Source of the DNA: SAR202 cluster bacterium
GTDB lineage: Bacteria; Chloroflexota; Dehalococcoidia; Lucifugimonadales; VGZY01
NCBI GenBank assembly: GCA_016872355.1
Contig: VGZY01000021.1
Span: forward strand, 1 to 40,974
Length of the DNA: 40,974 bases
Direction: 5' to 3'
Positions 1-40,974 of the stretch are shown here, in pieces. The translations under genes were made by a program, and so were the position numbers. The notes under the pieces are model-generated. The model did no database searches. It was given only the letters and a program-made list of their open reading frames with translations, and was not told where the DNA came from. Positions within the stretch are counted from its first letter, which is position 1. The number at the start of each line of letters is the position of its first letter.

Positions 1-124
1 ACACATGTCGCTCGCTGACACCCATCAGCTCAGCGGCCTTACTTGCCTCGCAACGCCCCTCCAGAACAAGGTTCAGTATCTGTGCTCTCTTCGCTTCTCG
101 CTCGGTCAAATGTAGTCCTCTCAT
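1..124 (-). CDS. ISNCY-like transposase, N-terminal fragment (runs off left edge)
   Basis: Reading leftward from an ATG at 122-124, 41 codons are open to the window edge. They begin MRGLHLTEREAKR and continue with a helix-turn-helix segment containing LEGRCEASKAAELMGVSERH, the DNA-binding head typical of ISNCY/IS481-like DDE transposases. The start lies just inside a pair of 20-bp terminal motifs (127-173). The C-terminal part of the same kind of protein occurs at the right edge of the window, also on the minus strand, so the catalytic DDE core lies outside this sequence. The family is assigned from remembered similarity; ISNCY and IS481 are hard to separate without the core. Confidence 0.8.
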   Translation of the reverse strand, partial: MRGLHLTEREAKRAQILNLVLEGRCEASKAAELMGVSERHV

Positions 125-126
125 GG

Positions 127-173
127 ACTGACATATTCACTGAGCAGTTACCTACTGACAATATCACTGAGCA
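127..173. repeat. Terminal end of the left IS copy: tandem 20-bp motifs
   Basis: Two 20-bp copies lie at 127-146 and 154-173, start-to-start spacing 27. Read from the outer edge inward on the minus strand the outer copy is TGCTCAGTGATATTGTCAGT, and the inner copy differs only in the central AT bases. The same pair, inverted, ends the right-hand copy at 40560-40604. They are therefore the likely terminal inverted repeats and transposase-binding sites, and the element boundary falls at about 173/174. Confidence 0.8.
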
Positions 174-196
174 AAGACACACGTTCGCCATTCCCG

Positions 197-225
197 TTGA
201 CATGCCTGTACCCCAACCTTATACT
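197..225 (+). promoter_or_regulatory. Near-consensus sigma-70 promoter, probably leaderless
   Basis: TTGACA at 197-202, a 17-bp spacer, and TATACT at 220-225. Initiation 6-8 bp downstream would fall at about 232-233, two or three bases before the ATG at 235. No Shine-Dalgarno sequence precedes that ATG, so the dehydrogenase transcript is probably leaderless. The promoter lies in the 61 bp between the IS end and the gene. Confidence 0.75.
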
Positions 226-234
226 CCCGCCACT

Positions 235-1212
235 ATGGCATTCAATCTGCTGATACTTACCTCCAGCATCAAAGACAAGCGTGAAAAGGACGCGGTCAGG
301 ACCTGGCCGGACCAGCTCCGCAAGCGCCTGCCGGACGTTCGCGTCACACTCTGCGAGAGCGTGGAGGAGGCCCACCGCCACATTGGGGAGGTAGATGCTG
401 CGTTCGGGGACATCGTCCCAGAGCTATTCTCAAAGGCGAAGCGGCTCCGCTGGATTCACTCTCCCAGGCAGGGCCAACCGCCGGAATACTACCACAAGGC
501 GCTCGTGGAGAGCCCCGTGCAGGTCACGATACCGCGAGCCATTTTCTCCGACCATATCGCCCACCAGGTACTGGCGTATGTCCTGTCATTCTCCCGTGGG
601 ATCCACCACTACGTGAAACAGCAGGCGCTGCACCAGTACGGCCCCAACCACCCGGTGACCTACCTGCCGGACTGCACGGCGCTGATAGTCGGGATGGGCG
701 GCATCGGCGTGGAAACGGCCAGGCTCTGCGTTCCATTCGGTATGCGGGTAATCGGCATCGACGCGCGCCGCACGGACCCTCTCCTCGGCGTTGCCGAGAT
801 GCACGGCCCATCCTCGCTGCATTCGCTGCTCCCGCAGGCCGACTTCGTCATCCTAACCGTCCCGCACACGCCGGAGACCGAAAAGATGTTCACGATGCGT
901 GAGTTCAAACTGATGAAGCGGAGCGGGGTCTTCATAAACGTCGGCCGCGGTGCGACGGTGGTGCTGGACGACTTGACGGACGCTCTAAATTCCGGGACGA
1001 TAGGCGGCGCGGCGCTGGATGTGTACGAGATCGAGCCGTTGCCGGCGGGGCACAGGTTGTGGGACGCGCCCAACACGATTCTCACTCCCCACATGGCGGG
1101 CGAGGGGGCGTACATTGACGACCGCCGGCGCGAGGCGTTCTTCGAGAACTGCGCGCGCTTCATCAAGGGCGAGCCGCTGAAGGACGTGGTCGATAAGCGG
1201 ATGAGGTTTTGA
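235..1212 (+). CDS. D-isomer-specific 2-hydroxyacid dehydrogenase
   Basis: A 325-aa NAD(P)-dependent dehydrogenase that would interconvert a 2-hydroxy acid and a 2-oxo acid in the cytoplasm. Visible family signatures are the Rossmann loop GMGGIGVETA near the middle, INVGRG (substrate-binding arginine), ALDVYEIEPLP (catalytic glutamate region) and TPHMAGE (catalytic histidine). The reading frame is open upstream to position 43, but that part overlaps the IS end and the promoter. The ATG at 235 fits both the conserved N-terminus (MAFNLLILTSS) and the promoter. The M48 protease gene follows after 5 bases, so the two are probably co-transcribed. The substrate cannot be told from sequence; a glyoxylate/hydroxypyruvate reductase-like role is possible. 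Confidence 0.9.
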   Translation: MAFNLLILTSSIKDKREKDAVRTWPDQLRKRLPDVRVTLCESVEEAHRHIGEVDAAFGDIVPELFSKAKRLRWIHSPRQGQPPEYYHKALVESPVQVTIPRAIFSDHIAHQVLAYVLSFSRGIHHYVKQQALHQYGPNHPVTYLPDCTALIVGMGGIGVETARLCVPFGMRVIGIDARRTDPLLGVAEMHGPSSLHSLLPQADFVILTVPHTPETEKMFTMREFKLMKRSGVFINVGRGATVVLDDLTDALNSGTIGGAALDVYEIEPLPAGHRLWDAPNTILTPHMAGEGAYIDDRRREAFFENCARFIKGEPLKDVVDKRMRF

Positions 1213-1217
1213 GCGAC

Positions 1218-2513
1218 ATGAACATCTTCTTCGTGGTGATACTGGCCGCGCTGATTGCGGAGTTTGTAATAGAGCTTGTGGCGGACTTCCTGAACCTCCG
1301 CGCTCTATCGCACGAGCCCCCCGCGGAGCTGAAGGGCGTTTACGACCCGGAGAAGTACCGGAAGTCGCAGGAGTACACGCGCGTAACGACCGGCTTCGGC
1401 ATCATCACCGCCGGCTTCAGGCTGGCCGTCGTGCTGACCTTCTGGCTGGCCGGAGGGTTCAACGCCCTCGACCAGGCGGTAAGGGACCTCGACCTGCCGG
1501 TAATCGTGAACGGCATACTGTTCGTCGGTGTGCTTGCGCTTGCGAGCGGCCTGCTCATGCTCCCATTCGAGGTGTTTCACGCCTTCGTGATAGAAGAGCG
1601 GTTCGGATTTAACAAGACCACTCTGAAGACGTTCATCCTGGACCAGGTTAAGGGTGTCGCGCTGATGATCGTCGTCGGCCTACCGGTGCTGGCGGCGGTG
1701 CTGGCCTTCTTCGAGTACGGCGGCGACCTGGCCTGGCTGTACTGCTGGGTGGCGGTAACGGCGCTCATTCTGGCGCTCCAATACGTGGCGCCGACGTGGA
1801 TCATGCCCCTGTTCAACAAGCTCACGCCGCTGCCGGAAGGGGAGCTCCGCACCTCGATACTTGACTATGCGAAGTCCTTCAACTTCACTCTCAACAACAT
1901 CCTGGTGATGGACGGGTCCAAGCGGTCGACGAAATCGAACGCCTTCTTCACGGGTTTCGGCCGGAACAAGCGGATTGCGTTGTTCGACACGCTGGTCAAG
2001 AACCACACAGTGCCCGAGCTTACGGCCGTGCTGGCGCACGAGATAGGCCACTACAAGAAGCGCCACATCGTGCAGGGCACCGTCATCGGCATCCTCCACC
2101 TTGGCGCGCTTCTATTCCTTTTCTCCCTGTTCCTGAGCTCACAGGGCCTGCACGACGCTTTCTTTATGGACGAAAAGTCCGTGTACGCCGGCATCGTATT
2201 CTTCGGCCTGCTCTTCACTCCGATTGAGATGGTGCTCTCCCCAATCATGCACTGGCTCTCCCGCCGAAACGAGTACGAAGCCGACCGGTGGTCCGTGGAC
2301 ACCTACGGCAAGCCGCAGGAGATGGCCGAGGCGCTTAAGAAGCTATCGTCGGACAACCTCTCCAATTTGTCTCCGCACCCGATGTACGTCTTCCTGCACT
2401 ACACGCATCCGCCGCTGCTCCAGCGCGTGCGAGCGATTGAGAGGGCGGGCAGTCAGCAGTCAGCAGTCGGCAGTCGGCCAAACGAAGACGGTGGCACGAG
2501 GCGCCAGGGATAA
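1218..2513 (+). CDS. M48 family zinc metalloprotease, CAAX prenyl protease (Ste24)-like
   Basis: A 431-aa polytopic membrane protease. The catalytic motif is LAHEIGHYKKRH (His274, Glu275, His278), and the third zinc ligand region is NEYEADRW. Several hydrophobic segments precede and follow the motif, as in Ste24-type M48 enzymes. I prefer the ATG at 1218, with GATGAGG upstream, over the TTG at 1209 that overlaps the previous stop. The last ~22 residues (from about AGSQQSAVGSR) are encoded by the heptamer repeat and spacer of the downstream cassette, so the native C-terminus seems to have been replaced or extended by the insertion. The physiological substrate is unknown; bacterial members are thought to act in membrane-protein quality control. 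Confidence 0.9.
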   Translation: MNIFFVVILAALIAEFVIELVADFLNLRALSHEPPAELKGVYDPEKYRKSQEYTRVTTGFGIITAGFRLAVVLTFWLAGGFNALDQAVRDLDLPVIVNGILFVGVLALASGLLMLPFEVFHAFVIEERFGFNKTTLKTFILDQVKGVALMIVVGLPVLAAVLAFFEYGGDLAWLYCWVAVTALILALQYVAPTWIMPLFNKLTPLPEGELRTSILDYAKSFNFTLNNILVMDGSKRSTKSNAFFTGFGRNKRIALFDTLVKNHTVPELTAVLAHEIGHYKKRHIVQGTVIGILHLGALLFLFSLFLSSQGLHDAFFMDEKSVYAGIVFFGLLFTPIEMVLSPIMHWLSRRNEYEADRWSVDTYGKPQEMAEALKKLSSDNLSNLSPHPMYVFLHYTHPPLLQRVRAIERAGSQQSAVGSRPNEDGGTRRQG

Positions 2514-2960
2514 CGTATGGCAGTCGCGAGCTACAGAGAACTCCGTGTGTGGCAGGGCGGGATTGACCTTGTAAAGGACATCTACCGCATAACCAGGGCG
2601 TTCCCAGCTACTGAAACCTACGCGCTGTCGAACCAGATGCAGCGGGCGGCCGTTTCAATTCCATCAAACATCGCCGAGGGATATGCTCGAAGGCGAGACA
2701 AGGAATACTCCCATTTCCTGAGTATCGCACAGGGTTCCCTGGCAGAACTCGACACACAGTTGGAAATCGCCAGGCAACTTGGGAACCTGGCCTGGGACGA
2801 GCATGAAAAATGCGTGAGGCGCTCGTCGCATTGGGAAAGCAAATATATGCTCTCAGGCAAGCTCTGGCTCGTGAAGGGTCTGCGGCCCACAGACCGGAAG
2901 GTTAATTCCGGGCTGCATTCTCCATTCTGGCCGACTGCTGACTGCCGACTGCTGACTGCC
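2448..2960 (+). mobile_element. Four-helix-bundle cassette bounded by heptamer inverted repeats
   Basis: A 513-bp segment has ends of 33 bp (2448-2480 and 2928-2960) that are inverted copies matching at 31 of 33 positions. Each end consists of four heptamers of the type (A/G)GCAGTC followed by GGCCA; the order of A and G variants differs between ends. Inside lies one gene of the S23/IVS four-helix-bundle family. The left end codes for the tail of the M48 protease, and the right end stops just before the Shine-Dalgarno site of the CocE hydrolase. RNA copied from the unit could fold into a long terminal stem, recalling intervening sequences of 23S rRNA. That it is mobile is an inference. Confidence 0.55.
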
Positions 2961-2978
2961 TCCGAGGAGCTCCGTTGA
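2517..2978 (+). CDS. Four-helix-bundle (S23/IVS-type) protein, frameshifted near the C-terminus
   Basis: Residues 1-100 match the small four-helix-bundle family seen in 23S rRNA intervening sequences and related to the Avd accessory protein of diversity-generating retroelements. Signatures are SYRELRVWQGGIDLV, AVSIPSNIAEGYARR, KEYSHFLSIAQGSLAELDTQLEIA. After DEHEKCVR the frame departs. The expected continuation ALVALGKQIYALRQALARE is present from 2819 in the -1 frame and ends at a TAA at 2903-2905. One base has therefore been lost at about 2817-2820, and the intact gene would be about 129 aa. The present frame instead reads through the right heptamer repeat to a stop at 2976-2978, overlapping the next gene. 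The biochemical function of free-standing members is not established. Confidence 0.85.
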   Translation: MAVASYRELRVWQGGIDLVKDIYRITRAFPATETYALSNQMQRAAVSIPSNIAEGYARRRDKEYSHFLSIAQGSLAELDTQLEIARQLGNLAWDEHEKCVRRSSHWESKYMLSGKLWLVKGLRPTDRKVNSGLHSPFWPTADCRLLTASEELR

Positions 2979-4999
2979 CCGACTACTACGGCCCCCACAA
3001 AGTCCGCTTCGTCAAGAACGTGCTCATCCCCATGCGCGACGGCGTGAGGCTCGCCATGGACATGCACATGCCGGAGGGCGACGGCCCCTACCCGCTGGTG
3101 TTCGTGTACCAGCCTTACCGGAAAGACGACCAGACGCCGTTCACCGGGCCGATGCATTATTTTGCCACGCACGGCATCATTGGCGCGTTCATCGATTGCC
3201 GGGGATCCGGCGCCAGCGAGGGCATGAACGACGACGAGTACCGGCCTATTGAGCTGCAGGACGGCTATGACGCGATTGAGTGGATAGCAGCCCAGCCATG
3301 GAGCAACGGCAAGGTGGGCATGATGGGCGTTTCCTACAGCGGCTTCACCTGCGTGCAGGTGGCCGCCCTCCAGCCGCCGCACCTGGCGGCGATTGTGCCG
3401 ATCATGTTCACGGACGACCGGTACACGGACGATTGCCACTACCGCGGCGGCGCGATGCGCTGCTACTACGACATTGGCGCGTACGGCGCATCGATGATCG
3501 GCATGAACTCCATGCCGCCGTACCCCGAGTACAGCGGGGCGGACTGGGCGCGGCTGTGGGAACAGCACCTGGCGGACAACGCGCCGTACATCCTCACGTG
3601 GTTGGCGAACCAGACTGACGGGCCGTACTGGCGTCCCGGCAGCGTGCGAGGGCGCTACGGGGATATCAAGGCGGCCGCGCTGATGATAGGCGGATGGCGG
3701 GACGGGTACTGCAACGCCCCGCTGCGATTTTCCGCCAACATGTCAGCACCGAACAGGGTGGTCCTGGGCCCCTGGAACCATTCCGGCCCCAGGACTGAAA
3801 CGCCGGGACCCGCGGCGGACCATTGGCCGGAGGCGCTACGGTGGTTCAGGCACTGGCTGATGGGCGAGGCAAACGGGGCGATGGACGGGCCGAAGGTGGC
3901 CGTGTACGTGCAGGCGTATGACGAGCCGCGCCCAATGCGGACCGCGACCAGCGGATACTGGCGAGCGGAGCCATCGTTCCCTGTGCCGGGTGCCCGTACA
4001 AAGACCCTGTGGCTCTCACCGGGCGTACTGTCGGAAGATGTCCCGGCCAAGGCCGCGACTCGCTTCGAGGAGTACAGGTACCGGCCGACGGTCGGGATTG
4101 CAGGTGGCCTCTGGAGCGCAGGCGTACCCTACGGCCTTCCAACGGACCAGCGGGCCGACGAGGCATACTCCCTCACCTATACCACCGCTCCGCTTTCCCA
4201 GCCACTGGAGATCATCGGCATGCCGCGGGCGGTCATACACGCGGATTCCACCGCGCCGGTGATGGCGTTTGTGGCGCGCCTATGTGACGTTGCGCCGGAC
4301 GGCACAAGCGCCCTCGTGACGATTGGGGTGCTTAACGGCACCCGCCGCACTTCGCTGGAGCGGCCGGAGGCCATGACTCCCGGCGAGGTTTACGAGCTCT
4401 TCGTAGACCTGGATGCTACCGCGTGGCGGTTCGACAAGGGGCACAGGTTACGGCTTTCCATCAGCAGCGCGGACTTTCCCAATCTCTGGCCTACGCCGTA
4501 CGACGGGATAAATCGGCTGTACATGGGCGCGCTCCGGCCCTCCCGGTTAGATTTGCCGGCCGTGCCGTTGCGAAATGGCGCAGGCGACGCGCTGCCGGGC
4601 AACGAGTTCGATCTCTTTGTGCCTCCCACTGCCAATACCTGGTACCAGGGCGAGCCTGACAACCCGCCATGGCAGATAGTCCACGACCTTCTCAACGATC
4701 GTACGGGGCTGAAGCTCGACTTTGTGTCAACGTACAGGGGCGGAAAGTCGATGGTGGCGACTCGGACATCGAAGCTGACGGTGTGGGCGAGCAACCGCGA
4801 CCCGTCGGACGTATCGGCGGTGGGCCAGCACCTGCGGACCATAAAGCGGCTGGACGGTGTGATGAACATCGATACCAGCGCCAACCTTACAAGTACGGTG
4901 GACAGCTTCCATCTTTCGATCCAGCTGAACGTGAAGGTTAACGGGATGCTGCACCACCAGGCGCGATGGGCCAGGAGCTACCCGAGGGCACTGCTGTAG
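2975..4999 (+). CDS. CocE/NonD family alpha/beta-hydrolase (peptidase S15-like)
   Basis: A 674-aa hydrolase with the CocE/X-Pro dipeptidyl-peptidase layout: N-terminal alpha/beta-hydrolase, helical cap, and C-terminal jelly-roll domain from about residue 330. The likely triad is Ser120 in GVSYSGF, Asp243 in GGWRDGY and His269 in GPWNHSG. The start is TTG at 2975, set by GAGGAG at 2964-2969; no better start lies nearby. It follows directly on the heptamer cassette, so its promoter may lie in or before that cassette. A close paralogue is at 28019-30052, sharing long identical stretches such as FTDDRYTDDCHYRGG. The family hydrolyses esters or amides of varied substrates; the substrate here is unknown. 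A terminator follows. Confidence 0.92.
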   Translation: MTDYYGPHKVRFVKNVLIPMRDGVRLAMDMHMPEGDGPYPLVFVYQPYRKDDQTPFTGPMHYFATHGIIGAFIDCRGSGASEGMNDDEYRPIELQDGYDAIEWIAAQPWSNGKVGMMGVSYSGFTCVQVAALQPPHLAAIVPIMFTDDRYTDDCHYRGGAMRCYYDIGAYGASMIGMNSMPPYPEYSGADWARLWEQHLADNAPYILTWLANQTDGPYWRPGSVRGRYGDIKAAALMIGGWRDGYCNAPLRFSANMSAPNRVVLGPWNHSGPRTETPGPAADHWPEALRWFRHWLMGEANGAMDGPKVAVYVQAYDEPRPMRTATSGYWRAEPSFPVPGARTKTLWLSPGVLSEDVPAKAATRFEEYRYRPTVGIAGGLWSAGVPYGLPTDQRADEAYSLTYTTAPLSQPLEIIGMPRAVIHADSTAPVMAFVARLCDVAPDGTSALVTIGVLNGTRRTSLERPEAMTPGEVYELFVDLDATAWRFDKGHRLRLSISSADFPNLWPTPYDGINRLYMGALRPSRLDLPAVPLRNGAGDALPGNEFDLFVPPTANTWYQGEPDNPPWQIVHDLLNDRTGLKLDFVSTYRGGKSMVATRTSKLTVWASNRDPSDVSAVGQHLRTIKRLDGVMNIDTSANLTSTVDSFHLSIQLNVKVNGMLHHQARWARSYPRALL

Positions 5000-5032
5000 A
5001 CTAGCTGGGGCTTGAAGTGTCAGGAAAAAGGG

Positions 5033-5066
5033 AAGCCCTTCCGGAATTGCCGGGAAGGGCTTTATT
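5033..5066. terminator. Bidirectional intrinsic terminator
   Basis: A hairpin with arms 5033-5044 and 5050-5062 (AAGCCCTTCCGG against CCGGGAAGGGCTT, one bulged base) lies between the CocE hydrolase and the leftward tRNA genes. On the plus strand TTTATT follows. On the minus strand the stem is followed by CCCTTTTTCC. It can therefore end transcripts from both sides. Confidence 0.8.
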
Positions 5067-5082
5067 GTGGGGTTCTTGAGAG

Positions 5083-5155
5083 TGCCCCCGCCCGGAATCG
5101 AACCGGGGCACACGGTTTAGGAAACCGCTGCTCTATCCGACTGAGCTACGGGGGC
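5083..5155 (-). tRNA. tRNA-Arg (anticodon CCT)
   Basis: A 73-nt cloverleaf on the minus strand: acceptor GCCCCCG pairing with CGGGGGC plus discriminator A, D-arm GCTC/GAGC, anticodon stem-loop with loop TTCCTAA, and T-arm CCCGG-TTCGATT-CCGGG. The anticodon CCT reads AGG. CCA is not encoded. It lies downstream of the tRNA-Arg(CCG) gene and probably shares its promoter. Confidence 0.95.
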
Positions 5156-5236
5156 ATGCGGGACCATTCAATTCTAGCCTATGCTGCGGCCCATGGCCAG
5201 ACAGGCGGCGGCGTGGCGGGGCGCTGGAAACGGGAG

Positions 5237-5308
5237 TGCCCCCGGCGGGACTCGAACCCACGCTCCCGGCTCCGGAGGCCGGTGCTCTATCCGCTGAGCT
5301 ACGGGGGC
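5237..5308 (-). tRNA. tRNA-Arg (anticodon CCG)
   Basis: A 72-nt cloverleaf on the minus strand with the same GCCCCCG acceptor arm as its neighbour, D-arm GCTC/GAGC, anticodon loop CTCCGGA within CCGGC/GCCGG, and T-arm GTGGG-TTCGAGT-CCCGC. The anticodon CCG reads CGG. CCA is not encoded. A promoter lies 10-40 bp upstream. Confidence 0.95.
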
Positions 5309-5317
5309 AACTACACA

Positions 5318-5347
5318 AATATAGCAGGATGGCACGCCCCTTCACAA
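5318..5347 (-). promoter_or_regulatory. Promoter of the tRNA-Arg pair
   Basis: Read on the minus strand: TTGTGA (5347-5342), an 18-bp spacer, and TATATT (5323-5318), with the first tRNA base at 5308. Position and spacing suit a stable-RNA promoter; the -35 box matches consensus at four of six positions. Confidence 0.55.
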
Positions 5348-5621
5348 GCCGAGTGCGCCTGGCCACGGTAATACTAAGGTAATACTGGGAATTCAGAATG
5401 GGCCTCATCACGGTGCCGCGAGTGACGAGGCTGGGCGGAAATGCATCCATTATTTTAGCCCGCAAGCAAGCTAAAGTATTGGATATTTTCATTTTCATCG
5501 ACGTAATGCTTCCTGAGGTCGTTCGTCACGTTTTGCTCGCTTTCCACCAGGAACCTTCTCCGGCTGCCGAAACGGCGATGGCGGCGGTCGGACATCGCCG
5601 TAAGAAGGCCATTCAGGGGGG
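5348..5621. other. Intergenic stretch with no convincing gene
   Basis: This stretch separates the leftward tRNA genes from the rightward lipoprotein promoter and is more AT-rich than its surroundings. Short frames exist on both strands but none resembles a protein or has a ribosome-binding site. The one visible structure is a direct repeat of GGTAATACT at 5367-5375 and 5378-5386 (11-bp period), just behind the tRNA promoter, which might be a regulator site. Confidence 0.5.
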
Positions 5622-5650
5622 TTGACAACGGTATATGGCCTGAATATGAT
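5622..5650 (+). promoter_or_regulatory. Near-consensus sigma-70 promoter of the collagen-like lipoprotein
   Basis: TTGACA at 5622-5627, a 17-bp spacer, and TATGAT at 5645-5650. Transcription from about 5657 gives a GC-rich leader of roughly 120 nt before the ATG at 5780. The leader holds several short complementary GC runs, but I recognise no known riboswitch. Confidence 0.75.
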
Positions 5651-5779
5651 AAGGGCCGCTGTGGCGGGCAAGCCCTGAGTAGTCCGGCACCGGAGGGCGG
5701 TAGGGGCGGCCTGAAATCGTGCGGCCTAGTTCTCCCGCGGTAGTTCCAAATCACTGGAAATTTTAGGATAGGGGGCCAA

Positions 5780-6706
5780 ATGAGAAAGCATTTTGCTTCG
5801 CGTGGCATCATGTTAGTGATGCTTATTTCGGTGTTTTCCTTCCTGCTTCTGATCGCGTGCGCCGGCCCTACCGGCAAGCCCGGTCTGCCTGGAAACCCTG
5901 GTAATCCCGGTCCCGCTGGCCCTCCGGGCCCCGCGGGTCCTCCGGGCCTTCCCGGTCTCCCCGGCAATCCCGGTAACCCCGGTGAGCCTGGTCACCCCGG
6001 CGAGCCCGGCCTCCCTGGTCCCACCGGTCCTTCGGGTCCTGCGGGCGTATCGCCCGAGGCCGCTCTTGCAACGTCGCCCAGCGGCATTGTATGGCTGAAC
6101 CAGCCCTTGACGGTCTGGGGCTCCGGCTTCCAGCCGTTTGAGCCGGTCCAGGTCTACTTCAACCTGGGCGCCAGCAACGAGCCTAGCCTCGGCTTCACCG
6201 AGGCAAATGCGGGCGGCGCGTTCTCACTGACCGTTTCGCCGCTCGGCGCGCTGACCGGTGTGGCGAAAGCAGCCAACAAGGCAGCGCTTCTGGCCGCGCC
6301 TGTGGTAACGCTGAAGGCCCGAGGCGTTGACGGCACAATGGCCAGCACGCCGGTCAAAGTTGTCGAGACGATGCCCGTTCCTGTGGTCAGGCCCCCGGCG
6401 GCTGAGGCTCCTCTGGGCGCGAGCCTGGTGGCGGGCACCGTAGGCCAGGGCCAGACGATCACCCTGTCCGGCGCGGGCTTCCTGCCGCAGGAGAATGTTA
6501 ACCTGTTCATGATCACCGGCGTGTCCGGCACGGCCAATGCTCCGGTCCGCGCGAGCATCGGCAGCACGGTAGCCAACAACATGGGCGCGTTCCAGATCAC
6601 GATCACGGTCGCGGCCAACCGCGCAGTGGGTCTGTACACAGTCGAGGCCATCGGCCTTGATCTGTCGAAGTCTTCCGCCCCGCTGATCGTCGTCGCCCCG
6701 AAGTAG
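5780..6706 (+). CDS. Collagen-like repeat lipoprotein
   Basis: A 308-aa predicted exported lipoprotein. The signal peptide [19 protein letters not shown] is followed by a lipobox ending LLIAC, so Cys27 would be lipidated. About 20 uninterrupted Gly-X-Y triplets follow directly, rich in GNP, GEP, GPP and GLP and able to form a collagen triple helix. After that come two Ig-like modules (about residues 90-195 and 205-308) with [15 protein letters not shown] and [15 protein letters not shown], which resemble each other. Shine-Dalgarno AGGGGG precedes the ATG. The gene stands alone between a strong promoter and a strong terminator, suggesting high expression. A stalk-like surface role is inferred; no ligand is known. 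Confidence 0.88.
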
Positions 6707-6754
6707 TCGAAGTCGGTACATCTGAATAGCAAACCGGTTATATAAGCCGGAGAA

Positions 6755-6792
6755 AGAGACCCCCTCGCGACGCTGAGGGGGTCTCTTTTTTT
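6755..6792 (+). terminator. Strong intrinsic terminator
   Basis: A perfect 12-bp stem, AGAGACCCCCTC (6755-6766) against GAGGGGGTCTCT (6775-6786), is followed by a run of seven T after the stem. It ends the collagen-like lipoprotein transcript. Confidence 0.95.
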
Positions 6793-6863
6793 CCCCCGCC
6801 CACCCGCTGTCCCTATGCTAAAATCGTAAGGCCCCCTGAAATCCACACGGTGAATCACCCCGC

Positions 6864-7787
6864 ATGAAGATCGGCGCATTTGAAATAGCAGAACCAGTCC
6901 CCGAGCTCAAGAATACCTGCGCAATCGCCATGCTGCGCCCGTGGGTGGACGTTGGACGCGTGGGCACGCTCGCCCTCAACAAGGTGGAGCGGCACCTGGG
7001 CGCCCGGGAGCTTGGCCGCCTGGCCCGGCCCGGCGTATTCTTGGACTTTACGCGTGAGCGCCCCAGGATTCGCATTGTGGAAAACCGGCGCATGCTGATC
7101 ACGCCCAACAGCATCGTCCAGTATGCAAAGTTCGATAATTACAATCGCGACTTCCTCTTCCTCCACCTGCGTGAGCCGCACATGATGGGGGAGGACTACT
7201 GTGACGCTATTGTTGAGCTGCTGAAGTTCTTCAACGTGACGGAGTACTGCCGAATCGGTGGAATGTACGACTCGGTCCCGCACACGCGTCGCCTTCTCGT
7301 AACCGGCACACTGAGCGGGGAAAAGCTTCGCAAGGCAGGGCACCTCGTATCGCCCCGGTTAAACGCCTACCAGGGCCCAACGAGCATAGTTAACCTGGTG
7401 ACTGAGGCTATGGCCGCTGCGAACGTGGAGACGACGAGCATCATGGTGCACATCCCTCAGTATGTACAGCTGGATGAGGACCACATGGGGGCCTACCGGC
7501 TCATCCAGGTCCTGGCTGCCATTTACGACCTTCCGGAATCGCTCGCGGACCCGGAGATGGGTAAGAGGCAGTACGACGGCATAGAGCTGGCGGTGGACAG
7601 TAATCCTGATGTGAAGGCCCTTGTGCAACAGCTCGAGGTGGAGTTCGACAAGGTCCAGGCAAGCCGGGACCCTGAGAGAAAACCTGCCCTGTCTGCCGAT
7701 ATGGAGAAGTTCCTGCAGGAAATGGCGGAGCGATTGGAGAACAAGACCAACAACCCTTCCGAGCCGCCCGAAGAGCACGGCCAGTAG
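6864..7787 (+). CDS. PAC2 family protein
   Basis: A 307-aa soluble protein of the PAC2 family, named for a proteasome assembly chaperone. Most bacterial members have no defined function; actinobacterial ones occur near proteasome genes, but none is visible here. Typical stretches are ITPNSIVQYAKFDNYNRDFLF, CRIGGMYDSVPHTRR and the central GPTSIVNLV. The C-terminal ~45 residues are charged and probably disordered. An extended -10 (TGCTAAAAT, ending 6824) lies upstream without a clear -35. It is convergent with nnr, with only 6 bases between the two stops. Confidence 0.82.
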   Translation: MKIGAFEIAEPVPELKNTCAIAMLRPWVDVGRVGTLALNKVERHLGARELGRLARPGVFLDFTRERPRIRIVENRRMLITPNSIVQYAKFDNYNRDFLFLHLREPHMMGEDYCDAIVELLKFFNVTEYCRIGGMYDSVPHTRRLLVTGTLSGEKLRKAGHLVSPRLNAYQGPTSIVNLVTEAMAAANVETTSIMVHIPQYVQLDEDHMGAYRLIQVLAAIYDLPESLADPEMGKRQYDGIELAVDSNPDVKALVQQLEVEFDKVQASRDPERKPALSADMEKFLQEMAERLENKTNNPSEPPEEHGQ

Positions 7788-7793
7788 GGCCGG

Positions 7794-9371
7794 TCAGGGC
7801 CGCACGAAGGGGCGGTTGGCCTTGAGGTCTCGGATGGCACGCGGCAGCGCCGGGAGAAGGTCTCCGGCGAGCATCCCCGCATCACCGATCTCCGCAGACG
7901 CTATCTCCCCTGCCAGCCCGTGCAGATATACGCCAAGCGCCGCGGCCTTTTCGGGGCTCAGCCCCTGGGCAAGTAGCCCGGCGATGGCCCCCGCCAGCAC
8001 ATCCCCGGTGCCTGCAGTGGCCATTGCAGGATTGGCGAACGGGCTGAGCATGGCCTGCCCCGTCGGGTACGCAACTACGGTATACGCCCCCTTGAGGACC
8101 ACGATCTTGTTCCACTTCACCGCGGCCTCGATGGCAACGTTGGTGCGGTGAGTCTCCACCTCTCTGACCGTGCTGTTCAGGAGCCGCGCCATCTCCCCGG
8201 GATGTGGCGTCACTATGGCATCGTCGTTCAGGCGCTCCCACCATTGCTCGCCGCTCAAGCCGGCAAGGAAGTTGAGGCCGTCTGCGTCCACAACGGTCGG
8301 CGGAAGCTCCCGGTAGCTGCGCAGCATGTCCTCAATGAGCCGCACTGCGCTGGCAGACCGCCCCAGTCCGCATCCTATGAGCAGGGAGTCATATCCTTCA
8401 ACGTTCGCCAGGATAGTCCCTGAGGCATTCTGCGCCGGCTCCCCCGGCGGGTCCTCAGGCAACGGCACGTACGTCGCCTCCGTCGCCTTTGCCGCGACCG
8501 CGGCCTGGATGCCCTGCGGCACCGCCAATGTCACCAGCCCCGCCCCTACCCTGCCCGCGCCTGCAGCGGCCAGGTAGGCCGCGCCGATGTAATTGACGGA
8601 GCCCGCCACGATGAACGCCCTGCCGAAAGTTCCCTTGTGGCTGAAGAGGGGCCTGGGCGGGAGAGCGGCGGCGGCCCATTTGCGGGTCATAAGCTCCAGC
8701 GGGATTTCGCTGTCCAGATCAGCCGGCGTGCCGATGTCCACAGCCTCGATCCTGCCGGCGTATTCTGCGCCCGGGGGCATGTAGAGTCCGATCTTGGGAT
8801 ACCCAAGTGTAACGGTAACATCGGCCACGACGCCTGCCGGGTCCACCTCCCCAGTGTCGGCGTCAAGCCCGGTTGGCAGGTCGAGCGCGACGATGCGCAG
8901 GTCCGGACGGTCCAGCTTTTCGGCCATGAGACGCGAAATTATCTCTTTGAGAGGGCCGTCTATGGCCCGGGACCTGCCGATTCCGAGGATGGCATCCAGC
9001 ACCATATGCGCAGTATGCAGGCTCTCATCCAGCAGCACCAGCCCATCCTTTGTGAAAGCGTTGTGCACAGGCACATTGGCTTTGAGGAGACCAGACACCA
9101 GCGGATCGTGCGGTTTGCGGGGGAGGCAGAGAAAGACGGTCGGCCGGGCGCCCCATTCGTTCAGGTGCCGCGCCGCAACGAGCCCATCCCCGCCGTTGTT
9201 CCCGGGCCCAACGAGCACGGTAAGGGGCGCTTTCTTTACAAGTCCAAGATGGTCCCACACGCGGCGGGCAACGGCCAGGCCGGCGTTCTCCATAAGTGTT
9301 TGCGTGGAGATACCGGCTTTTTCGGAGCGGTTTTCCAGGTCCCGCATCTGGGCGGAGGTTACGATTTTCAT
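7794..9371 (-). CDS. nnr: Bifunctional NAD(P)H-hydrate epimerase/dehydratase
   Basis: A 525-aa metabolite-repair enzyme that restores hydrated NADH and NADPH. The N-terminal YjeF_N epimerase domain has GPGNNGGDGLVAARHL; the C-terminal ribokinase-like dehydratase domain has VTPHPGEMARLL and NPAMATAGTGDVLAG. Both halves look intact and the length is normal for the fused form. It lies 39 bases downstream of acpS on the same strand, a gene pairing common in bacteria, and is probably translated from an acpS-nnr transcript. Confidence 0.95.
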   Translation of the reverse strand: MKIVTSAQMRDLENRSEKAGISTQTLMENAGLAVARRVWDHLGLVKKAPLTVLVGPGNNGGDGLVAARHLNEWGARPTVFLCLPRKPHDPLVSGLLKANVPVHNAFTKDGLVLLDESLHTAHMVLDAILGIGRSRAIDGPLKEIISRLMAEKLDRPDLRIVALDLPTGLDADTGEVDPAGVVADVTVTLGYPKIGLYMPPGAEYAGRIEAVDIGTPADLDSEIPLELMTRKWAAAALPPRPLFSHKGTFGRAFIVAGSVNYIGAAYLAAAGAGRVGAGLVTLAVPQGIQAAVAAKATEATYVPLPEDPPGEPAQNASGTILANVEGYDSLLIGCGLGRSASAVRLIEDMLRSYRELPPTVVDADGLNFLAGLSGEQWWERLNDDAIVTPHPGEMARLLNSTVREVETHRTNVAIEAAVKWNKIVVLKGAYTVVAYPTGQAMLSPFANPAMATAGTGDVLAGAIAGLLAQGLSPEKAAALGVYLHGLAGEIASAEIGDAGMLAGDLLPALPRAIRDLKANRPFVRP

Positions 9372-9410
9372 ACTGGTAATTTCAGCATACGCCTGTGGAC
9401 GGCGTTCGCG

Positions 9411-9842
9411 CTATATGGCCGGAGGGGGAGGCGCATCCGCGCCGGCGCGGGTGGGCCTGAAAGGTACGAGGTTGCCGTGAAGGCTGTTACCGACGACGGT
9501 GGCGATGGCAGTGTCTTTAGAGTGGGAGAGGGAGACGGAGATATCGCTGAGGCCGATGCGCTCGGCGCGGGCGAGAGCGGTCCCGTGCAGCTTGATCGTG
9601 GGGGCCTTGCCGCACTCCCGGACAACCTCGATGTCCTTCCACCTGATTCCCCGGGTGCCTGTGCCCAGGAGCTTCATGACGGCTTCCTTGGCGGCAAACC
9701 GACTGGCAAGCTGCGGCGCACGTCCTCGGCAATAGGCAATCTCGGCATCCGTGTAGATGCGCTTCAGGAAGCGGTCGCCGTACTCGGCAGTAACTCTGCC
9801 AACTCGCTCTATCTCGATGATATCCACTCCATTGACTAGCAT
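9411..9842 (-). CDS. acpS: Holo-[acyl-carrier-protein] synthase
   Basis: A 143-aa phosphopantetheinyl transferase that converts apo-ACP to holo-ACP with coenzyme A. Conserved motifs are GVDIIEIERV (magnesium-binding Asp) and ASRFAAKEAVMKLLGTG (Glu/Lys), followed by SDISVSLSHSKDTAIA. The ATG is preceded by AGGGGGCAGGG. About 20 residues at the C-terminus (proline/alanine-rich) extend beyond the usual end. It is followed by nnr and preceded by the TolB-like gene on the same strand at 49 bases. Confidence 0.95.
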   Translation of the reverse strand: MLVNGVDIIEIERVGRVTAEYGDRFLKRIYTDAEIAYCRGRAPQLASRFAAKEAVMKLLGTGTRGIRWKDIEVVRECGKAPTIKLHGTALARAERIGLSDISVSLSHSKDTAIATVVGNSLHGNLVPFRPTRAGADAPPPPAI

Positions 9843-9891
9843 CCCTGCCCCCTGTGCGCTTGCGTCTAATGGAATGATATCAGTTTAAATG

Positions 9892-10920
9892 TCACCAGGA
9901 AGGGCTCGTGTCATTGGCGCTGTTGTTCGTGAGCCGCCGCTGTCCGGAGCCGTCTTCATTCATGACGAATATCTCGGCATCGCCGTCCAGGTAGGACGCA
10001 AAGGCAATCTGCTTGCCGCTGGGAGACCAGTCCGGCTGGTCGTCACGGGCCTCGTTATAGGTGAGGCGGGTCTGGGCCAGGTCAACCACGTTGAGAATGT
10101 AGATTTCTGCGTTTCCGTCCCTCTCCGACACGAAGACCAGCTCTTTGCTGGAGGGGGACCACGAGAGGCCGTACTCCGGGGCCGGGGTGCTGGTCACGCG
10201 TGTCTCCTGGTCTCCAGCAGCATCTACCAGGTAGATCTCCGGGTTGCCGTCGCGATCGGAGATGAAGGCGATGCGCTTGCCGTCGGGCGACCACACTGCG
10301 CTGTGGTCAGGGGTCTGCGTGCGGCGGAACTCGTTGACGCCGTCAGGGTTGCGGACATACAGACCCATTTGTGGGCCGGACTTGACTGAGAACACGATCG
10401 AGTCTCCGGCCGGAGACCAGTCGCCAATATCGTCGCCCGGCACTTGCGTCAGCAGAGTTGAGACGCCGCCGCCGGAGCTCACCAGGTACGGCACGGGCGT
10501 CCCGGCATCGATGGCAATATACGCCAGCCTGTTGCTGTTAGGGGCCCAGCGGTGGCCCGTATACTCGATAGGGCCGGCGACAAGGGCGCCGCGCCCTTCA
10601 CCGTCCGTTCGCATGACCTCGATGGCGGTGTTGCCGCCTTCCATGGTCCGGAACGCGATCGCCTTCCCATCTGGAGAGACGCGGGGGTCGAACTCGCGGC
10701 GAGGGCTGTTAGTAAGGTTCGTTTCCTTGCCGTCAGAAGCGCGGATGGCGTATATTTCCTCGTTGCCGTCCCGGTCGGACACGAAGGCAATCGGCGCGGC
10801 GGAGGACTGGCACGCCGCGAGCGCCAAAGCCGGAAAAATCGCCGCACCCAGGAGCAGCCTGCCTGCCCTGTTCGGCCTGTTGGACACAGAGCTCTTGTGC
10901 CGTCGCCGCATGTCACCCAT
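9892..10920 (-). CDS. TolB-like beta-propeller lipoprotein (PD40 repeats)
   Basis: A 342-aa predicted lipoprotein with signal peptide and lipobox LALAAC (Cys36). The rest is a series of WD40-like PD40 blades with the recurring pattern SPDGKxIAFxSDRDGNxEIY, at about residues 48, 88, 130, 170, 215, 260 and 305. This suits a seven-bladed propeller of the TolB type. No Tol-Pal genes are nearby, so a Tol function should not be assumed; such propellers usually bind proteins or glycans outside the cytoplasmic membrane. The start could also be the ATG at 10911. It may be the first gene of a TolB-like/acpS/nnr transcript. Confidence 0.85.
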   Translation of the reverse strand: MGDMRRRHKSSVSNRPNRAGRLLLGAAIFPALALAACQSSAAPIAFVSDRDGNEEIYAIRASDGKETNLTNSPRREFDPRVSPDGKAIAFRTMEGGNTAIEVMRTDGEGRGALVAGPIEYTGHRWAPNSNRLAYIAIDAGTPVPYLVSSGGGVSTLLTQVPGDDIGDWSPAGDSIVFSVKSGPQMGLYVRNPDGVNEFRRTQTPDHSAVWSPDGKRIAFISDRDGNPEIYLVDAAGDQETRVTSTPAPEYGLSWSPSSKELVFVSERDGNAEIYILNVVDLAQTRLTYNEARDDQPDWSPSGKQIAFASYLDGDAEIFVMNEDGSGQRRLTNNSANDTSPSW

Positions 10921-11044
10921 CCTGCATTGCCCTCAGATTCGCATACCTGTTGACATACAATACGAAACGGGAACGCGTACTTCAAGAAAGATTAGGTGGA
11001 TATTCCTGCGGAATCAATGGTATTGCCCCAGCGGAGAGAGTTGC

Positions 11045-11073
11045 TTGACACCCCCCGTCAGGCCGTATATATC
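11045..11073 (+). promoter_or_regulatory. Probable sigma-70 promoter of the FHA gene
   Basis: TTGACA at 11045-11050, a 17-bp spacer, and TATATC at 11068-11073 (or TATATA with a 15-bp spacer). It lies about 75 bases before the FHA start codon and would also serve the downstream ATPase gene. Confidence 0.6.
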
Positions 11074-11146
11074 ATTGGCCTCACTCCCTTGACCAGCGGC
11101 GCGAAACGGCACCAGTCCTATGCCACCCGAGGGGAGCGAGGTACCA

Positions 11147-11497
11147 ATGCTTCTCCCCGCGATGCTCCTTGTGAAGGGCGGACCCAGTAACGGCGCAATC
11201 ATTCCATTGCCGCCGGGCCAGTCCATTATGGGTCGCGCGCCCCAATGCGCAGTGATGTGGGACGATGCATCCGTATCCAGGCAGCATGCCTCCATCAGGA
11301 CCGATTCCCACGGCTACACAATTACCGATCTCGGCAGCATGAACGGCACATTCGTAAACGGCAAGTCCATTGAAAAGGAGTCTCGCCGGCTCCGTCACAT
11401 GGACCGCATCCAGCTGGGCGGCGCCGGCTCCGTCGTAACGTGGGTGTTCATGGAATCGCAGGCGACCGTCTCGCTTCCCAGTATCCAGGGGGCATAG
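11147..11497 (+). CDS. FHA domain protein
   Basis: A 116-aa protein that is essentially one forkhead-associated domain, which binds phosphothreonine peptides. Hallmarks are the first strand with IMGRAPQCAV, then SVSRQHASI and the DLGSMNGTFVNG turn. The ATG at 11147 is chosen because GGGGAGCGAGG lies 5-7 bases upstream; an ATG at 11120 has no such site. It lies 68 bases before a PilB/GspE-type ATPase gene, so it may take phosphorylation signals to a pilus or secretion motor. That link is inference from adjacency. Confidence 0.88.
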   Translation: MLLPAMLLVKGGPSNGAIIPLPPGQSIMGRAPQCAVMWDDASVSRQHASIRTDSHGYTITDLGSMNGTFVNGKSIEKESRRLRHMDRIQLGGAGSVVTWVFMESQATVSLPSIQGA

Positions 11498-11565
11498 CGG
11501 TCAGACCCTAGACCACGAGGACGGTTGGCTGTAACCTGTTACCGAGAGTCCACTTCGAGGCGCAC

Positions 11566-13279
11566 ATGGTCCGGAGAAGCGGCGCGGCGTTTGAGGAGCG
11601 TGTTGGACGCATCCTCATCGACGCGGGTTACGTAACTCAAGAGCAGATCAAGAAGGTCCGGCAGGTCTCAGAAAGCTCCAGCGACGGCCTCCTCGATACC
11701 CTTGTCTATCTCAAAGTCATCCCTGCAGACGCGCTCGCCACGGTCCTTACGGACAGGCTCAGGATACCTGTCGTCGACCTCAAAAGCGTCCAGGTGGACC
11801 CGAACGCGATTCGGACCGTCCCCGAAGAGATCGCCCGCGATCACGAAGTGCTGCCGATCGGCTTCGACCCCGACGGCTCGTTGCGGTTGGCCACCGCCAC
11901 GCCCAACGACTTCCAGGTAGCTACGCGCATATCCTCGATCACCGGCCACCAGACCAGGTTCGTTCTCGCACTGGGTGGGCGACTTTCGGAGCTTATCGAC
12001 CGCACGTACGCGTCCGGTTCAGTGCGCAGCGGCCATCCCGGCGCGAACGGCGCACCAGCCTCGCCGGCGGCCAACGCTCCTGCCGCCCTGGCGCTCTCCG
12101 GTGAAAACATTGCCGAAATGCAGGCTGTGCAGGCAGTGGAGACGATCACGCTCCAGGCCGTAAAGCGGCGCGCATCGGACGTGCACCTGGTGCCCACGGC
12201 GGATTCAGCGAAAGTCCTCTTTCGGTTGGACGGCGTGCTTCAGAAGGTGCTCAGCCTGCCCCTCCGCCTCCACGAGTCCATGATCTCCCGGATCAAGGTC
12301 CTTTCGGATATGGATATTTCCGAATCGCGGCGGCCGCAGGACGGCAGCTTTTCACTCCGCTTCGGCGAGAGGCGCGTAGACTTCAGGGTCTCCGCCGTAG
12401 GTATCACCTGGGGCGAGATGATGGTCATACGCATACTGGACCGCACGGGCGGACTCATGGGGCTGGAAGACCTGGGGCTGGATGCGAGCCCGCTCAAGAC
12501 CTGGCGCCAGCTTCTGTCCTTGCCGTTCGGCATGCTCCTCGTATCCGGGCCTACCGGCTCGGGAAAGACGACAACCCTTTACTCGGCCGTGATGGAGCTG
12601 GTGGGCGACCGCGGCAACATCATGACCGTCGAAGACCCCGTAGAGTACCGTATCGAGGATATCCACCAGATAGAGGTGAACCGCGCGGCAGGGATCGACT
12701 TCCCCACCGGCCTCCGCTCCATCATGCGCCCGGGACCCGGACATTATCCTCGTGGGCGAGATCCGGGACGCGGAGACTGCGAAGACGGCCGTTGACGCGG
12801 CGCTCACGGGCCACCTGGTCCTCGCATCCATCCACAGCAACGACGCGTCGTCGTCCTTCGTGCGCCTGCTGGACATGGGCATTGAGCCGTACATGGCCGC
12901 CACCGCAGTAGCGGGGACGCTGGCGCAGCGCCTGGTCAGGAAGGTGTGCGGCTACTGCAAAGAGCCTGCCGCCGTTACCGAGGCAGAGGCATTTGCATAC
13001 GAGGCGGAAATGCAGGAGCCTGCCACGCAGCTAGTAGCAGGCAAGGGATGCAACTTTTGCGGCTACCCCGGGTTTTCCGGACGCACAGGGGTTTTTGAGG
13101 TGCTCGCGGTGAGCCAGACGACCCGCAGGCTGGTAGCGGCGGGCTCCAGCGGCCAGGCCATCAGGGAACAGGCCCTGAGAGACGGGATGGTCCCCTTGCG
13201 CCGCGCGGGAATGCTCAAGTGCAAGGACGGTGTCACAGCCGCCAGCGAAGTGTTAAGGCGCGTCTATTTCGTGGACTAG
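11566..13279 (+). pseudogene. PilB/GspE-type secretion/pilus ATPase, frameshifted in the Walker B region
   Basis: A type IV pilus or type II secretion assembly ATPase of about 570 aa in two frames. The first frame (11566-12795) carries the MshEN N-terminal domain, the Walker A motif GPTGSGKTTTLYSA (Lys334) and VEDPVEYRI. The second frame (readable from about 12735 to 13279) carries [13 protein letters not shown] (Walker B), [13 protein letters not shown] (His box) and a zinc-binding CGYC...CNFCGYPG. The frame changes within CCCGGG at 12729-12734, where one extra base is present; removing it restores R-x-D-P-D-I-I-L-V-G. No other pilus or secretion gene is in the window. Whether the lesion is biological or a consensus error is open. 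Confidence 0.88.
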
Positions 13280-13298
13280 CCTGCCGCCGAGGGAAACC

Positions 13299-14132
13299 AT
13301 GCCGCTCAGTCATAGCGCAATCCACGACTACCTGGAGAGCCGGACGCCGATAGCAGACTTGCCGGTGGACTGGGAGCAGACGGGCTACACATCTGATGAG
13401 TTCAACCGATGGGCAGCCTCCCTTGAGTTCCCCGGATGGGATGGCGACATCGCCACCGAAGAAGAGGTCCAGGTCATCACGGCAATCCTCAATGCGGAGC
13501 CGGGAGACTACCTGCTGGATGTGGCTTGCGGGTACGGCCGTCACGCCCTTCCGCTTGCGGAAGGGTACGGCCTGCTTGTTACGGGCACGGACATTTCCGA
13601 CGGCCTGATTACGAACGCCCGGCGCAGGGCCGTCCGCCGGGGCATCGACATCGAATATGAAGTCGGAGATGCCCGGGACATCCCCTGGGTAGACCAGTTC
13701 CAGCACGCAATGGTTGCGTTCAACTCGTTTTCTCTCTTTTCGCCGCAAGACGCCCCCCTTGTGCTCGGGCGAATTCGCAGGGCGCTCCGCCGCAACGGGC
13801 GGCTGTTCATGGACCTGGACAACAAGTCTTACAGCGTCAACCAGGTGACACACAGGAAGAACTGGTCCCTCTCGCCCCAGGGCCTGACACTCCAGGAGAT
13901 CTACCTTCACGAGAAAAGGTCCGTCGAGGTCCTGCGCGACCTTCACTTCCCGGCGAGGGAAGACAGAGTGCGTGAGTTCCTGGCGTTCAAGCAGCTCTAC
14001 TCCATAGAGGAGTTGACCTCACTTCTGCTAAAATGCGGCTTCAAGGCGGAGCAGGTGTACGGCGGTTGGGACCTCACTCCCCTCTCCAGACTGCGGCCGA
14101 AGATACTGCTGGTTGCAACCCGGCAGGACTGA
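13299..14132 (+). CDS. Class I SAM-dependent methyltransferase
   Basis: A 277-aa cytoplasmic methyltransferase. Motif I is LLDVACGYGRHALPLA at about residues 69-84, followed by the acidic strand TGTDISDGLI and GDARDIPW. The N-terminal ~60 residues and C-terminal segment (SIEELTSLLLKCGFKAEQVYGG) match the usual small-molecule methyltransferase fold. The ATG has GAGGG six bases upstream and starts 19 bases after the ATPase stop, so it is probably in the same transcript. The substrate is unknown. Confidence 0.88.
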   Translation: MPLSHSAIHDYLESRTPIADLPVDWEQTGYTSDEFNRWAASLEFPGWDGDIATEEEVQVITAILNAEPGDYLLDVACGYGRHALPLAEGYGLLVTGTDISDGLITNARRRAVRRGIDIEYEVGDARDIPWVDQFQHAMVAFNSFSLFSPQDAPLVLGRIRRALRRNGRLFMDLDNKSYSVNQVTHRKNWSLSPQGLTLQEIYLHEKRSVEVLRDLHFPAREDRVREFLAFKQLYSIEELTSLLLKCGFKAEQVYGGWDLTPLSRLRPKILLVATRQD

Positions 14133-14160
14133 GCAACGAAAGTGACTTAAGGAGACTCCA

Positions 14161-15759
14161 TTGGGATTCGATACGATCATCCGGAATGGGACGATTATCG
14201 ACGGCTCCAAGCAGCCGCGGTTCAAGGCGGACGTGGGCATAACAGGCGGCAGGATCGAAGCGATCGGCGACCTTGGCAAGGCGGAGGCGAAGCGCGTCAT
14301 TGACGCGAAAGGGATGATTGTCGTCCCGGGCTTCATCGACATGCATTCGCACTCGGACCGGACGATCATCGACGACCCCGGCGGTGAGAGCAAGGTCCAT
14401 CAGGGAGTGACAACGGACGTCGTCGGCAACTGCTCTTACTCCCCGTTCCCCGTCCCTCCGGGCGGCCCTCTGGGCGGCTACAAGTTCCAGACGACGAACG
14501 TAGAGTGGGGCTGGTCTGACCTGGCAGGGTGGGCGAAGATGATCGAGGAGAAGGGCGTCTCCATGAACATCGCCCCTCAAGCGGGCCACGCTGCCGTCCG
14601 CGCAGCCGCAGGCCTTCTGGACAATCGCCCTCCCACGCCTGACGAGATGGCGAATATGCGCAGGCTCACCGCCGAGGCCGTTGAGCAGGGTGCCTTCGCA
14701 TTCACAACGGGCCTCACGCTGCCTCCCGGCAGCTACGCCACAACGGATGAGATCGTGTCGATCGTAGAGGCGATCAAGCCGTACGATGGCGCCTTCTACG
14801 CCACGCACGCGCGCCTCTGGGCAAATAACCACGTCGGCGCCGTCAAGGAAGCGGTAGAGGTAGGCAGGCGCACGGGCGTGCCCGTCCAGTACTCGCACAT
14901 GGCGATCATAGACAGCCGCGTCTACGGCCAGGGCGAGACGATGACCGACCCCATTGAGCGGGCGCACGACCGCGGCATGGACGTTACGTACGACATGTAC
15001 CCCTACACCGCCGCCGGCTCGCACCTGGCGCAGCTAATACCGGACTGGGTGCAGGAAGGCGGCGTGGTGAAGATGCTGGAGCGCCTCCGCACGCCGGCGA
15101 TCAGGAAGAAGGCCATAGAGGACACGAGGAAGGGCTGGTTCAAGGGCCTCCCGTGGGAGTTTGACTCGATTGTCATCGCGTCCGTCTCCTCCGAGAAGTT
15201 CCATAGCATTGTGGGCAAGAGCGTTGCCCAGATTGCCAAGGAGCGCAAGGCCGACCCTCACGAGACTTACCTGACGCTTATCGACGAGAACGACAACAAT
15301 GTGGGCGCCGTGTTTCACAACCGCGTGGAGGGCGACGTGCGCTACTTCATGGGCCACCCGCTCGCGATGATCGGCTCAGACGGCAGCGCCATCTCCCCCA
15401 GCGGGAAGTACAGCAAGGACAAGCCGCACCCCAGGTTCTACGGCACATATCCGCGCATACTCGGACGCTATATTCGGCAGAAGCCGTCCGTGATGACGCT
15501 GGAAGAGGCCATCTACAAGATGACGGCCTTCCCTGCAAAGCGAATGCGCTTCAAGGACCGTGGCGTGATCAAAATCGGCTACATTGCAGATATCACTATC
15601 TTCAACCCGGACACGGTCATAGACAACGCAACGTTCGACAATCCGCACCAGCTGCCCACCGGCGTGCCTCATGTGCTGGTCGGCGGAGAGCCGGTTGTTT
15701 CCAACGGCAAGCACACGGGCGCCCGGCCGGGCAAGGTGCTCAGGAGAGGTTCTTCCTAA
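14161..15759 (+). CDS. N-acyl-D-amino-acid deacylase (D-aminoacylase) family amidohydrolase
   Basis: A 532-aa metal-dependent hydrolase of the amidohydrolase superfamily. Metal-binding HSH occurs in PGFIDMHSHSD; VTTDVVGNCSYSPFP matches the GNC loop of D-aminoacylases; further conserved pieces are YATHARLW, YSHMAI, YDMYPYTAAGSHL and MIGSDGSAI. The terminal beta-sandwich is formed by residues 1-60 and 470-532 (IGYIADITIFNPDTV). The start is TTG at 14161, supported by AAGGAG upstream. The exact N-acyl-D-amino acid or cyclic-amide substrate is uncertain. Confidence 0.88.
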   Translation: MGFDTIIRNGTIIDGSKQPRFKADVGITGGRIEAIGDLGKAEAKRVIDAKGMIVVPGFIDMHSHSDRTIIDDPGGESKVHQGVTTDVVGNCSYSPFPVPPGGPLGGYKFQTTNVEWGWSDLAGWAKMIEEKGVSMNIAPQAGHAAVRAAAGLLDNRPPTPDEMANMRRLTAEAVEQGAFAFTTGLTLPPGSYATTDEIVSIVEAIKPYDGAFYATHARLWANNHVGAVKEAVEVGRRTGVPVQYSHMAIIDSRVYGQGETMTDPIERAHDRGMDVTYDMYPYTAAGSHLAQLIPDWVQEGGVVKMLERLRTPAIRKKAIEDTRKGWFKGLPWEFDSIVIASVSSEKFHSIVGKSVAQIAKERKADPHETYLTLIDENDNNVGAVFHNRVEGDVRYFMGHPLAMIGSDGSAISPSGKYSKDKPHPRFYGTYPRILGRYIRQKPSVMTLEEAIYKMTAFPAKRMRFKDRGVIKIGYIADITIFNPDTVIDNATFDNPHQLPTGVPHVLVGGEPVVSNGKHTGARPGKVLRRGSS

Positions 15760-15770
15760 AACTACCGCTA

Positions 15771-16222
15771 TGAAAGTCAAACTGAAAAAGATAGTTGGCA
15801 CGCTGGACGCCATGAAGGACCAGCAAACGGCTTACCTCCACAAAGTGACTGGAGAGGTGCTGACGTTTGACGAAAGTGTCCTGGAGTCCGCAAAGAACGG
15901 TGCCCAGGAAGGGGAAGGCGCCGGGTCCGAAGCTGTCAAGCGCGCCGCAGATGTGCTAAAGGACGCCGAGACTTTCGCGCGCCTGCCGCTGAAAGGGGAC
16001 ATCCATGAGTACAGGCTCATGTCCACCTTTGCGGACTCAATCACCAACAAGTCTGTAGCCAGCATGGTGAAGCTGTCCATAACGGGCAAGGGCGCGTTCC
16101 GCCGGTTCAAGGATGTGCTGCGCCGCTACGGCATGACCGAGCAATGGAACGAGTACAAGGAGCCGGCGATCGCAAAGGTTGCGCGGCGCTGGTGCGAGAG
16201 AAACGGCATCGAGTACGAGTAG
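15771..16222 (+). CDS. UPF0158 family protein
   Basis: A 150-aa soluble protein of the uncharacterised UPF0158 family. The C-terminal half carries the family signature: LPLKGDIHEYRLMSTFADS, then GKGAFRRFKDVLRRYGM, then EQWNEYKEPAIAKVARRWCERNGIEYE. The N-terminus holds the usual YLHKVTGEVL segment. I chose the ATG at 15771, 11 bases after the amidohydrolase stop; the frame is open further upstream but only inside that gene. No function is established for the family. Confidence 0.85.
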
Positions 16223-16266
16223 CGGCTAACGCGCCCGCTCCAAAGGAAATCCGACACTCGAAACAT

Positions 16267-16297
16267 GACCGGGCCTATCACACTGTGATGCCCGGTC
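16267..16297. terminator. Hairpin between convergent genes
   Basis: Arms GACCGGGC (16267-16274) and GCCCGGTC (16290-16297) enclose a second inverted pair, ATCACA/TGTGAT, giving one long interrupted stem. It lies between the rightward UPF0158 gene and the leftward DUF5615 pseudogene. No T-tract follows on either strand, so terminator activity is uncertain. Confidence 0.45.
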
Positions 16298-16313
16298 TGA
16301 TTCTGATACTGGT

Positions 16314-17732
<1,419 letters not shown>

Positions 17733-17892
17733 TCGAAATTCCTTCAGGTTAATGGCCAATAGGTTAACATCCGGACACAGGACGCGTCACCGGTGACGGC
17801 ACACTCCCCTTCTGTCGCCGCAGCATTCTATCTGGTATGCGCCGCAAATGTTATAGTTACTGCGGTGTCAGCTAACCGAAAGGGGGAGACTC

Positions 17893-18417
17893 GTGGCGAA
17901 ACTAATAGCAATGGCTATGCTGGCCATCATGGCGCTGGCCTTGATGGGCTGCAAATCTTCAGGGCCCGAGGCGACCGCGACGCCCGCTGCAAAAGTGGCC
18001 AAGGCAGGCGACACGGTGGTCGTGCACTACACCGGCAAGCTTGTCGACGGGACCGTCTTCGACTCTTCCGGGGACAGCGACCCCATAACGTTCACCATCG
18101 GCGAGGGTAGAGTAATCCCGGGGTTCGAAAACGGGGTAATCGGAATGAAGGCCGGGGATGCAAAGACGCTGAATATCCCTGTGGCGGAGGCGTACGGAGA
18201 GTGGTCCGACCGGCTCGTTTTTGAAGTCGACAGGAGCGAGATACCGCAGGACATGGCGCCGGAGGTCGGTATGCAGCTTCAGGGAGACATGGCGGATGGG
18301 AGTGTAGGGATCTTCACCATCGTGAAGGTGGCGACTTCCACTGTAACCCTGGATGCGAACCATGAGCTCGCGGGCAAGGACCTGATCTTCGACGTTCGCC
18401 TCGTAAGCATCAACTAG
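17893..18417 (+). CDS. FKBP-type peptidyl-prolyl isomerase lipoprotein
   Basis: A 174-aa predicted lipoprotein (signal peptide, lipobox LALMGC with Cys20) carrying one FKBP domain. The start of the domain, DTVVVHYTGKLVDGTVFDSS, and FTIGEGRVIPGFENGVIGMKAGDAKTL contain conserved ligand-pocket residues. The segment from about 110 to 160 looks like the insert-in-flap region of SlyD-type FKBPs, which suggests chaperone as well as isomerase activity on exported proteins. The start is GTG, with GGGGGAG upstream. Confidence 0.92.
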   Translation: MAKLIAMAMLAIMALALMGCKSSGPEATATPAAKVAKAGDTVVVHYTGKLVDGTVFDSSGDSDPITFTIGEGRVIPGFENGVIGMKAGDAKTLNIPVAEAYGEWSDRLVFEVDRSEIPQDMAPEVGMQLQGDMADGSVGIFTIVKVATSTVTLDANHELAGKDLIFDVRLVSIN

Positions 18418-18486
18418 TTCCCTGTAAGACTTTGACGGGCGCGAACACCTCACGCTGCCCGTAATCCCTGCGTTCCGGAGGACTCA

Positions 18487-19263
18487 ATGGACCTTGGAAT
18501 TTCGGGCAAGGTTGCCCTGGTAACCGGCGGCAGCCGCGGGCTGGGCCGCCAGTGCGCGCTTTCTCTTGCCGGCGAGGGCGTGAAAGTGGCCATCTGCGGG
18601 AGGACCCGGGAGACGCTCGATAAGACCGTCGCCGAGCTCAAGGCAAAGGGCGTGGAGGCGATCGGCGTTCAGGCTGACATCTCGAGCGAAGCGGACGCCG
18701 CGCCGCTGCACGATGCCGTTGTGAGCCGGCTCGGGCCAATTGACATCCTCGTGAACAACGTGGGCGGCAGCAAGAACAGGTCGGACATCGCCGGCACGTC
18801 GCTGGGGGACCTCAAGGCCACCTTCGATCTCAATGTGTATGGCGGTTACGAGCTAATGAGGCTCGTCATCCCGCACATGAAGTCCCAGAAGTGGGGCCGG
18901 ATCATTAACATCTCCTCCATCTGGGGTAGGGAGCACGGCGGCAATGTTGGCTACATGTCCGCCAAGGCGGCGGTGATCGCGATGACCAAGCACGCCGGTC
19001 TCAGCCTGGCGAAAGACGGCATCACCGTCAACACGATTGCGCCGGGCTCCATCGACTTCCCCGGCGGCGGCTGGGAGCGCTACCGGAAGAGCAATCCGCC
19101 GGAGGTTGTGCAGGACTTTGTAAAGACCAACCTCCCGATGGGCCGCTTCGGCTGGCCTGAGCCCGTGGGGGACATGACGGCCTTCCTGGCCTCTACGAGG
19201 GCAGACCTGATAACGGGCGCGTGCATCCCTGTGGACGGCGGGCAGGGCCACACGATGATCTGA
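18487..19263 (+). CDS. Short-chain dehydrogenase/reductase (SDR)
   Basis: A 258-aa classical SDR. The cofactor loop is TGGSRGLG near residue 15, followed by NNVGG (about 88-92), the catalytic Ser in INISSIWG, and Tyr-x-x-x-Lys in YMSAKAA. The C-terminus LITGACIPVDGGQGHTMI is typical. GGAGG precedes the ATG. The gene belongs to the FabG-like 3-oxoacyl reductase group in general appearance, but the substrate cannot be assigned and no fatty-acid synthesis genes are adjacent. Confidence 0.92.
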   Translation: MDLGISGKVALVTGGSRGLGRQCALSLAGEGVKVAICGRTRETLDKTVAELKAKGVEAIGVQADISSEADAAPLHDAVVSRLGPIDILVNNVGGSKNRSDIAGTSLGDLKATFDLNVYGGYELMRLVIPHMKSQKWGRIINISSIWGREHGGNVGYMSAKAAVIAMTKHAGLSLAKDGITVNTIAPGSIDFPGGGWERYRKSNPPEVVQDFVKTNLPMGRFGWPEPVGDMTAFLASTRADLITGACIPVDGGQGHTMI

Positions 19264-19314
19264 CGCCGATCGACGGATAACACTTATTGAACACAAATCA
19301 CGACGGAGTCTTGA

Positions 19315-20040
19315 ATGCCGTTTTGCTGGCATTGCGGTAAAAGAACGGACGATAAGGACATTACCTGCGCGGCGTGCGGGAAGCAGCAGCCCGTTGTGCA
19401 GCAGACCGAGCCCGCTCAGGGGCAGGAAAACAAGCCCCCGACTGCGGCCGCCCAGGCGCGCGCCGGCGAAATGCCTGTGGTCATCCCGGTTGGCCGGGTG
19501 GCGATCATGGGCGTGCTGGGATCGGGCATCTACATGATCTTCTGGATGTATCTGACCTGGAAGCACTACCGGGACCATACGGGTGAGAAAGCCTATCCCG
19601 TGTGGCACGCCCTATCCATCCTGGTTCCCATATATGGCCTTTTCCGGGCGCATGCCCACATCAAGGCCTACAAGGCCCTGATGGATAATAACAACATCCC
19701 CAACAGCCTCAGCCCCATGCTGATGGTGCTGGTGCTGGTAATCATCAACATCCTCGCGACCGTGGTCCTCCCGCTCACGTTCAATCCCGAGACTCTGCGA
19801 CCGCTGGACGAGCTTTCGAAGGATGCATCTCTCACCGTCTTCATACTCACTGCCATTCAGATCGCGATAACGACTGCTATTCTTGCTTCCGTGCAGGCCG
19901 ACATCAACAAGTACTGGGAATCGCTGAAGAAAGCGACGGTCTCCAGGGCCCGGTTCAGCACCCTCGATATCGTGATTGCTGTATTCGGCCTGTGGGACCT
20001 CATCTGGACCCTTGGGCTCCTGGCCGCACTGGGAGAGTAA
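19315..20040 (+). CDS. Zinc-ribbon membrane protein, function unknown
   Basis: A 241-aa protein beginning with a zinc ribbon, CWHCGKRTDDKDITCAACGK (two CxxC pairs). A proline/glutamine-rich linker (about 25-60) and four hydrophobic segments follow, at about residues 63-83, 98-115, 136-158 and 168-190, with a possible fifth at the C-terminus. The layout resembles DUF4234-like small membrane proteins, which I cannot confirm. It ends 9 bases before the SMP-30 gene, suggesting co-transcription. Confidence 0.75.
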   Translation: MPFCWHCGKRTDDKDITCAACGKQQPVVQQTEPAQGQENKPPTAAAQARAGEMPVVIPVGRVAIMGVLGSGIYMIFWMYLTWKHYRDHTGEKAYPVWHALSILVPIYGLFRAHAHIKAYKALMDNNNIPNSLSPMLMVLVLVIINILATVVLPLTFNPETLRPLDELSKDASLTVFILTAIQIAITTAILASVQADINKYWESLKKATVSRARFSTLDIVIAVFGLWDLIWTLGLLAALGE

Positions 20041-20049
20041 GGCGCGACC

Positions 20050-20916
20050 ATGGCTGACATGCTAGACGAGGTCCTGGAATCGAGGGACGCGGAGCTTCTC
20101 ACGACGGGCCTGAAGTTCACCGAAGGGCCGGTCTGGCACCCTGATGGCTACCTGTACTTCACGAACCACCCCGAGATCTGGCGGCTTGACCCCAAGACCA
20201 AAGAGCGATTCCCGGTGGCCCACAACAGCACGGGCGGCAACGGGATGACCCTGGACCTGCACGGCAGGCTTGTGGTGTGCGAGCCCTGGGGGCGTCGGGT
20301 CTACCGGCTTGAGGAGGACGGCTCGCGCACTCCCCTTGCCGTCACCTGGCGCGGTCTGCGACTGAACAAGCCAAACGACGTAATCTTCCGGTCGGACGGG
20401 ACGATGTACTTCACGGACATGGGGTACTGGCCATACACGGTCGGCGTCGCCAACCCGGAAATACGGGCGAACCACATCTTCGGCGTGACGCCGGACGGCG
20501 AGGTATTCGCCGCCGCACCGTACGAATACCCCAACGGCCTCGCCCTTTCCCCTGACGAGCGTACCCTTTACGTCGCCAACACACGCTACTACAAGCATGT
20601 CGGAGCGTTCGATGTTCTGGCTGACGGCTCGCTGGCCAACACCCGCGTGTTCGCCGAGCTAGGGGAGCTCGAAAAGCCGGGAGTCCCGGACGGGCTGAAG
20701 GTGGACATGGAAGGCAACGTCTACTGCACAGGGCCGGGCGGCATGTGGGTCTTCGACGACAGCGGCGCGCATTTGGGCACGGTCATCCTCCCCGAGCTTC
20801 CCGCCAACATGGGTTGGGGAGACGACGATAACCGCTCCATGTACGTCTGCGCGCGCACTTCTGTATACCGGCTCAGGATGAAAGTGCCGGGCACAAAGTT
20901 GCCGCGGGCCAAGTAG
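20050..20916 (+). CDS. SMP-30/gluconolactonase family hydrolase
   Basis: A 288-aa six-bladed beta-propeller of the SMP-30/gluconolactonase/LRE family, calcium-dependent lactonases of sugar metabolism. Metal-binding positions are recognisable in KFTEGPVWHPDG (Glu), LNKPNDVIFRSDGTMYFTD (Asn), YPNGLALSPDERTLYVA and GVPDGLKVDMEGNVY (Asp). It starts 9 bases after the zinc-ribbon membrane protein. The substrate lactone is not deducible. Confidence 0.92.
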   Translation: MADMLDEVLESRDAELLTTGLKFTEGPVWHPDGYLYFTNHPEIWRLDPKTKERFPVAHNSTGGNGMTLDLHGRLVVCEPWGRRVYRLEEDGSRTPLAVTWRGLRLNKPNDVIFRSDGTMYFTDMGYWPYTVGVANPEIRANHIFGVTPDGEVFAAAPYEYPNGLALSPDERTLYVANTRYYKHVGAFDVLADGSLANTRVFAELGELEKPGVPDGLKVDMEGNVYCTGPGGMWVFDDSGAHLGTVILPELPANMGWGDDDNRSMYVCARTSVYRLRMKVPGTKLPRAK

Positions 20917-20964
20917 CAGGACGGGTCTGACGAGCAGGACATGTCGGACTGGTCGGCCGGAGAG

Positions 20965-21825
20965 CTACAAATCGCGGTCGCCGCCCCTGGGGTCAAAGAT
21001 GTCCCGGAGGGCGTCCCCGAGCATTGCGGTGGATAGCACCACAGCGCTAAGGGCGAGGCCGGGGAAGATCGTCGCCCAGGGGGCGACCTCAAAGTAGCGA
21101 CGGGCGCCCTCGTTCAGCATTCGGCCCCAGGATGGATACGGCGGAGGGATGCCCAGTCCAAGGAAGCTGAGCGAAGTTTCCAGCACGATCGCCGCGCCGA
21201 AGAAGCCGGTGACCTGGGCGAGAATGATTGGGAGGCCGTTGGGGAGCACATGGCGCCCCACAACCCGCAGGGGGCTTGCTCCTATCGCCCTGGCAGCCTC
21301 GATGTACCCTTCTTGCCGCAACGCGAGTGTCGTCGCCCTTGCCAGCCTCGCCACCTGCGGGGCGAGCGCGATTGCGGCAGCGCCCGCGCTGCTGACCACG
21401 GCGGCCCCCAGGGACGTGCGCTCGGGACCCAGCGCAACCAGGATAACCATCGCAAGGACGAGCGGGGGGAACCCAAGGAACACGTCCACGACGCGCTGGA
21501 CGAGCATGTCCACTTTGCCTCCGATGTACCCGGACGCCGCCCCCACCACGGTCCCGCCGACAGCCGCCAGGCCCACGCCGAGGAACCCCACGACCAGCGA
21601 CACCCGAGCGCCGTGGACAACCCTGCTGAAGATGTCCCTTCCGAAACCGTCCGTTCCGAAGAGGTGATCTCCTCCGGGGGCGAGAAGGCGGCGGGCGGCA
21701 TCCTGCTCAAGCGGGCCGTGCGCGGCAACAATATCCGCCAGAAGCGCGACGGCGACAAACACCGCCAGCACGGCAAGCGATGCCGCAGCCACCGGCCTCC
21801 TGGTTACCAGCGCGATGGCCCTCAT
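20965..21825 (-). CDS. ABC transporter permease, DppC/OppC type
   Basis: A 286-aa inner-membrane permease of the peptide/nickel uptake family. Features are the N-terminal helix, the motif HLFGTDGFGRDIFSRVVHGARVSL typical of DppC, and the EAA loop EAARAIGASPLRVVGRHVLPNG that contacts the ATPase. It overlaps the upstream dppB-like gene by four bases. No ATP-binding subunit follows; the next gene on this side is the convergent SMP-30 gene. The ATPases must be encoded elsewhere or shared with another importer. Confidence 0.93.
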   Translation of the reverse strand: MRAIALVTRRPVAAASLAVLAVFVAVALLADIVAAHGPLEQDAARRLLAPGGDHLFGTDGFGRDIFSRVVHGARVSLVVGFLGVGLAAVGGTVVGAASGYIGGKVDMLVQRVVDVFLGFPPLVLAMVILVALGPERTSLGAAVVSSAGAAAIALAPQVARLARATTLALRQEGYIEAARAIGASPLRVVGRHVLPNGLPIILAQVTGFFGAAIVLETSLSFLGLGIPPPYPSWGRMLNEGARRYFEVAPWATIFPGLALSAVVLSTAMLGDALRDIFDPRGGDRDL

Positions 21826-22775
21826 GCCGTGTGGGATATCCTGGGATCAAAATATGCGTAGAGAACGTCCACCACCAGGCTGACGATCAGGGAAATGAAG
21901 ACCAGTAGCGAGGCGAGGGCCAGTACCACGGGGTAGTCGCGCGCAAGGCCCGCCTGGACAAGCCCCCTGCCGATTCCCGGGAGGCCGAAGACCGTTTCGA
22001 GCACCAGCGCGCCGCTGAGAAGCCGCCCGAATTGCAGGCCGAAGACCGTCAGGCTGGGGACCATGGCGTTCCGCAGAGCGTGCCGGAGGACCACGTTGCG
22101 CTCGGTCAGCCCCTTCGCCCTGGCTGAAGTGATGAAGGTCTGGCTGAACGCCGATATCATGCCCGCGCGCGTCACCCGGATGATGTGCGCGCTATACTCC
22201 CAGGAAAGTATCACGGCAGGCCACACCATGATGAGCGCGTGTCGCCATGGGTCCGTCCACGGAGCAGCGTAGATGATGGGCGGCGACCATTGGAACACGA
22301 GCAGGAGCCCGAGGAGTATGAAGAGGGCCACCAGCAGGTCGGGCATCGCCATGCTGGCGAGCGTAAGAAGTCGAACGAGGTAGTCAGGCCATCTGTTTCG
22401 CCGGACCGCCGCCATCACGCCCAGTGGAAACGACACGAGCATGGACAACACCACTGTGTAAATGGCCAGAAGGAGGGTCGTCGGAAGCTGCCGGGCGATT
22501 ATTGACCTGACGGGCTCCCGCGTTTCTAGAGAGCGGCCGCCGGGTTCGCCGCTGACGACGCTGAGCAGCCACCGCCGGTACTGCTCGTACAGCGGCCTGT
22601 CCAGGCCAAGCTCCTCGCGTAGCGCCTCCTGGATGCGCGGGGTCGCAGGAGCGTCTCCCGCTATGACGTGAACAACGTCTCCAGGCAGCGCCATCAGCGC
22701 CAGGAACACGAGGGCGGAAGCCAGCAGCAGCGAGAGCGGGACGAGTGCCGCCCGCCAGGCAATGTACCTAGCCAC
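21822..22775 (-). CDS. ABC transporter permease, DppB/OppB type
   Basis: A 317-aa permease with six predicted helices. N-terminal ALPGDVVHVIAGDAP and ELGLDRPLYEQYRRWL are DppB hallmarks, and the EAA loop is SARAKGLTERNVVLRHALRNAMVPSLT. It lies between the solute-binding protein gene (18 bases away) and the DppC-type gene (4-base overlap), forming one leftward operon. The substrate may be oligopeptides, nickel or other small solutes. Confidence 0.93.
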   Translation of the reverse strand: MARYIAWRAALVPLSLLLASALVFLALMALPGDVVHVIAGDAPATPRIQEALREELGLDRPLYEQYRRWLLSVVSGEPGGRSLETREPVRSIIARQLPTTLLLAIYTVVLSMLVSFPLGVMAAVRRNRWPDYLVRLLTLASMAMPDLLVALFILLGLLLVFQWSPPIIYAAPWTDPWRHALIMVWPAVILSWEYSAHIIRVTRAGMISAFSQTFITSARAKGLTERNVVLRHALRNAMVPSLTVFGLQFGRLLSGALVLETVFGLPGIGRGLVQAGLARDYPVVLALASLLVFISLIVSLVVDVLYAYFDPRISHTA

Positions 22776-22793
22776 GACCGCCCGCCGGTGCCG

Positions 22794-24503
22794 TCATTTC
22801 GCCAGCCAGACGGTCGAGAAGTCGGTGTTGGCGTGGCCGTCAAACATCGGAATGGCCAGCCCGCGCACGTAAGACCGGTAGGCCACCTCGTCGACGGACT
22901 CGGCGATGGGGATTACGTAGGTTTGCTCAAAGAACAGGTACCGTTCAATGTCGCGCCACCGGGCAATGCGCTCCTCGGGGCTTGCGGCGTCGTTCAGGCG
23001 CGCGTACAGGGCGTCCACACTGGCGTCCTCGTGCTTCGTGAAGGCATCCGGGTTAATGCTGTAACGGCCGTAGACCGAGACTGTGGCCTCGGGAATAGAA
23101 GGAGGCGTCAGGCGGCCCTGCTCGGAATCGAAGTCCAGCGTCAGGCGGGCGGCGTTCCACTCCGCCTCGTCCAGCATTTGCAGGGTGAGGTCTATACCGA
23201 GCCCGGCAAGCTGGTCCTTGAGATATTCGCACGGGGCGGGATTGAGCGCGCGGCAGAGGTGGCCCATTCTGAATCCGCCCGCGTAACCTGCCTCCGCCAT
23301 CAGCATGGTGGCCTCTGCGCGACGCGATTCCAGCGGCGCCTGGTCGAAGCCCGGCCAATTAACGAAGTCGCGGCGAATCTCCCCGTCGCCCGCGGTCGTT
23401 TCCAGTGAGGTCCAACCGAACGGCAGTGCAGCGGGGATTGCGGCCGGCTTGTCTATCCACAGCGCAATCGCGCGCCGGATGCGGGAGTCCTGCCACGGAC
23501 CAGTCTTGAGGACGTTGAACGCCAGGCGGAATGTGCCTCCCTCGATCCTGGCAAACACAACGTCATCGCCCAGGTCCTTCACGTAGCCTTGCTTGCGCTC
23601 GGGAGAGAGGTAGTGGCCCTGCCCACGCGCGCCGCCGTCCAGCCGGCCGCTACGGAATGCGATGTCCATCGCCAGCGGCTCGGTCATGACAACGTAGTCG
23701 ATCCCGTCCAGGTACGGCAACGGGCCTTCCGGAGATGTCTCGAAGTACCTATCGAAGCGCCGTACCTGCACGATCGTCCCCGGTTCGTACTTCTCCAGGG
23801 CGAATGGACCGAGACCAACCAGGCCGACGTCCAGGGGGCTCAAGCTCACCTCGCCGGCGTCGATTCGCGGCTGCATTAGGTGGCGAGGGTGTGCGATCTT
23901 GAACCTCGGGTTGGCGAGCGACTCGACAAAGTGGCGGTTTGGCGCGGCGAACACGACGCGCAGCCTGTCAGGTCCGGGCGCTTCGACCCGCTCAATCTCT
24001 CCAAGCTCCGCCTTGAAATACGCGGGGGCGCGGACCTTCTCCCCTGCCCTGGCCCCGAAATACGCGAGGTCAAGCCAGAACTTCGCGTCGGCCGCGGTGA
24101 ACGGCGTGCCGTCGTGCCAGAAGACACCGGGGCGGATGTCGAACGACCACTCCGTGAAGTCGGTGTTGTGCGACCATGAGGCCGCCAGGTAAGCGCACAC
24201 CTGCGAGGCATCCTCGCGGCACCGCATCACAAGGTTGCCCGGGCCGAAGAGGGCACCTCCGACGTGGTGTAGAGCGATGCTGCTCGTGCGGAGGGAGTCG
24301 AAGCCGGCGGGAGGGTCGCCCCTGTTGGCGAGGACGAGGGTGCCGCCGTACCTCACGGGCGATGCGGCAGCGCCTGTGGCAACGGGCGTGGCAGAAAGCG
24401 CGGAGGCATCTCGGCCGCAGGAGGCTGAAAGCAGGGCGAGCGCCGCGAGAGCAAAAGGGACTAGCAGCCTGGCGGCCACGCGTGGACCAACAACGTTCGG
24501 CAA
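22794..24503 (-). CDS. ABC transporter solute-binding lipoprotein, SBP family 5
   Basis: A 569-aa extracytoplasmic solute-binding protein (DppA/OppA-like). A signal peptide ends in lipobox LLSASC. Family stretches include YGGTLVLANRGDPPAGFD, WSFDIRPGVFWHDGTPFTAADAKFWLD and the later QTYVIPIAESVDEVAYRSYVRGLAIP. I chose the TTG at 24503 because AGGAGGAG lies five bases upstream; the ATG at 24569 lacks such a site. It is the first gene of an SBP-permease-permease operon and is divergent from the aldolase gene at 24640. Confidence 0.92.
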   Translation of the reverse strand: MPNVVGPRVAARLLVPFALAALALLSASCGRDASALSATPVATGAAASPVRYGGTLVLANRGDPPAGFDSLRTSSIALHHVGGALFGPGNLVMRCREDASQVCAYLAASWSHNTDFTEWSFDIRPGVFWHDGTPFTAADAKFWLDLAYFGARAGEKVRAPAYFKAELGEIERVEAPGPDRLRVVFAAPNRHFVESLANPRFKIAHPRHLMQPRIDAGEVSLSPLDVGLVGLGPFALEKYEPGTIVQVRRFDRYFETSPEGPLPYLDGIDYVVMTEPLAMDIAFRSGRLDGGARGQGHYLSPERKQGYVKDLGDDVVFARIEGGTFRLAFNVLKTGPWQDSRIRRAIALWIDKPAAIPAALPFGWTSLETTAGDGEIRRDFVNWPGFDQAPLESRRAEATMLMAEAGYAGGFRMGHLCRALNPAPCEYLKDQLAGLGIDLTLQMLDEAEWNAARLTLDFDSEQGRLTPPSIPEATVSVYGRYSINPDAFTKHEDASVDALYARLNDAASPEERIARWRDIERYLFFEQTYVIPIAESVDEVAYRSYVRGLAIPMFDGHANTDFSTVWLAK

Positions 24504-24603
24504 CCGGGCTCCTCCTGCTTCGCTCGGCTGTATGATGCCCCTGCCCGCAATGCGTGTCAAGGGAGACATGATCCGCGCGCTGCCTCCAGTCCCAAAACTG
24601 GGG

Positions 24604-24609
24604 TATAAT
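24604..24609 (+). promoter_or_regulatory. -10 box upstream of the aldolase gene
   Basis: A perfect TATAAT at 24604-24609, about 31 bases before the ATG, lies in the intergenic space between the divergent SBP and aldolase genes. No good -35 box lies 16-18 bases further upstream, so it may need an activator. Confidence 0.45.
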
Positions 24610-24639
24610 CACCACCATCTTGCCGCCAGGAGGTCCCAT

Positions 24640-25366
24640 ATGCCCATTCGCAAGAACAGCCACCTCGCATCCATGCGCGCCGGTAAGCCATCGTCCAGAT
24701 GTACTTCCCCTCGGAGATCTTTGTTGAGCTGCTTGGCCTGGCCGGGGTGGATGTGGTCATGTTCGATGGCGAGCACGGGATATTCTCACCCGGCGAGTTG
24801 GACAGCATGTGCCGCATCGCCGAGGCGCACGGGATGTCTACAATCGCCCGGGTGCCGGATATTGGGTACGGCACCATCCAGACGTACCTGGACCGCGGCG
24901 TTCAGCGGATACTGGGCCCGGACATCCAGAACAAGGCGGACGCGCAGCAGCTTGTGAACGCCTGCCGCTACCCTCCCATCGGCAGGCGCGGCACGGGCGG
25001 CGCTCCGAGGGCGATAGGCTATGCGGACGTTGGCACGGCGGACATGCTCAACCAGCTCAACTCCGAGATATTCGTTTGCGCCTTCCTGGAGAGCGTCGAG
25101 GCGGAAAAGAACCTCGAAGAGATTATGTCCGTCCCGGGGATAGACGGCTACTATGTGGGCCCGGCGGACTACTCACTGTCTATCGGCGTCACGGGCCAGC
25201 TCACGCACCCCAAGGTGAAGGAGTTCTCCGACCGCGTGAAGAAGGCTGCGGAGTCGCGAGGAAAATATACTTCGGCAAGGACCTCATATCCGTGGAGCGC
25301 GCCACCAACATGGTGCTCAACAGCGCGAAGGACCTGGTGGCACGGAACAGGGCAAGGCCAGGCTAA
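24640..25366 (+). pseudogene. HpcH/HpaI family aldolase, with two single-base frameshifts
   Basis: The ATG at 24640 has GGAGG six bases upstream and starts MPIRKNSHLASMRAGKP, as family members do. The frame then fails: one base is missing at about 24688-24690. The rest of the protein (MYFPSEIFVELLGLAGVDVVMFDGEHG onward) lies in another frame, including the metal/pyruvate-site stretches GVQRILGPDIQNKADA and GIDGYYVGPADYSLS. A second missing base within the A-run at 25260-25263 moves the C-terminus (IYFGKDLISVERATNMVLNSA) to a third frame ending at TAA 25364-25366. Corrected, the protein would be about 242 aa and would cleave 4-hydroxy-2-oxoacid-type substrates. The middle frame runs on into the next gene, giving a false fusion. 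Confidence 0.85.
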
Positions 25367-25379
25367 GGAGGGCGACACC

Positions 25380-26510
25380 GTGAAAGTACTTGTACTGGGC
25401 GCGGGGTTCGGCGGGCTGGAGCTGACGGCGACGCTGTCGGAAGCACTCGGCAAGAAGCTGGACCTGACTCTGATTGACCGCGAAGACTCGTTTGTATTCG
25501 GCTTCTCCAAGCTGGAGATAATGTTCGGCCGCGCGGCCCCGGCGGAGGCGCGCCACCCGTACCGGACGCTGGTAAAGCCTGGGGTGCGCTTTGTACAGGC
25601 TGGCGTGCGGTCCTTCGACCCGGCAGCGCGGCGCGTGGAGACGGACCGCGGCGCGTTCGAGGGCGACGTGCTCGTCGTGGCGCTAGGGGCGGAGGTGGAC
25701 CCCGCCGCCACGCCGGGCCTCGTTGAAGGCGGCCACGAGTTTTACTCCGTCGCCGGCGCAACGGCCCTTCGCAACGTCCTGCCGAAGTTCGAGCGAGGCC
25801 ATGCCGTAATCGGCGTCACTTCCACTCCGTTCAAGTGCCCTCCCGCGCCCAGCGAGGCGGCGTTCCTGCTGCACGACTATCTCACTGCCAACGGCCGACG
25901 TTCAAATACGAAGATATCGGTGGTGATGCCGTTCGGCGTCCCCGTGCCGCCTTCACCCGCGGCATCAAAGGCTATTCTGGCCGGTTTTGCGGAGAGGGGT
26001 ATCGAGTTCGTTCCCGGAAAGCTGGTGAGCTCGCTGGACCCATTGAGAAAGGTCGCCACGTTCAAGGACGGCGGAGAGATTCCATACGACCTTTTCCTTG
26101 GAATACCCGTGCACAGGGTCCCGCGGGCGGTCTTCGATGCCGGGCTGACTGTGAATGGGTGGGTGCCGGTCAATCCGAAGAACCTCGAAACGAAATTCCC
26201 GAGCGTTTACGCCGTGGGCGACGTGACGAGCGTGGGAACGCCGAAAGCAGGCGTCTTCGCCGAAGGCGCGGCGCGCGTGGTTGCCCAGTCGATCATTTCG
26301 AAGGTTAGCGGCGGGCCGGGGCCGGAGGAGTACAAAGGCCAGGGCTCTTGCTATGTGGAATTCGGCAAAGGGACGGTGGGCCGCGTGGATGTGGACTTCC
26401 TCAGCGGCCCTTCGCCGACAGGGACATTCCAGTCGCCGTCCGAGGCGACGCGCGCGGAGAAGCGCGTGTTCCGCGAGAGCCGCCTTTCGCGATGGCTAGG
26501 GAGGGCGTGA
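25380..26510 (+). CDS. NAD(P)/FAD-dependent oxidoreductase (sulfide:quinone reductase/NDH-2-like)
   Basis: A 376-aa flavoprotein. The FAD-binding loop is VLVLGAGFGGLELTA at residues 3-17, with the later FAD motif PSVYAVGDVTSVGTPKAGVFAEG. A redox-active-looking cysteine is in STPFKCPPAPSEAAF. This arrangement resembles sulfide:quinone oxidoreductases and related type II NADH dehydrogenase-like proteins acting at the membrane surface. The start is GTG at 25380, set by AAGGAGGG at 25365-25372, which overlaps the aldolase stop. The frame is open into the aldolase gene only because that gene is frameshifted. The electron donor is not determined. Confidence 0.88.
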   Translation: MKVLVLGAGFGGLELTATLSEALGKKLDLTLIDREDSFVFGFSKLEIMFGRAAPAEARHPYRTLVKPGVRFVQAGVRSFDPAARRVETDRGAFEGDVLVVALGAEVDPAATPGLVEGGHEFYSVAGATALRNVLPKFERGHAVIGVTSTPFKCPPAPSEAAFLLHDYLTANGRRSNTKISVVMPFGVPVPPSPAASKAILAGFAERGIEFVPGKLVSSLDPLRKVATFKDGGEIPYDLFLGIPVHRVPRAVFDAGLTVNGWVPVNPKNLETKFPSVYAVGDVTSVGTPKAGVFAEGAARVVAQSIISKVSGGPGPEEYKGQGSCYVEFGKGTVGRVDVDFLSGPSPTGTFQSPSEATRAEKRVFRESRLSRWLGRA

Positions 26511-26548
26511 CGGGGACAACCGGTCTGTATGCGCGATGGAGAATCACG

Positions 26549-27967
26549 ATGGCCCGCCTGTTGCTGTTTCCGCTGCTTCTTTTGTGCGCCCTGTCCATGG
26601 CCTGCGGTGTGGACGAGGAGCTCTACCAGGCTGCGCTGCTGGAAGCGGAGACCCTTCGCTCGCAGCTTGCAGTCGAGACGCAGCGGGCCGATGGCGCAGA
26701 GGCGACGCTGGCAGCGGAATCCGCCCGCCTGCAACGAGAGATCGATGAGCTGGTCGGACAACTCGAAGAGCGGGCCGGCCAGGTGGAGAGGCTAACGGGC
26801 GAGAACCGCGCTCTTGCCGGTGAACTGGACGCTCTTGGGAGCGAACTTGCCGGGCTGGAGGCGGCGCATTCCGTCCTCGAATCGGACCATCTGGCGCTCG
26901 GCGTCGAGCTGCAAGACGCCCGCGACGACATCGCGTCTGAACAGCGCAGGAACCAGGAGCTTACTGAGCAATTCGACGCGCTCGCGCTGGAGCACCAGGC
27001 GGCGGTGGCCTCCAACGCAACCCTGACTACGTCGCTCTCCGAGACTCAGACCGAACTGGCGCAAGCTTCAGAGGCCCTCGATTCCGCAACTATTGAACTG
27101 GAAGTGGCCAACTCTCTCTACGAAGCCCTTACAGAAGAACACGTGCTTGCCATAAAGGCCCGTGACGCCCTATCTACTGAGAATGCAGACCTGATTTCGG
27201 CGAAGGCCTCTCTCGAAACGGCGGTGCTTGAGCTAGCGGTCAAATACGACGGCCTTGTGGCGGACATCGGTGCGATAGAAACGCTGGGGAAGCGCAAGAG
27301 CACTCTCGCCGGAGAAGTCGTTGTGTTGGACTCGCAGGTCGTCTCGCTACGGCAAGACATAGCGCAGCTCGAGGAGCGCAGGCGGCCGCTGGTCGTCCAG
27401 TCGTACAGGAACAGCTTCCGCTGCACAGGCAGCATGGAGCCTAAGATAACCTGCCTGGACGAGGCGCTGTGGCTGTCCAATTTCAAGGCCGAGGATATTA
27501 CGTTAGGGGCAATAGTCTCCTTCTATCCGACCTCGGACTGCAGTATTACCTCCGGCCCTGTCGCCCACAGGGTAGTGGACATACGGTGGCTGGGCGGCGC
27601 GTACTCTTTCCGCACCAGAGGAGATGCGGCTGACGAAGACGACGGATGCTGGCTGCCGTCGTCCAGCATCAATTCCTACCTGATAGACCTGTACAAAAAT
27701 GTGCGCCCTGAGTACGCGGAGCTGCGGAACGCGGTGAACGCTGCGCGGGCCGATCTTGACGCGAAGGAGGCCGACTACCTGCAGAAGCTTCAGACCTACC
27801 AGCAAAAGCGGCTGCAGTACTGCGGCAGCCTGACGGGGACGTGCACGCTCTCCACCCCTCGCTATAATGAGATGCAATCGCTCTACCAGGCACTTGAAGC
27901 CGCATACAATGCGTACTCTGTCGCCTACTTCAACTACCAGGCGCTGATTGCCGTTGCGAAGGGATAA
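26549..27967 (+). CDS. Coiled-coil lipoprotein with an S26 signal-peptidase-like domain
   Basis: A 472-aa predicted lipoprotein: MARLLLFPLLLLCALSMAC gives a signal peptide and lipobox (Cys19). Residues ~22-285 form an almost unbroken Glu/Ala/Leu-rich coiled coil. Residues ~290-385 resemble S26 signal peptidases of the archaeal/SipW/ER type: CTGSMEPKI (Ser295), LGAIVSFYP, VAHRVVDIRW (His340) and FRTRGDAADEDDG (Asp359). That is the Ser-His-Asp set of S26B enzymes, placed after a lipoprotein coiled coil instead of a transmembrane helix. A second helical region fills residues ~390-472. Six or more cysteines in the domain suggest disulfides outside the cytoplasm. The ATG at 26549 is chosen for the signal peptide. 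Protease activity is unproven. Confidence 0.75.
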   Translation: MARLLLFPLLLLCALSMACGVDEELYQAALLEAETLRSQLAVETQRADGAEATLAAESARLQREIDELVGQLEERAGQVERLTGENRALAGELDALGSELAGLEAAHSVLESDHLALGVELQDARDDIASEQRRNQELTEQFDALALEHQAAVASNATLTTSLSETQTELAQASEALDSATIELEVANSLYEALTEEHVLAIKARDALSTENADLISAKASLETAVLELAVKYDGLVADIGAIETLGKRKSTLAGEVVVLDSQVVSLRQDIAQLEERRRPLVVQSYRNSFRCTGSMEPKITCLDEALWLSNFKAEDITLGAIVSFYPTSDCSITSGPVAHRVVDIRWLGGAYSFRTRGDAADEDDGCWLPSSSINSYLIDLYKNVRPEYAELRNAVNAARADLDAKEADYLQKLQTYQQKRLQYCGSLTGTCTLSTPRYNEMQSLYQALEAAYNAYSVAYFNYQALIAVAKG

Positions 27968-28018
27968 CCATTGCCCTGAACGGCCTCTTGATGCCGAGAC
28001 CTCAGAACAGGAGCACCC

Positions 28019-30052
28019 ATGCCAATCGAGTTCCCGCCGCAGAACGGCGTGCGTTTCATAAAGAACATCATGATTCCCATGTCCGAGGGCACGAAGCTTG
28101 CCATGGACATGCATATCCCGGACAGCGCGGACTGGCAAAAGAATCCCCTGCCCGTCATTCTCGAGTACATACCCTATCGCAAGGACGACGTTCACCCCTA
28201 CACCGGCTACCACAACCGCTTCGCAGAAAACGGCTTCATCGGCGCGCGGCTGGACTGCCGCGGCACCGGCAGCAGCGAAGGGACGAACGTGGACGAGTAC
28301 GAGGTGCGCGAGCAGCAGGACTGCTACGAGGCTATAGAGTGGATCGCGAAGCAGCCCTGGTCGACCGGCAAGATCGCAATGTTCGGCGCGTCCTACGGCG
28401 GCTTCACTGCGGTACAGCTCGCCGCCCTCGCGCCGCCTCACCTCACGACGATCGTACCGATGGTCTTCACCGACGACCGCTACACGGACGACTGCCACTA
28501 CCGCGGCGGCGTCTTCAGGTGCTACTACGACACGGCATTCTACGGCTCCATGATGGTCGGCATGAACGCTATGCCGCCCTACCCGGAGTACAGCGGCGAC
28601 CGGTGGGCGGAGATATGGGAGCAGCACCTGCGCGACAACGCGCCCTATACGCTTACGTGGCTCAAACACCAGCTGGACGGCGAGTACTGGCGTCCGGGCA
28701 GCCTGACAGGGCGCTTCGACAAAGTGAAGTGCTCGGCGTTCCTGATCGGCGCCTGGCGCGACGGCTATCCCAACCCGCCGATGCGCACCTTCCGCAACAT
28801 CAAGTCGCCAAAGAAGGTGCTCATCGGCCCGTGGAACCACTCGCGGCCTAACATAGCCATCCCCGGCCCGCAGATCGACTACCTGCACGAGGTCATGAAG
28901 TGGTGCGCCTACTGGCTCAAGGGTGAGAAGAACGGCGTAATGGACGAGCCGCCGATAACGTACTACATGCAGACGTACGACAGGCCGGACGCCGACCGCC
29001 ACGACACGACCGGCTACTGGCGCGCCGAATACGATGCGCCGGTGGAGGGCGCGCAGCTGATGAAGCTGTTCTTGCGCGAGGACGGCAGGCTGGACGGCGC
29101 AGCGCCCAAGGGTAAGGGACAGAAGGACGTGTACGAGTACCGCCCGACCGTCGGCATCACCGGCGGCCTGTGGAGCGGCGGCATCCCGTTCGGGCTGCCG
29201 ACCGACCAGCGCACCGACGAGGCCTACTCGGTGAACTTCACATCCGAGCCGCTCGCTGAGCCGATGGAGATACAGGGCCAGCCCGTCGCGAGGATACACG
29301 TGAGCTCCACCGCGCCCGTAATGGCGTTCGTCGTGCGCCTGACGGACGTGGCGCCTGACGGCACGAGCGCGCTCATTTGCAACGGCATCCTCAACGGCAC
29401 GCGGCGGAAGTCGATGACCAGTCCCGAGCCGATGAAGCCGGGCGAGGTCTACGAGCTCCAGATCGACCTTGACGACACGGCGTGGCGCTTCCCTGCCGGC
29501 CACCGCATTCGCGTGTCGGTCTGCAGCGCGGACTACCCCAACCACTGGCCGACGCCGTACAAGGGCGTAAATACCCTCTACCGAGACGCCGCGCGACCGT
29601 CCAGCATCACCCTGCCGGTCATCCCCCTCAGCTCGGCCGAGGAGCCGCGCAACGCCGCGGTGAAGTTCGCGCACACTCCCACGCCCACGCCGGTCTTCAG
29701 CGGGCCGCCTGACGTTGTGCCATGGGAGATCGTGACGGACCTCCTCAACGACCGCTCAGGACTGCGGCTGGACTTCACCTTCAAGGCTCGCGCAGGAAAG
29801 TCGATGGAGGTAACTACGCAGAACAAGTTCGAGAGCTGGGCGAGCAACCGCGACCCCTCGGACGTGGTAGTCACCGGCAAGCACCTTCGCAAGATCGCGC
29901 GGCTGGACGGCGTGACGACGGTAGACACCTGCTGCACCATCCGCAGCACTGAGACGGCGTTCCACGTGACGGTGGACCTCGAAATCGAGGTCAACGGCCT
30001 CCCGCACTTCCAGAAGCGCTGGGTGGAGAGCTTCAAGCGGGAGCTGATGTAG
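28019..30052 (+). CDS. CocE/NonD family alpha/beta-hydrolase, second copy
   Basis: A 677-aa paralogue of the hydrolase at 2975-4999, collinear along the whole length. The likely triad is Ser125 in GASYGGF, Asp248 in GAWRDGY and His274 in GPWNHSR. The X-Pro-peptidase C-terminal jelly-roll is present (YEYRPTVGITGGLWSGG onward). The ATG at 28019 has AGGAG upstream. It follows the coiled-coil lipoprotein by 51 bases and precedes hicBA. The two copies differ mainly in loops (for example KKWQKNP-type insertions near residue 35 and a threonine-proline stretch near residue 560), so they may differ in substrate. The cytoplasmic location is inferred from the lack of a signal peptide. Confidence 0.92.
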   Translation: MPIEFPPQNGVRFIKNIMIPMSEGTKLAMDMHIPDSADWQKNPLPVILEYIPYRKDDVHPYTGYHNRFAENGFIGARLDCRGTGSSEGTNVDEYEVREQQDCYEAIEWIAKQPWSTGKIAMFGASYGGFTAVQLAALAPPHLTTIVPMVFTDDRYTDDCHYRGGVFRCYYDTAFYGSMMVGMNAMPPYPEYSGDRWAEIWEQHLRDNAPYTLTWLKHQLDGEYWRPGSLTGRFDKVKCSAFLIGAWRDGYPNPPMRTFRNIKSPKKVLIGPWNHSRPNIAIPGPQIDYLHEVMKWCAYWLKGEKNGVMDEPPITYYMQTYDRPDADRHDTTGYWRAEYDAPVEGAQLMKLFLREDGRLDGAAPKGKGQKDVYEYRPTVGITGGLWSGGIPFGLPTDQRTDEAYSVNFTSEPLAEPMEIQGQPVARIHVSSTAPVMAFVVRLTDVAPDGTSALICNGILNGTRRKSMTSPEPMKPGEVYELQIDLDDTAWRFPAGHRIRVSVCSADYPNHWPTPYKGVNTLYRDAARPSSITLPVIPLSSAEEPRNAAVKFAHTPTPTPVFSGPPDVVPWEIVTDLLNDRSGLRLDFTFKARAGKSMEVTTQNKFESWASNRDPSDVVVTGKHLRKIARLDGVTTVDTCCTIRSTETAFHVTVDLEIEVNGLPHFQKRWVESFKRELM

Positions 30053-30103
30053 GGAGCCTGTGGATCGTGTCGGAATGATAGACTGGGCACAGGAGGCGGA
30101 ACG

Positions 30104-30439
30104 ATGCGTGAAACACTTGTTGGTCTCAGGACCGATAACAAACAGCTCGTTGGAGTGATAACTCTGACCGTCGAGTTCAAGCAGGAAGACGGCCAGTGGG
30201 TGGCCACGTGCCTTGAGCTCGGCACTTCAACGTACGCTGAAACGCTGGAGGCTGTTCAGGCGGAAATTGCAGAGGCTGTGGACCTGCACCTGAACGAGGT
30301 CGCGCGCCTGGGGTTCGAGGATGACTTTCTCAAGGAAATGGGCGTCCCGATGTGGCGACCCAGGCAGGTAGAGGTGGCAACCAGGCGCGGCACAGACAAG
30401 ACCAAGTCTGAGCCCTGGCTTGTAGGATCAACTACCTGA
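30104..30439 (+). CDS. hicB: HicB family antitoxin
   Basis: A 111-aa protein with the HicB fold: LTVEFKQEDGQWVATCLELGTSTYAETLEAVQAEIAEAVDLHL is the usual partial RNase-H-like antitoxin core. The C-terminal ~35 residues are basic and show no clear helix-turn-helix. AGGAGG precedes the ATG. The hicA gene follows after 11 bases. HicB neutralises the HicA mRNA interferase and often represses its own operon. Confidence 0.9.
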   Translation: MRETLVGLRTDNKQLVGVITLTVEFKQEDGQWVATCLELGTSTYAETLEAVQAEIAEAVDLHLNEVARLGFEDDFLKEMGVPMWRPRQVEVATRRGTDKTKSEPWLVGSTT

Positions 30440-30450
30440 GGAGCCGGTGA

Positions 30451-30705
30451 TTGGGCCGCAATGTTACCGGCAAACAAATGATCAGAATATTGGAAAAGGA
30501 CGGCTGGACGCGGGGCGGTCAGCGAACGCACGGAATCTTTTTTCACAAGCGTTATCCCGGAGAATCGTTGCCACGCACTGTGATTGTGCCGGACAAGAAT
30601 TCAGTGCTGCCGACAGGGACCCTGGGCGCCATACTCGGAGTAAAGCAGACGAAGCTCGGTAAGGATGGCCTGGAAGAAGTCATCGAGAAATACGGCCTAA
30701 AGTAA
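30451..30705 (+). CDS. hicA: HicA family toxin (mRNA interferase)
   Basis: An 84-aa protein of the HicA double-stranded RNA-binding-fold family. The N-terminus GKQMIRILEKDGWTRGGQRTHGIFFHK carries the catalytic histidine of the family; TGTLGAILGVKQTKLG follows. The TTG start at 30451 is supported by GAGGAG upstream; an ATG at 30478 would remove the first helix. Gene order is antitoxin first, the reverse of the commonest hicAB order. Both genes look intact. Confidence 0.88.
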   Translation: MGRNVTGKQMIRILEKDGWTRGGQRTHGIFFHKRYPGESLPRTVIVPDKNSVLPTGTLGAILGVKQTKLGKDGLEEVIEKYGLK

Positions 30706-30716
30706 GACCCTCCCCC

Positions 30717-32135
30717 TCACTCCCCCACCACCGGCCAGCGGTGCTGGATATTGAACCCCATGCGCCGATAAAGCGACCGCCCTGCCCTGTCTATGCGCGC
30801 CAGCTCCGCCTCGGCGTCCACCCGCGTGAACTCGCCCTTGCGGAGGATGATCTCCCCGTCCACAATCACCGTGTGCACCGGACCGGAGCGGGCGCTGTAG
30901 AGCAGGCTGTTCATCGGGTCCAGGCCCGGGTGCCACTCCGGGCGCGTGCGGTCCTGGATAACGATGTCCGCCTTCTTCCCGGGCTCTATCGACCCCAGCT
31001 CGTCCGCTATCCCCATCGCCCTCGCGCCGTTGATCGTCGCCATCTCGAAAGCCTGCTCTGCCGTGATAGTGGGCATCACGCCGCGCGCCTCGCGGTGGAT
31101 GGTCGTCGCCAGATACGCCTGGTGACCAATGTCAAAGGCGTCCGAGTAGTTGCCGGAATCGGAGCCGAGGGTGACGTTCACCCCCTGCTGCACCATCTCC
31201 GGGAAGCGGCCGAAGCGCGAGACGCCCATGCCCACGCGCAGCGAGGCCGCCGGGCAGTGGGTCACGCTCGTATCCGTGCGCGCCAGGACCGGCACCTCCA
31301 TCTCCTCGGCGTGGATCATGTGGATAAGCTTCGTGGCTGGCCCCAGAACGCCGAGCTGCTCGAGGTATGCGGCGGCGGGAACGCCCTTCGTGTGCTCCAG
31401 GTAGTCGGAAACGTCCTCCGGCCCGAACGACTGGTGCAGGTCCATCAGCACGCCGCGCGATTCGGCAAGCTTCTTCGCCTCAACCAGCAGCCGGTCAGTG
31501 CAGCGGCCCATGCCTGCCATGCCCACGATGGCCCACACCCGGCGGCCGGCGACGCAAGGGAGCGCGTCGAGCTGCCGCTCGAGACTCCGCAGGCAGGCGT
31601 CCGTATCCCCTATCGAAACGGACTCGTGCGGAGGCACGTCCCAGCATATCTCGGACAGCCCGCCGCGAAGGCCCACCCTGTCCGCTACCTCCGCGGTAAG
31701 CTCAGACCTGAACCGACCGCCGTTCTCGCAAAACGTCGTAGTGCCGTTGCGCACCATCTCAAGGCAGGAGAGCATGGCAGAGCAGTAGCCGTCCTCCTCG
31801 GTCATGTTCGTCCAGTACGGCAGCCACTGCGTGAGCTCCTTCTCCTCGGGCCACGTATCCGGGATCGTCCCCCGCCCCAGCTGCTGCGCCAGGTGTACGT
31901 GGCAGTCCACGTAACCTGGGTGCACCACCGCGCCGCGCGCGTCGATCTTCTGCCTTGCGGAGTACGTGCTCTCCAGAGATCGCACCAGCCCCACATCCAC
32001 AATGCGGCCCTTATCGACGGCAATCGCGCAGTTCATCAGAATGCGCCGCTGCGCGTCCACGGTGACGATCACTCCGTTAGTGACGAGCAGGTCTACAGTC
32101 TTCGGAGCCTTCGCGTCGCGAGGGGGTGTGCTCAT
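30717..32135 (-). CDS. Amidohydrolase (TRZ/ATZ, cytosine/SAH deaminase-like)
   Basis: A 472-aa metal-dependent deaminase/hydrolase. The N-terminal beta-strand unit is TVDLLVTNGVIVTVDAQRRIL; the metal site is VHPGYVDCHVHLAQQL (HxH); further ligands lie in HMIHAEEM and TLGSDSGNYSD (Asp). The family includes S-adenosylhomocysteine/5-methylthioadenosine deaminases and chlorohydrolases. The ATG at 32135 is preceded by AGGAG seven bases upstream; the frame is open to 32195 but crosses a hairpin there. It is convergent with hicA, with 11 bases between the stops. Confidence 0.9.
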   Translation of the reverse strand: MSTPPRDAKAPKTVDLLVTNGVIVTVDAQRRILMNCAIAVDKGRIVDVGLVRSLESTYSARQKIDARGAVVHPGYVDCHVHLAQQLGRGTIPDTWPEEKELTQWLPYWTNMTEEDGYCSAMLSCLEMVRNGTTTFCENGGRFRSELTAEVADRVGLRGGLSEICWDVPPHESVSIGDTDACLRSLERQLDALPCVAGRRVWAIVGMAGMGRCTDRLLVEAKKLAESRGVLMDLHQSFGPEDVSDYLEHTKGVPAAAYLEQLGVLGPATKLIHMIHAEEMEVPVLARTDTSVTHCPAASLRVGMGVSRFGRFPEMVQQGVNVTLGSDSGNYSDAFDIGHQAYLATTIHREARGVMPTITAEQAFEMATINGARAMGIADELGSIEPGKKADIVIQDRTRPEWHPGLDPMNSLLYSARSGPVHTVIVDGEIILRKGEFTRVDAEAELARIDRAGRSLYRRMGFNIQHRWPVVGE

Positions 32136-32156
32136 TGCATGCTCCTGGAGAAAGTA

Positions 32157-32182
32157 ACGGGCCCCGTGACTTCGGGGCCCGT
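32157..32182. terminator. Hairpin between pspAB and the amidohydrolase gene
   Basis: A perfect 10-bp stem, ACGGGCCCCG (32157-32166) and CGGGGCCCGT (32173-32182), has a 6-base loop. On the minus strand it follows pspAB and is trailed by TACTTT, a weak T-tract. It may separate pspAB from the amidohydrolase gene, or act in that gene's leader. Confidence 0.6.
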
Positions 32183-32238
32183 AAGATAATATCACTCTGA
32201 ACTACGGTCTGCGCTTCGCCTTTTGCTTCTGCCTGACC

Positions 32239-32266
32239 GACTGCTGACTGCTCACTGCCGACTGCC
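32239..32266. repeat. Solo heptamer array just 3' of pspAB
   Basis: Four tandem heptamers, GACTGCT, GACTGCT, CACTGCC and GACTGCC, lie three bases beyond the pspAB stop. They are the same units that form the ends of the four-helix-bundle cassette at 2448-2960. On the strand of the upstream gene they read GGCAGTC/AGCAGTC, the same sense as the array at the end of the M48 protease gene. Confidence 0.8.
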
Positions 32267-32269
32267 GTC

Positions 32270-32842
32270 CTAGAACGGTATCCCCCACAGCGCGTACCAG
32301 CTTTCGAGGGCCTTCTCCATGGGGATCTTTTCCTTCTCCATGAGCGCCCCTAGGCGCATCTCCGCCGCGTTGTCCCGCTTGTTGTCGCCATCGAGCACGA
32401 AGGGGTAGAACTTCCCGCGCTTCATGCTGTATATCCAGTACGCCTTGCGTCCCTCGAAGTCGAAGCGCAGCACGGAGGCGAGCAGCCTGTCGCCGAAGCC
32501 GTGCTCCACTATCGTCTCCGCCACCAGGTGCAGCGTGGAGACAAGGTCCTCGAAGTCCTTGTCGTCCAGCACCACCCAGCGGGTGCCGTGTCCGTCGTCC
32601 TTCACTTCGAACCGTGTCCCGGTGGCGTTCTCGGAGACCTTTAAAAGGTCCTTCAGCTCCTTCTCCAGGTTGGAGAAGAAGCTGCTCTCCACCGGGCGAA
32701 AGACTATACCTGCGTACCGGGTTGGATGAAGGTCAGTGCGACCCTCAAGCGAAACGGCGGCCGTTATTGCGGAGAAGAAGTGCTCGCGGTTCGCCTTCTT
32801 GACCTTGTTGTTCTTCCCGAAAATAACCCCTAACATCCCCAA
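32270..32842 (-). CDS. pspAB: PspA-associated protein PspAB
   Basis: A 190-aa cytoplasmic protein resembling PspAB, a phage-shock-associated family found beside htpX and pspA in Actinobacteria and others. The match is clearest in the C-terminal part: YWIYSMKRGKFYPF, then KRDNAAEMRL and ESWYALWGIPF; the N-terminus MLGVIFGKNNKVKKANREHFF also fits. The TTG at 32842 is preceded by GGAGG at five bases; an in-frame ATG lies two codons later. htpX is the next gene upstream on the same strand, so the pair forms a likely membrane-stress unit. No pspA is in the window. The biochemical role of PspAB is not established. Confidence 0.78.
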   Translation of the reverse strand: MGMLGVIFGKNNKVKKANREHFFSAITAAVSLEGRTDLHPTRYAGIVFRPVESSFFSNLEKELKDLLKVSENATGTRFEVKDDGHGTRWVVLDDKDFEDLVSTLHLVAETIVEHGFGDRLLASVLRFDFEGRKAYWIYSMKRGKFYPFVLDGDNKRDNAAEMRLGALMEKEKIPMEKALESWYALWGIPF

Positions 32843-32860
32843 TGGAACCTCCGGAAAAGA

Positions 32861-32964
32861 TTAATCGCAGAGTACGCACAGAGCGCAGAGTTAAGACTAG
32901 AGACTGCGTCGTTCCAAAACCTCTGTTGCCTTAACTTTGCGTCCTTTGCGTTCTTTGCGATTAA
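32861..32964. repeat. Imperfect inverted repeat of the GCAAAGGACGCAAAG type
   Basis: Two 34-bp arms (32861-32894 and 32931-32964) are inverted copies matching at 28 of 34 positions. Both end in TTAA and are built of GCAAAG-like hexamer units. They fill the space between htpX and pspAB. Similar GCAAAG repeats are scattered in many bacterial genomes; a MITE-like or transcript-folding element is plausible. Confidence 0.75.
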
Positions 32965-32969
32965 CTGTC

Positions 32970-33908
32970 TTATCTCCCGCCCCGCTCCATCGCCATCTGG
33001 ATGCGGCGGAGGCGCTCCACCCGCTTTTCCACCGGCGGGTGGCTGGAGAAGAGCGAAGCTATGGAGTCGCCTTTGAGCGCGTTGACGATGAAGAACGCGT
33101 TCGCGTGCTCCACCTGGCGCAGGTCGCGCTCCGGTATGCGGTACATGTCGCTCGCGATCTTCTGCAGCGCGGATGCAAGCTGCATCGGCGCGCCGGTGAG
33201 GATTGCGCCGCCGCGGTCTGCCGCGTACTCGCGGTAGCGGGAGAGCGCCAGGATAACGATCTGGCTCAGGAAGTAGATCAGGATCGTACCCAGGTATACC
33301 GCAATAATCACCATGAACGCGTTCCCTCCCCCCTCACGGTCCCTGCTGCGCCCTCCGCCGAAGCCGCCAAACATGCTCATCCAGAACATCATCTGCATTA
33401 CGTAGCCGGCCATGATAACGATGATGCTCGCCCAGGTCATGACCATCACGTCGCGGTTGCGCACGTGCGAAAGCTCGTGGCCCAGCACCGCCTCAACCTC
33501 GGCCTCGCTCAGCCTGCTCATCAGGCCGCGCGTGACGGCTACCACTGCGTTCTTGGGGTTGCGGCCCGTCGCGAAGGCGTTCGGGACGTGCGTGTCCATC
33601 ACCGCAATCCGCTTCGGCTTGGGCATGTCCGCCATCGCCGCCAGCCTTTCGATCATCGCGTGGAGCCTCGGCTCCTGTTGCGGAGTCACCTCACGCGCGC
33701 CCGTGGACCACATAACCAGCTTGTCGGACATGAAGTACTGGAAGAACGACATGCCGACCGCGATTATGAGGATAAACATCCACGGGATGCCTGCCCAGAA
33801 GAGCAGCCCCATGAACGCCACGTAGAGCAGGGCCAGCATGATCATGGTGAAGCCCATTCTGATCATGAGCTCCGGGTCCCGCCCGAAGCCTCGCTTGCGC
33901 ATCGCCAT
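32970..33908 (-). CDS. htpX: HtpX-type M48 zinc metalloprotease
   Basis: A 312-aa membrane protease for quality control of damaged membrane proteins. The catalytic motif is VLGHELSHVRNRD, and the downstream glutamate is in SRYREYAADRGGA. Two hydrophobic helices precede it (about residues 17-55) and two follow it (about 150-175 and 195-220), as in HtpX. A glycine-rich loop (GGFGGG) with charged residues lies between the last two. The ATG at 33908 has AGGAGG seven bases upstream. pspAB follows on the same strand after the inverted repeat. Confidence 0.94.
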   Translation of the reverse strand: MAMRKRGFGRDPELMIRMGFTMIMLALLYVAFMGLLFWAGIPWMFILIIAVGMSFFQYFMSDKLVMWSTGAREVTPQQEPRLHAMIERLAAMADMPKPKRIAVMDTHVPNAFATGRNPKNAVVAVTRGLMSRLSEAEVEAVLGHELSHVRNRDVMVMTWASIIVIMAGYVMQMMFWMSMFGGFGGGRSRDREGGGNAFMVIIAVYLGTILIYFLSQIVILALSRYREYAADRGGAILTGAPMQLASALQKIASDMYRIPERDLRQVEHANAFFIVNALKGDSIASLFSSHPPVEKRVERLRRIQMAMERGGR

Positions 33909-34173
33909 CGGTTTACCTCCTGTCTGCAAAACCCAATCAATTAGATTGTAAGTTATTGCCGATACGGAAGTCACGATTCGCGTGCGACATGCGACCCGTC
34001 GAAACCCGTCGGAACCTTTTCCGCATGTCCGCCGTCATTAACTGTGAGCGGGTTGAGCGGGCTTCGTCTGGTCCCCCTCTCCAACGTGAGAGGATGTCCG
34101 CTCCGGGACAGGTGAAGGCCGCTCTCAGTGTCGGGAAGCACCAAGAACCAGTATCAGACCAAGGAGTTCGGAA

Positions 34174-36696
34174 ATGTTTAGCCTTAAGAAGATAGCAGCC
34201 CCCATTGTGGTGGGCGCGCTCGCAATAGAGGGAATGGCGTGTGCCACCAATACGCCCGCCGCTCCCAGCGACCAGGTGAGCGGGTCCCCAACGCCGGTAT
34301 CCACCCCGGCAACGGTCCCGACGCCAACGGCCACAGCGCCAGCGGCAGTAAAGGATGTCCCAGCGCCCATTGACGAGGTTACCCTTGTGACCCGCGAGTC
34401 GCTGCCCCCGCAGTACTCGCTCAGCATCAAGTCCGGCCTGCCAAGCGGCTGCGCCAAGTTCAAGGACTTCCAGGTAACGCGCACCGGCGAGACGATCAAG
34501 GTAACGGTTACGAACACATTGCTGGCCGACCCCAACGTGATGTGCACGATGATCTACGGCATCCACGAGTCGATGGTACCCCTGGGGAGCGACTTCAAGG
34601 CCGGCGTGGCGTACACAATCGAGGTCAACGACAAGTCGTTCACGCTGATCGACGGCCGCCTGGTTGCGAAGGGCGATGAGAACCTCGCCCCCATCGATGA
34701 GGTCCGCGTGGACGTGGAGGACGGTAAGGGCGTGCTGGTAATCGTCTCCGGCATTCCCAACGCGTGCTACGCATTCGACAATCACACAATGGAGATTGTG
34801 GACGGCGTCCGCGTCGTCAAGGTATACAACAAGAGGACCGCGCCCGCAGACGCGGCCTGCGCCGAGGTCTACGGCTCACACGAGACGAGGATCGACCTGG
34901 GCGGCGACATCGAGGTCTGCTCGGTCTACCAGTTCAATATCAACGGCCAGCTCCATGACCTGCAGGCCATCGCGCCGAACGTCCGCTGCGCCCCACCGGT
35001 TACGCCGGGCCAGGGCGAGCAGCAGGACCGGCAAGAGGTCCAGGCGCCCATCGAGAGCGTCAAGGTCGTGAGGGACGCTGACGGCGCGTACTACCTGCAG
35101 GTCGTCGCCGGACTGCCGGGCGGCTGCGCGCAGTACAGCCACTTCGAGATCACCCGCGACGGCGCAGTGATCACGGTAATCGTCAAGAATACCGAGCCGG
35201 TCGGCCCCGTGGCATGCACACGCGAATACCGGTACAACGAGCTGCTCATCCCGCTGGGGAAGAACTTCACGGCGGGCACGAGCTACACGGTGAACGTGAA
35301 CGGCGCGGACCACAAGCTGACCAGCGAGGGAAGCATTGACCCCGAGAAGGCGGGCGAGCGCAAGCCTGTCCTCGCCCCCATCGACGAGGTCACTATCGCG
35401 ATGCTCAAGTCGATGCCCCCGCAGTTCCTGGTGAACATACTTGCCGGGCTGCCCAGCGGGTGCGCCCAGTTCGGCGGGTACATGGTTGAGCTCGACGGCG
35501 ACAGGATCAACATCACGGTAACAAACTATATGCCCAGCGACCCGAATGTGGCGTGCACGATGATCTACGGCACGAAGCAGATCGGCGTCAACCTGGGGAG
35601 CAATTTCGAGCAGGGCAAGACTTATACGGTGAGCGTCAACGGCGTCGAGCAGACGTTCGTCGGCGGCAAGCCCGCGGACTGGCCCGAGACCACGGACGGC
35701 AAGCCCGGCCGCGGCAGCATCAACGAGCCGCTCTGGATCGGCGTCGGGTCGGTTATAGCTGTGGACGGCGGCAACATCCTGGTCGAGGTTGTAAAGGTCC
35801 TCTCGGACTCGCGCTGCCCGGCCAACGCAATGTGCATACAGCAGGGCGAGGCGAAGGTCCTGGTTGAAATCACGGTAAACGGCGTCGTCTCGCAGCACGA
35901 GCTGGTGCTGACCGGCGCAATCGACAGCAAGGGCACGTTGAAGGTCGGCGACTACGTCGTCAAGCTGATGGAGCTGAACCCGTACCCCGGCACGTGGCAG
36001 GGCGCGCAGCCCAAGCACACAGCGACGGTCATCGTCCTGAAGCCGGGCGCGGAGGTAAAGCCGCAGGTGACGGTCAAGCCTGGCGAGAGCGTCAAGCTGA
36101 CGCCGGACGGCAAGCTGCAGATCAAGTTCATCGAGGTCCTGAAAGACTCCCGGTGCCCGGCCAACGTAGTCTGCGTCTGGGCCGGCCGCGTGCGGGTGAA
36201 GGTGCAGGTCACCTACAACGGCATGGACCGCGGAGAGTATGAGCTGATTCTCGAAGGCGACAACACGAATGCGAACGTCATCATCGAGGAGTTCAACCTG
36301 CAGCTTGTGTCGCTGGACCCGTACCCGGGCACGACGACGGGCGCAACAACGCCGGTGGCGGGCTTCTCCGCCTACCGGGCGGGCGGCGATGTGGTCTCGC
36401 AGCACGTTATGACGCTCAGGGCCGAGGCCGTCGCCGGCAAGGCGCGGACCTACAAGTTCACGGCCGTCATCGTGGGCGGGGCGGACAACGACCAGGAGCT
36501 GTACTGCAACGGCTGGGAGTGGAAGTTCGGGGACGGAAAGGGCGAGGCCGCCATTCCCGCGTGCATCGTGTGGAGCCCGGACGTAAAGATGCCGCGCGAG
36601 TTCGCAATGGAGCACACATATGACAGGACCGGCACGTACGTAGTGTCCTTCACCTACGGCCGGCTCACCGCCGAGACCAGGGTTGATGTGAGGTAG
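34174..36696 (+). CDS. Modular repeat lipoprotein (4 GLPxGC modules, 2 DSRCP modules, PKD-like end)
   Basis: An 840-aa predicted lipoprotein: signal peptide and a lipobox-like GMAC (Cys23), then a Thr/Pro-rich linker. Four ~110-aa modules begin APIDEV, APIDEV, APIESV and APIDEV at residues 64, 172, 291 and 401. Three have GLPxGCA, a later Cys in the pattern CTxxYG or CTREY, then LGxxFxxGxxYTVxVNG; the second is more diverged (GIPNACY, CAEVYG). Two modules centred on DSRCPANxxC at about residues 545 and 658 follow, each ending in NPYPGT or DPYPGT. The end (about 735-840) is PKD-like with WEWKFGDGKG and YDRTGTYVVSFTYG. AAGGAG precedes the ATG. Paired cysteines suggest disulfide-stabilised surface modules. 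No function is recognised. Confidence 0.82.
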   Translation: MFSLKKIAAPIVVGALAIEGMACATNTPAAPSDQVSGSPTPVSTPATVPTPTATAPAAVKDVPAPIDEVTLVTRESLPPQYSLSIKSGLPSGCAKFKDFQVTRTGETIKVTVTNTLLADPNVMCTMIYGIHESMVPLGSDFKAGVAYTIEVNDKSFTLIDGRLVAKGDENLAPIDEVRVDVEDGKGVLVIVSGIPNACYAFDNHTMEIVDGVRVVKVYNKRTAPADAACAEVYGSHETRIDLGGDIEVCSVYQFNINGQLHDLQAIAPNVRCAPPVTPGQGEQQDRQEVQAPIESVKVVRDADGAYYLQVVAGLPGGCAQYSHFEITRDGAVITVIVKNTEPVGPVACTREYRYNELLIPLGKNFTAGTSYTVNVNGADHKLTSEGSIDPEKAGERKPVLAPIDEVTIAMLKSMPPQFLVNILAGLPSGCAQFGGYMVELDGDRINITVTNYMPSDPNVACTMIYGTKQIGVNLGSNFEQGKTYTVSVNGVEQTFVGGKPADWPETTDGKPGRGSINEPLWIGVGSVIAVDGGNILVEVVKVLSDSRCPANAMCIQQGEAKVLVEITVNGVVSQHELVLTGAIDSKGTLKVGDYVVKLMELNPYPGTWQGAQPKHTATVIVLKPGAEVKPQVTVKPGESVKLTPDGKLQIKFIEVLKDSRCPANVVCVWAGRVRVKVQVTYNGMDRGEYELILEGDNTNANVIIEEFNLQLVSLDPYPGTTTGATTPVAGFSAYRAGGDVVSQHVMTLRAEAVAGKARTYKFTAVIVGGADNDQELYCNGWEWKFGDGKGEAAIPACIVWSPDVKMPREFAMEHTYDRTGTYVVSFTYGRLTAETRVDVR

Positions 36697-36719
36697 CAGA
36701 AGCGGGTCTCGGCCGATAA

Positions 36720-36760
36720 CAACAGGGGGTCCCGGAATTCCGGGGCCCCCTGTTGTGTTT
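36720..36760 (+). terminator. Intrinsic terminator
   Basis: The outer stem CAACAGGGGG (36720-36729) pairs with CCCCCTGTTG (36746-36755), continued inward by TCCCGG-AATT-CCGGGG. TGTTT follows. It lies 24 bases after the stop of the modular lipoprotein gene. Confidence 0.88.
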
Positions 36761-36787
36761 GTGGTGTGATGCATGTTCCGTTACATC

Positions 36788-36876
36788 GTAGGGGCGCACA
36801 GCAGTGCGCCCGTGTCTGGCCTACGACTACCTTTGTTGAAACCATCGGGGCCGGGCGCACAGCTGTGCGCCCCTAC
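36788..36876. repeat. MITE-like element with 24-bp inverted ends
   Basis: Arms at 36788-36811 and 36853-36876 are inverted copies (23 of 24 match) beginning GTAGGGGCGCACAGC. Each arm is itself nearly palindromic (GGGCGCACAGCTGTGCGCCC). The 89-bp unit sits between the terminator of the modular lipoprotein gene and the 3' end of the OsmC gene. No coding potential is seen. Confidence 0.75.
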
Positions 36877-36900
36877 AAAGATATGGCCTCTGCGGAAACC

Positions 36901-37335
36901 TCACACGCTATCCACAATCTGGAACGAGTGCGTTATCTGCGCCTTGCCGCTCAACGTAGAGCCAATGGAACAGTACTTCTCTTCAGATAGCTGTATCGCC
37001 CGCTCCACGTGGTCGGGGTCGATTTCGCGCCCGGAGATCGTATACTCGAGGTGAATCGCCCTGTACGTCCACGGCGGGTCTTCCTGCTGCTGGCCCGTCG
37101 CCTTCACGGACATGCCCGTCATCTCGTGACGCTGCTTGTTGAGGATGTTGACCACGTCAATTCCTGTGCAGGCAGCCAGCGCGGTAAGCATGAGCTCCCC
37201 GGGCTTGAACGCCGTGAATGGCGCGCCCTTCTCTATCGGCGCGTCCACCTGGATGGTGTGGCCGAAGGCGTCCGCCGAAGTGAACCGGTACCCGCCTTCC
37301 CACTTGACGTCTACAACCTTCGGCGACCGCGCCAT
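36901..37335 (-). CDS. OsmC family protein
   Basis: A 144-aa protein of the OsmC/Ohr superfamily, small cytoplasmic peroxidases using a cysteine pair. The first cysteine lies in TALAACTGIDVVNIL, the second in SEEKYCSIGSTLSGKAQITH; both family positions are present. The N-terminus shows the usual strand-rich GYRFTSADAFGHTIQVDAP. It is closer to the general OsmC-like group than to Ohr. It lies between the two modular lipoprotein genes and is transcribed leftward. Confidence 0.92.
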   Translation of the reverse strand: MARSPKVVDVKWEGGYRFTSADAFGHTIQVDAPIEKGAPFTAFKPGELMLTALAACTGIDVVNILNKQRHEMTGMSVKATGQQQEDPPWTYRAIHLEYTISGREIDPDHVERAIQLSEEKYCSIGSTLSGKAQITHSFQIVDSV

Positions 37336-37389
37336 ATGCCTTCCCTCTTATTCACCCGGCCGCTGCCCGCAGCGGCTGTTTGCCTGACT

Positions 37390-37431
37390 CACTGCTGACT
37401 GCTGACTGCCGACTGCTGACTGCTGACTACC
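37390..37431. repeat. Solo heptamer array 3' of the small modular lipoprotein gene
   Basis: Six tandem heptamers of the type (G/C)ACTGC(T/C), the last ending ACC, lie 5 bases beyond the stop codon of the leftward lipoprotein gene. The unit and its orientation relative to the upstream gene match the arrays at 32239-32266 and at 2448-2475. Confidence 0.8.
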
Positions 37432-37436
37432 GTACC

Positions 37437-38270
37437 CTACTGCCCCTGAAGCACCGTCCTGAATGTCCCGACGTACACCGGGTCGCCGATGCTCGTGCCG
37501 GGGTACGAGTTAAGCGCCAGCACCTCGATCATGTACCCGCCGACGCTCCAGCGCGACTCCTCCGTCGGGTCGGGCTTCAGCACCAGCGCCTGCCCCCCTA
37601 GCGAGCTTGCGCCGCGGTGCGCCGACACCTGCACCATCGCCTGACCTACGGAAACACACTGCGTCCCCATCGGACAGCGGGAGTCTTCCAGCACCTCCTC
37701 GAATTTTACCCTGATGCCGCCGCCTTCAACAACAGCGGCCTGCCCCACCTTCAACTCGAATGTCTCACCCGCCGGTACCGTGAGGTCAGTGGCAACCGGC
37801 TCGGAGCTGCCTGAAGCCAGGGCCACATAGGTGTACGGCGAACCGTTGACTATGAACGTTTAGGTCTTGCCAGCCTGGAGCGTGCCCAGCGAGATGTCGT
37901 GGCCCACAGTCCCGTACCGGAGGTCGCACGCGATGTTCCGGTCCACCGGCTCGTTGTTCAGCACGGTGATGGAGAACGAATCGGTCGGTCCCTGCGATAC
38001 CTCGTACCCTGCGAAGGTGATGCAGCCGTTGGGAAGCCCGGACAGAACGTGAAGAAAGTACCCGGGCGGGTTGCTTTCATTGATGTTCACCTGCAGGTTC
38101 TCAATCGGCGCGGGGGCCTCACGCGTCTCGCCCACGGAGAAGGTGGGCGTCGGCTGGGCCGCCGCCGGAGAGGTGGGCGTGGCGCCGGCGCCGCTCCCGC
38201 CGCAGGCAGCAGATGAAACCGCGAGAACCAGGCCGGCGACAGCGATAAACAGACGTGAGATTGAGTGCAT
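37437..38270 (-). pseudogene. Small modular lipoprotein (1 GLPxGC + 1 DSRCP module), in-frame stop
   Basis: A paralogue of the 840-aa lipoprotein with a reduced set of modules. The start MHSISRLFIAVAGLVLAVS with lipobox SSAAC leads to a Thr/Pro linker, then APIENLQVNIN...GLPNGC...CDLRYG. At codon 137 the frame meets TAA (37862-37860), where the family has the aromatic residue of GKxYTxxVNG. The same frame then continues TFIVNGSPYTYVALASG and the DSRCP module (EVLEDSRCPMGTQC, LNSYPGTSIGD) to a stop at 37437-37439. One substitution thus splits a gene of 277 codons. It could be a true pseudogene, a readthrough gene, or a consensus error. Confidence 0.82.
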
Positions 38271-38340
38271 ATTTGCTCCATTGAGACGGGCTCTTCAAAT
38301 CAATGATACCCGCACCGTGAAGCACCAGGAAGCTCGTCAC

Positions 38341-38368
38341 TTGACGGTACACACCCATTCTCTATAAT
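38341..38368 (+). promoter_or_regulatory. Sigma-70 promoter of the garR-type gene
   Basis: TTGACG at 38341-38346, a 16-bp spacer, and a perfect TATAAT at 38363-38368, 32 bases before the ATG at 38401. The space between this promoter and the divergent lipoprotein gene is about 70 bases. Confidence 0.78.
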
Positions 38369-38400
38369 TCTTCGCAAGACGACATGCAAAAGGAGTTCCA

Positions 38401-39297
38401 ATGCCAGACAAGAAGGTTGGATTTATCGGCCTCGGCATCATGGGCAGGTCCATGGCCAAGAACCTCATCAAGGCCGGCTACGCCGTGACCGTTTTCGATA
38501 TCAACCCCGCGAGCGTCAAGGAGCTCGAGACCGCCGGCGCAAAGTCGGCGGCATCTTCGAAGGCCGTTGCGGCAGGGTCGGACATAGTCGTCACGATGGT
38601 GCCTGACTCTGCCGACGCCGAGAAGGCGATCATGGGCGAGGGCGGCGTGCTGGAAGGGGCCAAGAAGGGCCTTACGGTCATCGATATGAGTTCCATCGCG
38701 CCCATCTCCTCGCAGAAGATTGCGAAGGCGTGCGAGGCGAAGGGCGTGAACTTCCTGGACGCGCCCGTGAGCGGCGGCGAGCCAAAGGCGATCGACGGCA
38801 CGCTGGCTATCATGGTCGGCGGCAAGGGCGAAGTATTCGAGCAGAACGTCGCATTCCTGAAGTGCATGGGCGCGAGCGTCGTCCTCTGCGGCGGGTACGG
38901 CGCGGGCAACACCACCAAGCTCGCCAACCAGATCATCGTCGCGGCCAACATCGAGGCGCTCGCCGAAGCGATGGTGCTGGTCAAGAAGGCCGGCCTGGAC
39001 CCTCAGGTCGTGTTCGAGGCGATCAAGGGCGGCCTGGCCGGCAGCACGGTCATGAACGCCAAAGCGCCGATGATGATCTCCGGCAATTTCAAGCCCGGCT
39101 TCCGCATCCGCCTCCACCAGAAGGACCTCCACAACGCCCTTCTGACCGGCAAGGAGCTCGGCGTCTCCCTCCCCGTCACGGCGGCCGTTCAGCAGATGAT
39201 CACGGCGCTCATGACGAAGGGCAAGGGCGATTCCGACCACTCCGCCATCGCTAACTACCTCGAAGAGCTGGCGGGCATTACGATCAGCGGCAAATAG
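38401..39297 (+). CDS. garR: 2-hydroxy-3-oxopropionate reductase / beta-hydroxyacid dehydrogenase
   Basis: A 298-aa NAD(P)-dependent dehydrogenase of the 3-hydroxyisobutyrate/tartronate-semialdehyde reductase family. The cofactor loop is VGFIGLGIMGRSMAKNL at residues 6-22; the substrate motif is FLDAPVSGGEPKA; the catalytic lysine is in GAGNTTKLANQ. Length and ending (KGDSDHSAIANYLEELAGI) match tartronate-semialdehyde reductases, which feed glyoxylate into glycerate. GGAG lies close to the ATG. It is a single-gene unit with its own promoter and terminator. The symbol is a best fit within a family whose members overlap in substrate. Confidence 0.85.
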   Translation: MPDKKVGFIGLGIMGRSMAKNLIKAGYAVTVFDINPASVKELETAGAKSAASSKAVAAGSDIVVTMVPDSADAEKAIMGEGGVLEGAKKGLTVIDMSSIAPISSQKIAKACEAKGVNFLDAPVSGGEPKAIDGTLAIMVGGKGEVFEQNVAFLKCMGASVVLCGGYGAGNTTKLANQIIVAANIEALAEAMVLVKKAGLDPQVVFEAIKGGLAGSTVMNAKAPMMISGNFKPGFRIRLHQKDLHNALLTGKELGVSLPVTAAVQQMITALMTKGKGDSDHSAIANYLEELAGITISGK

Positions 39298-39320
39298 TCT
39301 GATCTGCGTCGTTCTATAAG

Positions 39321-39352
39321 CAGGGCCACCCGTGGCGGGTGGCCCTGTTTCA
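39321..39352 (+). terminator. Intrinsic terminator
   Basis: A perfect 11-bp stem, CAGGGCCACCC (39321-39331) and GGGTGGCCCTG (39337-39347), is followed by TTTCACTT. It lies 23 bases after the reductase stop. Confidence 0.9.
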
Positions 39353-39573
39353 CTTCCCCCTCTTCCTCAGTTGCAGGCCTGTTCTGGAATTTTCATAGCT
39401 ACCTGTATAGGTAAATACCCTCGTTGACCCCCCGCGTTACAGGCACCATAATTGACCTGTGGGCCGAACATGTGTGCTAGTTCGGCGGCCCTGTTCTAAA
39501 TTTCCGGGGGTCTCATAAGGTATCGCTGCGGAGTCGCGTTCTGTGACGGCCGCGGATGATGGAGGGGAACATC

Positions 39574-39924
39574 GTGATCCTGTTCAGGTCCTGTCCAAGG
39601 TGCGGCGGGGATGTGGACTCAACATTTTCAGAGGATGTCAAATGTATCCAGCGCGTTAACAGGCCGGAGGTAGCATACCCCGGCCCGCGGGTGCTCACAG
39701 GGCGCTCGGATGCGCTCGCCAGCCTGCCGGCGGAGATGGAGACAATGGCAGGCGGCCCCGGCGGCGCGGTGTGCCCGCGTTGCGGCGACGCCCGCACCAG
39801 CCGTCTCGGGCGATTGAGGGAGGAGGACAACGTGTGCTTCCGCTGCCGCAAGTGCGCCTTCATCTTCAGCCCATCGCGCGAGCAGACGGCCCGCGCGCCG
39901 GAAGGAGGGAGTAAGGATCGGTAA
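39574..39924 (+). CDS. Zinc-ribbon protein, function unknown
   Basis: A 116-aa protein with two cysteine clusters: an N-terminal CPRCGGDVDSTF and a C-terminal CPRCGDARTS...CFRCRKCAFIFSP. The last resembles the zinc ribbons of general regulator-like small proteins. The GTG at 39574 is preferred because GGAGGGG lies six bases upstream; an ATG at 39556 in frame has no such site. The middle region is of low complexity. No neighbour suggests a role. Confidence 0.65.
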   Translation: MILFRSCPRCGGDVDSTFSEDVKCIQRVNRPEVAYPGPRVLTGRSDALASLPAEMETMAGGPGGAVCPRCGDARTSRLGRLREEDNVCFRCRKCAFIFSPSREQTARAPEGGSKDR

Positions 39925-40025
39925 GGGGCACATTGTTAAGAATTGCCCCTTACCCAAGAACATCAAGGGGACCAGGCTGTTGGTAGCTATTCCTTCTCGC
40001 TCCGCCAATTGACTACGTAGGGCTG
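39925..40025. other. AT-richer start of the IS-proximal segment
   Basis: From about 39925 to the IS end at 40560 the base composition is clearly less GC-rich than the rest of the window and codons such as CTA, AGT and TTT become common. I see no gene in this 100-base stretch. It marks the edge of a segment that may have come from elsewhere. Confidence 0.4.
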
Positions 40026-40175
40026 TTATTCACCGCCCTTTGCAAAAACGAAGGCGCCGATAAACGCAAAAACTAGTCCACCTACGGTAAACGGGACGTT
40101 TTGAAACCCAAAGCCAGCCACTAGTGCGACTAGACTACTGGCGATCAGGATGGATACACCAAATGCCTTCACGTG
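40026..40175 (-). CDS. Possible small two-helix membrane protein
   Basis: From a GTG at about 40173 the frame reads VKAFGVSILIASSLVALVAG, then FTVGGLVFAFIGAFVFAKGGE, two hydrophobic stretches with a short turn, about 50 aa. The frame is open further to 40283, but that part spans a perfect terminator stem and is unlikely to be translated. Codon use is AT-richer than in the rest of the window. No homologue is recognised and the start has no strong ribosome-binding site. Confidence 0.3.
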   Translation of the reverse strand, partial: HVKAFGVSILIASSLVALVAGFGFQNVPFTVGGLVFAFIGAFVFAKGGE

Positions 40176-40247
40176 GATTCTCTTTATGGATTGTTCAAGA
40201 ACCTTGTCGCAACAGGGATTCGTAAACCAATATGCATTGAGCTCTAA

Positions 40248-40278
40248 TGCGGATGGGGCGGTAAACGCCCCATCCGCA
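40248..40278 (-). terminator. Perfect 13-bp terminator hairpin
   Basis: TGCGGATGGGGCG (40248-40260) and CGCCCCATCCGCA (40266-40278) pair perfectly around GTAAA. It lies 9 bases beyond the stop of the leftward YjzC-like gene and most likely ends its transcript, although the T-tract is poor (TTAGAG). Confidence 0.75.
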
Positions 40279-40287
40279 CGCACCTAA

Positions 40288-40473
40288 CTAGACTTTGCCG
40301 TTGTGCTTTGTCTTGTCAGGCTTTCCGTAACCCATGCCAGGTTTGGGCGTCGGGGGAAACGGCTCCCCCCGAACAACCGTGACTTCCCTGCCCTGGTCGC
40401 CGCCCCGTGGTCCAACCACAGGATATTGACCAGAGTCTGGGGCTATCTGGCCGGGCTTGTACTTTGGTGGCAT
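40288..40473 (-). CDS. YjzC-like small protein
   Basis: A 61-aa hydrophilic protein starting MPPKYKPGQIAPDSGQYPVVG and containing EVTVVRGEPFPPTPKPGMGY. The pattern YKPGxxAPxSGxY followed by a GExFPPTP segment resembles Bacillus YjzC, a family with no known function. GGAGGTGA lies just upstream of the ATG, a near-perfect ribosome-binding site. It sits in the AT-richer segment beside the right IS copy. Confidence 0.72.
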   Translation of the reverse strand: MPPKYKPGQIAPDSGQYPVVGPRGGDQGREVTVVRGEPFPPTPKPGMGYGKPDKTKHNGKV

Positions 40474-40555
40474 ATGTCACCTCCGTCAATCACTACCGTA
40501 GCGAGTGGCAATCGACATTCCGCGATGTCGCTTACTCAACAACGCTGCCTAGCTG

Positions 40556-40974
40556 TCAATGCTCAATGACTTTGTCAGTCTTACTGCTCAGTGATTTTGT
40601 CAGTACGACTGGTTTTGGTTGAATCAGTCTCGATCTCCAAGGGTGATCTGGACCCGGCTTTCGATCCTTGGGCGTGGAGAGGGGCGTGCTGGAGACGGAC
40701 CCGTCTCCAGCACGCCCCTCTCCTCGCTTGCCCGCCTGAGCTTTTCTTCGCCTTGCTCGCAGGACTGCGGGCCTCAGGGGAGCAACCGTGCTGGCCAGCT
40801 CACGCCCCTTGTGCATGACCACGATGCGCCCGTCCAGCCGCTCCTGTACCTCTACGGTCGCCCTGGCGTATGTGCTCCGCTCGCTGTCAGGCTCGATCTG
40901 CAGGTCCTCTCCACCAAAGCTCACCGTGTTATCCGCGGCCACTGTCCGCTGGTATCGGAAGCACAGCACACTGT
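40556..40974 (-). CDS. ISNCY-like transposase, C-terminal fragment (enters from right edge)
   Basis: Read leftward from the window edge, the frame gives CFRYQRTVAADNTVSFGGEDL, then TYARATVEVQERLDGRIVVM, the usual C-terminal domain of ISNCY-like DDE transposases. A basic, low-complexity tail follows, encoded in part by a 23-bp perfect palindrome (40676-40723). The last codons (TKSLSSKTDKVIEH) are the terminal repeats themselves, and the TGA at 40558-40556 lies at or just outside the probable element boundary. The orientation is the same as the left-edge fragment. Confidence 0.82.
   Translation of the reverse strand, partial: SVLCFRYQRTVAADNTVSFGGEDLQIEPDSERSTYARATVEVQERLDGRIVVMHKGRELASTVAPLRPAVLRARRRKAQAGKRGEGRAGDGSVSSTPLSTPKDRKPGPDHPWRSRLIQPKPVVLTKSLSSKTDKVIEH
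40560..40604. repeat. Terminal end of the right IS copy: tandem 20-bp motifs
   Basis: Copies at 40560-40579 (TGCTCAATGACTTTGTCAGT) and 40585-40604 (TGCTCAGTGATTTTGTCAGT), start-to-start spacing 25. They are the inverted counterpart of the pair at 127-173, and both lie inside the transposase reading frame. Confidence 0.82.
40676..40723. repeat. 23-bp perfect palindrome inside the transposase gene
   Basis: Arms 40676-40698 and 40701-40723 are perfectly complementary around a 2-base centre (AC), starting GGAGAGGGGCGTGCTGGAGA. The arms encode part of a low-complexity linker near the C-terminus of the transposase. The RNA would form a very stable hairpin on either strand. Confidence 0.85.

Follow-up and report, generated by a model that had tools for sequence, protein, structure and literature searches.

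S26B-type peptidase core on a predicted lipid-anchored coiled-coil stalk in a SAR202 cluster bacterium

We describe a protein of 472 amino acids, encoded on the + strand at 26549..27967 of the window (the whole stretch of 40,974 nucleotides that was analysed; contig VGZY01000021.1 of SAR202 cluster bacterium assembly GCA_016872355.1), which combines a peptidase core of the S26B (Sec11-type) family with an anchor placed far from the active site. The gene is defined by its open reading frame and translation and by like-built relatives. The protein is read here as an S26B serine peptidase that is displayed on a stalk and acts on exported proteins of the cell surface, with a probability of roughly 0.55. 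Architecture and family are the firm part of this reading; surface display, disulfides and activity are suggested by anatomy and conservation, and the link to tagged surface proteins as substrates is a lead from a sister clade. The stalked family is apparently undescribed in SAR202-type Chloroflexota: a literature search joining signal peptidase, coiled coil and SAR202 found no paper, and to our knowledge the cell surface of these bacteria is little studied.

The core (residues 285-382; 27401..27694, + strand) belongs to S26B according to profile-profile, profile-to-PDB and AlphaFold/VIA comparisons. A Pfam search of the core gave no match; NCBIfam sigpep_I_arch matched at E 2.6e-7, under its curated cut-off, TIGR02228 (signal peptidase I equivalog) scored 30.6 bits, below its cut-off of 51.85, and the SipW model NF046067 matched at E 0.0017. 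The window protein found SEC11C at E 0.003 by phmmer, a profile of 31 relatives found SEC11C at 5e-13 and SEC11A at 6e-12, and hhalign gave 99.5% probability for the family profile against canonical S26B proteins of the same phylum. The profile search of S26 proposed with the original prediction returned S26B families, and a chance motif match is ruled out by the profile matches (2.6e-7, 5e-13, 99.5%) together with motif conservation in relatives. AlphaFold modelled core plus tail at pLDDT 92.6, and the predicted fold, compared by VIA, has the S26 beta-core, the lack of which was to refute the original prediction; the best S26 matches were SipA (4n31; Z 10.7), SEC11C (Z 9.5 over 99 residues) and SpsB (9.5). 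Foldseek alone gave nothing below E 0.001, with SpsB as its top match.

LexA/UmuD-type chains (UmuD', LexA) stood close behind the S26 matches in VIA. This shared fold superfamily, and the low AlphaFold confidence of stalk residues 232-256, would suit a self-cleaving device as in LexA/UmuD, in which the head is freed when the core cleaves the stalk or tail of its own chain. Such a device is very improbable here, since the catalytic type is Ser-His-Asp rather than Ser-Lys, and tether type and length vary so freely among relatives that no conserved cleavage site of the protein's own is apparent.

The SMEP, HRV and GDAADEDD motifs from which the prediction started stand at the places given for them. 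Ser295 (27431..27433), the predicted nucleophile, and His340 (27566..27568), the predicted catalytic base, are aligned with the Ser and His of SEC11; Asp359 (27623..27625) and Asp365 (27641..27643) are the first and the last Asp of the GDxxxxxD motif; all four codons are on the + strand. The S26B signature (SMxP Ser, HR His, GDxxxxxD acids) is present and aligned with SEC11, and all four residues are invariant in the homology-selected set, in the 31 relatives and in the 14 full-length relatives. Set A2 was picked by motif, so that its invariant Cys, Ser and GD are circular, and sets obtained by homology alone served in its place. A signature of Ser295, His340 and Asp359 had been claimed. Its three residues are conserved throughout the orthologues, but it is Asp365, not Asp359, that takes the place of the last Asp of SEC11 GDNNEVDD in the alignments, which we take to be the catalytic one (SEC11C Asp134). 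The S1/S3 pocket of SEC11A is formed by Met57, Phe61, Val52 and Val95 (PMC13385932). Their equivalents in the stalked family are, in this order, Met; Ile or Leu; mostly small or hydrophobic residues; and mostly Ala or Leu, so the peptide pocket seems to be kept.

SipA ranks with the closest structural matches (4n31, Z 10.7) and is essential to the polymerisation of pili although it has no catalytic residues (PMC4049620); like it, the S26 cleft might bind surface-protein tags and aid assembly without cutting. A non-catalytic assembly factor of this kind is nevertheless quite unlikely: SipA has lost its Ser and Lys, whereas every relative examined retains Ser, His and both Asp, a sign that catalysis has been kept.

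The start codon ATG lies 38 nt past the upstream gene, with a Shine-Dalgarno-like GGAGA at 26538-26542, 6 nt upstream. A signal peptide (residues 1-18) is followed by the lipobox cysteine Cys19, the predicted lipidation site (26549..26605, + strand). Residues 9-19 (LLLLCALSMAC) match the PROSITE lipobox pattern, with a Ser at -3 that is not textbook; Lgt (E 1.7e-47) and LspA (E 3.9e-35) are encoded in the same genome. The protein thus has the N-terminal lipobox, and its genome the enzymes, of a bacterial lipoprotein, and it would be exported and anchored through a lipidated Cys19.

Between the signal peptide, which is the sole hydrophobic stretch and lies about 275 residues before Ser295, and the core stands a coiled-coil stalk (26618..27382, + strand). 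Its hydrophobic period is 3.5 residues (z = 12.6; reached by 0/300 shuffles), and AlphaFold gives moderately confident helices at residues 24-242 and 250-278, confidence being low in stretches at both stalk ends. Drawn as one straight helix, an extended form that we assume, the stalk would measure about 38 nm, and for the catalytic domain a height of some 30-40 nm over the membrane is predicted. Lipobox, periodicity and the lack of a membrane helix near Ser295 bear out the proposed exchange of a transmembrane anchor for a lipid anchor and a heptad coiled coil of about 255 residues.

The original prediction also noted a further helical tail and many cysteines. The tail is seen in the AlphaFold model as a C-terminal helical hairpin (residues 387-471; 27707..27961, + strand) with Cys425/Cys432 at the turn; in VIA it matched AcrA, colicins and other proteins, as any helical hairpin of a generic kind would. 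The cysteines are present and can be stated more closely: Cys13 and Cys19 belong to signal peptide and lipobox, and the others are Cys292/Cys302 flanking Ser295 (pair 1; 27422..27454, + strand), Cys331/Cys367 (pair 2; 27539..27649, + strand) and Cys425/Cys432, so that the mature protein would carry its lipid Cys and three pairs.

Topology sets the stalked family apart from canonical S26B proteins, which in this phylum have a membrane helix 8-25 residues before Ser and usually another after it. Rows for comparison comprised 29 canonical proteins with a readable motif and 36 distal ones, one of these a partial repeat (L015 of L010). A transmembrane helix shortly before Ser, and no Cys at -3/+7 relative to it, were found in all 29 canonical rows; the distal group has no such helix. 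The lack of a membrane helix adjoining the catalytic Ser rules out a canonical membrane-embedded S26B identity for the window protein. Both cysteines of pair 1 (at -3 and +7) are present in 34 of the 36 distal rows and both are missing in L043 and L044; pair 2 is complete in 30 and wholly missing in 6, and a lone Cys of either pair occurs in none, counts taken over homology-found rows that also had to match the GSM-P/HR/GD-D motif and that, being related to each other, are not independent events. Pair 2 is absent as a unit from one clade and pair 1 from another, as disulfides would predict. The genomes of L043 and L044, which lost pair 1 and kept pair 2, are small, at about 1.3 Mb (G144 and G147).

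Among apparently intact members, tether length lies between 67 and about 300 residues. Heptad coiled coils make up the majority; Pro/Thr-rich linkers are found in five lipoproteins (L007, L031, L032, L036, L042), and L059 is anchored by four transmembrane helices. The coiled-coil members that are lipoproteins are the window copy and L030, most others having one transmembrane helix. That such different anchors and tethers arrive at one layout suggests selection for distance from the membrane. In one short relative (L015:299-724) the stalk is missing, and the anchor stands about 10 residues before the core. This relative has the same cysteine layout and is listed as distal only because that copy of the locus is cut; a stalked copy follows about 450 bp downstream of it in the same genome, G006, where there are six matches in all. 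The stalk is therefore not universal.

Taken together, these features would describe a Ser-His-Asp peptidase of the S26B (Sec11/SipW) type that is no longer seated in the membrane. The stalk would lift the catalytic domain, and two putative disulfides, 292-302 around Ser295 and 331-367 near the last Asp, would brace the core outside the cell in place of membrane helices. The hairpin directly after the core may pack against the stalk or serve to bind a partner. The predicted enzyme would act at the cell surface on exported proteins, either cutting them or cutting and rejoining them; ordinary signal-peptide removal, for which the genome encodes two other S26 signal peptidases, is not the proposed role.

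The core profile matched 42 of 250 genomes of the order, at least 19 of them with the stalked type after inspection of the loci; among the loci examined in 400 genomes across the phylum, only canonical types were found besides the window itself. In a tree built on this short domain, whose deep forks are unsure, a branch with support 88/90 sets the canonical rows apart from the others. A scan of named genomes with an exact peptide pattern found relatives in Dehalococcoidia, SAR202 and Chloroflexota MAGs and in one Acidimicrobiaceae MAG. In the latter (L049:5251-7242, on a contig of 222,899 bp) the gene for a tagged secreted protein lies directly downstream of the stalked peptidase gene; the pair was possibly transferred between phyla, or the contig mis-binned. 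No relative was found in the viral contigs searched, by which a phage origin is ruled out.

Candidate partners come from the sub-clade without pair 2 (L050/G003, L053/G043, L055/G180, L052, L111/G181, L049). In 6/6 members a gene for a secreted modular protein adjoins the peptidase gene, with fn3, SWM/Ig-like, LRR and choice-of-anchor R domains among the encoded proteins. Where the N-terminus is visible (5/6; the neighbour of L052 is cut at the contig end and was recognised by its C-terminal part), these proteins have in common the motif FxLPxxLExGRPxP just after the signal peptide. In tagged proteins the motif starts 3-18 residues past the hydrophobic stretch and is directly preceded by an invariant Ala; none of the complete ones has a C-terminal membrane helix, and two have a weak internal hydrophobic stretch. 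Contig C21 of genome G181 (L114 + L115) holds ten tagged same-strand genes with the stalked peptidase gene among them; the proteins of this array are secreted, of 633-1607 amino acids, with fn3, SWM/Ig-like and LRR domains and the tag in the form FxLPxxLEQGRPxP. Strong matches to the tag profile were obtained in 5 of 247 genomes, four with the stalked peptidase and G228, in which a 5.4-kb fragment with a VWA domain carries the tag and the peptidase was not found. Because peptidase neighbours had served to build the profile, recovery of those genomes is partly circular, whereas absence elsewhere is not.

The neighbouring tagged proteins are likely partners of the enzyme in this sub-clade. Going further, the stalked enzyme could be part of a sorting system, in which it reads the N-terminal tag on varied adhesin-like proteins and cuts or joins them off the membrane, with other tags in other branches, that of the window included; we regard this as a tentative possibility. 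Rather unlikely is a SipW-like dedicated signal peptidase, in which the stalk is bent or lies flat and the enzyme works at the membrane, removing the signal peptides of a small set of partners. The catalytic type is that of SipW (NF046067, E 0.0017), SipW enzymes adjoin their exported partners (PMC7395162) as happens in the sub-clade, and the invariant Ala before the tag is as at a signal-peptidase site. However, the active site has no nearby membrane helix, whereas the membrane window and TM1 of Sec11A take part in signal-peptide binding (PMC13385932), and no use at the membrane surface is obvious for coiled coils as long as 259 residues. Literature searches on SipW-cognate signals and on the residue numbering of SEC11C found nothing useful, and those on Chloroflexi surface proteins nothing relevant.

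At the window, the peptidase gene lies between an HpcH/HpaI aldolase/pyridine nucleotide-disulphide oxidoreductase locus and a gene for an S15/CocE-type hydrolase. An operon partner is ruled out here, the neighbours being aldolase, oxidoreductase and hydrolase and the flanks differing in the nearest relative looked at. The tag had no match in the window genome, and neither the window nor most other branches have a tagged neighbour; adjacency to exported partners, as in SipW systems, was found in one other sub-clade only. The suggested maturation of surface or cell-wall proteins by the predicted enzyme draws independent support from the neighbourhoods in this one sub-clade and none from the window locus. 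Also in the window, the HpcH/HpaI aldolase gene (24699-25366) seems frameshifted, its apparent C-terminus lying in an other-frame open reading frame (24809-25366), which may be real or an assembly error; and at 30104-30705 a HicA-type toxin gene (PF07927; 30451-30705) follows a HicB-like small open reading frame (DUF7387, below cut-off).

The known S26B enzymes are signal peptidases embedded in the membrane. A whole family in which a stalk and cysteine pairs have taken the place of the membrane helices would demonstrate that the S26B fold is able to serve as a surface protease on a stalk. SEC11A/SEC11C and archaeal Sec11 are alike in core fold and Ser-His-Asp motifs but are embedded in the membrane, whereas the stalked family has a distant anchor, a long stalk, two cysteine pairs and a hairpin tail. 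Sortase and exosortase sorting systems offer a further comparison: the sub-clade likewise has one surface enzyme beside varied surface proteins with a common short signal, some of them choice-of-anchor proteins, but the enzyme family is unrelated, the signal is N-terminal, and the complete tagged proteins are without a C-terminal membrane helix. The adjoining tagged genes suggest a new way of processing or sorting cell-surface proteins, and if the association is functional it would be an N-terminal counterpart to sortase- or exosortase-type sorting. SipW with TasA/TapA or BsaA (PMC7395162) is also S26B, and the sub-clade gene likewise adjoins genes for matrix- or adhesin-like exported proteins; unlike SipW, the stalked family has no membrane helices at the core, its tag follows the signal peptide, and its gene is unlinked at the window. 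SipA of Streptococcus pyogenes (PMC4049620), the best S26 fold match (Z 10.7), uses the S26 fold in surface-protein assembly without Ser and Lys, whereas the catalytic residues of the stalked family are invariant.
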